DNA from: Ignavibacteriales bacterium
GTDB lineage: Bacteria > Bacteroidota > Ignavibacteria > UBA10030
Direction: 5' to 3'
Assembly (NCBI GenBank): GCA_026390575.1
Contig: JAPLFR010000009.1
Span: forward strand, 62,001 to 126,000
DNA length: 64,000 bases
The notes beneath the pieces were generated by a model, which made no database searches, had not been told where the DNA came from, and saw only the letters and a list, made by a program, of their open reading frames with translations. Made by a program: the position numbers and the translations under genes. This document shows positions 1-64,000 of the stretch, piece after piece (within the stretch, counting starts at the first letter, position 1; each line of letters opens with the position of its first letter).

Positions 1-1212
1 TCTGAGTTTGAAACTAAAGCCGATACGTTCAAATATCAAATTCTGGGGGTCGAGACGACTGGTAAAAGCATCAATGGCACTCAATCAGATGGATTTAAAC
101 GTGATCCCGATGGTGATTATCGTTCCTTAGTGTATCCAAAAGATGGAAAAGTGAAAATAATTTTTAAACCAGCCAAACTTGTGCGTTCGAATACAAATGC
201 GCAGGCACAATTTCTTGGAGATGATTCACTCAACAGTAGATTCTCATCTATCTATGATGAGATGATGAAAAGGGAATACGCATATAGAAATGCTGCCCGC
301 GCATTCGAGAAAACGGGTAGAGATCGGAAAGATTTTCAATTTGATTGGTCGGCAGATAAATCTTATCTCACATCAAATGTCATGCAGGAGAAAGTGCCGA
401 TTCTAAAACAACTCTATATTTTGAGTTATCTGAATTTAAGCATGTTTCGTGTTCCTGATTTGGATTCTAACATTACCAACCTCGTTTTTTCAAATATCTT
501 GCCAACCTCTCCGCTATGGTCTTTGAGTCCATTTTCCATTTACGCGACTTCTCCATCTGGACATGCAACGAGAACGGATAATTACATTCAAGAAATGGAG
601 GAAAAGAATCCCGATATCAATGTAAGAGCTAATTTTGTCATGAACCGAATGATGATGGCGCAATACAGTCACAAAACCGAAGAATATTTCAAACTCTATG
701 ATAAGATGGTCACAGAATTTAAAGATACAGATGTTGGTAAAATGACAAAGGAACGATTTTCTCGCGAACTGAAATTGAAAACAGGAACGCCTGTTCCAGA
801 CTTCTCATTCGTTTCTATGGACGATCCAAAGATTGTACACACAAATAAAACCCTTTTAGGGCGAGTGTACTTACTTGACTTTTGGTCGACTTGGTGCGGA
901 GGATGTGTGGCAGAAATGGAGAATCTTCATAAAACATATGAAAAATTTAAACCGGTGGGATTTGAAATACTTAGTCTCTCTTTTGATGGAAAGCTGGAAG
1001 ATGTTATTAAATTCCGGAAGAACAAATGGAAAATGCCTTGGTTCAATTCGCTAATAGAAAAAGGGTTTGATAACGATATAGTAAAACAGTTTGATATCAT
1101 AGGCGTTCCAACACCCGTTTTAGTTGATAAGACCGGAAAAATTCTTGCGCTTAACGAGGATTTGCGCGGCGAGAAATTAGAAAAAATGTTGGATAAGGTT
1201 TTTGCTCAGTAG
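1..1212 (+). CDS. TlpA/ResA-like thioredoxin-fold protein (5' partial)
   Basis: The reading frame is open from the first base, so the gene starts outside the window. The last ~140 residues form a thioredoxin fold of the TlpA/AhpC-TSA type: a PDFSF entry strand, a redox motif Trp-Cys-Gly-Gly-Cys encoded at 892-906, and a cis-Pro segment (GVPTPVL) near the end. Family members reduce disulfides or drive cytochrome c maturation on the periplasmic side. The long N-terminal part is a helical/beta extension I do not recognise; Bacteroidota often carry such extended TlpA proteins. Export cannot be judged because the N-terminus is missing. The fold is secure; the substrate is unknown. Confidence 0.85.
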   Translation, partial: SEFETKADTFKYQILGVETTGKSINGTQSDGFKRDPDGDYRSLVYPKDGKVKIIFKPAKLVRSNTNAQAQFLGDDSLNSRFSSIYDEMMKREYAYRNAARAFEKTGRDRKDFQFDWSADKSYLTSNVMQEKVPILKQLYILSYLNLSMFRVPDLDSNITNLVFSNILPTSPLWSLSPFSIYATSPSGHATRTDNYIQEMEEKNPDINVRANFVMNRMMMAQYSHKTEEYFKLYDKMVTEFKDTDVGKMTKERFSRELKLKTGTPVPDFSFVSMDDPKIVHTNKTLLGRVYLLDFWSTWCGGCVAEMENLHKTYEKFKPVGFEILSLSFDGKLEDVIKFRKNKWKMPWFNSLIEKGFDNDIVKQFDIIGVPTPVLVDKTGKILALNEDLRGEKLEKMLDKVFAQ

Positions 1213-1315
1213 TGTTCGTATAAAGAATATTTCTCTATTCCATATCAGTTGAATAACAGGTCACTTCTCACTATATTTTCTAAGAGATCTTTAGAAAAGG
1301 AGAATCTACAAGGAA

Positions 1316-2788
1316 TTGCCCAAACGGACTGATATTCATTCCATCCTCATTATTGGTTCCGGACCTATTGTAATCGGACAGGCGTGCGAGTTCGATTATT
1401 CCGGAACCCAAGCCTGTCGTGTTCTTCGCCAAGAAGGGTATCGTGTTATTCTCGTCAACAGTAATCCTGCAACGATTATGACTGACCCTGAATTTGCCGA
1501 TGCCACGTATATTGAACCCATTACACCGGAATTTGTTGAAAAAATAATTGAACGTGAAAGACCGGATGTTATCCTGCCGACCATGGGCGGACAAACAGCC
1601 CTCAACACTGCAGTGTCGCTTGCAGAAAACGGAGTGTTGAAAAAATACAACGTCGAATTAATTGGTGCGAAACTTGAAGCCATTAAAATGGCAGAAGACC
1701 GTGAATTATTTCGCGCTGCAATGGATCGAGCTGGACTTCAAAGTGCGCGCGGTGGATTCGTACATTCATTTGAAGAAGCGCTCATAATAGCAAACCAAAT
1801 TGGTTTTCCACTTATCATACGTCCTTCATTCACGTTGGGAGGTACGGGCGGCGGCACAGCATACAATATCGAAGAATTCCAGACCAAAGTTGTCCACGGT
1901 CTGACCAGCAGTCCTATCCATCAGGTTCTCATTGAAGAATCGGTGATTGGCTGGAAAGAATATGAATTAGAAGTGATGCGTGACCTGAAGGATAACGTTG
2001 TTGTCATTTGTTCGATTGAGAACTTCGATCCGATGGGCGTGCACACCGGTGATTCGATCACTGTGGCGCCTGCACAAACTCTTACGGACAAAGAATATCA
2101 GCAGTTGCGGGATGCATCGATCAAAGTTATTCGCGAGATTGGTGTTGAAACGGGCGGTTCGAATATTCAATTTGCTGTCAATCCAAATAATGGACAAGTG
2201 CTCGTGATTGAAATGAATCCCCGGGTATCGCGTTCATCTGCACTCGCTTCAAAAGCCACCGGTTTTCCGATTGCAAAAATTGCGGCATTGCTTGCCGTCG
2301 GTTACACGCTCGATGAAATTCCCAACGATATTACAAAGCTGACTCCAGCTTCTTTTGAACCGACGATTGATTACTGCGTCGTGAAAATTCCACGATGGGA
2401 CTTTGAAAAATTCAAAGGTGTGGATGACACGCTTGGTGTGCAGATGAAATCGGTCGGCGAAGCAATGTCCATTGGACGTACCTTCAAAGAAGCACTGCAA
2501 AAAGCGCTCCGTTCGCTGGAACAGGGACGTTCCGGTCTCGGTGCAGATGGAAAAGATGTTGTGAATATTCGCGAGTTATCGGATACGGAAAAGATTGAAT
2601 GGAAGCGAAAAGTCTTAGATCGGATCAAAACGCCGCGCCCGCACAATATTTTCTTCCTTCGTTATGGTTTCCAGCTCGGATTGACGATAGACGAACTCTT
2701 CCAGGCATCCAGCATTGATCCATGGTTCCTGTACAACATCAAACAAATTGTGGCAATGGAAGAAGAGCTGTATTCCTTTAGAATATAA
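1316..2788 (+). CDS. carB1: Carbamoyl phosphate synthase large subunit, N-terminal half (split CarB)
   Basis: The 490 residues match the first half of CarB (about 1070 aa when intact): a pre-ATP-grasp domain with [17 protein letters not shown], an ATP-grasp domain with [12 protein letters not shown] and [18 protein letters not shown], and the start of the helical oligomerisation domain ([12 protein letters not shown]). This half makes carboxyphosphate and carbamate from bicarbonate, ATP and glutamine-derived ammonia. Translation probably starts at TTG 1316, behind a GGAG at 1299. The frame stops cleanly in the inter-half helical region, so this is a stable split rather than a random truncation. 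The other half starts at 3281, after an inserted unrelated gene. No carA lies in the window. Confidence 0.93.
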
Positions 2789-2814
2789 ATGACTCTTCAT
2801 AAAAGGATTATTGT

Positions 2815-3294
2815 ATGAAAATAGTAAGTATCTGTATCCCGGTTTTATTATTTTTGCTTGCATTATCAAAGACTGCACATGCGCAAGTTACTTTTCCACA
2901 GGACAAAGACCAATTGTTGAAGGGTGAAGCAGCTGGACAAACATTGGTGGCGGAGATCAATGGTTTTCCCGCCCCACAAAAAATAATTTCTTATAAAGAT
3001 CAGCTTGGATTATCAAAAGACCAACAAAAGAAAATCAACGAGATGTTGACGAACCTGCCGATCTCAGCGACTATCAAGGGACAGGATATTGTCGAGGCGG
3101 AGGAAGAACTCAACAAACTTTTTGAATCAGGTACAATCAATGAAAAAATATTACGGGCTAAACTGGAACGAATCGGCAAAATGCGGGCTGAGTTGCGCTT
3201 TATGCACTTGCAGGTATCTTTAAAGGAAAAACAAATCTTATCCGCCAAACAATGGGAACGACTAAAGGAATTACAGGCAAGTGAAGTCAAGTAA
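2815..3294 (+). CDS. Spy/CpxP-like small periplasmic protein inserted between the carB halves
   Basis: 159 aa with a clear signal peptide (hydrophobic residues 3-19, cleavage after AHA near residue 23). The mature part is helical and charged, with a QLGLSKDQQKKINEML segment and a long amphipathic C-terminal helix. That resembles the Spy/CpxP/LTXXQ group of periplasmic chaperones or metal-stress sensors; similarity is by pattern only. An AAAAGGA site precedes ATG 2815. Its last codons overlap the GTG start of the second carB half by 14 bases, so translation of the two is likely coupled. An exported stress-type protein has no obvious link to carbamoyl phosphate synthesis, which makes its position notable. 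Confidence 0.75.
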   Translation: MKIVSICIPVLLFLLALSKTAHAQVTFPQDKDQLLKGEAAGQTLVAEINGFPAPQKIISYKDQLGLSKDQQKKINEMLTNLPISATIKGQDIVEAEEELNKLFESGTINEKILRAKLERIGKMRAELRFMHLQVSLKEKQILSAKQWERLKELQASEVK

Positions 3295-5113
3295 AGCAAA
3301 GAATGAAGTGCCGGTGAAAGTCACCCCGGACATTATGCGAAAAGCAAAAGAGTACGGGTTCTCCGATCGCCAGTTGTCAGAAATCTGGGGAATGAATGAG
3401 GCAGCCGTACGGATGATGCGGAAGAAAATGGACGTGATACCTGTCTATAAGACAGTGGATACGTGCGCAGCGGAATTTGCGGCATCGACCCCGTACCACT
3501 ACTCAACCTATGAGCGGGAAAATGAATCTCTACGAAGCACGAAGAAAAAAGTAATCATTCTCGGCGGCGGTCCGAATCGCATCGGACAAGGAATTGAATT
3601 TGATTATTGTTGTGTGCACGGCGTCATGGCTCTTCGCGAAGAGGGGTTCGAAACTATCATGGTCAATTGTAATCCGGAGACCGTCTCAACTGATTATGAC
3701 ACGACCGATAAATTATATTTTGAACCGTTGACGCTCGAAGACGTACTCAACATTTGCGATCAAGAACAACCGGACGGCGTTATCGTTGCATTCGGCGGGC
3801 AGACACCGTTGAAGATTGCGAAGGCATTAGATGAGAACGGCGTGAAAATTCTCGGCACATCACCGGAAGGAATTGATCTTGCTGAAGACCGCGAGAGATT
3901 CGGCGCACTCCTTCGGCGAAATAACATTCAACATCCCAAATACGGCACAGCGTATACGGTCAACAATGCAGTCCTCGTTGCCGATCAAATTAGTTTTCCT
4001 GTGCTTGTACGTCCATCCTATGTACTTGGAGGACGTGCAATGGAGGTTTGCTATACAAAGGATGCATTGCGAGAATATATGAGGAAGGCTGTCGATGTTT
4101 CACCCGACCATCCTGTGCTCATCGACCGCTTTCTTGAAGATGCATTTGAATACGATGTTGATTGCGTGTGCGACGGCAAAGACGTCATGATCGGCGGCGT
4201 GATGCAGCATATCGAGGAAGCAGGTATCCATTCGGGTGATAGCGCGTGTGTCCTTCCGCCGTATATGATGTCGGAAAAGATCCTGAATGAAATTATGGCG
4301 ACCACCGTGAAGTTAGCAAAGGCGCTCAAAGTAGTAGGATTAATGAATGTGCAGTTTGCGTCGAAAGATGATGTCGTGTATGTCTTGGAAGTCAATCCTC
4401 GTGCATCCCGCACGGTACCTTTTGTGAGTAAAGCAACTGGATTACCGCTTGCAAAGATTGCTGCAAAAGTGATGGTAGGAAGAACATTGGAAGAACTTGG
4501 CTGCAAAGATTTCGATTTCCGAAAAATAAAACATATTTCTGTGAAGGAGGCCGTATTTCCGTTTGCAAAATTTCCAAAGACGCGAGTATTTCTAGGTCCA
4601 GAGATGCGCTCTACCGGTGAGGTGATGGGAATTTCCGATAGCTTCGGTGCATCAATTGCTAAATCACAGATTGCGGCAAGCAACGCATTGCCGAATGAAG
4701 GAACAGTATTCTTTAGCGTGAACGATAACGATAAAACTGAAATGACATTGAATATTGCACGCGAGCTACGAACACTGGGATTTTCTTTTATTGCGACGGA
4801 AGGGACAGCAGGCTTTTTTACTTCAAACAGCATTCCATGCGAACAGGTTTTCAAAGTGAACGAAAGTCGGCCAAATTCTGTGGATCTGATTAAAAACGGA
4901 AAGATACAGCTTGTCATCAACACACCGCTTGGCGAAACTTCCCGCTACGACGAATACGCCATTGGCTGGGCAGCATTGGAAAATAAAGTTGCCTTTATTA
5001 CCACGCTTTCTGCCGCTGCGACAGCGGTGAAGGCAATCCAGAAACAAAAGGAAGGCGGGCTGACTGTCAAGAGCATACAGGAGTATCTCAAGGAGGGCGC
5101 TTCGAAGTACTAG
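3281..5113 (+). CDS. carB2: Carbamoyl phosphate synthase large subunit, C-terminal half (split CarB)
   Basis: 610 aa equivalent to the second half of CarB. Residues ~5-70 complete the helical oligomerisation domain (EYGFSDRQLSEIWG, VYKTVDTCAAEF). Next come a pre-ATP-grasp domain (LGGGPNRIGQGIEFDYCC) and an ATP-grasp domain (RPSYVLGGRAMEV, EVNPRASRTVPF). The last ~140 residues are an MGS-like allosteric domain (NTPLGETSRYDEYAIGWAA). This half phosphorylates carbamate to carbamoyl phosphate. GTG 3281 lies inside the end of the preceding gene. Both synthetase halves keep their nucleotide-binding signatures, so the pair should form a working large subunit. Split carB is known from Methanocaldococcus and Aquifex and, as I recall, from green sulfur bacteria. 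Confidence 0.93.
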   Translation: MKSSKAKNEVPVKVTPDIMRKAKEYGFSDRQLSEIWGMNEAAVRMMRKKMDVIPVYKTVDTCAAEFAASTPYHYSTYERENESLRSTKKKVIILGGGPNRIGQGIEFDYCCVHGVMALREEGFETIMVNCNPETVSTDYDTTDKLYFEPLTLEDVLNICDQEQPDGVIVAFGGQTPLKIAKALDENGVKILGTSPEGIDLAEDRERFGALLRRNNIQHPKYGTAYTVNNAVLVADQISFPVLVRPSYVLGGRAMEVCYTKDALREYMRKAVDVSPDHPVLIDRFLEDAFEYDVDCVCDGKDVMIGGVMQHIEEAGIHSGDSACVLPPYMMSEKILNEIMATTVKLAKALKVVGLMNVQFASKDDVVYVLEVNPRASRTVPFVSKATGLPLAKIAAKVMVGRTLEELGCKDFDFRKIKHISVKEAVFPFAKFPKTRVFLGPEMRSTGEVMGISDSFGASIAKSQIAASNALPNEGTVFFSVNDNDKTEMTLNIARELRTLGFSFIATEGTAGFFTSNSIPCEQVFKVNESRPNSVDLIKNGKIQLVINTPLGETSRYDEYAIGWAALENKVAFITTLSAAATAVKAIQKQKEGGLTVKSIQEYLKEGASKY

Positions 5114-5439
5114 CGTGAACGAAAAAGTGAAAAGAAGGGTAGCCATTCTATAATTTATTTTTATATTAGAAAGTGGATTGAGTAACGTCTTTTCCCGAGT
5201 ACGAAGCGAAATAAATACTCTTACTGCATCGTGAAGTATGATATGAATCGCATAAAAAATCGTTACAATATTTTGCGTATCGTTCTCATCCTGTTTATTG
5301 TTTCTTTCCCAATCCACTCTTCGGGACAACTCGCTCGGTATCACCGCAAAGTGGATAAATCAACTATTCTTTTTCTATTTCAGAATCAATTATTCAAATC
5401 AAACAATTGCAGTAACCATACAATACAGGAGGATGCACT
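5114..5439. other. Intergenic stretch without a convincing gene
   Basis: 326 bases, A+T-rich. A 77-codon plus-strand frame (5231-5464) begins with a signal-like hydrophobic run but quickly loses protein-like composition and overlaps the next gene, so it is at best a remnant. An AGGAGG Shine-Dalgarno at 5427-5432 serves the downstream ATG 5440. No terminator with a T-run was seen after carB2. Confidence 0.5.
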
Positions 5440-5763
5440 ATGGCATACACGTATGACGAATTGAACAAGATGACCGTAAGCGAACTGCGCAAGATTGCCG
5501 ATGGTATCGATCATGAAGCAGTCCATGGGCATATTACAATGCATAAAGAAAAGCTCGTGCCTGCACTCTGCAAAGCGCTCGGTATCGAAAGCCACGCGCA
5601 TCATCAGGCTAAGATATCTGGGAAGAGTTCGATGAAGTTGGAGATCCGGAGTTGGAAGAAGAAACGCTCTGATGCAGTCGCAAAGAAAGACTATGCTCAG
5701 TTGAAAGATATCCGCCAGCACATTCACGACTTAAAAGTGAAGTTACGAGCATCAATTGAATAA
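5440..5763 (+). CDS. Small Rho-N/SAP-like domain protein
   Basis: 107 aa preceded by a perfect AGGAGG seven bases from ATG 5440. Residues ~10-50 (MTVSELRKIADGI, then HKEKLVPALCKALGIE) have the helix-extended-helix pattern of Rho-terminator N-terminal or SAP-like nucleic-acid-binding domains. The C-terminal half is a basic helical segment with Trp-Lys-Lys-Lys and repeated Asp/Lys pairs, likely a coiled coil. No signal peptide, so probably cytoplasmic. It could bind DNA or RNA, but that is inferred from domain shape only. A real gene by ribosome site and codon use; specific function unknown. Confidence 0.7.
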   Translation: MAYTYDELNKMTVSELRKIADGIDHEAVHGHITMHKEKLVPALCKALGIESHAHHQAKISGKSSMKLEIRSWKKKRSDAVAKKDYAQLKDIRQHIHDLKVKLRASIE

Positions 5764-5912
5764 GGATCGTAACTGATTTTATTCTACAGGAGCGGAAAGC
5801 ACAACTCGATTCAGTATCGCTTTGGGATGAGAAAGTGGACAACTTTCTCTAAAACTATACTTCTGTACTCCAGGTTATTGAATACATACCATCAATTATT
5901 GAGTTCTCTTGA

Positions 5913-6572
5913 ATGAAATTTCCTGATAATTATACAATCCTTTTTAAGGATGTCAAACACGTTGGCATTCGTGTGAGTCATGACCAGCGAGTGCGTATTG
6001 TCGTGCCGAAGTGGCTGCCGGAGCAGCATCTGGAGAATATTCTCAAGAAGAGAGAAGATTGGATTCAGAAACACTTGCACAGGATGCGAACAAGAAAACA
6101 GCCGGTACCGCTTGCAGGAAATCAGATCCTCTTTAAAGGGAAGATATTCCACGTTGAGCAGGATGCGCAGTTCAATCGCTCAATCGAAATAGATGAGGAG
6201 CATCTCATCATACATGCCGGTGTTGTATTCATGGAGAAGTATCGTCAACTTGCATGGTATAGAAACGAAGCGAGAAAATATCTCGAGCACAGAGCGCAAG
6301 AGCTGGCAGAGTCTCTTGGATTTCATTACAATAAAATATTTATCCGCAGCCAAAAAACACGATGGGGAAGTTGTTCGAAGAAAAAAAATCTATCATTCAA
6401 TTGGAAACTCATCAAGTCGCCGCTGTTTGTCATCGATTACTTGATTCTGCATGAACTTGTGCATACAGAGTTTATGAATCACTCGAAGCAGTACTGGCAC
6501 AAGGTGCATGCTCTGTGTCCCGAATATAAAATAGCATCGCAGTGGTTAAAAGAGCATGGGAGAGATTTGTAA
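5913..6572 (+). CDS. YgjP-type metallopeptidase (DUF45 / M48-like)
   Basis: 219 aa, normal length for the YgjP/DUF45 family. Near residue 180 is the zinc motif His-Glu-Leu-Val-His followed by NHSKQYW, the hallmark of this family, and upstream is the conserved TRWGSCS segment. The two motif His residues should bind zinc, with Glu as catalytic base. There is no signal peptide, so it acts in the cytoplasm. Substrates of this family are poorly defined; in some genomes relatives sit beside type I restriction genes, but there is no restriction system here. The SUI1-family gene follows 33 bases later and may share the transcript. Confidence 0.9.
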   Translation: MKFPDNYTILFKDVKHVGIRVSHDQRVRIVVPKWLPEQHLENILKKREDWIQKHLHRMRTRKQPVPLAGNQILFKGKIFHVEQDAQFNRSIEIDEEHLIIHAGVVFMEKYRQLAWYRNEARKYLEHRAQELAESLGFHYNKIFIRSQKTRWGSCSKKKNLSFNWKLIKSPLFVIDYLILHELVHTEFMNHSKQYWHKVHALCPEYKIASQWLKEHGRDL

Positions 6573-6605
6573 AACGTATCAAAAGAAAAAACGTAGCTAA
6601 AATAC

Positions 6606-6953
6606 ATGGAATATCAAAAGAAATATCGTTCTCTAGAAGAATTAGCCGAATTGGTCGCACCGGAACAACACTCTGGGTCGCAGTCAAGCATTCCTGTTTC
6701 TCAAAAAAAGAAATACGATGGCAAAGGCAACACAGTTCATCTTATGCTGGATACACATGGAAGAAAAGGGAAGAGCGTTACGATTGTAAGCGGCCTGCAA
6801 CATAATCCGACGACAAGAGAAGACATAGCGCGAATATTGAAACAATATTGTGGAACCGGCGGTACAGTGAAAGAAGGAAAGATTGAACTGCAAGGCGACC
6901 AGCGTGCACGCGCGGCAGAAAAACTGAAAGAGATGAACTACATAGTGAAGTAA
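6606..6953 (+). CDS. SUI1/eIF1-family translation factor (YciH-like)
   Basis: 115 aa. Residues ~45-113 form the SUI1 fold, with KGKSVTIVSGLQHN, then CGTGGTVKEG and a final GDQRARAAEKL. Bacterial YciH-type proteins bind the small ribosomal subunit and have been proposed to tune start-codon selection or act under stress. The first ~40 residues are a low-complexity linker typical of these proteins. The start (ATG 6606) follows the peptidase closely. The family call is firm; the physiological role in bacteria is not settled. Confidence 0.9.
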   Translation: MEYQKKYRSLEELAELVAPEQHSGSQSSIPVSQKKKYDGKGNTVHLMLDTHGRKGKSVTIVSGLQHNPTTREDIARILKQYCGTGGTVKEGKIELQGDQRARAAEKLKEMNYIVK

Positions 6954-6983
6954 GTTGGATGTACGTTATATGGTTCATTTAAT

Positions 6984-7059
6984 CTCGTTGCCAAACTTTC
7001 CGCCATTCACGAAGTGAGGCCTTGGGCATAAGATTGGCGGGCAGGTATTTGGGAACGAG
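6984..7059. repeat. Palindromic intergenic element (GTTCCCAAA / CCGCC family)
   Basis: Left arm CTCGTTGCCAAACTTTCCGCC (6984-7004) and right arm GGCGG...TTTGGGAACGAG (7036-7059) form an imperfect inverted repeat around a CAC-GAA-GTG core. Half copies with the same CGTTCCC/CCGCCAG words occur near 15970, 16950, 17934 and 18613, and a palindromic relative lies near 58013-58063. It looks like a dispersed small palindromic repeat rather than a terminator, as no T-run follows. Confidence 0.6.
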
Positions 7060-7113
7060 GAGCGGAAACACTTAAAGAATTATTTAGAGACATCTGAAAT
7101 AATATAATTTAAT

Positions 7114-7177
7114 GGTAGTCGCGGACTTTATGTCCGCGTTTATTAATAAAAAACGAAACCTGAAGCTTTCGACTACC
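7114..7177. repeat. Nested palindrome with GCGGAC/GTCCGC core
   Basis: Outer arms GGTAGTCG (7114-7121) and CGACTACC (7170-7177) enclose a 7-bp hairpin, CGCGGAC (7120-7126) with GTCCGCG (7132-7138). The layout matches the element at 45332-45399, which also has outer arms around GTCCG-type hairpins. Possibly a REP/MITE-like non-autonomous element. Confidence 0.6.
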
Positions 7178-7230
7178 GATGGTGATTTGATTTTTCAGAC
7201 GTCTCATTTATTTAGTTTATGATATTATCA

Positions 7231-7266
7231 AAACAAAAAGCCCCCGAGGAATAATCTTCGAGGGCT
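7231..7266 (-). terminator. Intrinsic terminator of the GH97 gene
   Basis: On the minus strand an 11-base stem (7256-7266 with 7239-7249, about nine to ten pairs) has a six-base loop and is followed by a TTTTTG run. It lies 26 bases past the stop codon at 7293, the right place to end the GH97 transcript. Confidence 0.85.
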
Positions 7267-7292
7267 ATTAGTTTTAAAACTCTTCTAGAATT

Positions 7293-9440
7293 CTAATATT
7301 TTTTATACTTTATCATTTCTTCTTTTGAAGCCGGTTTGAGGCTTATTGCAGCACCGCCTCCGCATGCAAGGTCTATTTTCAATTTGGTTTTATCATTTAC
7401 GAGATAATTATTAATGTTGTAAGTCATTGGATTTTTCTCCCAGTGCGTGTCTTTTGCATCGGTATAAAGAGAGGCCACATACCATTTGCCATTATCTAAA
7501 TAATCCAATTTTATTTCAGTAGTTCGTGCCTGCTCATCTGTAATTGCACCGATGAACCACTTATCGCTGTTTTTAGCTTTGCGTGCGATTGTAATATAAT
7601 CACCCGGTTCAGCTTCCAGAATTTTTGTATCATCCCAGTCAACCGCTACATCCACAATGAACTTAAAAGCATCCGGGAATCGTTCATAATTTTCAGGCAG
7701 GTCGGCAGCCATCTGCAACGGGCTGTAAAGAGTAACATACAGAGCGAGTTGTTTTGCCAGTGTTGTATGCACTTGCTCTTTTTTGTCCGGATTATAGTAA
7801 TTCAGTTTAATCTGGAATATTCCGGGAGTATAATCCATAGGACCGCCCATGAGGCGTGTGAAGGGAAGTATCGTTTCATGTTCAGGAGCATTTCCGATAC
7901 TCCATGCATTATATTCGTTACCTCTTGCGGCTTCACTTGCCAGCCAGTTGGGATATGTTCTTTGCAGTCCGGTAGGCCTAACCGGCTCGTGCGCATCGAG
8001 CATTATTTTATATTGAGCAGTTTTTTCGGCAACGTGTAAGTAATGATTTACCATCCACTGTCCGTCGTGGTGTTCACCGCGTGGAATAATTTTGCCGACA
8101 TAACCGGTCTTAACGGCATCGTATCCGTACTGTTTCATAAACCTGTATGCATCGTCCATACGGCGTTCATAATTTGTTGCGGAAGCAGAAGTTTCATGGT
8201 GCATTATCAGTTTAACACTTTTAGACGCGGCATATTTCTGCAATTCAGGAACATTGAAATCAGGATAAGGAGTGACAAAATCAAATACATTTTCTTTCCA
8301 CTTCCCGAACCAATCCTCCCAGCCTATGTCCCAGCCTTCAACCAGAACGCCGTCAAATTTATATTTGGCGGCAAAGTCTATATATTTTTTTGTGTTTTCT
8401 GTGGTTGCGCCATGTCTTCCGTTCGGTTTCAGGCTTTTCCAGTCGGTCTGGTCGAGTTTTATGTTATTAACATCTGAATAATTCCATGAAGATTTTCCAA
8501 CGTGCATTTCCCACCAGATACCGACATATTTTACAGGGTGTATCCAACTGACGTCTTCCAGTTTGCATGGTTCATTCAGGTTCAGCATCATTTTAGAAGC
8601 CAGTATATCAACAGCCTTATCGCTTACAACCACCGTGCGCCATGGAGTTGTGCAAGGTGCCTGCATAAATGCTTTACTTCCTACTGCATTGGGAACGAGT
8701 GTGGAAAGAAGAGAGAAATTATTCTTATTAACCAAAAGATTCAATGCCGGATAATTAACCAGAGCAGCTTCAGAAATATTTATATAAAGCCCGTCATTGC
8801 TTTTCATCATAAGTGGAGTCTGAACGGCATTAGGGGCTATAAAAGATCTTAGATAAATTTCGGTTGAAGATTTATTGCGTCCTAAGGCATCAATTTCGCT
8901 GAGTCTGCTGGTAGAATAAAAATATTCATTTGTATCATAATCACCGGGTATCCAGAATGTTTTGTGATCGCCGGTCATGTTAAATTCTGTTATCTCATCG
9001 TCAATGACAAAATACGTCAGTTCCTGCTGGTCGGGGAATTCATAACGAAATCCCAATCCATCGTCAAATAGGCGGAATTTAATCAGCAGTTTGCGGTTAT
9101 GTACAGTCGGCTGCTGAAGTGTAACCGTAAGCTCATTATAATTATTTCGGATCTGTTTGACCTCGCCCCATACTGGAGACCAGGTTTCATCAAACGAAGA
9201 CGTGTCAATTTTAAGGATTGTGAATCCATTGTCGAATGAAGGGAGTTCCTTAAGAATCACTCCCAGCTTGCTACTTTTTATAACTTCCTTCTGGGCCAAT
9301 GACAACTGATAAACCGGTATACCCTCAGGAGTCAGGTTGAAAGTCAGACTCAATTTATGTCCGGGCGAATAAATAGTTTGTGAAATTGTATTGCACGTCA
9401 GAACCAAGATCAGAAATAGAATCACTTTCAAGCTTTTCAT
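7293..9440 (-). CDS. Glycoside hydrolase family 97 (SusB-like alpha-glucosidase)
   Basis: 715 aa with an N-terminal signal peptide (MKSLKVILFLILVLTC, cleavage near residue 20), so periplasmic or surface-attached. An N-terminal beta-sandwich (to ~residue 280) is followed by a (beta/alpha)8 barrel with GVLVEGWDIGW, MHHET, DAHEPVRPTGL and EAARGNE, and a C-terminal beta domain. In characterised inverting GH97 enzymes such as SusB the Glu residues of these last motifs provide catalysis and calcium binding; all are present, favouring an inverting alpha-glucosidase over the retaining galactosidase type. AAGGAG precedes ATG 9440. No SusC/SusD pair is nearby, so it is an orphan rather than part of a starch locus. 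Substrate is inferred. Confidence 0.92.
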   Translation of the reverse strand: MKSLKVILFLILVLTCNTISQTIYSPGHKLSLTFNLTPEGIPVYQLSLAQKEVIKSSKLGVILKELPSFDNGFTILKIDTSSFDETWSPVWGEVKQIRNNYNELTVTLQQPTVHNRKLLIKFRLFDDGLGFRYEFPDQQELTYFVIDDEITEFNMTGDHKTFWIPGDYDTNEYFYSTSRLSEIDALGRNKSSTEIYLRSFIAPNAVQTPLMMKSNDGLYINISEAALVNYPALNLLVNKNNFSLLSTLVPNAVGSKAFMQAPCTTPWRTVVVSDKAVDILASKMMLNLNEPCKLEDVSWIHPVKYVGIWWEMHVGKSSWNYSDVNNIKLDQTDWKSLKPNGRHGATTENTKKYIDFAAKYKFDGVLVEGWDIGWEDWFGKWKENVFDFVTPYPDFNVPELQKYAASKSVKLIMHHETSASATNYERRMDDAYRFMKQYGYDAVKTGYVGKIIPRGEHHDGQWMVNHYLHVAEKTAQYKIMLDAHEPVRPTGLQRTYPNWLASEAARGNEYNAWSIGNAPEHETILPFTRLMGGPMDYTPGIFQIKLNYYNPDKKEQVHTTLAKQLALYVTLYSPLQMAADLPENYERFPDAFKFIVDVAVDWDDTKILEAEPGDYITIARKAKNSDKWFIGAITDEQARTTEIKLDYLDNGKWYVASLYTDAKDTHWEKNPMTYNINNYLVNDKTKLKIDLACGGGAAISLKPASKEEMIKYKKY

Positions 9441-9560
9441 GCTATTTATTACTCCTTTTTATTTTCAAGATACTGTAATGTATCCAATTTATCAAATGAA
9501 GAGAAGGCGCTGATGCTGATTTCCGTTCTCGAATTCTTTTACCAATCCAACGATATGCTT

Positions 9561-10379
9561 CTATTGAATGATTTTCAATTCTCTCAATACGTTCTTCGTC
9601 AGTTCAATCCGGAAATTATTCTTTAATTCATCAAAACTGTCGACGATAATGTTCATCGCAAATACGCTGGTACCCGCATCGGTTTCCACAAACCCGACGT
9701 ACCAGCCAAGGAACTTATTATCAAAACAACCGCCGCCGCCTGTCTTTCCATACAGTTTGTACTGCGGAGTAGATTCGTACAGCATAATACCCTTGACGGT
9801 ATTGATGGATGTATCGGAGAATCCGTTCAGCCGATGCATATAGAGTTTCTTAAGAAATTCAATTTGCTCGTTGATCGAAATCTGAATGGAGCCGCACAGC
9901 CAAAACGTATCGTCCCCGCTCGAGATATCCTTGTTGCCGTACTCGAGAAGATTGACATACTTCGCCATGCGTTCGTGCCCAATCCTCCTTGCCAATTCCT
10001 GATAATACCACACACACGAATACTTAAAAGCCATTTTGAGTGACAAATCATGAAACCAGTATTTGAACGGCTCTGTGTTTAACATTTCTGCATCTCTGGG
10101 ATGCAGCACACTGTCATACTTGATAATAAATCCGGAATCGGGCACAACTCCGGTTTCCAGGCTAATGAGGGAGTTGGGAATCTTAAACGTAGAACATGGT
10201 GAAAGTCTCTTCTTACAGTGTTCTACGTTATATTGAACATACCTGTCTGTATTGAAACTGTAGACGCTGAACCCGCCTGCGTGTCCACCAAAATATGATT
10301 TGAGATCGACTGTATCAATCGTTTGGCCAAATACACTGTTGGTCAATATAAACGAACAAAGCAACAAGAGTTTTTTCAT
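9561..10379 (-). CDS. Class D (OXA-type) beta-lactamase
   Basis: I place the start at ATG 10379, giving a signal peptide (MKKLLLLCSFILTNSVFG) and 272 aa, usual for class D enzymes; an upstream GTG at 10421 would add 14 non-signal residues. All class D signatures are present: Ser-Thr-Phe-Lys (residues 63-66, catalytic Ser and the Lys normally carboxylated), Ser-Cys-Val, Tyr-Gly-Asn, an FWL segment and Lys-Thr-Gly, followed by GWYVGFVE. Family members hydrolyse penicillins, sometimes cephalosporins or carbapenems, in the periplasm. No mobile element or integron is attached, so it looks chromosomal and intrinsic. The substrate range cannot be read from sequence. Confidence 0.93.
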   Translation of the reverse strand: MKKLLLLCSFILTNSVFGQTIDTVDLKSYFGGHAGGFSVYSFNTDRYVQYNVEHCKKRLSPCSTFKIPNSLISLETGVVPDSGFIIKYDSVLHPRDAEMLNTEPFKYWFHDLSLKMAFKYSCVWYYQELARRIGHERMAKYVNLLEYGNKDISSGDDTFWLCGSIQISINEQIEFLKKLYMHRLNGFSDTSINTVKGIMLYESTPQYKLYGKTGGGGCFDNKFLGWYVGFVETDAGTSVFAMNIIVDSFDELKNNFRIELTKNVLRELKIIQ

Positions 10380-10421
10380 GTAATAGTCCCGAATGAAGTA
10401 GCAATGAATTGACCTGATCAC

Positions 10422-10790
10422 TAAAAAAGTAATCTTTTATGAACTTAGTAAAAAATCTATTATGGATCAAAGGAGCATATTGAATCAAACTGGCATGGAC
10501 GAAGGGACACAATCTATGCCATGGAGGTATTTGCTCTTGCGGATATATGTAAAACCTAGTACCATTGCATTGTAGCGCACCTTGCCAGTGGACAAGCCAA
10601 CTCGTTCACTGAAATGAAAAAACTCGTTTTACTCATGTTATACAAATGCCTATACTCGTGACCGTCACTCACGAAATCCAAACACAGCAAGTGACGGTCA
10701 CGCTCGTGCTTGCAGATAAATGTAAAACTAACTACTATACATCCGTAAAACGCACCTCGCAACACAATTTTCCAAAACAGGTTTGGTAAG
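10422..10790. repeat. Repeat-rich intergenic region (copy A of a dispersed repeat)
   Basis: No gene. It contains inverted repeat GTGACCGTCACT (10658-10669) and AGTGACGGTCAC (10690-10701), preceded by an ATGAAAAAACTCGTTTTACTC block (10601-10635) and followed by a CTCGTGCTTGCAGATAA segment. Related copies lie at 12319-12425 and 19640-19740. A TGTAAAAC-TACCATT word occurs at about 10549 and, in weaker form, about 10722, so the region is internally duplicated. The segment just before the next gene (10756-10792) is itself duplicated at 12536-12572. Confidence 0.75.
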
Positions 10791-11258
10791 ATGAAAAAGA
10801 ATTCAATTTGGGTCGCTGCTTTTTGTCTTTTTCTAACCGGATACGCGCAAGCACAGATTTCAGAAGCTCATGCCATCGAATATGTAAAACGAATCTCTCC
10901 ATCGGAACTGGATTCGACGTTGCCAGAGGGGAAACTTTCAGATTGGTTGACAAAAATTTTCGGCAAGGATGCCACAGTAGAATGGGAACTCAATGATTGC
11001 GGTGAGCAAACCGGTAATCCGTACGTCGACAAACAACGCGACCTTCCGATTTGTGTAGAGATTTATGCAAAGCTCGCCGAACGTCGGAAGCTCTGGATTA
11101 CAATTCTCGTTGGAACAGATCAGCAAGGAATCATTGATTCTCCTGCCATCTATTCCTTGTATCTCGAATCGGATGGACAAATCCGATCATTCACACGCCT
11201 TAGTCAGGTTGCGAACGCGTTAACACACTTCCCTCTTGGGAAAACCAAAAAGCAGTGA
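10791..11258 (+). CDS. Small exported protein of unknown function
   Basis: 155 aa with a classical signal peptide (MKKNSIWVAAFCLFLTGYAQA), so periplasmic. The mature part has a Cys pair (in NDCGEQ and LPICVEIYAK) that could form a disulfide. I do not recognise a family. The stop overlaps the GTG of the next frame, and the downstream beta-lactamase-like gene begins at once, so the two form an operon. Its upstream region is repeated after that gene. Confidence 0.65.
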   Translation: MKKNSIWVAAFCLFLTGYAQAQISEAHAIEYVKRISPSELDSTLPEGKLSDWLTKIFGKDATVEWELNDCGEQTGNPYVDKQRDLPICVEIYAKLAERRKLWITILVGTDQQGIIDSPAIYSLYLESDGQIRSFTRLSQVANALTHFPLGKTKKQ

Positions 11259-11263
11259 ATGCG

Positions 11264-12304
11264 ATGAATAGTAAAAAAGTTCTTCCCTCTTTGTTCATCT
11301 TCCTTTCGGTTTTATGTTTTTCGTGCAAAGATAATACCGTTGAGCCGAGTGGAACGTCCGGGGCACTAGAAGAAGCTTTTTCAATCGCAGCCCAGAACGC
11401 GAACTTAAGATGTTTGATCGTCCATAAAGACGATCATATTATGAAAGAACAGTATTTCCATCCGGGCGATTCCTCCGCAGCGCATGATGTGCGTTCCGTT
11501 ACCAAAAGCGTGATGTCCACTTTGATTGGAATTGCCATCGATCAAGGGATCATCCCATCAGAGGAGCAGAAGATCGGTGATTACCTGCAGCCGCTAGTTG
11601 GCACCATAGACTCGGCGAAAGCGAGTATTAAGCTACACGATGTGCTTTCCATGAGCAGCGGCCTTTCCGGAAATGACATTCCAGACGTATCTGAATACAA
11701 CAACTGGTTCAATGCTCCCAATCAACTTGAATACACTCTCAATAAATCCTTGATTCATCAACCCGGCGAGGCATTCGGATACAATACCGGAGCGTCGCAC
11801 TTAACATCCGCGATACTCACACAAGTCACAGGAGAGTCGACCTTTCAATTTGCAAAGCAGTACCTTTTCCAGCTCCTCGGAATAGCAGATCATTCCTGGG
11901 GAAAAGACAAACAAGGAATCTACAACGGCGGTGCAGCACTATCCCTGACTCCTTATGACATGCTCAAGATTGGTCAGCTCTACCTGAATAAAGGAATGTA
12001 TAATGGAGTTCGCATTGTCTCTGAAGATTGGATTGAAAAAGCATCCACATTCAAGATAACAACCAATGATATCGAACCTTTTAGTCCGGGCTATGGATAT
12101 TTCTGGTGGATTGGAAACAGTGCATCACACGGATATTTCTTTGCTAATGGATATGGCGGACAATTCATTGTTGTTGTTCCTGATGTCAGGTTAATCGTTG
12201 TTGCAACAAATAATTGGTCAAATGTTCCAACCGACACGGCAAATCAGCAATGGTACAATACATTAGATGTGATTATAAATAAAATAATCCCTCTCTACAA
12301 ATGA
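11264..12304 (+). CDS. Class C beta-lactamase-like serine hydrolase (lipoprotein)
   Basis: About 347 aa from ATG 11264 (a GTG at 11255 is possible). The N-terminus is hydrophobic and ends Leu-Cys-Phe-Ser-Cys, a relaxed lipobox, so the protein is probably lipid-anchored. The beta-lactamase/transpeptidase fold is marked by Ser-Val-Thr-Lys, a Tyr-Asn-Thr-Gly motif and GGQFIVVVPD, together with SMSSGLSG and LTPYDMLKIGQLYLN. Family members include 6-aminohexanoate-dimer hydrolases, esterases and D-amino peptidases; true AmpC activity should not be assumed. It overlaps or nearly touches the preceding exported-protein gene. Confidence 0.88.
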   Translation: MNSKKVLPSLFIFLSVLCFSCKDNTVEPSGTSGALEEAFSIAAQNANLRCLIVHKDDHIMKEQYFHPGDSSAAHDVRSVTKSVMSTLIGIAIDQGIIPSEEQKIGDYLQPLVGTIDSAKASIKLHDVLSMSSGLSGNDIPDVSEYNNWFNAPNQLEYTLNKSLIHQPGEAFGYNTGASHLTSAILTQVTGESTFQFAKQYLFQLLGIADHSWGKDKQGIYNGGAALSLTPYDMLKIGQLYLNKGMYNGVRIVSEDWIEKASTFKITTNDIEPFSPGYGYFWWIGNSASHGYFFANGYGGQFIVVVPDVRLIVVATNNWSNVPTDTANQQWYNTLDVIINKIIPLYK

Positions 12305-12801
12305 GTGTGTTACATCCTTACTCGTGACCGTCACTCACGAAATCCAAATACGGCAAGTGACAGTCACGCTCGTGCTTGCAGATAACTATAAAACTGAGTA
12401 CCATTACTGCGTAGTGCGCACCGCCGGAGGCCTGAGAATGTATCAAGCGATAGTTTGATTCTATTTTTGAGTCTCGGAGGATTCTACGCAGATATTCCTC
12501 AGGCCGGAGGCATGACTAGAGGGATATCTTAGCAACTCGCAATACAATTTTCCAAACAGGCTTGGTATGATGAATGTAGATTCGTTGGTACCAAAGAAAC
12601 ATTTTTGTATGGCTGGATTACGGCCAATTGAAGCGATTGTTTAACTGAAAGTGACCACTACAAAGACAATATTCATCCTTGACACAGAATATATTACAAC
12701 AACGCAATGCGGCTTGCATGATGTCAATCAATATTGCAGAAAACAAAATAAACTGACGATTTTTACTTAAGGCAATTAAAATATGATGGATAAATAATAT
12801 A
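12305..12801. repeat. Mosaic of duplicated segments between the hydrolase and the HNH-nSTAND gene
   Basis: 497 bases with no confident gene. From left: copy B of the GTGACCGTCAC repeat (12319-12425; inverted arms 12324-12335 and 12356-12367 with one mismatch); an inserted element bounded by direct 9-mers GCCGGAGGC at 12423 and 12503 with inverted GGCCTGAG/CTCAGGCC ends; then 12536-12572, a copy of the sequence just upstream of the 10791 gene, ending exactly at an ATG. That ATG (12570) opens only a 24-codon frame ending at 12644. The rest is A+T-rich and leads into the next gene. Confidence 0.7.
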
Positions 12802-15309
12802 ATGTCATTAGAGAAAACATACATTCAGTATGGCGTGCCAAGTAATTGGGCTCATGATTATGAGCTTATTGGAATCTCAACAACTACCTTTAAGCAAACG
12901 TCAAAGAAAAATCTCAATGACAAGTATAAGATACCACCAAAACAGGTTGATTTTGTTAAGGATTGTTTGACGAGAGAGCCAATTGACGAACATACATCGC
13001 AAACTTTATTAGAGCGAAGCAATTTCACTTGTTGTTTGTGTAAGGGGACCAAAAGTGATTCATATATCATACATCACATCGAGGAATATTCAAAATCGCA
13101 GGATAATTCTTATAACAACCTCGCCGTATTATGTCCGAACGATCACGACGAAGCACATAAACAAGGAAAGTCTTTAACAAATAAAATAACTAGTGATAAT
13201 ATTCGAAAGGCAAAAGCAAAGTGGCAGAAACAAGTAATAAGAGAAAATAATAAGAAGGCATTAAATAAACCAACCAGAGGAAGTATTAAAGATTGGAAAA
13301 AAGTAAATCCATATAAAGAATTACAATCATATACTGAAAGCGACAAAGAATATTTTTTTGGCCGTAAAGAAGAAATCGAAGAATTATTAACTAGGATAAA
13401 TAATTATAATATTGTTGGTCTTTTTGGTGAATCTGGGACAGGTAAAACCTCTCTTGTGAATGCAGGATTAATTCCCAATTTCAAGAACGAGGGTATTATT
13501 ACTATTTCAGTCAGATGCCTTGACGAACCAATTAAAAGAATTAGAGAAGAGCTTTTTAAAACACTGAAAGAAAATAAAATATCTAGTCAGACAATTGAAG
13601 AATTGGCTGCAATCGACACTTTTCCACATCTAATTATGCAGCTTAAGTCATTTGTTGATAAGGAAAACAGAAACCTTATAATTGTTATTGACCAGTTTGA
13701 GGAAATATTCACAAGAGCGAGGGAAGTAGAGAGAGAACATTTGTCAAAAGGTATTATGGAATCATTGGCCGCACCACCAATAAAAGGAAAGATATATTTT
13801 CTACTTTCATTGAGAGAAGATTATATAGGAGAGCTATGGGATTGGTCGCATTTATATAATCTTGAAGAGGCTTGGATTCATCAATATAGAATAAAAAGGT
13901 TAAACGAAGTGAAGGCTTTTGAAGCAATAGTCGAACCTCTTAATAAACTTGGCATTAAGGTGAGTGAAAAATTTATTCTTCAACTAATTGTGGAGTTAAA
14001 GAAAATTGGCGATGACTTAATATATCCCCCTTACTTGCAAATAGTATGTTCGAAATTATTCGATGAATATAAGTGCCAAAATTCTACTTCAAAACCAACA
14101 ATTGAGTTTGGACAAAATCTATATAAAGGGACAGATTGTGCCGAATCAATCATTACTGATTATTTAAGTGAATCAATGTTGGAAGGATTAACTGAAGAAG
14201 AAAAACTTTATGCTCAGAATACATTAGATTTGCTGACCGGTCCTGAAGGACTAAGAACTTTTCTTAATATTGAAGAAGTTAGCAGGCATATAGGAACAAC
14301 CAAGACCAACGCTCAACACGTCGTTGAACATTTAATAAAAAAGAAAATTGTTCACCCAGTAGTTGGAGACGATAATGCCATTGGTTATGAATTAGTGCAT
14401 GATTTCTTATCAAAAAGGTTTTTTGACAAATTAGGTCCAGAAGCACAAAGAGCAAAAACGACAATTGATATATTCAGAAAAGCTTTTAAAGAATGGAAAC
14501 AACATGGGGTATTAGCTAGTAAAGATAGATTAGAAATATTATATCCGAATATTAAGCAACTTATTTTAAACGATGAAGAATGGACTTTTCTAATAAAAAG
14601 TAGCTTTAGTGTCTATTGGAACTTTGAAAATAAATGGGTCACTATTATTGAGCCTGCGGAACTGACTAGTATATGTCTAAACTTAATTAATGATAAGGAT
14701 ACCGAAATAAATGAAAAAGCAATTAGCGCGCTTGGGGGGACAAAAAATAAAGAAATTACACCTACCCTTATAAAAATTATTGAATCGTCAAAATTAGCGA
14801 TTTCAGTTAGGAATACAGCTATTGATCAATTTTCTTCAAATATAGTAGATATAAGAATTATTAATATTTTAAGAAACATCATTAAGAATGAGAAAAATTA
14901 TAAATTAAGAAAAACCGCAGTATACGCATTTAGTAATAATCTAAATAAGTTGGTAAAGTCTGATAAAAATATTATAAATCGGGAAATAAACATTCTATTC
15001 GAAGCATTAAATGACCCCAAGACCCAAGTACGCAAGCAAGTAGCAGATGTTTTTGGTTATATATTGATAAATGATGAATCTGTAGAACCATTAATTGAAA
15101 GACTAAAGAAAGAAGATAGCATCTCTTCTAGAAAAGCTATAGTTTCTGCTTTGGCTTCATTATCGAGAAGAGGACTAGCTATAAATTTAATTCATTCGGT
15201 TTTTAAAAGAATATCTTCTGATACAGATGAAGATTACAGAATAAAAGAAGAAGCAAAACTCGGATTATCCACTCTTTTGGCACAGAATATAGAAATATCA
15301 AAATCCTAA
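12802..15309 (+). CDS. HNH nuclease - nSTAND NTPase - HEAT-repeat protein (candidate anti-phage defence)
   Basis: 835 aa in three parts. Residues ~70-125 are an HNH nuclease with Cys77-x2-Cys80, His91-His92, an Asn-Asn pair and Cys111...His115...His119. Residues ~168-545 are a STAND NTPase of the nSTAND1 type: NPYKELQSYTESD and YFFGRKEE entry, Walker A GESGTGKTS (209-217), Walker B LIIVIDQFEE (292-301), then a winged-helix-like segment ending in a YELVHDFLSKRF sensor. From ~620 to 830 are HEAT-like helical repeats. Effector-NTPase-repeat order is the plan of Avs and other STAND immune ATPases, where the repeats sense a phage product and the effector cuts nucleic acid. The gene is markedly more A+T-rich than its neighbours and sits among duplicated sequences, suggesting transfer. 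The defence role is inferred. Confidence 0.85.
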   Translation: MSLEKTYIQYGVPSNWAHDYELIGISTTTFKQTSKKNLNDKYKIPPKQVDFVKDCLTREPIDEHTSQTLLERSNFTCCLCKGTKSDSYIIHHIEEYSKSQDNSYNNLAVLCPNDHDEAHKQGKSLTNKITSDNIRKAKAKWQKQVIRENNKKALNKPTRGSIKDWKKVNPYKELQSYTESDKEYFFGRKEEIEELLTRINNYNIVGLFGESGTGKTSLVNAGLIPNFKNEGIITISVRCLDEPIKRIREELFKTLKENKISSQTIEELAAIDTFPHLIMQLKSFVDKENRNLIIVIDQFEEIFTRAREVEREHLSKGIMESLAAPPIKGKIYFLLSLREDYIGELWDWSHLYNLEEAWIHQYRIKRLNEVKAFEAIVEPLNKLGIKVSEKFILQLIVELKKIGDDLIYPPYLQIVCSKLFDEYKCQNSTSKPTIEFGQNLYKGTDCAESIITDYLSESMLEGLTEEEKLYAQNTLDLLTGPEGLRTFLNIEEVSRHIGTTKTNAQHVVEHLIKKKIVHPVVGDDNAIGYELVHDFLSKRFFDKLGPEAQRAKTTIDIFRKAFKEWKQHGVLASKDRLEILYPNIKQLILNDEEWTFLIKSSFSVYWNFENKWVTIIEPAELTSICLNLINDKDTEINEKAISALGGTKNKEITPTLIKIIESSKLAISVRNTAIDQFSSNIVDIRIINILRNIIKNEKNYKLRKTAVYAFSNNLNKLVKSDKNIINREINILFEALNDPKTQVRKQVADVFGYILINDESVEPLIERLKKEDSISSRKAIVSALASLSRRGLAINLIHSVFKRISSDTDEDYRIKEEAKLGLSTLLAQNIEISKS

Positions 15310-15478
15310 AAAAGATTCAGGCTTCAACTTGAAATGGAAATTGTTATTAATCTCATCTTGATCCCAAACTCAGTTTGGGAACGTACACAAAGCTCTGTTT
15401 CGTAACAAGAATGAAGTAATGTCTGAAAGCTAGAAGGGAAATGGAATGGCTTAATTAAAGTTAGTATGGAGAACAACA

Positions 15479-15961
15479 ATGCGCAACGAAACTAACGAAC
15501 CCGAATGCTGTCCCAAATTTGATCCTGCACCGTGGGACGGTAAAACATTCGAATGGAACAACAAGCTGTTTATCAAAGATAAAGTCTTCACACTTTTCTA
15601 TATGCCGATCAATTTTGGCAAGGTGATGATACGCTTAAATGAAAAAGTTGATAAAGCCGGTGCAACCATGCCAGATTGGCTCTGCCTTTCGGATCATACA
15701 TCAAAATGGAATATGGATGTCTACCTTGCAGTCGATAAAGAAGTCCCCGGCGCTGAAAATGCATCGCTCACAGGAAAGTTTTTGAGCAAGGTGTACGAAG
15801 GGGCTTTTAAAGAAACAGGAAAATGGTGCAAGGACTTTGAAATCTATGCGGCAGGCAAATGTGTGAAAATAAAGAAGTGGTATATGTGGTACACGACGTG
15901 TCCCAAATGCGCGAAGAAGTACGGAAAGAATTATGTTGTGGTAGTTGCTCTAGTGGAATAA
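15479..15961 (+). CDS. Conserved Cys-rich protein of unknown function
   Basis: 160 aa, no signal peptide. It has an N-terminal Cys-Cys-Pro-Lys-Phe-Asp-Pro motif, Trp-rich core segments (PAPWDGKTFEWNN), and a C-terminal TTCPKCAKKYGKNYVVVVA motif that could bind a metal. I do not recognise the family with confidence; similar proteins have been labelled hydrolase in archaea and bacteria without clear evidence. GGAG precedes ATG 15479. The last ~14 codons are found again twice downstream (16669-16749, 16864-16944) with conservative changes and an intact stop, so paralogous copies once lay there. Confidence 0.7.
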   Translation: MRNETNEPECCPKFDPAPWDGKTFEWNNKLFIKDKVFTLFYMPINFGKVMIRLNEKVDKAGATMPDWLCLSDHTSKWNMDVYLAVDKEVPGAENASLTGKFLSKVYEGAFKETGKWCKDFEIYAAGKCVKIKKWYMWYTTCPKCAKKYGKNYVVVVALVE

Positions 15962-15998
15962 AAGATCTTCGTTCCCAAACTACCAGCCCAAAAAAACG

Positions 15999-16120
15999 AA
16001 CCCCCCATTCTGGAGGAGTATCTGCGTAGTTATTGTGGTCCCGCGGTGCGGGACTTCTATAATACGCGCCTTCATACGAAGGGGGGAAGTTCCGATGCAG
16101 TTTAATCGGAACGGGGGGTT
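15999..16120. repeat. Compound palindromic leader before the DUF559 gene
   Basis: Outer arms AACCCCCC (near 15999) and GGGGGGTT (16113-16120) enclose three hairpins: GTCCCGC/GCGGGAC (16038-16054, 3-base loop), CCTTC-ATAC-GAAGG (near 16070-16083) and GTTCCGAT/ATCGGAAC (about 16089-16112). The outer arms match those of the element at 16806-16854, so this is probably a member of the same repeat family. Confidence 0.55.
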
Positions 16121-16130
16121 AGTGAAAGCT

Positions 16131-16538
16131 ATGACTCTTATTTATAATAAAAAGGAAAGCCAACAAAGACGAAGATATCTTCGCCAAAACATGCCGAAGT
16201 CAGAAGTGTTGTTATGGGTAAAACTCAAAAATAAACAAATGCACGGAGAGCGATTTTTGAGACAATACAGTGTTGACCAATATATTATCGACTTCTATTG
16301 TCCACGATTGAAACTTGCCATCGAAGTAGATGGTGACTCGCACTTTATTGGAGACGCCCAAGAGTACGATAAAGAACGACAGAGTTATATTGAGGCACTC
16401 AGCATTCACTTTTTGCGTTTTACAAACACGGATATCTGCGAAAACATAGATGGTGTATGCCAAACGATTTGGGAAAAAATAGAACATACAAAAAGAATAC
16501 GTCCTGTATCGAATGGTAAAAGAGGTGCAACGGATTGA
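16131..16538 (+). CDS. DUF559 / Vsr-like endonuclease-domain protein
   Basis: 135 aa from ATG 16131; 32 upstream codons in frame come from the palindromic repeat and are unlikely to be translated. The DUF559 fold is recognised by RRYLRQNMPKSE, LKNKQMHGERFLRQ, YIIDFYCPRLKLAIEVDGDSH and a late FLRFTN segment. It is related to very-short-patch-repair and PD-(D/E)XK-type nucleases; the Asp of IIDFYC and the Glu of IEVDG would be active-site residues. Such genes are widely dispersed and often found between repeats. Catalytic activity and biological role are unknown. Confidence 0.85.
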   Translation: MTLIYNKKESQQRRRYLRQNMPKSEVLLWVKLKNKQMHGERFLRQYSVDQYIIDFYCPRLKLAIEVDGDSHFIGDAQEYDKERQSYIEALSIHFLRFTNTDICENIDGVCQTIWEKIEHTKRIRPVSNGKRGATD

Positions 16539-16668
16539 ATTTCTGAAATCTCTCCAGAACCGAAGAGAAATTTAAACTACAGAACCATCACTAGAGAATC
16601 CTAGTCAGTCTGCGCTAGCCTGTAGCGAGCTTGCCGAGTTATCGAAGACTGATAAAAAAGAGAGAGCA

Positions 16669-16749
16669 TTGTGTTCGTGAGTGCAACTCACTCACAACTA
16701 ACAGTACGGCAAGAATTATATTGTGGTAGTTGCCCAAGTGGAATAAAAG
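16669..16749 (+). repeat. 81-bp direct repeat, copy 1, carrying an orphan gene 3' end
   Basis: Near-identical to 16864-16944 (same length, offset 195). Each copy has a CAACTCACTCACAACTAACAG block followed by 15 codons matching the end of the 15479 gene, including its stop. In this copy the codons read QYGKNYIVVVAQVE-stop: a remnant of a lost paralogue. Confidence 0.8.
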
Positions 16750-16805
16750 TTCAGGAGTGAAACTCCTTCACAACATAGAGAAATTTCATGGTTTAACTCT
16801 ATTGA

Positions 16806-16854
16806 AACCCCCCATATTCCCCCCTTCACTTGAAGGGGGGAGAAAAGGGGGGTT
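16806..16854. repeat. Nested perfect palindrome of C/G runs
   Basis: AACCCCCC (16806-16813) pairs with GGGGGGTT (16847-16854); inside, CCCCCCTTC (16819-16827) pairs with GAAGGGGGG (16832-16840) around a 4-base loop. No T-run follows directly. Probably a small dispersed palindromic element, related by its outer arms to 15999-16120. Confidence 0.75.
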
Positions 16855-16863
16855 GGAGTGCAC

Positions 16864-16944
16864 TTGTGTTCGTGACTGCAACTCACTCACAACTAACAGT
16901 ACGGAAAGAATTATGTTGTGGTAGTTGGTCAAGTGGAATAAAAG
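16864..16944 (+). repeat. 81-bp direct repeat, copy 2, carrying an orphan gene 3' end
   Basis: Second copy of the unit at 16669-16749. Its terminal codons read QYGKNYVVVVGQVE-stop and the match to the 15479 gene continues past the stop through AAAAGATCTTCGTTCC, so the original intergenic sequence was duplicated along with the gene end. Confidence 0.8.
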
Positions 16945-16949
16945 ATCTT

Positions 16950-17054
16950 CGTTCCAAAATTCCCCGCCAGTTGATTCTCTTGTGCAAGGAACCTCTGTGC
17001 CCGTGTAATGTGTTGTTAATATAGTTATATCACACTTATTACAGGTAAAAAAAA
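16950..17054 (+). repeat. ~105-bp direct repeat, left copy (promoter-bearing)
   Basis: Aligns closely with 17934-18040, sharing GATTCTCTTGTGCAAGGAA, TGTGTTGTTAATATA and TATATCACACTTAT. The right copy leads directly into the YfiT start codon, whereas this copy ends in AAAAAAAAGAATC without an ATG. The two copies flank the doxX and CPXCG genes. Confidence 0.8.
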
Positions 17055-17144
17055 GAATCTCATTGCCTTACCCGATCACATTTTTAATGACCGGCACAAC
17101 AATAATCATACATAAACAGTCAAAATAAACAGGAGGTACTGACC

Positions 17145-17522
17145 ATGTCCAAAACCAGAAAGATTGCAGGTTGGGTGCTTGCAAGTTTATTGTTCGCTCT
17201 GCTGCTTATGAGCGGTGTTATGAAAATACTTGCCAGCGGGAGTTCCGACTCCGAAGTCGTCAAATCAATTATAAAATATGGGCTGGAAGGAAAAATAATT
17301 CTCATTGCAACGGGCGAACTTGTTTCAGCGCTCTTGTTTCTCATTCCCAAGACTTCATCCTTAGGGACATTACTTTTGTCTTCCCATTTTGGCGGAGCGA
17401 TTGCTACACACATGGAACACGGGGAAGCGTATTTCCCTGTCGTTGTCATCCTGTTGCTCATGTGGGTCACGAATTATTTGCGTAATCCAGAAATGTTAAG
17501 CTCATTCAAAAGAAAAAAGTAG
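17145..17522 (+). CDS. DoxX-like membrane protein
   Basis: 125 aa with four predicted membrane helices (residues ~8-28, ~50-68, ~72-90, ~95-112), consistent with the DoxX/DoxD-like family. A strong AGGAGGT site precedes ATG 17145. Related proteins have been linked to redox or thiosulfate-related membrane functions, but small DoxX-like proteins generally lack assigned roles. The gene lies inside the segment bounded by the 105-bp direct repeats. Confidence 0.8.
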   Translation: MSKTRKIAGWVLASLLFALLLMSGVMKILASGSSDSEVVKSIIKYGLEGKIILIATGELVSALLFLIPKTSSLGTLLLSSHFGGAIATHMEHGEAYFPVVVILLLMWVTNYLRNPEMLSSFKRKK

Positions 17523-17706
17523 AGTTGGACGCTTCGATATAAATTATACGATATACATTCACACTACATTCTAGTGCCACTACAATTAAGTAATATTGTG
17601 TTTTATTACTACTAAGTTCATTTTTTTCGTGGCACTGTGCCGCATGGAATACAATATCATTTTTTTGAAACGGCACTAGGAAGCTGAGTTTGGGTGCAAG
17701 AAGCAC

Positions 17707-17907
17707 ATGGATAATCGTTTAATGGAACTTATTCCACTATTCTGCCCTTACTGCGGTGAACCCGTAGAGTTGGACATCGATGAGAGCGGGGGAAATCGGC
17801 AGTCTTATGTAGAAGACTGCTCTGTGTGTTGTCAATCGTGGCAGGTCGAGGTCAGGCAGGATCCTGAACTTGGCTGGAACGCGACATTGCGAAAGACGGA
17901 TGAGTAG
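17707..17907 (+). CDS. CPXCG-motif small Cys-rich protein
   Basis: 66 aa. The N-terminal Cys-Pro-Tyr-Cys-Gly-Glu motif and the later DCSVCCQSWQV give two Cys pairs, a zinc-ribbon pattern typical of the CPXCG family. The middle is acidic (ELDIDESGG). Small, cytoplasmic, function unknown. Start ATG 17707 or ATG 17722; neither has a strong ribosome site. Confidence 0.8.
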   Translation: MDNRLMELIPLFCPYCGEPVELDIDESGGNRQSYVEDCSVCCQSWQVEVRQDPELGWNATLRKTDE

Positions 17908-17933
17908 TAAGCGCCCGCTCGTCTGTTTCACCT

Positions 17934-18040
17934 CGTTCCCGAATTCTCCGCCAGCCGATTCTCTTGTGCAAGGAAACTCCGTACCCGAGTACTGTGTTGT
18001 TAATATAACTATATCACACTTATCAGAGGTACATAAAAAA
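17934..18040 (+). promoter_or_regulatory. Duplicated upstream region (right copy) of the YfiT gene
   Basis: Right copy of the 105-bp repeat. It ends immediately before ATG 18041 and includes a TTAATATAACTATAT tract that could hold a -10 element and an AGAGG weak ribosome site at 18024. Conservation with 16950-17054 suggests a duplicated promoter region. Confidence 0.55.
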
Positions 18041-18577
18041 ATGACAGTAGAAGAACTGAAATATCCATTGGGAAAATTTGTAAAACCGGACACTTTTACG
18101 CCTGAAATTCTCAATCATTACATACGCAACATCGAGTCGTTTCCTTCCAGATTAAGAGCCGAAGTTGAACACTTAACAGATGAACAATTGGACACACACT
18201 ACAGGCCCGGCGGTTGGACAATTAGACAAGTTGTAAACCATTGTGCCGACAGCCATATGAACAGTTTCATGCGCTTTAAACTTGCTTTAACAGAAGATAC
18301 CCCAACGATAAAACCTTATTTCGAAAACCGCTGGGCTGAACTTGCAGATAGTAAAAGTATGCCTATCGAACCCGCTCTCAAAATATTGGAAGGACTGCAT
18401 CAACGCTGGGTCGTGATACTGAAATCTTTAACGAAAGAGGAGTTAGGAAAAAGGTACATTCACCCTGAACACGGAAAAGAATTGAGACTTGATACAACCA
18501 TCGGTATTTATGCGTGGCATTGTAATCATCATTTAGCACATATAACAACATTAAAAAAAACGAGGAATTGGGAATAA
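18041..18577 (+). CDS. YfiT-type DinB-superfamily protein (putative metal-dependent hydrolase / bacillithiol-transferase-like)
   Basis: 178 aa from ATG 18041; an earlier in-frame start at 17870 would add 57 residues translated from the repeat and is rejected. Family signatures: LKYPLGKF at the N-terminus, YRPGGWTIRQVVNHCADSH, MRFKLALTEDTPTIKPY and a C-terminal YAWHCNHHLAHI. The conserved His residues (in NHCADSH and WHxxHHLAH) form the metal site of the four-helix DinB bundle. Homologues in Firmicutes transfer bacillithiol, while this group may use another thiol. Cytoplasmic. Confidence 0.9.
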   Translation: MTVEELKYPLGKFVKPDTFTPEILNHYIRNIESFPSRLRAEVEHLTDEQLDTHYRPGGWTIRQVVNHCADSHMNSFMRFKLALTEDTPTIKPYFENRWAELADSKSMPIEPALKILEGLHQRWVVILKSLTKEELGKRYIHPEHGKELRLDTTIGIYAWHCNHHLAHITTLKKTRNWE

Positions 18578-18665
18578 AGAATGCGACGAACATCAAATTT
18601 GCCGCAATAACAGTTTCTTCGTTCCCAAATACCTCTTTTACAATGTCAAGGATGGAGAGTTTGGA

Positions 18666-19355
18666 TTAGAAATAATAGTTCAACACCAATGTTGAATATG
18701 TTATACCCATGCCTAAATCAAACTTATATTTATTTTGCGCATTATAGTATTGATAGGTACCAGTCTGAGAATTGTAAACGCTCATTGGCTCGTTTGCTTC
18801 TTCATTGTAATTAATGAGGAAAACACGCAATCCAAATTCACCACCTATACTGAAGTTCTCGCTAAAGAAATACTCTGTACCAAATCCACCCAAAAACATC
18901 CATGCGCTCAGATTATCGAAGAACTTCTTCGTGCTCTCAGATTCTATACCATTCGAAACGGTTTTCCCTGATAGGAATGGTTTACCAATGATTCCTGTAA
19001 TATATGCTCCGATTTTTCCACTTTCACGGCCTCCCAGGAGAACCTTTGCTCCAACAAATGGAACATAGGCATTTACTGAAGCTTCATATTTATCGCTGTA
19101 AGGTACCAATTGATATGATGTGGTATACGGATAGGTAGAACTATACTGATAGATGTATCGCAAACCACTTGTTTCAGTTGTAGTGGCGGTACGAAAATAT
19201 TCCAATCCACCGAATGCCATCAGTCCGCCAAGTTTGATCCCGAATTGTGCAGAGTTGCCTGTTAAGCCCGGTTTAACGCTGAACAACAATTGTGCATGGG
19301 CAATACTTGCAAAAACGATGGATGCAAATATTAAAGCAATACTGATTTTTTTCAT
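18666..19355 (-). CDS. Outer-membrane beta-barrel protein
   Basis: 229 aa from ATG 19355, chosen because AAGGAGG lies just upstream and the protein then opens with a signal peptide (MKKISIALIFASIVFASIAHA). The mature part has alternating aromatic/Gly strands and ends in a Tyr-Phe strand (STLVLNYYF), typical of small outer-membrane barrels. No ligand can be proposed. The frame continues 57 codons upstream, but that part lacks protein character. Confidence 0.8.
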   Translation of the reverse strand: MKKISIALIFASIVFASIAHAQLLFSVKPGLTGNSAQFGIKLGGLMAFGGLEYFRTATTTETSGLRYIYQYSSTYPYTTSYQLVPYSDKYEASVNAYVPFVGAKVLLGGRESGKIGAYITGIIGKPFLSGKTVSNGIESESTKKFFDNLSAWMFLGGFGTEYFFSENFSIGGEFGLRVFLINYNEEANEPMSVYNSQTGTYQYYNAQNKYKFDLGMGITYSTLVLNYYF

Positions 19356-19767
19356 ATGGGTATCCTCCTTACTTATTATTTTCTGTAATGTTTTAGCGTG
19401 CTGTCGGTCAACATTTGTAAAAACGCATGGAGTGCGTTTTATTTCTGTTGTCTGTGTATTTGTTCTTGAAAAATATTTTCGGTGTGTTTGCGCACCGAAG
19501 TATATCGGTACATAGGTGTGTTCCATCCCTTACAACGATTGAGCTAGGTAGAGCACATCTCGTTGGAACTGAATAATTGTACTCGAAATATATATGAGTT
19601 GCAATAGTATGCCAATGAGCCAATAAACCATTGAGTCATCTCATTCACTGAAATGAAAAAACTCGTTTTACTCAAATGATATAATCTCCAATACGCGTGA
19701 CCGTCACTCACAATATTTAAGCATGGCTAGTGACGGTCACGTAATGAGCCGTTGACTCTTTGAGGCG
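19356..19767. repeat. Repeat-containing intergenic region (copy C)
   Basis: No gene. The right part holds copy C of the dispersed repeat: CATTCACTGAAATGAAAAAA (from ~19642) and the inverted arms GTGACCGTCACT (19697-19708) and AGTGACGGTCAC (19729-19740). The left part holds the likely promoter of the minus-strand barrel gene; nothing else was recognised. Confidence 0.7.
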
Positions 19768-19905
19768 ATGATTCAACGAGCGTTCCGTAGTAAGTGCGTG
19801 AAGAAAGTATTCCTTGCATCTGTGCGATTTGTCACAGCACTTCAGCAATCTTTCCATAATATGATATTGCAACCGTGTTACGCAAGTAAAGAATCGAGTT
19901 GGTTC

Positions 19906-20445
19906 ATGTCCTATAAGGATATAAAATTAGCTGAGAAAACATTTCGTACTGCAATTTGCGGTCATGCAGCACAATTCGATATGGATACGGTTCAGCGGGC
20001 AGAATCTCTCCTGCTTCAAGCCCGGGCTGTGGCAGATAGCGATCCAATAAAGAGCCAAAGTCTTGCCAAGGATGCACAGCAAATAGCATTGGAAGCTATA
20101 GCAAAAACCCAAAAAGAAAAATCGCGATTAAAAGGAGTATTAGGAACCGAAGTTGCTTCATCGATACAGGAATACTCCTATCATAAATTAGCTCTGAGTG
20201 AGATAAAAAAGAAAATTGACACACCGACATATTTAATCATTTCTCAGCGCATGGTCATTGCCGAAGTCTGTATGAAGCAAGCAGAAGAAGTTTTGGAAAA
20301 GGAGCAATTTAGTGCCTTTCCGGAACTGTACGCAAGGATGAAACAACGGCTATTGGATGTTGCACATGTATTAACCCCCGTGCTTGAGCAGCTGAATTAT
20401 TCCGGATACATCAAAGTTCCAGTTCGGAAACAGAAAGTTGCCTAA
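19906..20445 (+). CDS. Helical protein of unknown function
   Basis: 179 aa from ATG 19906; the frame extends back to 19768, but the extra 46 residues begin right beside the repeat and look less protein-like. The sequence is Ala/Lys/Glu-rich and helical (AEKTFRTAI, AQQIALEAIAKTQKEKSRL, then KQAEEVLEKEQ), probably a helical bundle or coiled coil. No family recognised and no signal peptide. It is followed by a heptamer repeat, not by a co-transcribed gene. Confidence 0.55.
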   Translation: MSYKDIKLAEKTFRTAICGHAAQFDMDTVQRAESLLLQARAVADSDPIKSQSLAKDAQQIALEAIAKTQKEKSRLKGVLGTEVASSIQEYSYHKLALSEIKKKIDTPTYLIISQRMVIAEVCMKQAEEVLEKEQFSAFPELYARMKQRLLDVAHVLTPVLEQLNYSGYIKVPVRKQKVA

Positions 20446-20488
20446 GAGCAATGAGCAATTAACAGTAACCAGTGACGAGTAAACAGTA
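20446..20488. repeat. Short tandem heptamer repeat
   Basis: Six 7-base units: GAGCAAT twice (20446-20459), one spacer base, then AACAGTA, ACCAGTG, ACGAGTA, AACAGTA (20461-20488). A second heptamer array of different sequence lies at 29101-29135. Confidence 0.7.
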
Positions 20489-20603
20489 GGAAGGGAGGAC
20501 GGGGCCAATAAGAGTTTCCATCGGGCGGTTCTTGCTTTCCAATCGGCTTTCCATTACATTAAACCATTAGCGGTAACATTTAAAACAATACTTTAAGTCC
20601 GCA

Positions 20604-23600
20604 TTGATAAGTCTAATCAATTTTTCCAACTGCAAAATAAATCATCGCAGTAATCTATACGATTTGCCTTTTTTATTCCTTTTCCTATTTACAGCATCCG
20701 GATTTCTTTTATCAGTGTCTGCGCAAGAAATTTCACCTCTATCGTTTTCATCTGTAGCGGAAGAGCAGGATTATGCATTTGCTTTCGGACTTTACAGCGA
20801 CAGTCTTTTCCAGCTTGCCGGTCAGCAATTTGAAACCTTCGTTCAAAAATATCCCAAGAGCATCAAGCGGCAGGATGCAGAGTTTTTTAGCGCTGAGTGT
20901 TTATTCCAGTCAGCACAATATCAAAACGCCGCCGCAAAGTACAATGCATTCATCCAGAATAATCCAAATTCCAAATATGTACCGGAAGCATATCTCAAGC
21001 TTGGCCAATCCTCACTCAATCTAAAAAAGAACAACGACGCAATTGCCGCATTGAAGATCGTGCTGGATAAGTATGGCGAAAGTGAATCCGCCGGTGACGC
21101 GGCGTACTGGATCGGCGAAGCATCATTGCGAAATGACGATACGCAAAACGCGCTGAAATATTACACGCTTGCATACGAAAATTATCCTAAAAATCGCCTG
21201 CGTGAGTACGCGTTATATTCAGTTGCATGGACACTTCAAAAGCGTACGGAATATGCAAAAGCTGCCGAGCAGTACGGCAAACTGATTGCCGAGTTTCCAC
21301 AAAGCAGCTTAACGCCCGGCGCACACGTTCGCATTGGCGAATGTTTCTATTATGCAAAAGAGTATGCAAAGGCTGTCGAAGCGCTGACGAAATCCCGTGA
21401 AGAGATTCATAGCGAAGAAGAGTTAGCAAACGCCGATTACCTGCTGGCCGAAGCGTGTTATAAACTGGATGATTTTGCAGAAGCGCAAAAACGATATGAA
21501 AAATTCCTTCTTGACTATCCGAAAAACACGCTTGTGCCTGAAGTAACGTACAATCTTGCATGGAGTTTGTTCAATCAGAAGAATTATTCAAAGGCAATCG
21601 AGGTTTTTAATAAGCTGACAAACCGAACTGATGACCTTGGTCATGCTGCGTTATACCGGCGCGGCACTGCGGAACGTCTTGACGGAAAAAATGCGATAGC
21701 GCTCAAGACGTTTGAGGAAGTTGTTAAGCGCGAGCCGCAGGGCGAGTGGTCGGACAACGCGCTGTTTGATGCAGGAAGTATTTTCTTTGAGGAAACAAAT
21801 GCAAGCGGGGCGAAACCGTACTTCCAGCGGTTGACTGCAGAATTTCCGAAAAGCGATATTCTGCCGGATGGATATAAAATGTTAGGCGAGTGTTTGCTGA
21901 TCGAAGGGAACTTTCAAGAAGCGCACGTGTGGTTTCAGAAAGCGTTAGCGGCACCGGGTGCGTCATTCGAAGTAAAGATCGAAGCAGGCTTTCAATCGGC
22001 GTTCTGTGCCTTCAAACTAAAAGATTTTAAAGACGCTGCAGCAACGTTTGCTGAGTTTATTGCGCACTATCCAAAACATCCGAAGACTGATGAGGCAAAA
22101 TTCTATCAGGCGGAAGCTGAGTACCGGCTTGGAAATTATACAACAGCCACGCGGCTCTATCAGGAATCCGCGGAAAGTTCAGGATCGGCGAAAAAAGAAG
22201 AAGCGTTGTACGGCATTGCGTGGGCGTTGTACAAGCAGGGGAAATTTCCCCAGGCTATCGAATCATTTGAGAAGCTCTTGGTGGAATATCCGAGAGGCAA
22301 GTTTGCATTCGATGCACGCTTACGGTTGGGCGATGCGAATTTCTTTCAGAAGGATTATAAAAAAGCTGTCGGTATCTATCGCACGGTCATTCGCATGTAT
22401 CCGGACAGCGCTTCCATCGACTACGCGTATTATCAGTTGGGTCAGAGTTACTTAAAAGACGGCGACAATACCGAGGCGTACAAAGCGTTTGACGGATTGA
22501 TCAAAACATTACCGCACTCGCCGCTTGCCGACGATGCGCAGTTTGCCCTGGGATGGGTCAACTTTCAGCGCAAAGAATACGGTGAAGCGATTAAGGAATT
22601 CAATACACTATTAAAAACTTATACCGCAAGTGAACTGTTACCGCGTGCGTATTATAGTCTCGGCGACAGTTACTACAATATTCAGCAGTATGTGGCAGCT
22701 GAAAAATCTTACCGGGAAGTGCTGAGGCAATTTCCGAAAAGTCCTTATGTTGCAGATGCCACGACCGGAATTCAGTATTGCTTGACAGCGTTAGGAAAAG
22801 ATTCCGAAGCGGTCGAGGCATTAGATGAATTTGTAAAAGATAATCCGACTTCACCCGTGGGTGAAGAGCTTGAGCTGAAAAAAGGCGATCTGCTTTTCAA
22901 TCAGAAAAAATATTCAGATGCCGTAGCGGTGTACCGCGGTTTTGCAGATAAGTATCCTCACTCTCAATTTCTCGCAAACGCACACTATGCAGTAGCGAAG
23001 TGCTACCGCGTGCAGGGCAGTCCCGATGAAGCAGCCCTGGCATTTGAGCGGGCCGCAAATGTTCCATCTGCAGCAGAGAAACTCATTGGCGAATCCCTGT
23101 TCGAAGCGGCGGAGATTTACACCGTTCAGCACAAACCTGATAAAGCAATTCTTACGTTGCAGAATCTTCAGGGGAAAGTGAATGAGCCCGAGATTATTGC
23201 CGAAGCAAAATTCCGAACAGGCGAGATATTGCGATCACTTGGAAAGAATGCAGAGGCGGATGCACAGTTCGGACAGGTGATACAAGAGTACGGCGATTTA
23301 CCGATTGCAGACAAAGCCCGGGTAGCACAGGCTCGTATGTATTTTGAATTGCAAGACTATGATCGGGCAAAAACTGCTGCCGAGAAAGTTGCAACGTCGA
23401 GAAAAGATGAAACAGGCGCAGAAGCGCAATATATCGTAGGTGCATCGCTTGCCGGAAAAAAAGATTGGTCGAATGTCATTACTGCTCTGCTCCGGGTGAA
23501 ATATGTTTTTCCTTCGTACGAGCGGTGGGTCGGAAGGGCGTATCTCGGTCTGGGCGATGCCTATGAGCAAACAAAGGATGCACGCCGTGCACGTGAATCG

Positions 23601-23684
23601 TACCTGACAGTTCTGAAATTGAAGACTGAGAGCTCGGTCATCGAAGAAGCCCAACGGCGTCTGAAAAGAATGGAGCAACAGTAG
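20604..23684 (+). CDS. Large exported TPR-repeat protein
   Basis: 1026 aa, TTG start at 20604 with a long N-terminal region ending in a hydrophobic signal (LPFLFLFLFTASGFLL, cleavage near SAQ). From ~residue 50 to the end are about two dozen tetratricopeptide-like units of ~36 residues (pattern A-x2-Y-x3-P-x-S and YYxLGxxY), of the kind seen in YbgF/Tol-Pal and outer-membrane assembly lipoproteins. Probably a periplasmic scaffold. The stop overlaps the GTG of the next gene by one base (23684), so translation is coupled to the barrel protein, a likely partner. Confidence 0.9.
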   Translation: MISLINFSNCKINHRSNLYDLPFLFLFLFTASGFLLSVSAQEISPLSFSSVAEEQDYAFAFGLYSDSLFQLAGQQFETFVQKYPKSIKRQDAEFFSAECLFQSAQYQNAAAKYNAFIQNNPNSKYVPEAYLKLGQSSLNLKKNNDAIAALKIVLDKYGESESAGDAAYWIGEASLRNDDTQNALKYYTLAYENYPKNRLREYALYSVAWTLQKRTEYAKAAEQYGKLIAEFPQSSLTPGAHVRIGECFYYAKEYAKAVEALTKSREEIHSEEELANADYLLAEACYKLDDFAEAQKRYEKFLLDYPKNTLVPEVTYNLAWSLFNQKNYSKAIEVFNKLTNRTDDLGHAALYRRGTAERLDGKNAIALKTFEEVVKREPQGEWSDNALFDAGSIFFEETNASGAKPYFQRLTAEFPKSDILPDGYKMLGECLLIEGNFQEAHVWFQKALAAPGASFEVKIEAGFQSAFCAFKLKDFKDAAATFAEFIAHYPKHPKTDEAKFYQAEAEYRLGNYTTATRLYQESAESSGSAKKEEALYGIAWALYKQGKFPQAIESFEKLLVEYPRGKFAFDARLRLGDANFFQKDYKKAVGIYRTVIRMYPDSASIDYAYYQLGQSYLKDGDNTEAYKAFDGLIKTLPHSPLADDAQFALGWVNFQRKEYGEAIKEFNTLLKTYTASELLPRAYYSLGDSYYNIQQYVAAEKSYREVLRQFPKSPYVADATTGIQYCLTALGKDSEAVEALDEFVKDNPTSPVGEELELKKGDLLFNQKKYSDAVAVYRGFADKYPHSQFLANAHYAVAKCYRVQGSPDEAALAFERAANVPSAAEKLIGESLFEAAEIYTVQHKPDKAILTLQNLQGKVNEPEIIAEAKFRTGEILRSLGKNAEADAQFGQVIQEYGDLPIADKARVAQARMYFELQDYDRAKTAAEKVATSRKDETGAEAQYIVGASLAGKKDWSNVITALLRVKYVFPSYERWVGRAYLGLGDAYEQTKDARRARESYLTVLKLKTESSVIEEAQRRLKRMEQQ

Positions 23685-25390
23685 TGCGCGCAGTGCTACG
23701 TGTTTGGGAATTACCGATTCTTCTGCTTGTCCTGCAAGGAGCGGCGCTGCTTGCACAAGAAGAACCGATCGTGCAAGAAAAGAAAAATCCGGTCATGCGA
23801 AATAGGGAAATCAGTTCTCCGCGTCAGGATACGGTCAAGGCACCGACAAAGACCGCACAACGGCCTCTCCCAAAATTTGATTTACCGGAATATGTCATCA
23901 CCGGAATTGCTTCAATCGATTTGCCGAAATTAGAAAAAATTATCATTGATGATCCCGCCGTCATTTCACAGCCCATGTTGAATTCTTCAGAAAAAACTCT
24001 GCGCGATCGTGAAACGCTGGATCTTGGAATGAAGAGCAGCAGAGGAAATTCACAGGAACAAACGAGTACGTATTCGGGGTTTGCAAAAGCAGGTATCGGT
24101 ACATACTTCACACCGCACGTTGAACTTCAATTCGGGAAGTCGTTCCCGGAATACTTTTATTCTCTTGGCACTCAATATTTTCTGACGAAAGGTTACGCGC
24201 CGAACACAGATGAGTCAAACGGCAGTGTAACAGCGGTGGGAGGAACATCACTCGCATCAAGCGTACCGATGCTTCGGAATGCGGCACTCGATGGCAAGGT
24301 CGGTTATCGGAGTGAATCATTTCGTTTTTATGGTTCCGCAGCACCGAATCTTCAACGAACGATTTCGGATTACCGCGTGGAGGCGAAAGTAGAGAATCAG
24401 ACATTGAATTCTTTCCCTTACTCAGCTGGAATAGCTTTGGAAAGTATGGATGTATCGGATTCGTCGGTATCGGTAAAAGAAACTCGATTTGATCTCAAAT
24501 ATCAAACTTCATTCCCGATTGCATCTCTTCCTCTTCAGACAAAATTACACATCATGTCCGCAACAGGCGGGTTGGGATTTATGGATTTGTCAGCTGGCGT
24601 ACAAAATTATTGGTATGCCGGTATACTTTTCGAAGCGGCGCTTCATTTGTATTGGGCAAAAGGAATGGCAGGGCAGGGTTTGGCGCGTCTCTGTCCGCAA
24701 TTCATGGCAAGCTATCAGGTGACACCTCAACATCGGGCATTTGTAGTGTATGAACAACTGTTCATTCCGATGACATTGACATCTCACAGTATCGAAAACC
24801 GGTATCTTTCCTCCGCGTCAATCGTCAAGCATGAATATATTCCAAGTGCCGTTGAACTTGGTATTGAATCCAATTGGACAGAGGCAATGAGGAGCCGTGT
24901 ATCCTTAAATGTGAAATCTGCCCGTGATTTGCCCATGTTTTCAGATTCCTCCCATCCAGGTGTCTGGGCGCTGGCATACGGAGGACAGGCAACAATCGTA
25001 ACATTCTGTGCGGAAATGGTTGCAAAGTTGAACTCAAATGATTATTTTGCTTCTAATATTTTGCTCCGTTCGACGAATGATTCTTATCTAAACGGAAGAA
25101 TTCCTTACACATCGGCGATCGAAGCTTGGTGTTCAGCAATCCATAGATTTGGAACGGCGATCGCGGTGAATGGAGATGTAAGGTTTGTCGGAGAGCGTAC
25201 AACCGACCTCGCCGGTACTGCAGCGCTTTCAAAGTATGCAGTTGTTGATGTGAACGGTGAATATGCACCATGTGATTTTTTAAGACTTTCAGCTGGAATT
25301 AAAAATTTAACGAATGCACAATTTGAAACGTGGCGTGGATATAGAGAATTTCCATTTACTGTGCGACTCGATGCACAAATAAAATGGTGA
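23684..25390 (+). CDS. TonB-receptor-like outer-membrane barrel protein
   Basis: 568 aa, GTG start overlapping the TPR gene. Signal peptide (residues 8-24, LPILLLVLQGAALLAQ), a ~100-residue polar N-terminal part with FDLPEYVITG, then a long run of amphipathic beta-strands. The C-terminus (LRLSAGIKNLTNAQFETW, ending in Trp) is very like the last strands of TonB-dependent receptors. I see no recognisable plug domain, so it may be a receptor-derived barrel partnered with the TPR protein. Co-transcribed with the SPOR and TonB-like genes downstream. Confidence 0.8.
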   Translation: MRAVLRVWELPILLLVLQGAALLAQEEPIVQEKKNPVMRNREISSPRQDTVKAPTKTAQRPLPKFDLPEYVITGIASIDLPKLEKIIIDDPAVISQPMLNSSEKTLRDRETLDLGMKSSRGNSQEQTSTYSGFAKAGIGTYFTPHVELQFGKSFPEYFYSLGTQYFLTKGYAPNTDESNGSVTAVGGTSLASSVPMLRNAALDGKVGYRSESFRFYGSAAPNLQRTISDYRVEAKVENQTLNSFPYSAGIALESMDVSDSSVSVKETRFDLKYQTSFPIASLPLQTKLHIMSATGGLGFMDLSAGVQNYWYAGILFEAALHLYWAKGMAGQGLARLCPQFMASYQVTPQHRAFVVYEQLFIPMTLTSHSIENRYLSSASIVKHEYIPSAVELGIESNWTEAMRSRVSLNVKSARDLPMFSDSSHPGVWALAYGGQATIVTFCAEMVAKLNSNDYFASNILLRSTNDSYLNGRIPYTSAIEAWCSAIHRFGTAIAVNGDVRFVGERTTDLAGTAALSKYAVVDVNGEYAPCDFLRLSAGIKNLTNAQFETWRGYREFPFTVRLDAQIKW

Positions 25391-25447
25391 AGAATACATG
25401 TTCGTGAACGCAACACAACATTCCAAACATATAAGGAGGATTATTCA

Positions 25448-26146
25448 ATGCCAGATTTGAATCTCATTGATGAAGGTGGATTTGAAGATGTGCCGGAGGC
25501 GCCGGCTGCTCCCCCGGCGAAAAAGAGTGTTAAAAGCAGCGGTGGCGGAGGTGGAAAAACAATTCTGCTCTTAGTAATTATTCTATGTGTTCTTGCAGGT
25601 GCTGTCTATCTTTTGAACCAGCGCGGTATTATTAAGATCTGGGGCAAAAAGCAGCAGCCGATCGTGCAAATGCAAGAAGAGCAATTCCCGATGGAACCCG
25701 CAAGTCAACAACCTGCGCAGGCACAGAAACAGGCGGATACAAATGAAGTTGCACTGCTCGATACAGCTCCTATAGAAGAAAAAACAGAAGCTGTCAAGGA
25801 ACCTGAAGCAAAAACTCCGGAACCGATTGCGAAAAAATCAAAGGCGGTAAAAAAGAACGAAGCGATGATGGAGATGGAAGGTTCTTCAAAACTCAGCGAG
25901 ATGAAAGGTGAATTTACGGTTCAGGTTATTGCTTATCACGATAAGAGCAGAGCAGTAGAGACAGCAAAAAATTTAGAGTTTTCCGGATACCCTTCCTTCG
26001 TTGAAAAAGTTCCGATGAAGGGCGGCGATTGGTATACTGTTCGCATTGGACGCTATACATCTCGCGATGAAGCGAAGAAAGCAGTGCAGTCATTTGCAGA
26101 GGAATTGCAGGCGCACTACGTTATCGACAAAGTTCGATCAAAATAA
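25448..26146 (+). CDS. SPOR-domain inner-membrane protein
   Basis: 232 aa. One transmembrane helix (residues ~37-57) after a Gly/Lys-rich cytoplasmic tail, then a Pro/Glu/Lys/Gln-rich periplasmic linker, and a C-terminal SPOR domain (~155-228, FTVQVIAYHDKSRAVETAKNL and WYTVRIGRYTSRDEA). SPOR domains bind denuded glycan strands of peptidoglycan. Ribosome site AAGGAGG precedes ATG 25448. The context with TPR, barrel and TonB proteins points to an envelope-spanning assembly. Confidence 0.9.
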   Translation: MPDLNLIDEGGFEDVPEAPAAPPAKKSVKSSGGGGGKTILLLVIILCVLAGAVYLLNQRGIIKIWGKKQQPIVQMQEEQFPMEPASQQPAQAQKQADTNEVALLDTAPIEEKTEAVKEPEAKTPEPIAKKSKAVKKNEAMMEMEGSSKLSEMKGEFTVQVIAYHDKSRAVETAKNLEFSGYPSFVEKVPMKGGDWYTVRIGRYTSRDEAKKAVQSFAEELQAHYVIDKVRSK

Positions 26147-26276
26147 ACGTATATAAGGATTTCTCTCGTCCAATTTACTTTTGCATGGAAACGATTATCT
26201 GTGTGAATGAACGAGAGTATGAGTCATATCAAGTAATGCCGGTTCTGAGTGTGAAGTGCGGCGTGAAGGAATACCT

Positions 26277-27236
26277 GTGAAACTATCGCCGCACTTGGGA
26301 AGAGTACCGTACGGTGCAAAAGAATTGCAGCGAGTCTATGTAAAACAAATGTCGCTTGCATTTATTCTTGCCGTCGTACTGACACTTGCCATTCTTAGTT
26401 CTCTTCGGTTGTTAGTAGATCCAGAAGCGTTCAATCCGTCGCCGCAGCACGTTGTCCACATTCTCGCATATTCCGAAATCGAACTTCCGCGTTCATTGAG
26501 CAATGTGGAAATTGGTATGTCGGCATATCCGATTCTTCAAGATCAATCCATCTCTTCGGAAATCACTTCTCCTGATGAATCCTTTCCAGCGACCGCTCTT
26601 CGGAATAGATCGAATTCTCGAAAACGAGATGTTCCGGGAGAACGGCGGCCGGGCGAAGGTTTGAGCTCTTTGCCGGGGCAGGTTGGCGTAGATAAAATTC
26701 AAACAGACGACAGGACGACCTATCCGAACGATATGGGTACTATAAACGCACCGGCTGGGCATAATGATATTGCAGGCGGCAGTGGAGAATCACGTGAACC
26801 ATGGCGAAAAGGCGGACGTCCTGTACCGGGAAAAACCGGCGAGCCGCCAAGCGGATTTGACCATTCAGGAATTGGAAGTTCTTCTAAACCATCTGCCGGA
26901 ACAACACCGTATGGATTAGGATCTGGCGAAGGCGGTGATGGAGAAGGAAGCGGCGTATTTTCTATGAAATGGCTTCATGGAATGACGCGCCGCAAGCTCA
27001 GCGGCGAATTACCGAACTATCCGCAAGGAACAACTGTCTCAGCGCAAGTGCGAATTCTCACGAAAGTTTTACCCGATGGATCTGTGCATTCTGTTCAGCC
27101 GGAACAAAAGGCAAATCGCCTTTTAGAAGAAACCGCAATGAAAGCAATCCTTTCCTGGAAATTTGAACCTCTTGCCTCGTCACTGCCGCAAGTGGAACAA
27201 TCCTGCGTTATCACCTTTTCCTTTACGCTGAAGTAG
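26277..27236 (+). CDS. TonB-like energy-transducer protein
   Basis: 319 aa from GTG 26277, preferred over GTG 26256 because AAGGA lies six bases upstream. One membrane helix (residues ~30-48), a long low-complexity Gly/Pro/Ser-rich linker, and a C-terminal TonB domain (KVLPDGSVHSV, TAMKAILSWKFEPL). TonB carries proton-motive energy from ExbBD to outer-membrane receptors; exbB/exbD are not in the window. The gene closes the envelope block, and the convergent small membrane gene overlaps its 3' end by 14 bases. Confidence 0.85.
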   Translation: MKLSPHLGRVPYGAKELQRVYVKQMSLAFILAVVLTLAILSSLRLLVDPEAFNPSPQHVVHILAYSEIELPRSLSNVEIGMSAYPILQDQSISSEITSPDESFPATALRNRSNSRKRDVPGERRPGEGLSSLPGQVGVDKIQTDDRTTYPNDMGTINAPAGHNDIAGGSGESREPWRKGGRPVPGKTGEPPSGFDHSGIGSSSKPSAGTTPYGLGSGEGGDGEGSGVFSMKWLHGMTRRKLSGELPNYPQGTTVSAQVRILTKVLPDGSVHSVQPEQKANRLLEETAMKAILSWKFEPLASSLPQVEQSCVITFSFTLK

Positions 27237-27594
27237 TCGGAGTGTTTTCTTCTTTTTTCTTTCCATGATCCTGCTTGAGTTCTAATAAAAAATAAAAATA
27301 ATAAAACGCAGTTTCCATGGCTGTGAGAAACAAAAGAGAAATCGTATCTCGGCTTATTTCTTTTCTGATCGTTCGCCATACCCAAGAATCCAGCGGCTGC
27401 CAATACCATTTGATAAACCATTCAGGAGAGAAGAGAAGATTTGTCAGGATCGCAGCAATTGTCCAGCCGACGGCAAAAATAATGCCGATGAACGCTACGG
27501 CAAGAAATCCTTCACCCATGCTCTCTTTTTTATATTTGATAAAAGCAAAAACAACCAGCACAATATGCAGGGAATAAATAAATGCAGCGGTCAT
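27223..27594 (-). CDS. Small integral membrane protein of unknown function
   Basis: 123 aa with about three to four hydrophobic helices (residues ~3-19, ~28-52, and one near 85-103), charged tail (KKKEEN). No family recognised. It overlaps the 3' end of the TonB-like gene by 14 bases on the opposite strand and is the last gene of the minus-strand run. Confidence 0.65.
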   Translation of the reverse strand: MTAAFIYSLHIVLVVFAFIKYKKESMGEGFLAVAFIGIIFAVGWTIAAILTNLLFSPEWFIKWYWQPLDSWVWRTIRKEISRDTISLLFLTAMETAFYYFYFLLELKQDHGKKKEENTPTTSA

Positions 27595-27679
27595 AGGTTC
27601 AATTAAAAATAAGATAAATGAAAAATAAGAGAACTGTTGTTTATTTTTCTAATTTTTCATTTTGCATTGAATAATTGAT

Positions 27680-29095
27680 TTAATATGCATCATCGCCAAA
27701 AAGAACGGCGTGAATTGTCTTGAGAATAATTTTTAGATCAAAGACAAGCGACCAATGTTCGATGTAATAAATGTCGTACTTCGTTCGTTCAGCAATGGAA
27801 GTATTGCCTCGCAAGCCGTTGACTTGTGCCCAGCCGGTCATACCGGTTTTTGCCCGATGCCGTTCCAGATATCGCGGTACCTGATTTTTGAATTTTTCCA
27901 CAAAGTGCGGCCGCTCCGGACGCGGGCCGACGATGCTCATATCGCCTTTGATAACATTCATGAGTTGGGGAAGTTCGTCCAAACTGAAGCGGCGAAGAAA
28001 TCGGCCGAGCCGCGTTGTTCGCGGGTCGTCTTTGTGCGACCAGACCGGCCCGGTCGATTGTTCCGCATCAATGCGCATCGATCTGAATTTAATGACTTTA
28101 AACACTTCGCCATCCAAACCTACGCGTGCCTGTAAATAGAAGATCGGCCCATGAGAATCGAGTTTTAAAAGAATTGCAATCAATAAAATTATTGGACTTG
28201 CCAACAAAAGGATACATGAGGCGAAGAGCAGGTCAAACACCCGCTTGACGATAAAATTCCATGTGCTGAGAGTAGGACTTTTAATGCCAAGGAATGGAAT
28301 TCCTTCAATATGTTTGATTTGAACTTGACTGGTCATCAACTCGAGAATATCCGGAACCATCATCATTTCCACATTTAATCCCTGGCAGTCGCGGACGAGA
28401 TCATGCAGAAGTGCATGTTCCGTCTCGTTAAATGCAATCAATATAACATCTATTTTCTGCGTTTTAATCAAGTCCGGTACAAAAGCAATGGATCCTAAGT
28501 ACGGAATATGTTCCATGGTGTTTTCTGTGCTCCCCTGCACGGAACAATAGCCAAGGGCTTCATATCCGAGTGATCGATGTGTCGTAAGAGATCGAAAGAT
28601 TTTGCCTGCAACAGAGCTTGTTCCCACAATGATGACCTGTTTCAGGTCGTTGCCATGTGCATACCAGAATTGTTCAAACTTCATGAGAATAAATCGTCCG
28701 ATGGAGATGAACATGACAGCGGAAAGACCAAGGATCCAAAATACAATGCGTGAATACGAGAATGAACGGTAGAAAAATGCGCCCGCCATGACAACCAACA
28801 TGCCCAGCACAACAATACGCACAATGGCGAAAAATTCATCCGAGAAAGATGTAATTCGCCGTGGAACGTATAAATGACGTGTATGGAACAACCAGCACCA
28901 CACAGGAATAACAACGAAAGAACTTATGATGTATGCTTTTAACGGCGGAAGGCCGTACGAAATCGGAATGTACTGCGTCAGCGTTGAAAAAAATCTGAAC
29001 CAGTATGAGAAAAGAAACGACGCTTCTATAGCAACTGCATCCGAGATGACGGTGAGTAGTGGTATTAATAAATCTTGTCGTCGTTTATGTGGCAT
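27680..29095 (-). CDS. Undecaprenyl-phosphate hexose-1-phosphate transferase (WcaJ/WbaP-like)
   Basis: 471 aa. N-terminal membrane helices (residues ~12-130), a CoA-binding-like/Rossmann region ([15 protein letters not shown]), a further membrane helix near 290, and a C-terminal catalytic domain with [41 protein letters not shown] and [12 protein letters not shown]. The enzyme moves a sugar-1-phosphate from a nucleotide sugar to undecaprenyl phosphate, the first step of many exopolysaccharides and O-antigens. It lies next to gmhA. The exact sugar is unknown. Confidence 0.92.
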
Positions 29096-29100
29096 AAGGA

Positions 29101-29135
29101 GTCAGTTGTCAGCCGTCAGTTATCAGTTGTCAGCA
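29101..29135. repeat. Heptamer tandem repeat (GTCAGTT type)
   Basis: Five 7-base units in a row: GTCAGTT, GTCAGCC, GTCAGTT, ATCAGTT, GTCAGCA. It fills most of the gap between gmhA and the sugar-phosphate transferase gene, the same class of short tandem repeat as at 20446-20488. Confidence 0.8.
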
Positions 29136-29143
29136 TCCCTGCA

Positions 29144-29749
29144 TTATCCAAACATTTCCTGTTCAACTTCCTGGAAAATGATATGGCCAATGGTTATATG
29201 TCCTTCTTGAATGCGCTGCGTATCGTCAGATGGAACAATGATCGCAAGATCAACGAGGCTTTTCGATTTGCCGCCGCCTTTGCCAAGAAAACCAATCGTA
29301 GCTAATTTCATTTTGCGCGCTTTTTGGAATGCATTGTTCACACTAGGAGAATTACCGCTTGTGGATATTCCAATAAGTACATCACCTTTATTACCCAGCG
29401 CTTCAAGAGAGCGGGTGAAGACGTTATCATAACCGATATCGTTAGCGCCGGCGGTCAGCAGGGATGAATCAGTCGTGAGTGCGATTGCCGGTAATGCCGG
29501 CCTTTTGATGTGAGGGCTGAGGCGAATCACAAACTCAGTTGCAAGATGCTGTGCATCTGCTGCGCTGCCGCCGTTGCCGCAAAGCAGAACTTTCTTTTTA
29601 TTGTTGAACGCATTCATAATAATATCGACTGCTTTGGAAATATCCGGCGAACACTGCTGTAAAATACGGAGCTTCGTGTCGCTGCTTTCCTTAAGCGAAT
29701 CACTGATGAACGTATCGCGTGAAAGCTTATTGTTCGAGGATGGAGTCAT
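29144..29749 (-). CDS. gmhA: Phosphoheptose isomerase (SIS domain)
   Basis: 201 aa, usual GmhA length. A single SIS domain with LLCGNGGSAADAQHLATEF, LTTDSSLLTAGANDI and GISTSGNSP, plus late Gln/Glu/His residues (QEGHITIGH). Converts sedoheptulose 7-phosphate to D-glycero-D-manno-heptose 7-phosphate for LPS core or S-layer glycans. It fits beside the glycan transferase. It lies 24 bases past the pcrB-like gene, probably co-transcribed. Confidence 0.93.
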   Translation of the reverse strand: MTPSSNNKLSRDTFISDSLKESSDTKLRILQQCSPDISKAVDIIMNAFNNKKKVLLCGNGGSAADAQHLATEFVIRLSPHIKRPALPAIALTTDSSLLTAGANDIGYDNVFTRSLEALGNKGDVLIGISTSGNSPSVNNAFQKARKMKLATIGFLGKGGGKSKSLVDLAIIVPSDDTQRIQEGHITIGHIIFQEVEQEMFG

Positions 29750-29773
29750 AGAAAACCCGATCGTTTCTTCTGT

Positions 29774-30517
29774 TTATGATGTGTGGATTGCGCTGGCAAA
29801 CTCTTGAATAACTGAACTATGTGAATTCTCTTCGATGATTGTTCCCGTCACGATGAACGAAGCGCCGGCTTTCACTTTGTTGTTTGCTTCTTCCGGAGTT
29901 CGAATTCCGCCGCCGACAATAACCGGTAGTGAACAGTACTTCGTTACTTTCTTTATCATCGCATCTGGTACAGATTGTTTGGCGCCGCTGCCTGCTTCTA
30001 AGTAGAGTAATTTCAAGCCGATGAGTTCTGCCGCAAGCGCGTGCGCGACGGCGATATCCGGTTTTTCGCGCGGTATTGGTTTCGTATTGCTCATAAATTC
30101 TGCCGAAGTAACATTCCCGCCTTCGATCAACATGTACCCGGTTGAAATGGCTTCAAGTTTCATTCGTTTAATAATCGGGGCGGCATTTACCTGGTTCCCA
30201 ATAAGATAATCCGGGTTGCGTCCGCTTATAAGTAAAAGAAACAGAATTGCATCAGCTTCAGAGGAAACCTGCGATACACTGCCTGGAAAAATAATAACCG
30301 GTGCTTTCGTATTCTCCTTGATGATTTTTAGAGTTTTGTCGAATTCATTCGAGAGCATGAGACTGCCCCCGACAAGAAAGGCATCAGTTCCTGCTTTGGT
30401 TGCTTCGCGAATGAAGCCGGGCAGCTTCTTTGAATCAATATTATCCGGATCGATGAGCAACAAATATCCTGCACCTCGATCATGCTTGATTTTTAGGAGT
30501 TGTTCGAAGGTTGTCAT
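29774..30517 (-). CDS. Geranylgeranylglyceryl phosphate synthase family (PcrB-like)
   Basis: 247 aa TIM barrel with LIDPDN near residue 22, a GGSLM segment, GYMLIEGG, LYLEAGSGA and VIVGGGIRTPEEA, the standard GGGPS/PcrB motifs. The enzyme joins a polyprenyl diphosphate to sn-glycerol-1-phosphate, the first step of archaeal-type ether lipids; Bacteroidota homologues make geranylgeranylglyceryl phosphate of unclear fate. It sits 10 bases past alaS and overlaps nothing. No glycerol-1-phosphate dehydrogenase is visible in the window. Confidence 0.92.
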   Translation of the reverse strand: MTTFEQLLKIKHDRGAGYLLLIDPDNIDSKKLPGFIREATKAGTDAFLVGGSLMLSNEFDKTLKIIKENTKAPVIIFPGSVSQVSSEADAILFLLLISGRNPDYLIGNQVNAAPIIKRMKLEAISTGYMLIEGGNVTSAEFMSNTKPIPREKPDIAVAHALAAELIGLKLLYLEAGSGAKQSVPDAMIKKVTKYCSLPVIVGGGIRTPEEANNKVKAGASFIVTGTIIEENSHSSVIQEFASAIHTS

Positions 30518-30527
30518 CAGGTTTTAT

Positions 30528-33443
30528 TCACTTTCGCAAAAGAGATTCCACTATAGATTTCGTTTGTGCAAGTGCTTCATCTAATTTTTCAACATCTTTT
30601 CCACCTGCGGTTGCCATATGCGGACGTCCGCCGCCTCCGCCGCCAACTAATTTAGCGATTGCCCCGACAACTTTTCCCGCTTCAATCTTTTTCGCAGCGA
30701 CGAGATCATCCGTGACGACGCAGACAAGCTGAACTTTATCTTCAATAACGCAAGCCAGCAAGCCGACACCGCTGCCAAGTTTTGCACGAAGTGAGTCGCC
30801 AAGGTTTTTTAATTCATCTATAGAGGCGGCAGAGACTATTGCAGCGACTAACTTGATATTTCCAATCGAAATGGCAGAAGCGGTTAAATCATCCATTGAA
30901 CCGGAAAGTGATTGCAACCGGAAGCGTCCAAGCTCTTTTTCCATTGATTTCTTGGTCTCAGCAATTTGGAGGATGAGTTCTTCCATTATCTGATTCCGCG
31001 ATTTGATTTGATCAAACCATGATTTCAATTCTTGTGAAGCTTCATTGGGTATAGATCTGATTTGTTTAAGATCGTTAAGACGCTGTTCATATCCGCCTAA
31101 TGAATTATGTGCCAAGCTGGATTTTCCACCGCTTGCATCCGCAAGTTCGGATTTTAGTTGTAGAGTTTCATCGAATTGGTTAAAGGCATAATCGAGCCGT
31201 TCAAAGTACGACTTATCCTGAATTTTCAGCAATTCAAGTGCATAGTCATTTGTTACTGCTTCGATGCGGCGCACACCGCTTGCCACACTGCCTTCACTGC
31301 GAATTTTGAAGTAGCCGATTTCGCCTGTATTATTGACATGCGTGCCGCCACAAAACTCTGTGCTGAAGTCTCCAAATTGAATCACATTCACACGCTCGCC
31401 GTATTTATCGCCGAAGAACATCAACGCACCAAGCTTTTTCGCGTCTTCAAATGGAATGTTGTTCAATCCCGGCGTGCGAGGAATATTTTCCTTGATCTTC
31501 TCGTTCACTAACGCCTCGATGTCGGCAAGCTCTTGATCGCTGAGCTTGGCAAAATGCGCGAAGTCGAACCGTAAATAATCCGGTGCCACGAGCGAACCGG
31601 CTTGGTGCACGTGCGTTCCTAAAATTCTGCGCAGAGCATTGTGCAGTAAATGTGTGGCAGAATGATTACGCATAATGGAGAGGCGGCGAAACTGATCGAC
31701 TCTTATTCTCACTTTCATCCCCATTCCAATTTCACTTGATGGGGGAATTACATGCACTATCGCACTCTTAGATGTCTTAAAGACATCAGAAACCTTTATT
31801 ACATTGCCTGTGTTTAAAATTTCAATTTCACCAATATCAGCTACTTGTCCTCCAGCCTGTGCATAGAAAGGAGTAGTATCGAAAACTACATATTCTGAAA
31901 TGCCACGTACAAAAAGCTTGGATGGTATGGAATCACGTACGGAATATTCAAAATCACCATCCATAGGATGACGTTTATGCTCAATTACCCAAGAATCGCA
32001 TTGAAACTGATCATATCCTACAAATTTAGAATCAGTTGATTCAATACCAAGGTTATCTTGAACAAAAACTTTTGTTTCTCTTGTCAATCTTGCTCTGTCC
32101 CTTTGCTCCTCCATCAATTCCTCAAACCTCGAACTGTCGACCTTTAGCTGACGTTCTTGTGCCATAAGCTGCGTAAGATCAAAGGGGAATCCGAATGTAT
32201 CGTATAACTTAAAGGTATCATCACCGGAAATGGTTTTTGAATCTAATGCTTTAGCTCTTGATACGATTTCTTCAAAAATCTTCAATCCATTTTCTAGGGT
32301 TACATTGAAACTTTCTTCTTCACCTTTAATAACTTTTTGGATGTGTTCCTGATTCGATTTTATTTCGGGGAAGATGTAGCTCATCGTTTCAACAAGCGCC
32401 GGTACGAGTTGATAAATGAACGGCTCGTGCATACCAAGATTACGTCCAAAGCGGGCTGCGCGGCGTAAGATGCGCCGAAGAACATATCCGCGCCCTTCGT
32501 TGCTCGGAAGCGCACCATCACCAATTGCAAACGTCAGTGTGCGCACGTGATCGGCAATGACGCGCATGGAGGTATCAAATTCGAATTGCGAATTGTCAAT
32601 TGCGGATCGCATGCCGCCATTGTACGATTTATGAGTGAATTCAGAAATTTTCTTAATGATTGGAGAGAAGACGTCGGTATCGTAATTGGAACTCTTATTC
32701 TGTAGCACGGCGCATACGCGCTCGAAGCCCATTCCTGTGTCCACGTGTTTGGACGGCAGGGGAGTAAGTTTGCCGGTTTCGTCGCGATTGTATTGGATGA
32801 AAACAAGATTCCAAATTTCCATCACTTCTGGTATTCCAGCATTCACCATTTCAGAAGTGGCGTTGCCGGCGGGTGTTCGGTCTATGTGAATTTCAGAACA
32901 TGGTCCGCATGGTCCGGTTTCACCCATTTCCCAAAAATTATCTTTTTCACCAAAGCGTAAAACATGACTTTGGTCTATGTCGGTAAGAGTTTTCCAATAT
33001 TGCTCAGCTTCCTGGTCATCATTGTACACTGTTGCCCAGAGGCGATCCTTTGGCAGTCCCCAAACCTTTGTCAATAATTCCCACGCCCACGTGATGGCTT
33101 CCTTCTTGTAGTAACCCGCCCGGCCGATACCGTCCGGTGCGGACGGGTCGCCGAACGACCAATTGCCAAGCATCTCAAAGAATGTGTGGTGGTATGTGTC
33201 CCGTCCCACTTCTTCAAGGTCGTTGTGCTTCCCACTGACACGGATGCATTTTTGCGTATCTGCCACTCGCTTGTACGAGCGTTTGCCATTGCCAAGGAAT
33301 ACATCCTTAAATTGATTCATTCCTGCGTTTGCGAAGAGAAGTGTCGGATCGTCGTAGGGAACAACAGGCGAACTTGAAATAATGGTGTGACCACGTTCTT
33401 CAAAATATTTCAAAAAGCTGTTTCGGATTTCGGATGAAGTCAT
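30528..33443 (-). CDS. alaS: Alanyl-tRNA synthetase
   Basis: 971 aa, somewhat longer than the E. coli enzyme (876). Class II catalytic core at the N-terminus (NAGMNQFKDVFLG, then DTYHHTFFEMLGNWSFGD), editing domain with HSATHLLHNALR and FCGGTHV zinc/editing residues, and a C-terminal DHHA1-like domain ending with a Gly6 loop (GGGGGGRPHMA). Charges tRNA-Ala and clears mischarged Ser and Gly. The start lies five bases after the clpS stop. Confidence 0.97.
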   Translation of the reverse strand: MTSSEIRNSFLKYFEERGHTIISSSPVVPYDDPTLLFANAGMNQFKDVFLGNGKRSYKRVADTQKCIRVSGKHNDLEEVGRDTYHHTFFEMLGNWSFGDPSAPDGIGRAGYYKKEAITWAWELLTKVWGLPKDRLWATVYNDDQEAEQYWKTLTDIDQSHVLRFGEKDNFWEMGETGPCGPCSEIHIDRTPAGNATSEMVNAGIPEVMEIWNLVFIQYNRDETGKLTPLPSKHVDTGMGFERVCAVLQNKSSNYDTDVFSPIIKKISEFTHKSYNGGMRSAIDNSQFEFDTSMRVIADHVRTLTFAIGDGALPSNEGRGYVLRRILRRAARFGRNLGMHEPFIYQLVPALVETMSYIFPEIKSNQEHIQKVIKGEEESFNVTLENGLKIFEEIVSRAKALDSKTISGDDTFKLYDTFGFPFDLTQLMAQERQLKVDSSRFEELMEEQRDRARLTRETKVFVQDNLGIESTDSKFVGYDQFQCDSWVIEHKRHPMDGDFEYSVRDSIPSKLFVRGISEYVVFDTTPFYAQAGGQVADIGEIEILNTGNVIKVSDVFKTSKSAIVHVIPPSSEIGMGMKVRIRVDQFRRLSIMRNHSATHLLHNALRRILGTHVHQAGSLVAPDYLRFDFAHFAKLSDQELADIEALVNEKIKENIPRTPGLNNIPFEDAKKLGALMFFGDKYGERVNVIQFGDFSTEFCGGTHVNNTGEIGYFKIRSEGSVASGVRRIEAVTNDYALELLKIQDKSYFERLDYAFNQFDETLQLKSELADASGGKSSLAHNSLGGYEQRLNDLKQIRSIPNEASQELKSWFDQIKSRNQIMEELILQIAETKKSMEKELGRFRLQSLSGSMDDLTASAISIGNIKLVAAIVSAASIDELKNLGDSLRAKLGSGVGLLACVIEDKVQLVCVVTDDLVAAKKIEAGKVVGAIAKLVGGGGGGRPHMATAGGKDVEKLDEALAQTKSIVESLLRK

Positions 33444-33448
33444 AAGGC

Positions 33449-33739
33449 CTATATTTCAATCTGCGTGTTCAGCGAGATCTCTTCTAATATATGAGACACT
33501 TTCAGGCAGTTATCCATTTCTCCTTCAAACACCATCGCTTTGCCGCTTGTATGGACTTCCCACGTCAATGTTTCAGCTTTCGACGTGTCGCAGCCGGTGG
33601 CTTTGATAATTTGTCCAATGACTTCGTCGAATGAATGAATTTCATCGTTGAACAAGATCACTTTAGCCGGTTGTTCAATTAGTACATCGGTATCTTTATC
33701 TTCTTGCTGAAGAGGTCTTTGTAATGGAGCTTGAGTCAT
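33449..33739 (-). CDS. clpS: ATP-dependent Clp protease adaptor ClpS
   Basis: 96 aa. The core ([20 protein letters not shown], then [15 protein letters not shown]) is the ClpS fold that recognises N-degron substrates and hands them to ClpAP. First gene of the clpS-alaS-pcrB-gmhA run, directly downstream of the tandem terminators that follow icd. Confidence 0.95.
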
Positions 33740-33782
33740 GACAATTCTCTATTGCGAAATATCGTACATATAATACTGAAAA

Positions 33783-33844
33783 ATGCCCAGTCTTTCAAGA
33801 AACGGGCATGAAGCAAAAAGGGCATCTCATTACCTGAAATGCCC
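33783..33844 (-). terminator. Two tandem intrinsic terminators after icd
   Basis: On the minus strand, hairpin GGGCAT/ATGCCC (33839-33844 with 33820-33825) is followed by T5, then a second hairpin ATGCCC/GGGCAT (33804-33809 with 33783-33788) followed by another T5. Together they insulate icd from clpS. Confidence 0.8.
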
Positions 33845-33853
33845 CAAGTGTTA

Positions 33854-33923
33854 CCTTCGCAAGAGCTGGAAGCCTGATAATGTAACACGTGAAACGTGTT
33901 TCTATTTCTATACCTTGCGAAGG
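33854..33923 (-). other. Long-range RNA hairpin after icd
   Basis: Perfect 10-base arms CCTTCGCAAG and CTTGCGAAGG (33854-33863 and 33914-33923) enclose 50 bases that hold another short palindrome (ACACGTTTCACGTGT). It lies in the icd 3' untranslated region just before the tandem terminators. It could stabilise the mRNA or mark a small RNA; no known family recognised. Confidence 0.5.
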
Positions 33924-33932
33924 TGATAAAGC

Positions 33933-35180
33933 TTACATATTCTTGATTATTGTGTCACCAAATTCCGAGCACTTCACTTCTTTTGCTCCATCCATCAGGC
34001 GGGCAAAATCGTACGTGACGGTTTTTGCTTGAATGCTTTTATTGAGTCCGTTGATAATAAGATCAGCGGCTTCATCCCAGCCCATATAACGCAGCATCAT
34101 TTCACCGGAGAGAATGACAGAACCGGGATTCACTTTATCCTGATTGGCGTACTTTGGCGCAGTGCCATGCGTTGCTTCGAAGACTGCGAAGCCGTTTTCA
34201 TAATTAATATTGCCGCCGGGTGCAATGCCGATGCCGCCAACCTGCGCGGCAAGCGCATCGGAAATGTAGTCGCCATTAAGATTGAGTGTCGCGATGACGT
34301 CGTATTCATTGGGACGCGTGAGAATTTGCTGAAGGAAAGCATCCGCTATGACATCCTTAACAATAATTCCATTCGGAAGTTTTACCCACGGACCGCCATC
34401 GATGAGTGTGCCGCCAAATTCTTCTTGTGCTAACTCATAGCCCCAATCCCGAAATCCGCCCTCCGTGAATTTCATAATATTGCCTTTGTGTACTAATGTC
34501 ACGGATTTACGTTTATGATTGATGGCATATAGAATCGCTGCGCGGACTAATCGTTTTGTTCCATCCTCAGAGACCGGTTTGATGCCGATGCTGGATGTTT
34601 CGGGGAAGCGGATCTTCTTTACTCCCATTTCCTTTTGCAGCCATGCTACAATTTTTTTAGCTTCCGGTGTTCCGGCTTTCCATTCGATGCCTGCATAAAT
34701 GTCTTCCGTGTTTTCGCGGAAGATAATCATATCGATGAGTTCCGGATGCTTCACGGGCGACGGCACTCCGGTAAAATATTGCACAGGCCGCAAACAGACA
34801 TACAGATCCAGCATTTGCCGTAATGCGACATTAATAGAGCGAATGCCGCCGCCTATGGGCGTTGTTAAAGGTCCCTTAATTGCTACAATATGTTCTTTGA
34901 TGGCCGCAAGCGTGTCATCGTGGAGCCAGGTGTTGGGGCCATAGACGACGTTCGCTTTTTCACCGGCGAACACTTCAAACCAGACTATTTTTTTCTTCCC
35001 GCCGTAAGCTTTTGCGACGGCAGCATCAAATACACGCTGTGATGCGCGCCAAATATCCGGCCCGGTTCCATCGCCTTCAATAAAAGGAATAATGGGCAAA
35101 TCCGGAACAGTGAGCTTGCCGTCGATGAATCGTATCGATTGTCCTGCGGTTGGTGTTGTAAGTTTAGCATACTGTGTCAT
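33933..35180 (-). CDS. icd: Isocitrate dehydrogenase (NADP-dependent)
   Basis: 415 aa, length and sequence of the E. coli Icd type. [14 protein letters not shown] at the N-terminus, [13 protein letters not shown] with the Ser that AceK phosphorylates in enterics, [14 protein letters not shown], and [14 protein letters not shown]. Oxidises isocitrate to 2-oxoglutarate. Own terminators follow it. Confidence 0.96.
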
Positions 35181-35198
35181 GGATTTTTTGACTTTCTC

Positions 35199-35636
35199 TT
35201 ATAATGTCGGAGGTTTGATAAATTTTCGAATCATCGTTCCGTACTCTTTCATTTCTCCGTCTGAATATTTTTTAAGATTAAGAACGAATCTAATATTGTC
35301 ATTTCTATATCGCGGTGTAATATGGAGATGAAAGTGAAACACGGATTGTCCGGCAATAGTGCCATTATTGGAAAAGAGATTGTATCCTTCAAGTGTTAGA
35401 CTCTGTACCAACGCCTGTGTGACAATTTTGGCTGCTTGAAGAATGGAATGATATATCTCATCCGGCAAGTCTAAAAAACCATTGCAATGTTGTTTCGGTA
35501 TAATGAGTGCATGTCCGTAATGAATTGGATTGATGTCGAGAACAGCGATAACATGTTCGTTCTCATAGAGAACTTCCGCCGGAGTTTCTTTTGAGGCGAT
35601 TTTGCAGAAAATACAGTCAGTCTTTGAACTCTTCAT
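35199..35636 (-). CDS. HIT-family nucleotide-binding protein
   Basis: 145 aa. N-terminal CIFCKIASKETPAE with Cys pair and the signature His-Phe-His-Leu-His-Ile near residue 102 (histidine triad), typical of HinT-like nucleoside phosphoramidases. Lies 18 bases upstream of icd and is likely co-transcribed. Confidence 0.94.
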   Translation of the reverse strand: MKSSKTDCIFCKIASKETPAEVLYENEHVIAVLDINPIHYGHALIIPKQHCNGFLDLPDEIYHSILQAAKIVTQALVQSLTLEGYNLFSNNGTIAGQSVFHFHLHITPRYRNDNIRFVLNLKKYSDGEMKEYGTMIRKFIKPPTL

Positions 35637-35791
35637 GATGAAAACTTATTTAAATATGTGAGCAAAGTCAAAAAAACAACGGGAAGATTTTTTTTTGTAC
35701 TTTTGTGTAGAGACACAGAAACAGCGGAATTCCTGCCAGAGGCGGGTAAAGGTAGACTTGATCGTCGTAGACGACAGCACTGAACTCAACT

Positions 35792-36775
35792 TTACCAGTA
35801 CTGATGAACAAACTGTCGCACACGTTTTTCGTATATCTCTTTAATTTTTCCCATAACGGAATCCGAAAGAGCAGGCATATTGACAGAGTTGATATTTTCC
35901 TCTGCTTGTTTTGGATTCTTTGCGCCGGGAATGGCACATGTTACGGCGGGATACATAAGAATCCATTTCAGCGCAAACTGCGTAAGCGTCATACCGTCAG
36001 GCACAAGCGGACGAAGCTGATCAACAACATCTAAAGATAAATCATAATCAACACCGGAAAAAGTTTCTCCGCGGTCGAATGCTTCGCCGTGCCGGTTAAA
36101 GAAACGGTGATCGTCTTTTTCAAACGATGATTGCCTGGATAATTTTCCCGTCAGTATACCTGAAGATAGTGGTAGCCTGGCAAGTATTCCGACATTTCGT
36201 TTCTGTGCTTCTTTGAAAAATAATTCTGCCGGCCTCTGGCGAAAGATATTATAGATGATTTGAACAGATTGAACATTGGGAAACTCAAGAGCTTTCAGCG
36301 CTTCTTCGACCTTTTCAACGCTCACACCATAGAATCTGATTTTTCCTCGTTTAACAAGGTCATCTAAAATTCCAAATACTTCCGGCATATAATATACTTC
36401 TGTCGGCGGGCAATGCAGCTGAAGCAAATCGATCGTATCGGTATTGAGATTTCTCAAGCTTCGTTCAATAAAGGCAGTCAGATTCTTTTTGTTATATCCG
36501 CCGGCAGTGTGCGGGTCAAGGCGCCTGCCTGCCTTTGTCGCAATGTAAAATGTTTCTTTGCGAGCCTGCTTTAATTGAGCAAGGAGGCGTTCGCTTCGTC
36601 CATCGCCGTAGACATCGGCTGTATCAAAAAAGTTCACTCCTAAATCCAGCGCTCGGTGCAGGGCAGAAAGAGAATCCTTATCCTGAACGGTTCCCCACGC
36701 GCTTCCAAGTGCCCACGTGCCAAAACTGATGGCCGAGACATTCCATCCGGTTTTTCCAAGTGTGCGATATTCCAT
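35792..36775 (-). CDS. Aldo/keto reductase
   Basis: 327 aa TIM-barrel oxidoreductase. The catalytic tetrad is visible: Asp and Tyr in FFDTADVYGDG, Lys in YIATKAGRR and His in LLQLHCPP. NADPH site near CAIPGAKNPKQAEEN. Reduces carbonyl compounds; substrate unknown. The 3' end is followed by ~155 bases without a gene before the HIT gene. Confidence 0.93.
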   Translation of the reverse strand: MEYRTLGKTGWNVSAISFGTWALGSAWGTVQDKDSLSALHRALDLGVNFFDTADVYGDGRSERLLAQLKQARKETFYIATKAGRRLDPHTAGGYNKKNLTAFIERSLRNLNTDTIDLLQLHCPPTEVYYMPEVFGILDDLVKRGKIRFYGVSVEKVEEALKALEFPNVQSVQIIYNIFRQRPAELFFKEAQKRNVGILARLPLSSGILTGKLSRQSSFEKDDHRFFNRHGEAFDRGETFSGVDYDLSLDVVDQLRPLVPDGMTLTQFALKWILMYPAVTCAIPGAKNPKQAEENINSVNMPALSDSVMGKIKEIYEKRVRQFVHQYW

Positions 36776-36897
36776 TATGATTCTTTCAGATATAGAGAAA
36801 TGAGGATTGCTGCTCTGGTGTGTTCAAGATAAGAAACACCGCTGTATCTCGCAAGCACTGGAAATTCTATGTGGCAGGCTATTTTAGATTCTCGCTT

Positions 36898-36924
36898 ATC
36901 CCGATTGTCTTGGACAATCGGGAT
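36898..36924. repeat. Perfect 12-bp hairpin and adjoining repeat fragment
   Basis: ATCCCGATTGTC (36898-36909) and GACAATCGGGAT (36913-36924) around TTG. It is followed at ~36935 by GCCGGAGGCCTGAGAATG, a fragment of the element at 12423-12511. Confidence 0.7.
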
Positions 36925-37039
36925 GGGAATGACAGCCGGAGGCCTGAGAATGAAACAAGCGTTAGCATGCAACAATATTCAAGTCATTCCCGACCGTCAG
37001 CACGACGGAAATCTCTACAATAACTCCGTTGCCATTTGT

Positions 37040-38602
37040 TCAAATATAGAATCGTTCTTTCGGCCAGATCTTCTGAAATGTCGTATTCATTTCTTTGCAA
37101 ATAAAAATCATGCGGCCGTTTTCATACGGCATACAAAACTTGGCATTTGTTGTAGCGGCGAGTTCCACATGTTTGTACGCACGGCTTAAATCGGTAAGAT
37201 TCTCATCGAGGGTTCTACAGCTTCCGAAAATGATTGCAATACGTCCGGTTCGCTGTCCGGGTCCCCACAGCCAATAATTGTTGTGGGCGCACGTGGCGTC
37301 GGGAAGCCCGTAGTGTTTTCCAAAGAAATCTATCGCACCGGCCTCGCCGTAATTCCGGACGAAAATGACGCACTCTGCCTGTTCTTCAGGAGTTAATGTT
37401 CGATAGACAGTTGCCACATCTGCAGTCATTTTTTCCCAGCCGAACATGTCCGCATAATATTGCGGGAGTTCTGCGAGGGCACTTCGTTCCTCGGCGCGTG
37501 GAGTCACACCCAATAACTTCTGATAAGAAATCAAATCCTCGACCGGCAATACAGGAAGTGTAAAAGGAAGGACTATGACAGTCCAGAGAACGAGCAGACT
37601 CACGTACACCGGTTTCGTCCAATTCCACGAATACTCCCGGATAAGATGTTCCACAAATACAGATCCACCAGCCAACAGCATCGGATAGATAGGGGAGAGA
37701 TAATACACTTTTGCATTTCCAGCGACCATGATGATGAAGACGACAATATATATCCAGCCAAGCGCACGGTATTGTCTGCCGATCCGATGGAATAGGAAAA
37801 AATAAAGTCCAAGCAGCCAGAGAGGCGCATTGAAGAAATTAATATCGCGCAACTGTCCCGTAAAAAAATCTCCTATCGTTATGGGTGCATTCTTTTCCTG
37901 ACTCGCATTATGCATGAATTCAAGCGTCGGCAAACCATGACTGATTTCCCAGATGATGTGAGGAAGGAACAGGATAAAAGCAGTGAGCACCCCGAACCAG
38001 AACCATTTCGTGGTAAGCTGCTTCCTTTGAGAAGTCAGGATGAGACCGGCAACAAGTCCAATGCAAAGAAATCCCATCGAATATTTATTGAGCAATCCGA
38101 GTCCCGCGACAATACCGAATGCGATCCATAGTCTTTGTTTGTCCTCAGTAAGAATTCTTATGACAATATATCCGGCGAGAGCCCAGAAGAAAATATCAAA
38201 TGCGTTCATCGAAAAAAATCTTCCGTTCCCCAGTAAAACGTGGGCTGCGACTATTGTCAGTGAAGCCATTCCCTGAGCGAAGCGTCCTCCGCCCATCCGA
38301 CGAGCCATGAGTGCAGTCAGGATCACGACTCCCGCCACGGCAAGCGCCGGTAAAAATCGGAGGGCCTGAAGTGAATCGCCGAGAATCCATCGGTTCAGTG
38401 TAAGAATCGCTATCGATAGCGGCGGTGCATCGACATAACCGAAAGCAAGGTGATTACTGCATGCAATGTAATACAATTCGTCTCTGAAATACCCGTAATT
38501 GCCGTGAACCATCACTTGAAGAACAAACTGGAGCAAAGCAATGAGGATTGGAATTGTATTATCGTTGGACAGAATTTTCTCCGGCAATATTCTTTTCAGC
38601 AT
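37040..38602 (-). CDS. GT39/PMT-family membrane glycosyltransferase
   Basis: 520 aa with about ten to eleven membrane helices. The first periplasmic loop holds YFRDELYYIACSNHLAFGYVDAPP, with the acidic residues and DAPP motif of the ArnT/PMT_2 group, and a C-terminal soluble region follows residue ~390. Such enzymes transfer a sugar from a polyprenyl-phosphate donor to lipid A, proteins or glycans on the periplasmic face. Substrate unknown. Confidence 0.88.
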   Translation of the reverse strand: MLKRILPEKILSNDNTIPILIALLQFVLQVMVHGNYGYFRDELYYIACSNHLAFGYVDAPPLSIAILTLNRWILGDSLQALRFLPALAVAGVVILTALMARRMGGGRFAQGMASLTIVAAHVLLGNGRFFSMNAFDIFFWALAGYIVIRILTEDKQRLWIAFGIVAGLGLLNKYSMGFLCIGLVAGLILTSQRKQLTTKWFWFGVLTAFILFLPHIIWEISHGLPTLEFMHNASQEKNAPITIGDFFTGQLRDINFFNAPLWLLGLYFFLFHRIGRQYRALGWIYIVVFIIMVAGNAKVYYLSPIYPMLLAGGSVFVEHLIREYSWNWTKPVYVSLLVLWTVIVLPFTLPVLPVEDLISYQKLLGVTPRAEERSALAELPQYYADMFGWEKMTADVATVYRTLTPEEQAECVIFVRNYGEAGAIDFFGKHYGLPDATCAHNNYWLWGPGQRTGRIAIIFGSCRTLDENLTDLSRAYKHVELAATTNAKFCMPYENGRMIFICKEMNTTFQKIWPKERFYI

Positions 38603-38758
38603 AGCTACGTTTTCCCCTTGGTATAATAAGAAACATATACGAACATTTGCTTTAACAGTTACAAATTATATGCAAACTGCAATATGTTGTCTACATCCTC
38701 GCTCTCAAGTTCGCTTGCCCACTGGAGTTTGCAGTTTAACGTATGAGGCTCTTTTTGA

Positions 38759-39559
38759 TTAAGTTGGTGATAACCGATCAATGAAAGTTCTTATGACACA
38801 ATATAGTTGGTTAGGATTTTCAATAGCCATCGTATGTCCTGCTTTTTCAATATAGAAAATAGGTACGCTTTTGGCATTAAGAAGATTTTCACTTGGATAA
38901 ATTCCTCTGTTTTTTTCTCCATAAATGTAACAAACATTTTTAATTCGCACGAGCTTCTCTATAAGCGGTGTCGATGAATCTTCAACTGTGTGACATGCAC
39001 TTTTATAAAGTGCTAATGTTGACGCAGTACTAAATGTATCCGCGTATTCACTCATCGTCGGATCATTAATACCGGCATCCCTGAATTCTTTTTCTAATTT
39101 CACTTTTCCTGTATGAGCAAATTCTTCTAACGTATTGCCAGCGACTTTCCCCGTAAAGGAACAGTCCTCTATCGTAAGATTACCCTCCAAGTCGATAAAC
39201 GATAGCACTCGTTGTGGTTTCATTTGTGATATGTTCATCGCAACGAGCCCACCCATTGAATGTCCGCAGAGGTGGAAGGTTGTTGTTCCTAAATGATCAA
39301 GCAAGTCAAGAACAATCGAAGCTTGATCCTTCATGGTATATCCGAAATCTTCAGGTCCTCTGCTTTGTCCAAATCCGATGAGATCTAAAGCAATAAGTGT
39401 AAAATCTTCCAGTGAGGGCGAACTGAAGGCGTATCGAAAATGCTCCTTTGCAGATCCAAAACCATGGATGAAGACAACTGTATCGCCGCTCTCTGATGGA
39501 CGTTTCCAGTAGGCTGCATTGAAGTTCTTATTAAGAATCACCGTCTTAGTAGTAGTCAT
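38759..39559 (-). CDS. Alpha/beta hydrolase
   Basis: 266 aa. FIHGFGSAKEHF (oxyanion HG), nucleophile elbow Gly-His-Ser-Met-Gly-Gly, and a late His in EKAGHTMAIENP complete the catalytic set. A monomeric esterase/lipase-like enzyme; substrate unknown. No signal peptide. Confidence 0.9.
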   Translation of the reverse strand: MTTTKTVILNKNFNAAYWKRPSESGDTVVFIHGFGSAKEHFRYAFSSPSLEDFTLIALDLIGFGQSRGPEDFGYTMKDQASIVLDLLDHLGTTTFHLCGHSMGGLVAMNISQMKPQRVLSFIDLEGNLTIEDCSFTGKVAGNTLEEFAHTGKVKLEKEFRDAGINDPTMSEYADTFSTASTLALYKSACHTVEDSSTPLIEKLVRIKNVCYIYGEKNRGIYPSENLLNAKSVPIFYIEKAGHTMAIENPNQLYCVIRTFIDRLSPT

Positions 39560-39839
39560 AATAATTGTACCCGTCTAATATTATTATATAAATAGTACTC
39601 GTGCTTATGAATAAAGTTACGTAATGGATGGCGGCTCCGCCAACCAGGCCTCTGCTTTCCGCGTTGTTTGCCTGCCCGCCCGCCTTCCGTCCCGCAAAGT
39701 CCGTCTCGACTCAGTCGAGACGAGACCTCGACGAAGTCGGGCGGGATGCGGCGGATAGGCCGTTACACTTCCGCTTGCACTTCGTTTCAGCGGACAAGCC
39801 GGCAGGCAGGCATGAATTTTACAGCGAACTCCTTATCAC
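39560..39839. repeat. G+C-rich palindromic intergenic element
   Basis: No gene. The core is a near-perfect palindrome CGTCTCGACT (39702-39711) and AGTCGAGACG (39713-39722), flanked by CCTGCCCGCC-type words on the left and GGCAGGCAGG on the right. Base composition is well above the flanks. Similar GCCTGCC/GGCGGG words occur at 46431-46500 and 58021-58050. Confidence 0.6.
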
Positions 39840-40172
39840 CTAAGACATTTTTTTTATATGAGGAAGTAATAATATCGCACCGACAATTGGAATAATGAGA
39901 ACGTAAATAACCCAATTTCCAACGAGGAAAGCTATGATATTATGCACCGCATACGCTGTAAAATATAAATAGATGCCTAACTTTTTCATCTTCAAAAGGC
40001 ACGAAATCATAAAGGCAGTGACAAAGCCGGTGATCACAATATAGATTTGGTACCATATGCCAATTTCTTTAGTTGACTCTTTGAGCAAGGCAGATGGTAA
40101 TAAAATCAAACCGAGCAGTTCGAATACGCACACGATAATGACAGTTATTGGCGGTTTGAGCTTTAAAGTCAT
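39840..40172 (-). CDS. Small four-helix membrane protein
   Basis: 110 aa with four hydrophobic helices (residues ~7-28, ~40-60, ~66-84, ~86-104). No recognised family and no catalytic motif. It begins the minus-strand series of small accessory proteins up to 45.3 kb. Confidence 0.65.
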   Translation of the reverse strand: MTLKLKPPITVIIVCVFELLGLILLPSALLKESTKEIGIWYQIYIVITGFVTAFMISCLLKMKKLGIYLYFTAYAVHNIIAFLVGNWVIYVLIIPIVGAILLLPHIKKMS

Positions 40173-40215
40173 ATTTCATTCCTTTTAAAATTGAATAAGA
40201 AGTGACGCCCCAAAT

Positions 40216-40581
40216 TTACTGCATTAACCACGAGACGGCTTCTTCTTTGGTCCGTGCAAATCGAACCTGCGATCCTTTATTTAATTCAACCATGACTTCG
40301 CCAAACTTCTTGCTCTCGGCCATCTCAAATGACCCGACAATCGCCTGCCGTGCGCGGTAGGTTGATATCTTCTGAAGAATCTCACCTGCAAGACCTGTTT
40401 TCAGATCATAGAATTCGGAGATGAAATTTGTTTCTTCAAGCAGGAAAAGATTTGTTTCGTTCTCATTACCGCATGCCAACAGATCCAGTATGTCCTGCGG
40501 TGTATGAATAAACCGTTTCGATGAGCGGCTTGCCATGTACTGCTTGCCGGCTTGGTTTTCGAATTTTACGTGTTGCACCAT
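40216..40581 (-). CDS. DUF4180 protein
   Basis: 121 aa. The core ETNFISEFYDLKTGLAGEIL, then YRARQAIVGSFE and an RFARTKEEAVSWL tail match the DUF4180 pattern. Cytoplasmic; no established function. Confidence 0.82.
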   Translation of the reverse strand: MVQHVKFENQAGKQYMASRSSKRFIHTPQDILDLLACGNENETNLFLLEETNFISEFYDLKTGLAGEILQKISTYRARQAIVGSFEMAESKKFGEVMVELNKGSQVRFARTKEEAVSWLMQ

Positions 40582-40732
40582 AAATCAATCGATTTGAGGA
40601 ACATTGTCGATTTCGGGATTCTTCATTGTAAGTATACGCTGCCCAGGAAAGACTTGAGTAATACCAATCTCTTGTTTTCCCGGTTTCGCGGCAATCTTGG
40701 TATAATTATTTAGTAGTATAAAAATATTTTGA

Positions 40733-41125
40733 TTAAAACATGCCGTTTATATTCGGAGAGTCCTTCGGTACAGCTTGTGCTACATCCCACATCTCGATGA
40801 TACGGTCATCTTCAAAGCGGAAGAGATGAACAACCGCAAAACCCGGATCATCCGCTTGCATGCGCACATGAGAATGCACCGCCACGAGATCTCCATCTTC
40901 TAGCGCGTGCTTGATTTCGATGACAGTATGAGGAAAGAGTGAGTGGCTTTCCTCCATAGCTTTTTCAAGACTCGCTGCATCGCCTGCAAATGCCGTGTTA
41001 TGGTGAATCATATCTTGCCTTACGTATGTTGCGTAGGCTTCTCTGATCTTTCTTGCAACCACAAGACGCAAGAATGTTATTGCTGTGTTTTTATGGGATA
41101 TGGTTTGAGAGTTGTTTTTTGTCAT
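40733..41125 (-). CDS. SnoaL/NTF2-like protein
   Basis: 130 aa cone-shaped NTF2-like fold: AITFLRLVVARKIREAYATYV then YIHHNT-type MIHHNTAF, VAVHSHVRM and VVHLFRFEDDRIIEMWDV, as in the SnoaL group. These domains act as small enzymes or binding proteins; substrate unknown. Confidence 0.88.
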   Translation of the reverse strand: MTKNNSQTISHKNTAITFLRLVVARKIREAYATYVRQDMIHHNTAFAGDAASLEKAMEESHSLFPHTVIEIKHALEDGDLVAVHSHVRMQADDPGFAVVHLFRFEDDRIIEMWDVAQAVPKDSPNINGMF

Positions 41126-41239
41126 AGGAATCTCACATTTCTGTTATAGGAGATTTTCAGCGAATTTATTGTAGCATTCGTTCCAGCCGGGTTCCGTCAA
41201 TTCACTCAGCTCCCACGATTAATCCTGTGTAATGTAATG

Positions 41240-41782
41240 TCATTGTTTTATTGCCAAAACTCGAACAATCGTATTCCAATTTCGTGTGGTGACCTTACGG
41301 CCAAATTCTTTCTCCAGAACTTTCATCAGATCAGTAGTCTGGCTGTTTGAAGAGAGGATGAGAACACTGCACACTTCACGTCCCGAAATATAAAGAATTT
41401 TGTAGCTCTTGTCAGGCGATGTATATGGAATCTTCAGACGGTTCTTGGGCTTTTCTGAAAAGAAAGTTACGTAAAGGCGGGTCTCCGGAGTCACGTCAAT
41501 TCCTTTGAACGGCTGCGATTCGTTCAGAGATTGCAATTCTTCCATCGTGCGGATAAGAACGCCGATTTTCATTCCAAAAGTCTTCTGCAGCTTTGCTTCC
41601 AGTTTTTGTTCAAGAGCGATCGTGTCTATCGGCGGTGCCTCAAACACAACATTGCCGCTTGCAAGCAGCGTCTGCACATTCTTGAAGTGAAGCGATTCAA
41701 GTGCTTTTTTCAATTTTTGCATAGGAACCGGCTTATGCCCGCCGACATTGATCCCGCGGAGAAAAGCAGCGTACTTAGTCAT
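41240..41782 (-). CDS. DUF1697 protein
   Basis: 180 aa. The N-terminus YAAFLRGINVGGHKPVPM with LLASGNVVFE is the clear DUF1697 signature. Function unknown. Its start overlaps the end of the YdeI-like gene by eight bases, so the pair is translationally coupled. Confidence 0.92.
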   Translation of the reverse strand: MTKYAAFLRGINVGGHKPVPMQKLKKALESLHFKNVQTLLASGNVVFEAPPIDTIALEQKLEAKLQKTFGMKIGVLIRTMEELQSLNESQPFKGIDVTPETRLYVTFFSEKPKNRLKIPYTSPDKSYKILYISGREVCSVLILSSNSQTTDLMKVLEKEFGRKVTTRNWNTIVRVLAIKQ

Positions 41783-42356
41783 GAAATTTTTCCTCTTTCG
41801 CTAACATTGCAAGAATTGCCTTCATGCGTTTTTCCCTTGTTTCAGGTTTTTTGGCGGACTGCAAACGCCAGGCAATTGCGTAAGTGTTTGCTTTATTGAG
41901 CGTTTCGAAAAATGCTTTCGCTTTCTTCATCCTGGAAAGTCTCTTGAGAAAATCTGCGGGCATGGTCATAGTGCTTCCGGGATCGTAGGCATTCATCCAT
42001 CTGTCGTCCACTTTTGCCGCTTCGGCTTCTCTCAATCCGACGTCTTTCATTCTTCCTGCTTTGATGAGGCGTTGAACATACTCGATGTTTCGTCTTGACC
42101 AAGGACTTTTCGCCCGGCGGGGTGTAAATTTTCGCAGCCACGACCTTTCATCGTACGGTTTCAGCTGACCGTCGATCCAGCCATAGCAAAGTGCCTCGTC
42201 TAATGCTTCATCATACGTCACTGATGGAACGCTGGAAGCTTTTTTATAAAACCGCAGCCATATGCCTTCCGTTCGGTTGTGGTTTTTCGCAAGCCACTGC
42301 CGCCATTCTTTCGAAGAAGTAAATGCAAGTATTTCGATGTTTTGTACCGGATTCAT
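41775..42356 (-). CDS. YdeI/OmpD-associated family protein
   Basis: 193 aa. Family motifs EGIWLRFYKK, YDEALDEALCYGWIDGQ, and KFTPRRAKSPWSRRN are clear. The group is sometimes called bacteriocin-protection protein; the biochemical role is unresolved. Operon with DUF1697. Confidence 0.92.
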   Translation of the reverse strand: MNPVQNIEILAFTSSKEWRQWLAKNHNRTEGIWLRFYKKASSVPSVTYDEALDEALCYGWIDGQLKPYDERSWLRKFTPRRAKSPWSRRNIEYVQRLIKAGRMKDVGLREAEAAKVDDRWMNAYDPGSTMTMPADFLKRLSRMKKAKAFFETLNKANTYAIAWRLQSAKKPETREKRMKAILAMLAKEEKFHD

Positions 42357-42463
42357 AATTATTTTAGTGAAATTACATAAGTGATCTCAAACGTACGATT
42401 GTCATGCTTTATACTGGTTGCGGTAATGCTCATCAAGCCCTTTAGTTTTTCTCTGCAATAAGT

Positions 42464-43024
42464 TCATTGCGGCCATAACCATACAAAAATGTAAGCAGTG
42501 AGTATTGCATAGATCAATCCATCGACTGTCGCTTTGATCGTTATACTCCAAGCCCGGCGGTACCAAATCGACATCTGCCAGAGTGCGGCGGAGTATCCCA
42601 TAAATGCTGTGACTCCAGTTAACCGAAAAACTTGCAAGGAATTTGCGCCAAGAGAAAGCGTACGCCCGGCAACGTATGCAGCAAAGAATCCGACCACGAC
42701 CGAATAAAGAAACCAGAGGACAAGATTCATCACCATTGAGTTCTGACCGCTTGGAAAAACCGTCAGCATCATCACCGGGCCCTTTTTCAATTTTTCGATA
42801 AATTCAGGTGCGCGCATTTCCTCTCTGCCCGATGGGCGGGGTACCATATAATCGCCCGGAGGGATATTGAGCGGGCGGAGTGCATCCATCACTTTGTCTT
42901 CATTTTGCATCTTGGGATAGTCACCTTTATGCCAGGGCGACAACATGTGGATGATAGAACTCACAATGAACACAATCACTGCAGAAAGCAGTATCGGGAG
43001 CCAGAGCGTCAATAGGCCTGTCAT
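42464..43024 (-). CDS. Conserved membrane protein
   Basis: 186 aa with an N-terminal helix (residues ~5-25), a conserved cytoplasmic/periplasmic loop ([24 protein letters not shown]), and three more helices. The pattern recurs in many bacteria without a named function. The gene follows TMEM175-like by 12 bases and may be co-transcribed. Confidence 0.75.
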
Positions 43025-43036
43025 ATATTTCTCCTC

Positions 43037-43738
43037 TTAATGTGTATATGATTGTAATAGATTTTTCTTTCGTGCTACGGTTCGATCTAACAATATTGCT
43101 GCAAGTGGAATGAGAGCAAAACCACAATATGCATAAGGAATCCCAACGACAGCCGCAATGATCACGGCAAAAGATGTAATCGGTGTTGCCCACACACGGC
43201 GGCCAATACGAGCTGCCTGCGCTGCGACAATATCTTTCGCTAGTAAATGCTTTTTTACAGCGTGGTGCCAAAAGAAAGCTTTTGCGAAGCCAAGACCTGC
43301 AAACGAACAACCGTAGACGCAAATTGCTACGCGCGAAAAATAGTAGTCACTCAGAAGCGCTGTCGCAAACGGTAAGAACACGACAAACAAGAGCAGCCAA
43401 AGGTTTCTCCACAACATTCCGGAATTGTATTCTCCCAAATAACTACAAATGCGATGGTGCTCAATCCATGTTTGTCCAATAAGGAAAAAGGAGATAAGGA
43501 AACCGACAATCTTAGGTGTCATCTGGAGAAGGGCATATCCGAGCTGCAATTCTGAAAATTCCTGCTGCATCAATGGCACCTTGATTTCCAAGACAAGGAG
43601 GGTGATCGAAATCGCGAATACAGCATCACTGAAGAATAGTATTCGTTCGAATGAGAGATGTTCTCTATCCATGGATGGACGCATATATTCTTCTATATCG
43701 TGAATCTGATATTTGATTGCTTCTTTATTTTTTTTCAA
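43037..43738 (-). CDS. TMEM175-family potassium channel-like protein
   Basis: 233 aa, six predicted helices. Helix 1 has the Phe-Ser-Asp motif (ILFFSDAVFAISITLL) that forms the selectivity filter in TMEM175-type channels. Bacterial members conduct K+. Overlaps the preceding SRPBCC gene by four bases. Confidence 0.9.
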   Translation of the reverse strand: MKKNKEAIKYQIHDIEEYMRPSMDREHLSFERILFFSDAVFAISITLLVLEIKVPLMQQEFSELQLGYALLQMTPKIVGFLISFFLIGQTWIEHHRICSYLGEYNSGMLWRNLWLLLFVVFLPFATALLSDYYFSRVAICVYGCSFAGLGFAKAFFWHHAVKKHLLAKDIVAAQAARIGRRVWATPITSFAVIIAAVVGIPYAYCGFALIPLAAILLDRTVARKKNLLQSYTH

Positions 43739-44163
43739 TCACCAACATGGATTTTTACATCGTAAGGAGATGGACGGCCTTCGGCTCTTTCCAACCAATC
43801 CCTTAAACTGAGAAGGAATGTAGCCCATTTGGTACTGCAATGATGCATAAACTCCAATGGCTTTTTCCAGTTGGCGTGTTTGAAGATAACGAAGGTTTGA
43901 TCGTCTTTATATTTTAATTGAAAAGACACTTCCGTGCCGATCCAATCTCGGGGTCCTCGCACGCATTTCCATTTCACGAGTTTATTAGGTTTGGACTCAA
44001 CCACTTTCATCTCACAAAAACCGAAGTTAATAATGCTGCCTTGTTTGGTATCTCCAGTGGTTTCAACAACCCACCAATGATGTAGCCCGTCAATAGTCGA
44101 TAGAGCTTCGAAAACTTTGCCCGGTGTGACTTTGATTCCAACTCTGTGAAGAATATCCGGCAT
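43735..44163 (-). CDS. SRPBCC (AHSA1-like) domain protein
   Basis: 142 aa START/Bet v 1-like fold: ALSTIDGLHHWWVVETTGD, LVKWKCV and HCSTKWATFLLSLRDWLE. Members bind hydrophobic ligands or act with Hsp90-like partners. Start overlaps the TMEM175 gene, indicating coupled translation. Confidence 0.88.
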   Translation of the reverse strand: MPDILHRVGIKVTPGKVFEALSTIDGLHHWWVVETTGDTKQGSIINFGFCEMKVVESKPNKLVKWKCVRGPRDWIGTEVSFQLKYKDDQTFVIFKHANWKKPLEFMHHCSTKWATFLLSLRDWLERAEGRPSPYDVKIHVGD

Positions 44164-44377
44164 GATATTTTCCTTCCTTTATTACTATTTATCTAAGCCG
44201 AGGTAAATGAGTCATTGTGTGGCTTGTAGATTCTTGTTTTATAACAATCCATATATCAGGTTTTGTTCCCTGGAATATTGAACCGGGTAGCCTTATTTAA
44301 GGTAGGATATGAAAACACTTGTGATATTTACGTAAAAACCTGGGCGAGAGCGACCGTGCTGATCAGACTGCACAAGT
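44164..44377. other. Intergenic gap, no gene recognised
   Basis: About 214 bases. No promoter, tRNA or hairpin with a T-run was identified; short direct words only. Confidence 0.4.
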
Positions 44378-44803
44378 TTATTGGATGGCAAGATATTGTT
44401 TAATGATGGTGTCTGCATATGTCAAACCGGGATTCCAAGTTGTGACATTTCCCTGAGAATTCAGCAGCACAATCGTTGGTACGGTCATCACGTTCATATG
44501 CTTTGCAAGCGCCTGTTCTTCAAATGCGTTCAGTTTTTGTACTTCCAATGTCTTTCCAGATTGATGTAAGACAGCTTGCGCCCGCTCGATCTGCCGTTCC
44601 TGAAGTTTGCATTGGGAACAATCAGATGTCCAGAAGTACAAAAGTACCGGTTTGTCCTTTTCAATATTCATGGATAATTGTTGTTTGCGGGAACGCAAGC
44701 GTAACTTCCATTCGCTGTAAGCGCCAAATGATTTAACAACGAGAATGAATGCAAGAAATATTTCGGACGATAAGAGAATTCGCTGAATGATTATTTGAGT
44801 CAT
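44378..44803 (-). CDS. Membrane-anchored thioredoxin-like protein
   Basis: 141 aa. N-terminal helix (residues ~5-27) then a thioredoxin fold with Cys-Ser-Gln-Cys (in SDCSQCKLQE) and a cis-Pro in TVPTIVLLN. The domain probably reduces disulfides at the membrane. It lies 12 bases past the DUF4395 gene, a common partner. Confidence 0.85.
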   Translation of the reverse strand: MTQIIIQRILLSSEIFLAFILVVKSFGAYSEWKLRLRSRKQQLSMNIEKDKPVLLYFWTSDCSQCKLQERQIERAQAVLHQSGKTLEVQKLNAFEEQALAKHMNVMTVPTIVLLNSQGNVTTWNPGLTYADTIIKQYLAIQ

Positions 44804-44815
44804 ATTATTGTACTA

Positions 44816-45265
44816 TTATTGTGATGGAATGCGGAACCCCGGCACTCCGAGTTTCTTCAACTGGTAATAAACGAAACAGCCAGCGCAAAATCCGAAGATG
44901 AGGTTTGCCGCCGCGAGTGCGATAACGATCCAAGTGAATATCCATCCGAGAAGAGGTGATCCGGTGTACAGTAACAAACTGCCGATGCCAAGTACGATTC
45001 CGCCTAACAGCTGTGCAAACTCATGCGGAGTCGAAATGTCTTCTATTGGATTCGGTTTTAATAATTTCAGCGGTTTGATCACATGCTTATATGTAAGCTT
45101 GAAAAGTGCAAAGTTCGAGTTGAGCGAACCCGCTATGAGCACCGCCGCGACAAAAGAGGGTAGAATCGGCTGGTTGAGAATAAAGCCGAGCAGTGCAAGC
45201 GTTATAATCGATATCTGGTTAAATTTCAGAGCGCTATGATCGAGTACCTGTCGTGATGTATCCAT
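44816..45265 (-). CDS. DUF4395 membrane protein
   Basis: 149 aa from ATG 45265, chosen because GGAG lies eight bases upstream; a start at 45301 would add 12 residues. Several hydrophobic helices and the end CAGCFVYYQLKKLGVPGF fit DUF4395. These proteins are usually linked with thioredoxin or sulfurtransferase genes, as here. Function unknown, probably redox or sulfur handling. Confidence 0.82.
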   Translation of the reverse strand: MDTSRQVLDHSALKFNQISIITLALLGFILNQPILPSFVAAVLIAGSLNSNFALFKLTYKHVIKPLKLLKPNPIEDISTPHEFAQLLGGIVLGIGSLLLYTGSPLLGWIFTWIVIALAAANLIFGFCAGCFVYYQLKKLGVPGFRIPSQ

Positions 45266-45331
45266 AAATTTTCTCCGAATATATTTATTTCCATTCCTCA
45301 AGTCGAAAGAGAGTCACACTCCCGACCATAA

Positions 45332-45399
45332 GTAGAGTCCGACTTCCAGTCGGACGATGAGGGTAAATTTGTACGTCCGGTCAGATGACCGGACTCTAC
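45332..45399. repeat. Nested cruciform repeat between cysK and DUF4395
   Basis: Outer arms GTAGAGTCC (45332-45340) and GGACTCTAC (45391-45399) enclose two hairpins: GTCCGACT/AGTCGGAC (45337-45355) and GTCCGGTC/GACCGGAC (45375-45394). Same plan as 7114-7177. Confidence 0.8.
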
Positions 45400-45441
45400 A
45401 TCTCTCTCTCATAACTTTGTGCATGTTATTTCATATTTCCA

Positions 45442-46356
45442 CTACGCCGGGAATAGTCCATCAACGGAAAGATACCGTTCACCTGTATCGTAATTGAATG
45501 TCAGGATTCTGCCGCCCGGTTTTAGTTCGGGAAGTTTCTTCGCGACCGCTGCCAAGGAAGCACCTGTAGAAACTCCGACGAGAATTCCCTCTTCACGTGC
45601 GGCGCGCTGTGCATATTCGTACGCTTCCTCTTTTGTAATTTGAATAGCGCCATCGATGGACTGGACGTGTAGGTTTTTCGGAATAAAACCCGCACCAATT
45701 CCCTGTATCGGATGGGGCGAAGGTTTGCCGCCACTGATCACAGGCGAAGCCGCAGGCTCTACGGCATAGACTTTCAAACCTTTGTACACCTTTTTCAATT
45801 CTTCCGCTACTGCAGTAATATGACCGCCGGTGCCGACGCCGGTGATGATGATGTCAATACCTTGCGGAAAATCCGCTAAAATTTCTTTTGCCGTCGTACG
45901 CCGATGAACTTCTATATTGGCTTCGTTTTCAAATTGCTGAGGAACCCATGCCTTGGGAAGTGAAGCGGCAAGTTCCTTCGCACGTTCAATTGCACCTGTC
46001 ATACCTTTTTCGCGCGGTGTGAGATCGAATTGTGCTCCGTAAGCTGCCATTAAACGGCGGCGCTCAACGGAAAACGATTCCGGCATCACAAGGATGAGTT
46101 TATATTTCTTCACAGCGGCAACAAGCGCCAATCCAATTCCAGTGTTGCCGGAGGTTGGTTCGACAATGACCGTATCCGGGTTTAACAGTCCGCGCCGTTC
46201 AGCGTCTTCTATCATCGAGAGTGCAATACGGTCTTTGATGCTACCACCCGGATTGCTGCGTTCAAGTTTTATCCAGACTTCTTTATCCCCGAACAAACGA
46301 TTGATGCGAACGTGAGGCGTTCTGCCGATAGTTTCAAGAATATTTAAAGCTTTCAT
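45442..46356 (-). CDS. cysK: Cysteine synthase A
   Basis: 304 aa PLP enzyme. PLP lysine in [37 protein letters not shown] and [10 protein letters not shown] are the O-acetylserine sulfhydrylase signatures. Makes cysteine from O-acetylserine and sulfide. It follows metY by 242 bases of repeat, so it may or may not share the metY transcript. Confidence 0.94.
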
Positions 46357-46421
46357 AGTATCTCCTTTTATTATTCAATGTTTCATCATTTATTCTAACA
46401 AATATTATGCTTTGCACTGGG

Positions 46422-46557
46422 GCGTCACGAACCCCCGCCTGCATGACTGCCAGCCCGCTTCGCATTCTGGCGGGCATCAGCAGTCGGGCAGGATTTTGTG
46501 ACGCTCAGTCGCTGAAAAACAATTCATTTTTGGTGTCATGGTACGGACCGTGACACC
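46422..46557. repeat. Palindromic cluster between metY and cysK
   Basis: Arms GCGTCAC (46422-46428) and GTGACGC (46498-46504) enclose CCTGC/GCAGG and GCCCGC/GCGGGC words. Next to it GGTGTCATGGT and ACCGTGACACC (46532-46557) form an 11-bp hairpin. It lies 42 bases past the metY stop but has no T-run on either side. Confidence 0.6.
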
Positions 46558-46598
46558 CATGTTGTTTTTCGTAACAGAATCATTTACTTAAACAAAGT

Positions 46599-47924
<1,326 letters not shown>

Positions 47925-48002
47925 CTACTAGTGGTATAGGATGATTGTTTGTTGATATCAAATTATTTCACCTGAGGTTGAAAGATGGGGGGGCTTTAAA
48001 TG

Positions 48003-48037
48003 AAAAAACCCCTTCCAGGAATTTTCCAGAAGAGGTT
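48003..48037 (-). terminator. Terminator 2 in the metY leader
   Basis: On the minus strand AACCTCTTCTGG (48026-48037) pairs with CCTGGAAGGGGTT (48007-48019) with some G-T pairs, followed by T6 (48003-48008). It stands about 90 bases upstream of the metY ATG. Confidence 0.8.
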
Positions 48038-48039
48038 AT

Positions 48040-48087
48040 AAAAAAAACCGCCTCATCTCATCATTCCCTCAACCGCAACGGGCGATT
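48040..48087 (-). terminator. Terminator 1 / antiterminator switch in the metY leader
   Basis: AATCGCC (48081-48087) can pair with GGCGGTT (48046-48052) directly before a T8 tract (48040-48047). The same bases can instead pair as CAATCGC with GCGGTTG (48070-48076) in a hairpin extended by CCC/GGG. These two folds exclude each other, as needed for attenuation. Confidence 0.6.
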
Positions 48088-48148
48088 GGGGGTCAGGTGT
48101 CATCGGGTTTGAACCCTCGACCTTATCTCTGAGGTGATGCGTTTTATC

Positions 48149-48313
48149 TTACAGTGAACAGGCCGATGAATTACCGTTATCCAACATCGTTGCGTGGAGT
48201 TGCGATAAGCAACTACAACAACAGCGACAACACCTGCCAGCTGTTCTATCGAACGCCTGGGCTATGATGGCTTCGCGAAAAATAATCGAAGATGTTGTAT
48301 TTGAGTTTATCAT
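48149..48313 (-). CDS. Cys-rich leader peptide of the metY attenuator (54 codons)
   Basis: ATG 48313 opens a 54-codon frame ending at TAA 48149. Residues 28-35 are Cys-Cys-Arg-Cys-Cys-Cys-Ser-Cys: six cysteines in eight codons. The run is followed at once by an AGTTGC/GCAACT hairpin. A promoter sits 39 bases upstream of the start. AAGGAG at 48337-48342 is 23 bases from the ATG and lies inside a small AGGAGC/GCTCCT hairpin, so initiation may be weak or regulated. Ribosome stalling here when Cys-tRNA is uncharged would alter folding of the terminators before metY. Not a normal protein gene; inferred regulatory ORF. Confidence 0.7.
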   Translation of the reverse strand: MINSNTTSSIIFREAIIAQAFDRTAGRCCRCCCSCLSQLHATMLDNGNSSACSL

Positions 48314-48351
48314 CGGTTTTTCTAGGAGCGTTCTTGCTCCTTCTTCACTTT

Positions 48352-48380
48352 AGTATAATACATGGAACTGAATTTGTCAA
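48352..48380 (-). promoter_or_regulatory. Near-consensus sigma-70 promoter of the metY leader
   Basis: TTGACA (48375-48380), 17-base spacer, TATACT (48352-48357) on the minus strand. It predicts a start near 48345, about 32 bases before the leader peptide ATG. Confidence 0.85.
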
Positions 48381-48496
48381 GATGAAGACGAATATTTTTT
48401 TAAAACTCATTACGAAATAAGGAACGATGTAGAAAAAAATAACGTTTCACTCATGTTGTTCAAAAAACCATTTCCATCTTTTGGAGAGTGAAAGCT

Positions 48497-49519
48497 ATGG
48501 TTGCGCAAAACGAAGTACACGTCACATCGCATCAATTAGAAGTTATAAAGAGCATAGAAGGATTTGTCGGCGAGCAGTTGAATTCATTGCTCATGAACGT
48601 GGAAGAAAGCTGGCAGCCATCCGATTTTTTACCCGACTTGAATGCGGGAAATTGGGTTGAGCAATTGATAGATTTTCGTACAAGTGCTCTTGCGTTATCC
48701 GATGAAGTGCTTGTGGTTCTTGTCGGTGATATGGTGACGGAAGAGGCATTGCCAACGTATCAAACATGGCTTAATCGACTGCAGGGCGTCACCGACAAAA
48801 CAGGCGCGAGCCCATCACCGTGGGCACGATGGAGCCGTGGCTGGACATCGGAGGAAAATCGCCACGGCGATCTGTTGAACAAATATTTGTATCTCACCGG
48901 ACGCGTTAATATGCGTTCAGTCGAAACAACAATCCACCATCTCATCAACAACGGGTTTGATCCGCAAACAGAAAATGATCCGTATCTCGGCTTTGTCTAT
49001 ACATCGTTTCAAGAACGGGCGACCAAAATATCACATCGGAACGTCGGCGTCCTTGCCAAGCGAGCCGGCGAGGACCATCTTCACAAAATCTGCGGTATGA
49101 TTGCCGGCGATGAAGCGCGTCACGAAAAAGCGTATAAATTATTTATGACAAAAATCTTTGAGCTTGATCCGGCAAAAGCAGTACTAGCGTTTGCCAAAAT
49201 GATGAAATCAAAAATTGCCATGCCGGCAATGCTGATGGACGATGGGAAAGATAAAAACTTGTTTTCAAGGTTTTCTCTTGTTGCACAAAAAATAGGTGTG
49301 TACACGGCAAAAGATTATGCAGAAATTATTGGAACGCTGGTCCACGAATGGAAGATTGAAAGCTTAACCGGAATTTCCGATGCATCGGCAAAAGCACAAG
49401 ATTATTTGTGCGGACTTTCCGAACGATATCTCAAACTTGCCGATCGCGTGAATTTCTCGGGTGTAGAGAAGTTCAGCTGGCTATATGATAGAGAAATTGC
49501 ACTTGCAACGATCGTTTGA
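48497..49519 (+). CDS. Acyl-[acyl-carrier-protein] desaturase
   Basis: 340 aa from ATG 48497, chosen because GGAG lies ten bases upstream; GTG 48488 is only one base from it. Ferritin-like four-helix bundle with two di-iron motifs, Glu-Glu-Asn-Arg-His and Asp-Glu-Ala-Arg-His, and WARWSRGWTSEENRHG. Inserts a double bond into acyl-ACP using O2 (soluble delta-9 type). Divergent from the metY leader. Confidence 0.93.
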   Translation: MVAQNEVHVTSHQLEVIKSIEGFVGEQLNSLLMNVEESWQPSDFLPDLNAGNWVEQLIDFRTSALALSDEVLVVLVGDMVTEEALPTYQTWLNRLQGVTDKTGASPSPWARWSRGWTSEENRHGDLLNKYLYLTGRVNMRSVETTIHHLINNGFDPQTENDPYLGFVYTSFQERATKISHRNVGVLAKRAGEDHLHKICGMIAGDEARHEKAYKLFMTKIFELDPAKAVLAFAKMMKSKIAMPAMLMDDGKDKNLFSRFSLVAQKIGVYTAKDYAEIIGTLVHEWKIESLTGISDASAKAQDYLCGLSERYLKLADRVNFSGVEKFSWLYDREIALATIV

Positions 49520-49624
49520 AATATTCAGTAATGCGAGTCAGAAATAATCTTTATTACACGGTTCTAGATGGAAGATAGTGATCCATCATCCCAGCTTCAC
49601 TCGAACTGGGAAATTGTTTATTCA

Positions 49625-50404
49625 TTATTCTTTTGCAAGAGTCACTTCACCGGCATAAAACACATGCCGGCCGGTTTTTGTTTCTACAACCAATCCTCCG
49701 TCGGGAGCAAGATTGATTGCAGTTCCTTCTATGACAGCAGTGGCTTGAGCGAGCGTTATCCGCTTGCCAAATAATGTCGCGCGGGCTTTCCATTCCATCA
49801 GCACATTGTTGAAATTTCCTCTGCTCACATTGTAGTAAAGCGATTCGAGCCATGACATGATTTGGCAGAATACACTTCTTCGGTCAAACTCATTGCCGCA
49901 CTCATTGCTGAGCGAAGTAGCTTTGCCATCAAGATCGTCAAGAAATTTCTTCTGGTTTACATTTAATCCAATTCCGATAATCACATAATCGAGATTATTT
50001 TTTTGAAGGTTGCTCTCCATAAGGATTCCGCAGCATTTTCTTTTATTTAACAGAACATCATTTGGCCATTTGCATTCGCACTGTAATCCGGTAACTGTTT
50101 CAACGGCAAGGGCAATACCAGCAGCGGCAAAGAAGGGTAGTAATCCAATCTTGTCCGTACTGAATGTCGGCCGGACTATGACGGAGAACAATAAACTGCT
50201 CCCTGATTCTGCATTCCATGTTCTTCCAAATCGTCCTCGGCCTGCAGTTTGATGATCTGCTATGACGACGGTGCCTTCTTCGGCGCCTCTGTTTGCCAAA
50301 GTTTTTGCACAAGCATTCGTTGAATCGATAGAGTCATAGACGAATAATTTACGGCCAAATATTTTCGTAGACAGTCCGCGTTGAAGTTCTTCTTCCGAGT
50401 ACAT
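49625..50404 (-). CDS. birA: Biotin--[acetyl-CoA-carboxylase] ligase
   Basis: 259 aa, catalytic domain only. Biotin-binding GRGRFGRTW, KWPNDVLLNKRKCCGIL and GIGLNVN are clear. It lacks the N-terminal helix-turn-helix of E. coli BirA, so it attaches biotin but is not a repressor. Ends 12 bases from the M28 peptidase gene, likely co-transcribed. Confidence 0.94.
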   Translation of the reverse strand: MYSEEELQRGLSTKIFGRKLFVYDSIDSTNACAKTLANRGAEEGTVVIADHQTAGRGRFGRTWNAESGSSLLFSVIVRPTFSTDKIGLLPFFAAAGIALAVETVTGLQCECKWPNDVLLNKRKCCGILMESNLQKNNLDYVIIGIGLNVNQKKFLDDLDGKATSLSNECGNEFDRRSVFCQIMSWLESLYYNVSRGNFNNVLMEWKARATLFGKRITLAQATAVIEGTAINLAPDGGLVVETKTGRHVFYAGEVTLAKE

Positions 50405-50416
50405 TCGTATGACATC

Positions 50417-51979
50417 CTATTGCTGCATGGGAATCTTCGTTAATGGAAGATCCAGATTTGCGAGCCGCCATCCGAGGTCGTAAATTAATCGTCCTATTTT
50501 TGCCATTCTTTCGAAGAGAATTTTATCCACAGTGTCAGTCGGTTTATGAAGGTCGCGGATGATGCCATCGAAAAAGAAAACGATGGGTACGCCGTTCTTC
50601 GCGAAGTTATAATGATCGCTTCTGTAATAGAATCGCTCCGGATCGTTTTCGCTGTTAAATGTGTAATCAAGCGCGAGATGTTCCGACTCATTATTCGCAA
50701 TTCGAAGCAGACTATCGAGCTCAAGACTGATTTTATTCGAACCTATGACATATGTATAATTCGTATCTTTATTCGCCTCATGTGTCGTATCGATTCTGCC
50801 GACCATATCGAGATTTAAATCAACTGTCGTTTTATCTAATGGAATGATCGGATTATTTGTATAATATTTGGAGCCATACAATCCCTTTTCTTCACCCACA
50901 ACAGTCATGAAAAGCAAACTCTGTTTCGGTTTTCTTGGATTTGCTGTAAACGCTTTTGCAAGTTCCAGAATGGTAACGGTGCCGGAACCATCATCATCTG
51001 CACCGGGATAGAGGACGCCAGTACGACTTATTCCCAGGTGATCGTAATGCGCGGTAAATATTACGACTTGCGATTTAAGAACTGGATCGCTTCCCGGCAG
51101 AAAGCCAAGTACATTTTCAGTTTGTTTTGTTTCATGAATGGCTTTCGAGGTTATAGTAACGGTTGCATCGTCAATAAACACCGGAGGAAACGGTTGATCG
51201 AGAAGGGCTTCGTTTTTGAGCTGCTTCAATGATTTGCCCGATGGTTTTAAAACTGTTTCCGCCAATTCCGGTGATACAAGGAATCGGATAAATTGCTGAC
51301 GCAATTGAGATGAACTATCTTTCATCTTCATTGTTCCTTTATCCGTTCCAAAATCGCCCATCGTCTCTAATGCTTTTTGAAAAGTCGCAGGTCCTTCGAT
51401 GTCGGGAATCATCAATGTCGCCGCCGCCCCTGCATCACGGCGTATTGCATAGAACCGCCGCATTGTTGCCGATTTGGATGTATCGCTGGCGAAATTTTTC
51501 TTGCCGATAAAGACGAATACAATTCGTCCTGCGAGTTTTGCTTTCGCAGAGGAATCTAATTCCGTATCCGTGAATCCAACAAATACCGCGGGACCGCTTA
51601 CGAGGGTGTCTTTCGCTCCTTCAGAAATAAAATCTGTTCCCCATGTGAAATTCTTCTTCACTCCGTCAACATCCGTTATGATCTTTGTTTCCGGATCGAC
51701 ACGACTGACCTCGACATCAAAATGCTGGAAGTATGTTCCATTGTCGCCGATGGCTTTGAGATTTAAGTTCTTAAAAATATCTGCGATATAATTCGCCGCT
51801 TTCTTTTGACCGGGGTACGAGGTCTCTCGCCCTTCTAAACTGTCGGAAGCGAGAATAGTAAGATGAGCCCTCAAATCAGCGGCATTGATAGATTCATAAC
51901 CAATTTTAGATTTTGGGTCGATGGATTGGGCATATACTATGACTGAGAATAATGGCAGAAATAAAAACAACCGACGCAT
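50417..51979 (-). CDS. M28-family metallopeptidase
   Basis: 520 aa from ATG 51979, chosen because AGGAG lies five bases upstream and a signal peptide (MRRLFLFLPLFSVIVYAQ) follows; 25 upstream codons are noise. A PA domain (residues ~140-260) is inserted before the catalytic part. Zinc ligands are in FTAHYDHLG, GADDDGSG, VGEEKGLYG, NLDMVGR and YRSDHYNF. Exported aminopeptidase or carboxypeptidase, usually releasing single residues. Confidence 0.92.
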   Translation of the reverse strand: MRRLFLFLPLFSVIVYAQSIDPKSKIGYESINAADLRAHLTILASDSLEGRETSYPGQKKAANYIADIFKNLNLKAIGDNGTYFQHFDVEVSRVDPETKIITDVDGVKKNFTWGTDFISEGAKDTLVSGPAVFVGFTDTELDSSAKAKLAGRIVFVFIGKKNFASDTSKSATMRRFYAIRRDAGAAATLMIPDIEGPATFQKALETMGDFGTDKGTMKMKDSSSQLRQQFIRFLVSPELAETVLKPSGKSLKQLKNEALLDQPFPPVFIDDATVTITSKAIHETKQTENVLGFLPGSDPVLKSQVVIFTAHYDHLGISRTGVLYPGADDDGSGTVTILELAKAFTANPRKPKQSLLFMTVVGEEKGLYGSKYYTNNPIIPLDKTTVDLNLDMVGRIDTTHEANKDTNYTYVIGSNKISLELDSLLRIANNESEHLALDYTFNSENDPERFYYRSDHYNFAKNGVPIVFFFDGIIRDLHKPTDTVDKILFERMAKIGRLIYDLGWRLANLDLPLTKIPMQQ

Positions 51980-52078
51980 AATGGCTCCTGAATGAAAGTT
52001 GATAGAAAAAGATACGCTAAAATGCGTATGAAATGCAAGATGAACCGGAATCAAGTAGCTGGCTATAAGGATTACTTT

Positions 52079-52993
52079 TCACAGCAAGTCTTGCTCAATG
52101 CCTTCGGCTGCAGCAACAGGTTTCGATCGATAGGCAAGATACCCTTCCACTGCAAAGAGGAACAGCGCTACCCAGACAACGCCGTAGCCGATGAATTGAA
52201 TGTGAGTGAATGGTTCTTTGTAGATAATGACACCAACGAGAAATTGCAGCGTCGGGGCGATATATTGCAGGATGCCCACAAGCGAAAGCGAGATGCGCTG
52301 TGCAGCTGAAGCAAACATGAGAAGCGGAATGGTTGTGACTAGTCCGGCACCAATCATAAGAAAATCTGATGATGTTCCAGTATGGAGAAACGAACCCGAT
52401 CCATGCATATCGGAATACAGAAGATAAACAAACGCTGGAATCAGCAGAATGCCCGTCTCTAATGTTAAACCATAGAGTGAACCAAGCGGAGCGATTTTTT
52501 TAACAAGTCCGTAAACGCCAAACGAGACAGCAAGGGTGAGTGCAATCCAGGGAAGGGAACCGTACGCGAATGTCAGATACAAAACTCCTGCACCTGCGAG
52601 ACCGAGAGGAATCCACTGCCGCGGCCGCACATGTTCATGCAGAAAGATGACTCCCATTAATACGCTGAGTAGCGGGTTAATGAAATATCCCAGACTGGTC
52701 TCAATAATGTGCCCTGCATTAACTGCCCAGACATACGTGAGCCAGTTGATGCCGATGAGGAGAGCTGCGGCACTGTACACTCGAAGAACACGCGGAGTAA
52801 AAACAGCTTGTCGGAATTCCTTCCAGCGGCGTGTGAGCAGAATGACGACGACCAGTGCAAAAAAGGACCAGAGAATGCGGTGACTTATTAATTGCAGTGC
52901 AGGGACGTGATGAAGCCACTTCCAATAAATCGGCAAAACTCCCCAGCTGATGTATGCACCAACGGCATACCGCATTCCTTTGTTCATCAACAA
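52079..52993 (-). CDS. rarD: RarD (EamA-family transporter)
   Basis: 304 aa with ten membrane helices. The pattern AVGAYISWGVLPIYWKWL, ISHRILWSF, LTYVWAVNAGHIIETSLGYFINPL and LQYIAPTLQFLVG matches RarD. Role in drug/metabolite export; E. coli RarD was linked to chloramphenicol sensitivity. Substrate unknown. Confidence 0.93.
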   Translation of the reverse strand: MLMNKGMRYAVGAYISWGVLPIYWKWLHHVPALQLISHRILWSFFALVVVILLTRRWKEFRQAVFTPRVLRVYSAAALLIGINWLTYVWAVNAGHIIETSLGYFINPLLSVLMGVIFLHEHVRPRQWIPLGLAGAGVLYLTFAYGSLPWIALTLAVSFGVYGLVKKIAPLGSLYGLTLETGILLIPAFVYLLYSDMHGSGSFLHTGTSSDFLMIGAGLVTTIPLLMFASAAQRISLSLVGILQYIAPTLQFLVGVIIYKEPFTHIQFIGYGVVWVALFLFAVEGYLAYRSKPVAAAEGIEQDLL

Positions 52994-53324
52994 TTCTCGT
53001 TTTCTTCAAAAGAGGTAAAACTATAATTTTTTATGTAAGGTAGGGAAAAAAGACATCACAGAAAACACTTAAGGAGTCAAATCTGTTTTAATATTCACAA
53101 AATATCATTTCAAAGAGGAGGTTCAAGAATTTCCATTTCTATTCGGAGATTGGGAATGCGAAGGAATTAATCCTTGAGGACAAAATAGGTGAATACCAGT
53201 ATACCGTGGAGATATCAAAATGAAAACGAATGAAGTGATCTGAAAATGATTTTTTGTTCTATGGAATCAACATATAGAGAGGTGTTGTGGAGAAGTAGTA
53301 GCGAATGAATTATCGAATTTAATT
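52994..53324. other. Intergenic region with a degenerate palindromic repeat
   Basis: 331 bases, no gene. At ~53100-53165 is a degenerate copy of the element at 57985-58070 (AGAGGAG, TTCAAGA, AGATTGGGAA words). Promoter of the rarD gene expected at the left edge; not resolved. Confidence 0.5.
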
Positions 53325-53732
53325 TTATTCGTCATCAAATACAGTTCCGGGTTTAGGTGTAACAGCAAATAATTGAGTATGAAAAATGTCAATCTTGGCT
53401 GTGATCACTCCATCATTTTGGGAAGAAGTTGCAGTCACGAAAACAGTATTGAATTCGGGGAGTCGGTTATCTGTGAAACTAATAGTCCCATTATCAGATG
53501 TTTTCATTCTTCTGGGAATAGTGTATCCTATAAAACTGTGATTGCCGCCGCCAAGACAGGCTGGTTTTAAATAATATGCATGAGCATCCGCCAAAATATT
53601 GTTTAAATCTCCAATAAGCGCATCCTTGTTTGATGAAATGCTATTTGACTGAAACCATAAAATTCCAACGGCTAAAGCAATTCCAATAATTATTGTCCCA
53701 AGGACTAAAATTATTATCTGTTGTTGACCCAT
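53325..53732 (-). CDS. Pilin-like small membrane protein
   Basis: 135 aa. A single N-terminal hydrophobic helix (residues ~5-27, MGQQQIIILVLGTIIIGIALAVGI) then a hydrophilic, Asn/Asp/Thr-rich domain with a Cys. The architecture resembles type IV pilin or pseudopilin stalks, but there is no clear prepilin cleavage Gly and no pilus genes are nearby. Function not assigned. Confidence 0.6.
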   Translation of the reverse strand: MGQQQIIILVLGTIIIGIALAVGILWFQSNSISSNKDALIGDLNNILADAHAYYLKPACLGGGNHSFIGYTIPRRMKTSDNGTISFTDNRLPEFNTVFVTATSSQNDGVITAKIDIFHTQLFAVTPKPGTVFDDE

Positions 53733-53934
53733 AATATTCTATATAATAAACCTATGTAGCAATGTCAATATATTGATTCAGGAATAGGGGCTCATATCCT
53801 ATGCCTAATTTAAGGTCTGACAATTTACGCTTTTCAATAGGTTTAAAGCAGTCATAAGGAAAATCCTACTCACATGCTTTTTACACAAAGAGAACAATTT
53901 TACCGACTATGTAGTCGATCCTTAAAAAGTCATT

Positions 53935-54927
53935 TTAAATAGTTATTACAACATTTCCTGTCTTTTGCCCTGTTTCGACATACCGATGCGCCTCGGCAGT
54001 TTGTTCCAACGGAAATCGTTTGTCTATGATTGATTTTATTTTCCCTGCCTCAACAAGCTCTTTGATGAAAATTAAATCTTCAACCATTTCGGATGACATC
54101 GCACATATTACTTTCCTATTACCTGCTATCGAAGTCAACAGCATTTGAAAAAGTTGTTTCATCTTAAAGCTGGCCAGCAGATAACATCCGTTTTGGTTTA
54201 ACGAGTTTTTACACCGTGAAAATGAACTCTTGCCGAGAACATCAAAAATAAGATCATAGGTTTCACCGTTTTCGGTAAAATCCTCTTTTGTATAATCAAT
54301 AACCTTGTCAGCGCCCAGAGATTTCACCAATGCTAATCTCGGTGTACCACATACCCCCGTAACTTCTGCTCTGAAATAATTCGCAAGTTGTAGCGCCATT
54401 GAACCTATCCCTCCTGAAGCGCCATTGATAAGGACTTTCTGTCCTTTCTGAATATTAACTTTTCTAAGTATACTCGATGCCATTATTGCTCCATAAGGAA
54501 CGACGGCGGCTTCCTCATAGGTCATATTGGTTGGTTTGATTGCCACTATTCCGTCTTCAGGCATACATACATATTCTGCATAAGTGCCAAAGTGTTGGCC
54601 GCGATATCCAAAAACCTGATCGTCTTCCTTAAACAATTTGACATTCTTTCCCACTGCTTCAATTTTCCCGGCGAACTCACTTCCCAGTATTCTGATTCTT
54701 GGTTTTGTGAAACCAAAATACATTCGCGTGGGGAGCCAGAGGGGGAGAGGCATTGTGAACTTGCGGGGGGAGATTTTTCTAAAATTTCGAGCCATAATAT
54801 CCCCGAAACTTACAGGTGCCGCATATACTCTAATTAGTACTTCATTGTCCTTCGGAGCAGGTTTGTCTAACTCTCTAAGCCGGAGAACTTCCGGTGGTCC
54901 GTATTCAGTATAGACAATTGCTCTCAT
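53935..54927 (-). CDS. Zinc-independent MDR-type NAD(P)-dependent alcohol dehydrogenase (QOR-like)
   Basis: 330 aa medium-chain dehydrogenase. N-terminal VYTEYGPPEVLRLRELDKP, NADPH motif INGASGGIGSMALQLA and VIDYTKEDFT. It lacks a zinc-site pattern, as in quinone oxidoreductases. Paralogue of the gene at 55620-56627; a methyltransferase gene lies between. Confidence 0.9.
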   Translation of the reverse strand: MRAIVYTEYGPPEVLRLRELDKPAPKDNEVLIRVYAAPVSFGDIMARNFRKISPRKFTMPLPLWLPTRMYFGFTKPRIRILGSEFAGKIEAVGKNVKLFKEDDQVFGYRGQHFGTYAEYVCMPEDGIVAIKPTNMTYEEAAVVPYGAIMASSILRKVNIQKGQKVLINGASGGIGSMALQLANYFRAEVTGVCGTPRLALVKSLGADKVIDYTKEDFTENGETYDLIFDVLGKSSFSRCKNSLNQNGCYLLASFKMKQLFQMLLTSIAGNRKVICAMSSEMVEDLIFIKELVEAGKIKSIIDKRFPLEQTAEAHRYVETGQKTGNVVITI

Positions 54928-54958
54928 ACGTATTTCCTCTTTAGAAATTTATCGATCA

Positions 54959-55606
54959 TTATGTTCTCTCTATTTTCTTTGCTGCAATGAAATAAATAGT
55001 TATGTGATTGTAAATCATACTTTCAGTTTCAACAATCTGAAAATCTCCATGAGTGATGAAATCTTCTAATTCGGAGACTTTAAAGAACCTCATATAGGGA
55101 AGCATCCCTATTTTAAGCAGGAGGAATATCGAGAAGGATATAAATATACTTAAAAATGTTTTCTTCTCTCCCAGACAAGCAGTTACAGAAATAATCAGTC
55201 CTCCTGATTTCAATAATTCGTTTATCCTCTTCATAACTTTCTGCATATCTTCTGAAAAATGTAGAATATTAAAAGCAAGGATCACATCGAATGATTTTGC
55301 ATCATATCTCTTATCAAATATAGTTGCCTGTACAAAATCTGCATTCTCAATTTTGCGCTCAGCAGTTTTTCTTTTTGCAGCTTCGATCATTTTGGACGAT
55401 ATATCAATACCATAAATCTTTTTAACATTTCCAGCAATTTGAAGAGCTTTTGTTCCTGTTGCACATCCGTAATCTAAAACAATATCGCTACGATTGAGAT
55501 ATTTATTTGTGTTTTCAACAGTCTTAATGTCAGTGTAAGACTTGTTTTCCTTATCCTTATCAAATTCGTTTACGTGCTTATCCCAAAACTTTTCCGATTT
55601 ATTCAT
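54959..55606 (-). CDS. SAM-dependent class I methyltransferase
   Basis: 215 aa. SAM motif VLDYGCATGTKAL, post-I YGIDISSKMIEAA and AFNILHFSED are clear. It may modify a small molecule linked with its two dehydrogenase neighbours. C-terminal hydrophobic stretch (ISFSIFLLLKIGML) suggests membrane association. Substrate unknown. Confidence 0.9.
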   Translation of the reverse strand: MNKSEKFWDKHVNEFDKDKENKSYTDIKTVENTNKYLNRSDIVLDYGCATGTKALQIAGNVKKIYGIDISSKMIEAAKRKTAERKIENADFVQATIFDKRYDAKSFDVILAFNILHFSEDMQKVMKRINELLKSGGLIISVTACLGEKKTFLSIFISFSIFLLLKIGMLPYMRFFKVSELEDFITHGDFQIVETESMIYNHITIYFIAAKKIERT

Positions 55607-55619
55607 GTATTCACCGCTT

Positions 55620-56627
55620 TTAGCTAATGCATTGTTCGGTTTTGTATTTATGGCAATGAGTAATGACTACTTTCGCCCTTGCGTGTCCTGTTTCGACATA
55701 ACCAATTGCTTCGGCAAGCTGTTCTAATGGGTACTGTCTGTCAATAGTAGGTACAACTTTGCGGGACTCAAGGAGTTTTTTTAAAAAACTGATATCCTCT
55801 CTGTTCGGCTTCTCGCTTGAAGCAGAAAGGATCCTTTTGCCCTCTGATTTAGAAACCCTCAGTGCAAGAATGGACTGCATGAGCATGTGTCCCATCGAAG
55901 TAAACCCAACTATGACGCATCTACCTGTGGGATTCAATGCTCGCATAAGGTCTGATACCGTGCGGTTCCCGACATTATCGAGAATCAGGTCATAAGTTTG
56001 GCCATTCCTGGTGAAGTCCTCTTTGGTATAATCGATAACATTGTCTGCTCCAATTGAGCGAACCATATCCAGCTTCTGTGAGCTGCAAACACCTGTGACT
56101 ATCGTATCGAAGGATTTAGCAATCTGCACTGAGAATGTACCCACACCACCAGCTGCACCATTAATGAGTACCTTCTGCCCGGACTTTATATGTCCCTTGT
56201 CGCGAAGACCCTTTAGTGCAGTAACTGCGGCAGCCGGCACTGCTGCGGCTTGCTCGAATGTTGTGCCCGATGGTTTCAGCGCCACAAATCCGTCTTCAGC
56301 AATGCAAGCGTATTCGGCGAAGCCTCCCAGGACGAAGCCTAAGCCACCGAACATCTCATCGCCTGGTTTAAATTGAGTTACTTTTTTGCCAACAGCTTCG
56401 ACATGGCCTGCTATATCGTAGCCCAGTATCCTGATTTTCGGCTTGAAAAAACCAAATTGTAAACGCACGAGAAAAGGTTTGCCTCTTAAAAAGTGCCAAT
56501 CAAGTGCATTGACAGAAGCTGCGTGAACTTTGATAAGCAATTCGTTGTCTTTGGGAACAGGTTTTTCTACCTCTTCGAGATGAAGAGAATCCGGCGATCC
56601 GTATTTTGAGCATATCATTGCTTTCAT
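55620..56627 (-). CDS. MDR-type NAD(P)-dependent dehydrogenase (paralogue)
   Basis: 335 aa. N-terminal CSKYGSPDSLHLEEVEKPVP, NADPH motif INGAAGGVGTFSVQIA, IDYTKEDFTRNGQTYDLI. Close in layout to 53935-54927 but clearly diverged; the three genes form an ADH-methyltransferase-ADH cassette with gaps of 13 and 31 bases. Confidence 0.9.
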   Translation of the reverse strand: MKAMICSKYGSPDSLHLEEVEKPVPKDNELLIKVHAASVNALDWHFLRGKPFLVRLQFGFFKPKIRILGYDIAGHVEAVGKKVTQFKPGDEMFGGLGFVLGGFAEYACIAEDGFVALKPSGTTFEQAAAVPAAAVTALKGLRDKGHIKSGQKVLINGAAGGVGTFSVQIAKSFDTIVTGVCSSQKLDMVRSIGADNVIDYTKEDFTRNGQTYDLILDNVGNRTVSDLMRALNPTGRCVIVGFTSMGHMLMQSILALRVSKSEGKRILSASSEKPNREDISFLKKLLESRKVVPTIDRQYPLEQLAEAIGYVETGHARAKVVITHCHKYKTEQCIS

Positions 56628-56726
56628 TTTGTAATCTTCCTATTTACTTGGATGTGTTCAAAAACTCGTTCCTAAGCTCTGCTTGGGTATGGAACTCTTT
56701 AAGAAGCAGAGCTTCATCCCTCTCCA

Positions 56727-56751
56727 TTCCCAACAAGATATTGGGAATGAC
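56727..56751. repeat. CATTCCCAA hairpin
   Basis: CATTCCCAA and TTGGGAATG around a seven-base loop; similar in word content to the GTTCCCAAA family. An AAGCTCTGCTT/AAGCAGAGCTT pair lies just upstream (~56677-56716). Confidence 0.6.
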
Positions 56752-56833
56752 GTGTCTTTCGATGAATATCTCTTGTGAAAGATTCCTTTAGAAAGCAGAT
56801 CGTAAAATTCGAACCATCGCCTGTCAAAAAAGA

Positions 56834-57949
56834 TTAAGCTGCAGAGACGACCTCAAGAGTTGATGCTTGCGGTACACAACGAAATCGCATTTTATGCGCT
56901 GCATTTCTAGAATCCTGATATGCTATGATAAATTCGATACTGTCGATCGGAGTGTCGACTGTACTAAATCGAATCCATCCCGATTCTCCACGGCGAAGAC
57001 ATTTCGCCTGACTTATTTGCGTCGTTACTCCCTGGGGGACTTTTAAATTCAAAGAGTTCATCGAAGCACCGTTGTTGACAATATATAATGTGACGAGTGT
57101 TGCTTCTCCTACACAACGTTTCAATTGAATATCCGGGGCTGTCGGAACCGGTTGGGGAGGAAGTGCTGGTGAAACAGAAATTGAATCTTTTGCTTTTTCA
57201 ACCTGTGGCTCAATAAATTCTGCAGGCACTCTGACTGCAACCTGTTTTTCTAAAGCCAATGTGCGGGCAAGTTCATCCTCTTCTGTCCTTCCAGCAAACA
57301 TATCGAAGAGTGTAAGATGGTAGGTTTCTATTAAATTAAATTTCAGTGCACACATCGCAATGATCATACCACCTGCAAATCCGCCGATATGCATCCAGTG
57401 TGCAATGCCATCCGGGGAGCCCATACTGCCGAGAATATCGAACACGAGCCAATACAGTACCAACCAATATGCCTTCGTTGCAAACGTTCCTGCTTTGAAC
57501 AACCAGAGAATAGGGATTGCAAAAAAATACCAACTGTGTATTTTATTGCGCGGAAAAAAAACTAATGCCATACCGACAATACCATTTATTGCGCCGCTCG
57601 CACCGATGGCAGGGTGCCCATCGATGGCAAGATGGGTTACACCCGCAACGATGCCGAGACTGATATAAAGAAATAAATATGCGGCATTCCCAACTACTGC
57701 ACAGATTGCATTTCCGAATATCCAGAGAAACAACATATTGCCTAATAAATGAAAAAAGCTGCCGTGCAAAAACATGTTTCCCAGTAAGCCGGAAGCATCC
57801 CAATCATGAAGAACAAATGATTGTTGTTCTGACATGGGAAATATTTGTTCGGGAAGGAAAAAAATGATGGACGTAATAACGATGAGAGCGACATTTGTGT
57901 ATGGTATGCGGGTAAAAGTCGATTCCAATTTGTAGGGGATAAGCATCAT
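56834..57949 (-). CDS. Rhomboid-family intramembrane serine protease
   Basis: 371 aa. Six membrane helices to ~residue 210 with catalytic Ser118 in GASGAING and His187 in HWMHIGG, and the H-x3-N oxyanion motif (FFHLLGNML) near residue 67. A C-terminal ~130-residue soluble beta-rich domain follows, absent from minimal rhomboids. Cleaves membrane proteins; substrate unknown. Confidence 0.93.
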   Translation of the reverse strand: MMLIPYKLESTFTRIPYTNVALIVITSIIFFLPEQIFPMSEQQSFVLHDWDASGLLGNMFLHGSFFHLLGNMLFLWIFGNAICAVVGNAAYLFLYISLGIVAGVTHLAIDGHPAIGASGAINGIVGMALVFFPRNKIHSWYFFAIPILWLFKAGTFATKAYWLVLYWLVFDILGSMGSPDGIAHWMHIGGFAGGMIIAMCALKFNLIETYHLTLFDMFAGRTEEDELARTLALEKQVAVRVPAEFIEPQVEKAKDSISVSPALPPQPVPTAPDIQLKRCVGEATLVTLYIVNNGASMNSLNLKVPQGVTTQISQAKCLRRGESGWIRFSTVDTPIDSIEFIIAYQDSRNAAHKMRFRCVPQASTLEVVSAA

Positions 57950-58204
57950 CTCAGTATTCCATGTTTAGTAGTGAGAATGAAATAACATTTCGAAGAGGAG
58001 CTTCAAGACTTTACATTCCCAATTGCCTGCCTGACTGTGCCGTTCAGGCGGGGAGATTGGGAACGAAAATTCATGACGATATCCATTGCAAACTCCTTTT
58101 CAATTGAAATTTTCTATTTTTCAATCATGTTATGCGTATAGCCTCTTGATCTAAAATGCATGCATTTACATGAGATTCAAACTAGCAATAGCGGAACCTT
58201 GTGT
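57950..58204. repeat. Intergenic region with palindromic repeat
   Basis: No gene. ATTCCCAATTGCCTGCCTGA and TCAGGCGGGGAGATTGGGAA (about 58013-58062) form an inverted repeat, a copy of the family also seen at 6984-7059. Promoter of the upstream rhomboid lies at the left edge. Confidence 0.55.
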
Positions 58205-58813
58205 TCATAAACTGAATCGGACTCCAAACAAGGATGTAATAACGAGTGGCGCACCGGGGATAATCGACCATTGAAATTCCAGCGAGTCATTAATTCTACG
58301 GAGATATTCTAATTCAATTGCAGTCGGGAAGAAACGGTACTGCAAGCCTTTATACACACGGTCACCATAGAACTCGTCACCTTGGTATTCCTTGAATCGA
58401 TGCCAGTCTTGCCTGAAACTCAAGATAGGACCGATTCCTGCGTTTATACTATTATCACCCCAGGAGTATTGCAGTCTCGGCCCTGCATGAACACATCCCC
58501 CCGTGACGAATGCACAATCCTGGTACAACGCCGTTGTGAAACGGAGAAAGGAATAATTATTGATGCGATAGTCGAGATTCGCTACTACACCGACATCCAG
58601 TACAAGATATGCCTTCCTGTCGAGCTTCAGCGGATACACCTCAGGTGTGGTTCCTCCATCGGGATGATACGTAAGTCCCAAATATTGAAATGACACATGC
58701 CAGGCAGGGATTCTCTCTGCGATTGATTCGATGGGTTGTGCAGAGATATGTATTGGCCATAAGGACAGCATCACGATTAGTATCAACATTGAAGTATGTT
58801 CAGTCGTTTTCAT
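58205..58813 (-). CDS. Exported beta-rich protein, probably outer-membrane barrel
   Basis: 202 aa with a signal peptide (MLILIVMLSLWPIHISAQ, residues ~9-26). The mature part has alternating aromatic/Gly strands and ends in SLFGVRFSL, typical of a small barrel. No family recognised. Start may be the internal Met near residue 9. Confidence 0.7.
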   Translation of the reverse strand: MKTTEHTSMLILIVMLSLWPIHISAQPIESIAERIPAWHVSFQYLGLTYHPDGGTTPEVYPLKLDRKAYLVLDVGVVANLDYRINNYSFLRFTTALYQDCAFVTGGCVHAGPRLQYSWGDNSINAGIGPILSFRQDWHRFKEYQGDEFYGDRVYKGLQYRFFPTAIELEYLRRINDSLEFQWSIIPGAPLVITSLFGVRFSL

Positions 58814-58971
58814 TGGTCACATAAAGCTGTTCACTCTGATTTTTTAAAGTCTTCAACCACCTTTGTATTAACTGTGAAAATCGTTCAACATTTTTATACG
58901 TGTTTTGTTGTCCTTGCTCCCAAGCACTTACGCGCCATCTTTTAGGTGGATTTGCAGTGATTCATTGCTCT

Positions 58972-59505
58972 CTAAAAAATAGTCGTCTTTTTATAATTCA
59001 TATACGAAGGGAATCTTTTTTCTAACTCTTGCTCTTCCAAAGATCTCCAGAATAAGACATTCGCAATAAATACAAACGAAAGAATAAATGAAATAAGAGC
59101 TCCGTTGAAAATAGGAAAGCCGATGAGCCACAGTATAAATCCTAAATACATCGGATGTCTTATCTTTGAATAGATACCTTTGGTGATCAGATCTCCTTCA
59201 TAACTTTCTAAACTTCTAATCGTGATTAGCGCTACAAAAAAGAGAATTACTCCAATGCCAACTAACAAAATGCCCAAATACCGTACGATGCCAGGAATAT
59301 TAATTGTATAGATATCAAACCTGCACAAAATAAACCATGATGTCCATAATAAAAACATATTGGTAAATACAATCACAAAAGAGAGTTTGTTAGGATTTAA
59401 TATCTTCTTGTGCTTTAATATTTCATACACAAACCTGATAATATGAGTGGCAGCACACACTGCGACCAATACAAAAAATGAATTATTGTCCATAATCCTA
59501 TTCAT
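58972..59505 (-). CDS. Isoprenylcysteine carboxyl methyltransferase-like membrane protein
   Basis: 177 aa, five helices. The C-terminal IYSKIRHPMYLGFILWLIGFP, FWRSLEEQELEKRFPSY motif is that of ICMT/PEMT-type methyltransferases. No isoprenylated substrate is known here; probably methylates a lipid or small molecule. Confidence 0.88.
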   Translation of the reverse strand: MNRIMDNNSFFVLVAVCAATHIIRFVYEILKHKKILNPNKLSFVIVFTNMFLLWTSWFILCRFDIYTINIPGIVRYLGILLVGIGVILFFVALITIRSLESYEGDLITKGIYSKIRHPMYLGFILWLIGFPIFNGALISFILSFVFIANVLFWRSLEEQELEKRFPSYMNYKKTTIF

Positions 59506-59539
59506 CCTTAGTAAGTGTTATAGTGTATTGTTAACTCGC

Positions 59540-59944
59540 TTATTGCCATGCACCTAAAATAAAACCCGAAACGGCAAAGCCCAAGAAATGATTTCCGATT
59601 CGGATCAAAAATAACTTGAATGGTATTTTCTCCCAGACTAATTCGCCAACCTCCATGGGTACAATAAAACCAATCCATGCAAGCAGTCCGATAAGCATAC
59701 CGCTCATACCATTGCTTGAGTTCGTAAGCTTAATAAGAATGACCAAGACAAAAATCATCATGAGATGTCCGATGAATCCCGGAATAATCCATTGTGATGC
59801 GGGTTTGAGTTCTTTGCCTGTCAACCTCGACCATTCGTTGCCAAATAGTTCTGGACGAAACCATATAAGCCCCATCGCTATATGAACGATCCATGCAACA
59901 AAAACAGCTAATAGATTGATGTCTGTAAATTGAAAGTTCATCAT
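59540..59944 (-). CDS. DUF1761 membrane protein
   Basis: 134 aa, about four helices. WFRPELFGNEWSRLTGK and GFIGHLMMIFVL fit DUF1761. Role unknown. Lies between two ICMT-like genes. Confidence 0.85.
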   Translation of the reverse strand: MMNFQFTDINLLAVFVAWIVHIAMGLIWFRPELFGNEWSRLTGKELKPASQWIIPGFIGHLMMIFVLVILIKLTNSSNGMSGMLIGLLAWIGFIVPMEVGELVWEKIPFKLFLIRIGNHFLGFAVSGFILGAWQ

Positions 59945-59963
59945 AAGCCTTGCTCCGCATAAT

Positions 59964-60584
59964 TCAAGATGAAATTTGCTTATCTCTAATTTTAGTAAAT
60001 GGGATTAACATAGGTACTTCCTGCTGGTACTTGACGTACGTGTCGCCGAATTCTAAAACAAGTTTCTCTTCTTCAAGCTTCGTTCCTATAAGGACATAAA
60101 TCGTCAGCACTGTGTTGATAACGATATCCATGACTCTGAAAGTTTGACACCATAAATATATGATCAAAGCTAAATACATCGGGTGCCTCATTATTCCTAA
60201 TAATCCATTTCTTTTGATCGCGTCCGAAGGATTTGTTTTATTTTCCTTCCCGAAATTTAGTATTTGGCGGATTCCAAAAAACGATAAAGAATCGTAGTTG
60301 AAGAAAAATGCCCAAAAGAACATAAACAGGGATCCGTAAATGAGTACGTACCGTACAAAAGACAAAAGCGGTGAATACGTTATAATGACGTTTGTATCAA
60401 TGTGTGATGTAAAATTAATTAATGGAATAAGCAGTATCAACGAAATGAGTATGTAAAAAAGTCTGTAAAAGGCATAATAGTTCTTTAATGAGCGTATCAC
60501 AAAATTTGTGAATCGCACACTGATGAGGTAACTGTGAAGTGCGCAATAGCCTGCCCACAGTAATGCAGTGAATAAATATTCCAT
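59964..60584 (-). CDS. NnrU/ICMT-like membrane protein
   Basis: 206 aa with multiple helices. The C-terminal GIMRHPMYLALIIYLW and LEEEKLVLEFGDTYVKYQQEV resemble the methyltransferase-like NnrU/ICMT group. A second such gene near 58972; function unknown. Confidence 0.85.
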   Translation of the reverse strand: MEYLFTALLWAGYCALHSYLISVRFTNFVIRSLKNYYAFYRLFYILISLILLIPLINFTSHIDTNVIITYSPLLSFVRYVLIYGSLFMFFWAFFFNYDSLSFFGIRQILNFGKENKTNPSDAIKRNGLLGIMRHPMYLALIIYLWCQTFRVMDIVINTVLTIYVLIGTKLEEEKLVLEFGDTYVKYQQEVPMLIPFTKIRDKQISS

Positions 60585-60619
60585 GGATGCTCCTTTGATG
60601 TGAACGTTCGAATTATTTA

Positions 60620-61417
60620 CTATGAATCAGTCAATATTCTTTCTTTAATTTCATAAAAATAATCAACGCATCTCTTCTCTGTATCCTTGCGGAGAACAAT
60701 ATTGTCTTTGAAGAGTTCTCTTCGCAGCTCCTGGTACATTTCTATAGCCTTCCCCAAGGAAAGAGCGATAGATTCCACTGAATATGTGGAAATTGTCTCC
60801 TGCAATTTTAGAAGATCTTCTTTGCGGCATGTTTGCTCTATTTTCCGAAGTCCGCGCGGCTTTTGCCCGCATGTTATTTGTAAGAGGGGCGATAATACAT
60901 GTATTCTCAAAAACGAAAGGCAATCAAGTGCCTCGAATAATTCTCCCCTCCCAAGTTTGGTTGCTGTATAATGAATCCATGTCCAAAACCTGTCTTCAAT
61001 CCATTGAAAATTTATTGCTGACCATTCCGAGGTTGTGGTCTCAATAATTTTCATGATCGATCCATCTCGATCCCATAAAACAATAGGATCTTCTACTCGA
61101 TGTTTTAAATCTTCCTTGACAATAAATTTTATATCGACATGAATCAGCGGGTTATCATACATGCAGATGAGCAGCCTTTTTTCCCCAACATGTTCTCCGG
61201 TAAATGCATTTAAGAGATTGCCGAACCGTTTAGCATAGCCATACATTTTATTGAAGTCGTCAGAGACGAGCCGATCTGTAATTAAAACTAAATCAAGATC
61301 GGAGAATTCATCAATATTATTTTCAATCCAAGAACCACCAACGACTAATCCCGCTATAGTCGGGTCAGTCTTAACTATTTCTATAATATTTTTTACAAAA
61401 TCTTTGTGTATAGTCAT
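60620..61417 (-). CDS. Nucleotidyltransferase-domain protein
   Basis: 265 aa. N-terminal nucleotidyltransferase core GGSWIENNIDEFSDLDLVLI (Gly-Ser plus Asp-x-Asp), a helical C-terminus. Resembles aminoglycoside adenylyltransferase-like proteins, but resistance activity is not implied. Confidence 0.85.
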   Translation of the reverse strand: MTIHKDFVKNIIEIVKTDPTIAGLVVGGSWIENNIDEFSDLDLVLITDRLVSDDFNKMYGYAKRFGNLLNAFTGEHVGEKRLLICMYDNPLIHVDIKFIVKEDLKHRVEDPIVLWDRDGSIMKIIETTTSEWSAINFQWIEDRFWTWIHYTATKLGRGELFEALDCLSFLRIHVLSPLLQITCGQKPRGLRKIEQTCRKEDLLKLQETISTYSVESIALSLGKAIEMYQELRRELFKDNIVLRKDTEKRCVDYFYEIKERILTDS

Positions 61418-61508
61418 TATTCAATCATATCGAAAGTTTTGTGTCAGGGAGTAATTCCTGACCCCACTAATGCCTTTGTTTTGAATCCAAGATTCTCGAT
61501 TCAGAAAA

Positions 61509-62933
61509 CTATGATCCGGAAGTCAGGATCTTGATAAATTTGTACATGAATTCGACGCCTTCGTAGAATTCCTTTACTCCGATGCGCTCATCTCTTCCAT
61601 GCGCGCGTACATCATCTATGTCCGCGAAGATTCCCGACACGCCGTACACTGGAATGCCCGCCTGCCGCAGATACCTACCATCTGATGCACCGGTGGACAT
61701 GATAGGCGTCACTATCACACCGGGCCACATCGACGTGGTAAGTTTCTCGACGATGTCCATAACATCTTTTCGGAGAGGTGACAGCGGTGCGGCTTGCGGC
61801 TGCCCCCGCTGCGTAACTATGATCTGATTATCGGCAAGTATGCGGTTAAGTGTTGCCAGTACATTTTCTGCAGAGTCATCGGGAAGCATGCGGCAGTTTA
61901 CGATGGCGCTTGCTGTTTGCGGCAAAGCATTTTCAGCGTGCCCGCCGCTCAGCATTGTCGGTATACAGGTTGTCCGCATCATCGCGTTGTAGTAAGAAGA
62001 GGATGACGCGAGGCGATTTGCAGCAGCTGTATCCAAAGGCGTTTTCAGAAGTGCAATCATATCGGCTTTAACTTGGCCAGTCTCTTTGATCGCAGCTCGC
62101 TCAAAGAACGATCGAGTTGTCTCGTTAAGACGGATTGGAAAGTCGTATTGTGCCAAACGGTTTAGTCCGGCTGAGAGGCGGTAGATGGCGTTGTCCTTTA
62201 CCGGTATGGAACTATGGCCGCCCCGATTTTTCACCTCAAGTTGGAAACTGATATAAATCTTCTCACTCGTTTGGACTTCCATCTGCATCGATTTGCCGGC
62301 TTTGATCTCACCGCCGCCGCCTTCGAGGTTGATAGCGAACTCTGCATTGATGAGGTCACGGCGATTTGCAAGGAGCCAAGCAATACCGTTTGCGTTGCCG
62401 CCTTCCTCTTGTTCGGTCAATGCAACAATAATATCGCGATTCGGTATGAATCCCTCACTCTTCAGTCGAATAAGATTTGCAACGATGTCCGCATCTTCAC
62501 ATTTCATGTCGGATGTTCCCCGGCCATAAAAGTATCCGTCCTTTTCAAGAAAGGTAAACGGATCGAACGACCAATCCTGGCGGAGCGCTTCAACAACATC
62601 AAGGTGACCGATCAAGAGGATGGGGCGACGCGTGCTCTTGCCATGGTATCGTACAACGAGATTCATGTTTTCTGGTCGTGGACCTACAAGCTGGATATCA
62701 CTCTCTGAAAAACCTGCCGTTCTCAGCCGTGCAGCCATCGCCTCAGCTGCTTTAGTGCTGCCGACATTTAATGTTGTATTAATCTCGATCAGTTCTCGGA
62801 ATATATCGCGCGCTAATTTCTGATGATTCGCGAATGCATTGGAGTCTCCGGAGTTCTGTGAAAAAACATTAACTGATTCCGCAATTATTGCAATGAATAT
62901 TATACATGCGATGGACACGAATATTTTGTTCAT
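61509..62933 (-). CDS. M20-family metallopeptidase (carboxypeptidase-like)
   Basis: About 475 aa from ATG 62933 (GTG 62951 is alternative). N-terminal hydrophobic signal (IFVSIACIIFIAII). M20 zinc ligands in LIGHLDVVE, FYGRGTSDMK and TEQEEGGNA, and a dimerisation domain with GGHSSIPVKDN. Similar to PM20D1/carboxypeptidase S types. Exported or membrane-anchored; substrate unknown. Confidence 0.92.
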   Translation of the reverse strand: MNKIFVSIACIIFIAIIAESVNVFSQNSGDSNAFANHQKLARDIFRELIEINTTLNVGSTKAAEAMAARLRTAGFSESDIQLVGPRPENMNLVVRYHGKSTRRPILLIGHLDVVEALRQDWSFDPFTFLEKDGYFYGRGTSDMKCEDADIVANLIRLKSEGFIPNRDIIVALTEQEEGGNANGIAWLLANRRDLINAEFAINLEGGGGEIKAGKSMQMEVQTSEKIYISFQLEVKNRGGHSSIPVKDNAIYRLSAGLNRLAQYDFPIRLNETTRSFFERAAIKETGQVKADMIALLKTPLDTAAANRLASSSSYYNAMMRTTCIPTMLSGGHAENALPQTASAIVNCRMLPDDSAENVLATLNRILADNQIIVTQRGQPQAAPLSPLRKDVMDIVEKLTTSMWPGVIVTPIMSTGASDGRYLRQAGIPVYGVSGIFADIDDVRAHGRDERIGVKEFYEGVEFMYKFIKILTSGS

Positions 62934-62951
62934 AGATATTTTCTGTTTCAC

Positions 62952-63322
62952 GTTTATCTTTTTGTTCTGAATCTTTATTAGAGGAAGGTTTTAAAACATA
63001 ATATAAAATTTTCTTCCATCGAAATCCTTCGTAATGTTTTGTTGGTGAGTTCATTTATCCGCCGTGTGTTTTGTGGAAATCACTCATGGTCGAGAGCTTT
63101 TTAGACATTACGGATTAATCGGATATTTTCTTCCTGACATATCTTCTTAAAATTCTGCCAACTTGCGTTTCTTCTATCGGAAACATTGGCAGGCGAACTG
63201 CCATAATGCCGTACTGCGGTTTTAAATCCTCTAAAATCAACCATAATCCGCATTTTTTCTGTTGGCACACCGTTAGTATATAGTATAGCACAACAATAAA
63301 TTAATCATAAGGAGATACACCA
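62952..63322. other. Intergenic region with Hsp20 promoter candidate
   Basis: 371 bases, no gene. A hairpin TGGCAG/CTGCCA (63187-63203) lies upstream of TTGGCA (63262-63267) and TATAGC (63284-63289, 16-base spacing), a possible promoter for the Hsp20 genes. AAGGAG at ~63310 precedes ATG 63323. No CIRCE element was seen. Confidence 0.45.
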
Positions 63323-63727
63323 ATGTTAGTACGATTTGATTATCCAAGAACTTGCGACAGTTTGATGAATGATTTCCTTGCAACAGATAGAGTCCCGGTT
63401 AGTACAGAATTTCCGGCGCTCGATATTATCGAACAAGAAAATGAAATCGTTGTCAGTGCAGAATTGCCCGGCATGAAGAAGGAAGATGTGAAGATTACAT
63501 TCGAGAAGAATGTATTAACGATCAGCGGGGAACGAAAACCCGTTGAGTTGTCGGAAAAAGCGAAAATTCTTTTGAAAGAAACTCAATCTGACAATTTCGA
63601 ACGTTCAGTGAAGTTAGGATTTGAAGTAGATGCATCCAAGATATTCGCAGAAATGAGCAATGGTATTTTAACAATCACGCTGCCGAAAACCGAAGCGGTC
63701 AAGGCGCGAGAAATATCAATTAACTAA
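63323..63727 (+). CDS. Hsp20/alpha-crystallin small heat-shock protein (1)
   Basis: 134 aa. Alpha-crystallin domain with PALDIIEQENEIVVSAELPGMKK, a GERKP segment and the terminal ILTITLPK. Holdase chaperone that binds unfolded proteins. AAGGAGATACACC precedes the ATG. Followed 28 bases later by a second Hsp20. Confidence 0.94.
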   Translation: MLVRFDYPRTCDSLMNDFLATDRVPVSTEFPALDIIEQENEIVVSAELPGMKKEDVKITFEKNVLTISGERKPVELSEKAKILLKETQSDNFERSVKLGFEVDASKIFAEMSNGILTITLPKTEAVKAREISIN

Positions 63728-63755
63728 ATAAACAATCTTAAAGGAGGGTATACGT

Positions 63756-64000
63756 ATGTCACTCGTACGATGGAATCCAGCTCGCGAATTAGCGACCTGG
63801 CCCTCTGATCTGTTTGGGATTCAGAGGGAAATGAATAGAATGTTCGATGGTTTCTTCCGCGGCACAACCGATGAAGATTATGCAATCTCATCGTGGACGC
63901 CAGCAGTTGATATTGCCGAACATGATGATGAATATTTGGTGAAGGTGGAATTACCCGGAGTGAATAAGGATGAAGTGAAACTCACGCTTGAGAACAACAT
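63756..64000 (+). CDS. Hsp20/alpha-crystallin small heat-shock protein (2), 3' partial
   Basis: ATG 63756 behind AAGGAGGG (63741-63748). The 81 codons in the window read as a second Hsp20 (SLVRWNPARELATW, then WTPAVDIAEHDDEYLVKVE, LPGVNKDEVKL). The frame runs off the window end. Tandem copies suggest a shared heat-inducible promoter. Confidence 0.93.
   Translation, partial: MSLVRWNPARELATWPSDLFGIQREMNRMFDGFFRGTTDEDYAISSWTPAVDIAEHDDEYLVKVELPGVNKDEVKLTLENN

Follow-up and report, generated by a model that had tools for sequence, protein, structure and literature searches.

The metY-cysK operon and its leader

The DNA analyzed here (the window, 64,000 nucleotides) is part of contig 9 of the 3.8-Mb genome of an Ignavibacteriales bacterium. 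Its minus strand carries metY (46599 to 47912; PF01053, TIGR01326), encoding an O-acetylhomoserine/O-acetylserine sulfhydrylase, and cysK (45442 to 46356; TIGR01139, above cut-off), encoding cysteine synthase A. Genes for a DUF4395 protein (44816 to 45301) and a thioredoxin-like protein (44378 to 44803), both identified by domain matches on the same strand, are putative members of the same operon. As cysK adjoins metY, the presumably cotranscribed operon makes cysteine, and its composition points to cysteine control rather than to control by methionine only. An inverted repeat, GGTGTCACGGTCCGTACCATGACACC, lies between metY and cysK (46532 to 46557), and a similar string is found upstream of metY in locus L018. 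On the other side, the metY leader is adjoined by a divergent gene for a fatty acid desaturase (PF03405; 48488 to 49519, plus strand).

The leader begins with a sigma-70-like promoter, TTGACA-N17-TATACT (minus strand, 48380 to 48352), with 11 of 12 matches. Promoter-like sites are not per se above chance (1 found, against a shuffle mean of 1.9). In an alignment of five leaders, from the window and the relatives G004, G007, G003, and G006, TTGAC is invariant, and the −10 element is clear in all except G003, where it is less so. Downstream, an ORF of 54 codons, MINSNTTSSIIFREAIIAQAFDRTAGRCCRCCCSCLSQLHATMLDNGNSSACSL, runs from an ATG at 48313 to a stop codon at 48151 to 48149 and has a counterpart in each of the four relatives. 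There is no Shine-Dalgarno sequence immediately 5′ of this ATG, AAGGAG being located ∼25 nucleotides upstream; G007 has an in-frame ATG closely 3′ of AAGGAG, where the window reads ACG. The ORF contains the run CCRCCCSC (TGT TGT CGC TGT TGT TGT AGT TGC; 48232 to 48209), in which 6 of 8 codons are Cys codons, i.e., the leader ORF codon enrichment expected of a trp-type attenuator. Promoter, frame, and two downstream U-tracts had all been proposed in a sequence-only reading of this DNA, and their coordinates are correct. That reading also placed a hairpin just after the Cys run; the hairpin (1:2; GTTGC-TTATC-GCAAC, 48213 to 48199) exists but overlaps the end of the run.

Several segments capable of alternative pairing follow. 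The final codons of the ORF contain a proposed switch strand, TTCATCGGCCT (48170 to 48160), which could pair with GATGA (48104 to 48100) and AGGTC (48123 to 48119). The start region, CCGAUGA, can also pair with the switch strand, exactly in three of the five leaders, with one mismatch in G006 and with two in G003 as aligned, a pairing that might represent a no-translation state. Predicted folds contain a helix, P1, between its 5′ strand CGCATCACCTC (48141 to 48131) and 48059 to 48049 and, in agreement with the five-leader alignment, a hairpin, P4, formed by CCCAATCGC..GCGGTTGAGGG (48090 to 48066). CGTTGCG within P4 (48080 to 48074) is also able to pair with CGCAACG of the ORF (48194 to 48188). 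The 3′ strand of P1, GAGATGAGGCGG, which is also the predicted antiterminator strand, is followed by eight T residues (48059 to 48040 in total, T8 at 48047 to 48040). The last element before metY is terminator 2, AACCTCTTCTGG..CCTGGAAGGGGTT with T6 (48037 to 48003), at the position occupied by the terminator in S-box metY leaders.

Of the two terminators initially proposed, that ending in T6 (hairpin, 48037 to 48007; U-tract, 48008 to 48003) is a standard hairpin terminator; this predicted intrinsic terminator stands between the leader ORF and metY and is conserved in four relatives. No simple hairpin terminator was found at the T8 site by a terminator search of the region. The stem there would be either P1, closing a multibranch fold, or AATCGCC paired with GGCGGTT, and AATCGC also pairs with GCGGTT as the predicted hairpin P4. 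The T tract at this site comprises eight residues in the window and G004, seven in G007, and TTTT in G006 and is absent in G003.

Descent of the leader RNA from an S-box

Comparison with related genomes indicates that the RNA 3′ of the Cys ORF is a decayed S-box (SAM-I) riboswitch (48139 to 48049, minus strand), in which P1, a P2 segment, and P4 are kept and P3, with the SAM-pocket stretch, is deleted. A covariance model (CM), R1, was built by aligning 24 intact S-boxes from the metY upstream regions of related genomes and searched against 99 sources including the window (545 kb), with a rough, short calibration. It matched the window at 48139 to 48049 with 30.3 bits (E value, 3.9e-5), G007 with 25.3 bits, and G004 with 19.5 bits. 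All 65 listed matches lie upstream of a metY on the same strand, and the lowest of them (L014, 16.6 bits) is the edge of an S-box confirmed in G022 by Rfam's own model. G003 scored 11.0 bits, at the noise of the same search (10.9 bits), and G006 scored below the noise; S-box ancestry in these two genomes is therefore suggested by position, terminator, and alignment only. DNA matches to the terminator 2 region are located directly 3′ of metY-leader S-boxes in G025 (E value, 2.7e-6) and, weakly, in G029 (E value, 0.005).

The 35 model positions with GCAACC..GGUGC, sequences of the P3 region that we take to be SAM-pocket contact residues, are reduced to 5 bases in the window and to 1 in G007, and in G004 their deletion is part of a more extensive shortening. 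No element anywhere in the window matched Rfam at gathering cut-offs. RF00162 scored the decayed element at 13.8 bits, far below its curated cut-off of 44.4 bits, and by that test the element is not a member of the S-box family, with which it shares P1, the P2 segment, P4, and the terminator/antiterminator layout. Two other leader families were considered and rejected: L10_leader gave a weak match (E value, 0.14; 23.2 of 44 bits) whose paired part is the last terminator only, and T-box models gave no gathering match in the window and none up to an E value of 10 between 47900 and 48500.

It is very unlikely that this RNA has remained a sensor of SAM or another metabolite, as a diverged S-box relative with a short ORF that is incidental or secondary. 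Such a role would be in keeping with the CM match and with the P2 segment with GAUGA and P4, which are well kept in G004 and G007 (identity, 0.87 to 0.95), but not with loss of the pocket stretch in the window, G004, and G007, with the additional loss of the old P2 segment in G006, with the low RF00162 score, or with retention of the Cys run in all five genomes.

The genomic context of metY also differs between Cys-only leaders and the others. A survey of 99 loci (L069 being dropped as a duplicate of L011, with some same-genome pairs remaining) extended 1.5 kb downstream of metY or to the end of the locus, if nearer. Within this distance, cysK comes after metY in four of the five loci with a Cys-only leader (in the fifth, G006, the contig ends at metY) and in none of the 94 others, a number of which are likewise cut short. 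A downstream metX is present in 13 of 13 loci with a Cys/Met leader, 27 of 46 with an S-box only, and 26 of 35 with neither; leaders are thus far from universal on metY-metX. MetX was named from L103, which passes NF001209 (433 bits; cut-off, 331), and L144, which falls just short (324 bits), other loci being assigned by tblastn to these two.

In a MetY tree, constructed by a quick method, the copies with Cys-only leaders (window, G004, G007, and G003) are sister to 12 S-box copies that include the second MetY of the same genome (SH-aLRT, 98); placement of the G006 copy (L028), on a long branch, is unsure. The simplest reading of this tree would be duplication followed by a change of leader, a direction that we infer. 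CM score and tree together argue for common descent of the element with S-boxes in the window, G007, and G004. The host genome retains two intact S-boxes, one of them before its second metY. The poly-Cys leader of G006 (L028, 1501 to 2733) is followed by a sulfhydrylase homologue so divergent (56% identical) that a replacement of the downstream gene might be suspected.

Conservation and predicted folding of the Cys leader

The Cys-rich short ORF recurs before a metY homologue in all four relatives in the alignment. DNA identity over the region is 88% in G004 and 79% in G007, and G006 and G003 match in part; no significant DNA match to the leader was found in G005 and G008, which belong to the same genus. 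Conservation is modular. Identities to G004, G007, G003, and G006, respectively, are 0.77, 0.51, 0.41, and 0.37 in the 5′ part of the ORF; 0.96, 0.88, 0.71, and 0.75 in the Cys run; 0.96, 0.89, 0.72, and 0.61 in the 3′ part; 0.92, 0.89, 0.86, and 0.94 in the T6 terminator; and 0.72, 0.46, 0.17, and 0.20 in the spacer to metY. The N-terminal half of the ORF and the spacer have therefore drifted, while the Cys run (6 or 7 Cys in every genome), ORF tail, P4, and last terminator are better kept, and all five leaders can be aligned over the P4 segment and over the T6 terminator. Covariation is little among only five sequences of this type. In the hairpin at the Cys run, one TA pair is replaced by CG in G007, a change in both strands of the stem; as aligned, two of the pairs are lost in G003, and the hairpin is gapped in G006.

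A functional small Cys-rich protein, e.g., one binding metal, in place of a leader peptide would account for an ORF that is intact in five genomes. We consider it highly improbable, since its N-terminal half falls to 0.37 to 0.51 identity in three of four relatives, with the DNA of the Cys run and 3′ part more similar, the peptide has no Pfam match, and comparable positions at other loci are taken by different Cys/Met peptides.

Chance was assessed in 95 metY upstream regions, which include a few same-genome or near-identical loci. A Cys/Met-rich short ORF scoring ≥4.5 is present in 16 of these regions and in none of 95 reverse complements or 950 dinucleotide shuffles; with the cut-off relaxed to 3, the regions are only slightly enriched (24 of 95, compared with 16 of the 95 reverse complements and 87 of the 950 shuffles). 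In the host genome, the pattern TGYTGYNNNTGYTGY has 43 matches. Among the 30 whose loci were examined (13 others were not), 9 have an in-frame start 5′ of the run, and of these the window's run alone is not overlapped by an open frame of >71 amino acids, the other eight being overlapped by frames of 157 to 1004 amino acids. The CCCCMMM codon pattern is narrow, with matches in 0 of 395 genomes phylum-wide, a sample from which known carriers are evidently absent. A single genome by itself could not have excluded chance Cys codons before an ordinary gene, with the S-box remnants as junk, but the empty shuffles, the conservation profile, and the occurrence of similar leaders before cysE-like genes (see below) make this scarcely credible. 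Taken as sequence evidence, these comparisons indicate that the regulatory leader is real.

How such a leader might switch was examined in predicted folds. Equilibrium folding at full length was uninformative because the last terminator forms at 0.98 to 1.00 in every state, so that any switch must be kinetic, and it was replaced by folding of transcripts truncated at the 5′ arm of the last terminator. With the switch strand UUCAUCGGCCU covered, mean P1 formation in the window, G004, and G007 is 0.58, 0.84, and 0.71 and that of the antiterminator is 0.09, 0.00, and 0.00. With a ribosome at the Cys run, the corresponding values are 0.03, 0.23, and 0.25 for P1 and 0.46, 0.61, and 0.32 for the antiterminator. 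The alternative helix in these folds, UCAUC/GAUGA and GGCCU/AGGUC, reuses the old P2. When the 3′ part of the ORF was shuffled 30 times, with the ribosome edge at the last Cys, mean antiterminator formation was 0.18, 0.02, and 0.01, compared with 0.48, 0.75, and 0.17 for the native sequences. Complementing either the switch strand or its partners in silico abolishes the antiterminator in all three genomes; swapping both partners of the switch helix did not restore it, one G-U pair not being kept by the swap.

The folding model is not general. G003 contradicts it, with antiterminator formation of 0.07 when stalled, 0.48 past the switch, and 0.42 with the 3′ part of the ORF shuffled, and G006 shows a weak response only. 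The sweep of ribosome positions is also uneven, P1 being favored at some positions of the leading edge 5′ of the switch. The exact helices are best regarded as a model that fits three close relatives, two of five genomes fitting poorly.

The sequence-only reading had proposed mutually exclusive folds of AATCGCC, in the first terminator or with GCGGTTG. These are exclusive on paper, but modeling favors, as the more likely switch strand, the ORF tail UUCAUCGGCCU in a helix with the old P2. A plain cysteine attenuator, in which S-box remains form a passive scaffold and switching is through CGCAACG/CGUUGCG (ORF/P4) or the AATCGCC choices, is a possible though less probable alternative. CGCAACG/CGUUGCG is exact in the alignment in the window, G004, G007, and G006, and the P4 segment is found in all five leaders; however, the folds that free the antiterminator strand use the UUCAUCGG pairing, while the rival pairing crosses P1 and is beyond the scoring of nested folding.

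We propose instead, as the probable interpretation, that the leader is a cysteine-responsive, ribosome-mediated transcription attenuator of metY-cysK assembled on the remains of a SAM-I riboswitch. The short Cys ORF would be translated by a ribosome as RNA polymerase proceeds along the leader. When Cys-tRNA is ample, the ribosome would pass the Cys run and cover the switch strand near the stop codon; the old riboswitch P1 would then form and sequester GAUGAGG, the antiterminator strand, and transcription would end at the S-box terminator (with the T8 site). When Cys-tRNA is scarce, the ribosome would stall at the Cys codons, and the exposed switch strand could pair with the old P2 (AGGUC and GAUGA), blocking P1; GAUGAGG would then pair with CCUCUUC in the terminator, and transcription would continue into the operon. 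Cys sensing is well supported by the comparative data; translation, stalling, termination, the direction of the response, and the exact helices are parts that we infer. The Cys codon attenuator originally suggested gains from conservation in relatives and from cysK in the operon, while its S-box origin, the metY-cysK operon, and the wider set of leaders had been missed.

Cys leaders in related genomes and known systems

Eleven other loci carry a Cys/Met-rich ORF (e.g., MCCCCMMMCMSSREDAA) upstream of an intact S-box before metY-metX (L074, L081, L084, L102, L103, L104, L108, L134, L139, L147, and L146). Nine of these ORFs pass the 4.5 cut-off; that of L147 was spotted by eye, and that of L146, ∼1.1 kb from metY, came from a scan of the sequence preceding its S-box. 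A hairpin followed by at least five T residues lies between ORF and S-box in 10 of the 11 loci, L084 having the hairpin without T5. Pairing of the ORF tail with the terminator 5′ arm was tested in 10 loci, L108 being omitted as near identical to L104. Its energy was reached by 0 to 28 of 500 mononucleotide shuffles in nine loci and by 70 of 500 in L084, and, when tails were compared with all ten arms, some paired best with the arm of another locus. The tail-arm pairing is changed on both sides in L102 (GGAGGG/CCCUCC) and L146 (CAGAGG/CCUCUG). Two further loci have a Cys/Met ORF near metY: in L148 it lies 3′ of the S-box, and L144 has no listed S-box. The combination of Cys/Met leader attenuators in tandem with intact S-boxes on metY-metX suggests that one transcript may integrate Cys-tRNA, Met-tRNA, and SAM.

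Cys leaders also precede cysteine biosynthesis genes at other loci. Among 21 cysK loci, a leader was examined in the 10 relatives with a cysE-like gene directly upstream of cysK (52 to 89% identical to that of the host) and in the host genome itself; five loci with 43 to 44% cysK identity were covered only by a scan for high-scoring Cys ORFs. The gene is named cysE-like because the best match of the host protein, TIGR01172 (cysE), scores 160 bits, below the cut-off of 210.65. An ORF with CCC or longer precedes the cysE-like gene in 7 of the 10 relatives (L213, L215, L227, L226, L225, L218, and L216), several with a terminator, compared with 8 of 2,000 mononucleotide shuffles. The corresponding leader of the host has CYC only, with no Cys run, giving 7 of 11 when the host is counted. 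That leader (L229, 2800 to 2990) retains GAGCTCGTC..GATGGGCTC, which resembles a terminator, together with the complementary sequence GACGAGC, as if it were losing its Cys run.

Cys codon leaders are already known in Actinobacteria and before cysS in Rhodobacterales, and what is unusual here is the origin. In mycobacteria, poly-Cys leaderless short ORFs are reported to act as cysteine-responsive attenuators (Canestrari 2020, cited in PMC13236596 and PMC9094748). On the strength of those citations, the two systems share a short ORF with a Cys run upstream of an operon and cysteine-responsive attenuation, but the mycobacterial ORFs are leaderless, whereas the leader in Ignavibacteria would use an intrinsic terminator platform derived from an S-box. 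Cys leader peptides before cys operons of Mycobacterium and P. acnes and before cbs of B. longum likewise have Cys codon runs near the stop codon and precede cysteine genes; for these, PMC1262725 reports a lack of conserved terminator hairpins and suggests Rho, in contrast to the terminator and S-box remnant of the window. The uORFC-8-2 motif upstream of cysS in Rhodobacterales, for which ribosome-mediated attenuation was proposed (PMC8632094), resembles the present leader in its short ORF with Cys codons and intrinsic terminator but differs in its gene, its alphaproteobacterial hosts, and its two tandem Cys codons, and the excerpts of that paper mention no riboswitch ancestry. The SAM-I riboswitch of Xanthomonas campestris, which also responds to uncharged initiator tRNA (PMC7270179), similarly couples a SAM-I platform to a tRNA-charging signal. 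Unlike the window element, it is SAM responsive and acts mainly on translation, and the excerpts of PMC7270179 mention no Cys leader peptide. Among the matches listed in a search of open-licence full-text literature, none described Cys leaders in Ignavibacteria, and none described either a Cys leader derived from an S-box or the tandem arrangement of Cys/Met leader and S-box.

Amino acid attenuators and riboswitches are usually seen as separate inventions, but this leader looks like a riboswitch that was remodeled into an attenuator. We suggest, with about even confidence, a natural sensor swap: an S-box metY was duplicated, and one copy joined cysK and lost its SAM aptamer, P1 and the terminator coming under a Cys leader whose tail pairs with the old P2, while elsewhere tandem metY-metX transcripts may integrate Cys-tRNA, Met-tRNA, and SAM. 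The unconverted sister metY, with its intact S-box in the same genome, serves as a control. The leaders point to possible cysteine attenuation of a few operons (metY-cysK, cysE-like/cysK, and metY-metX), and leader peptide control by cysteine becomes testable in Ignavibacteria.
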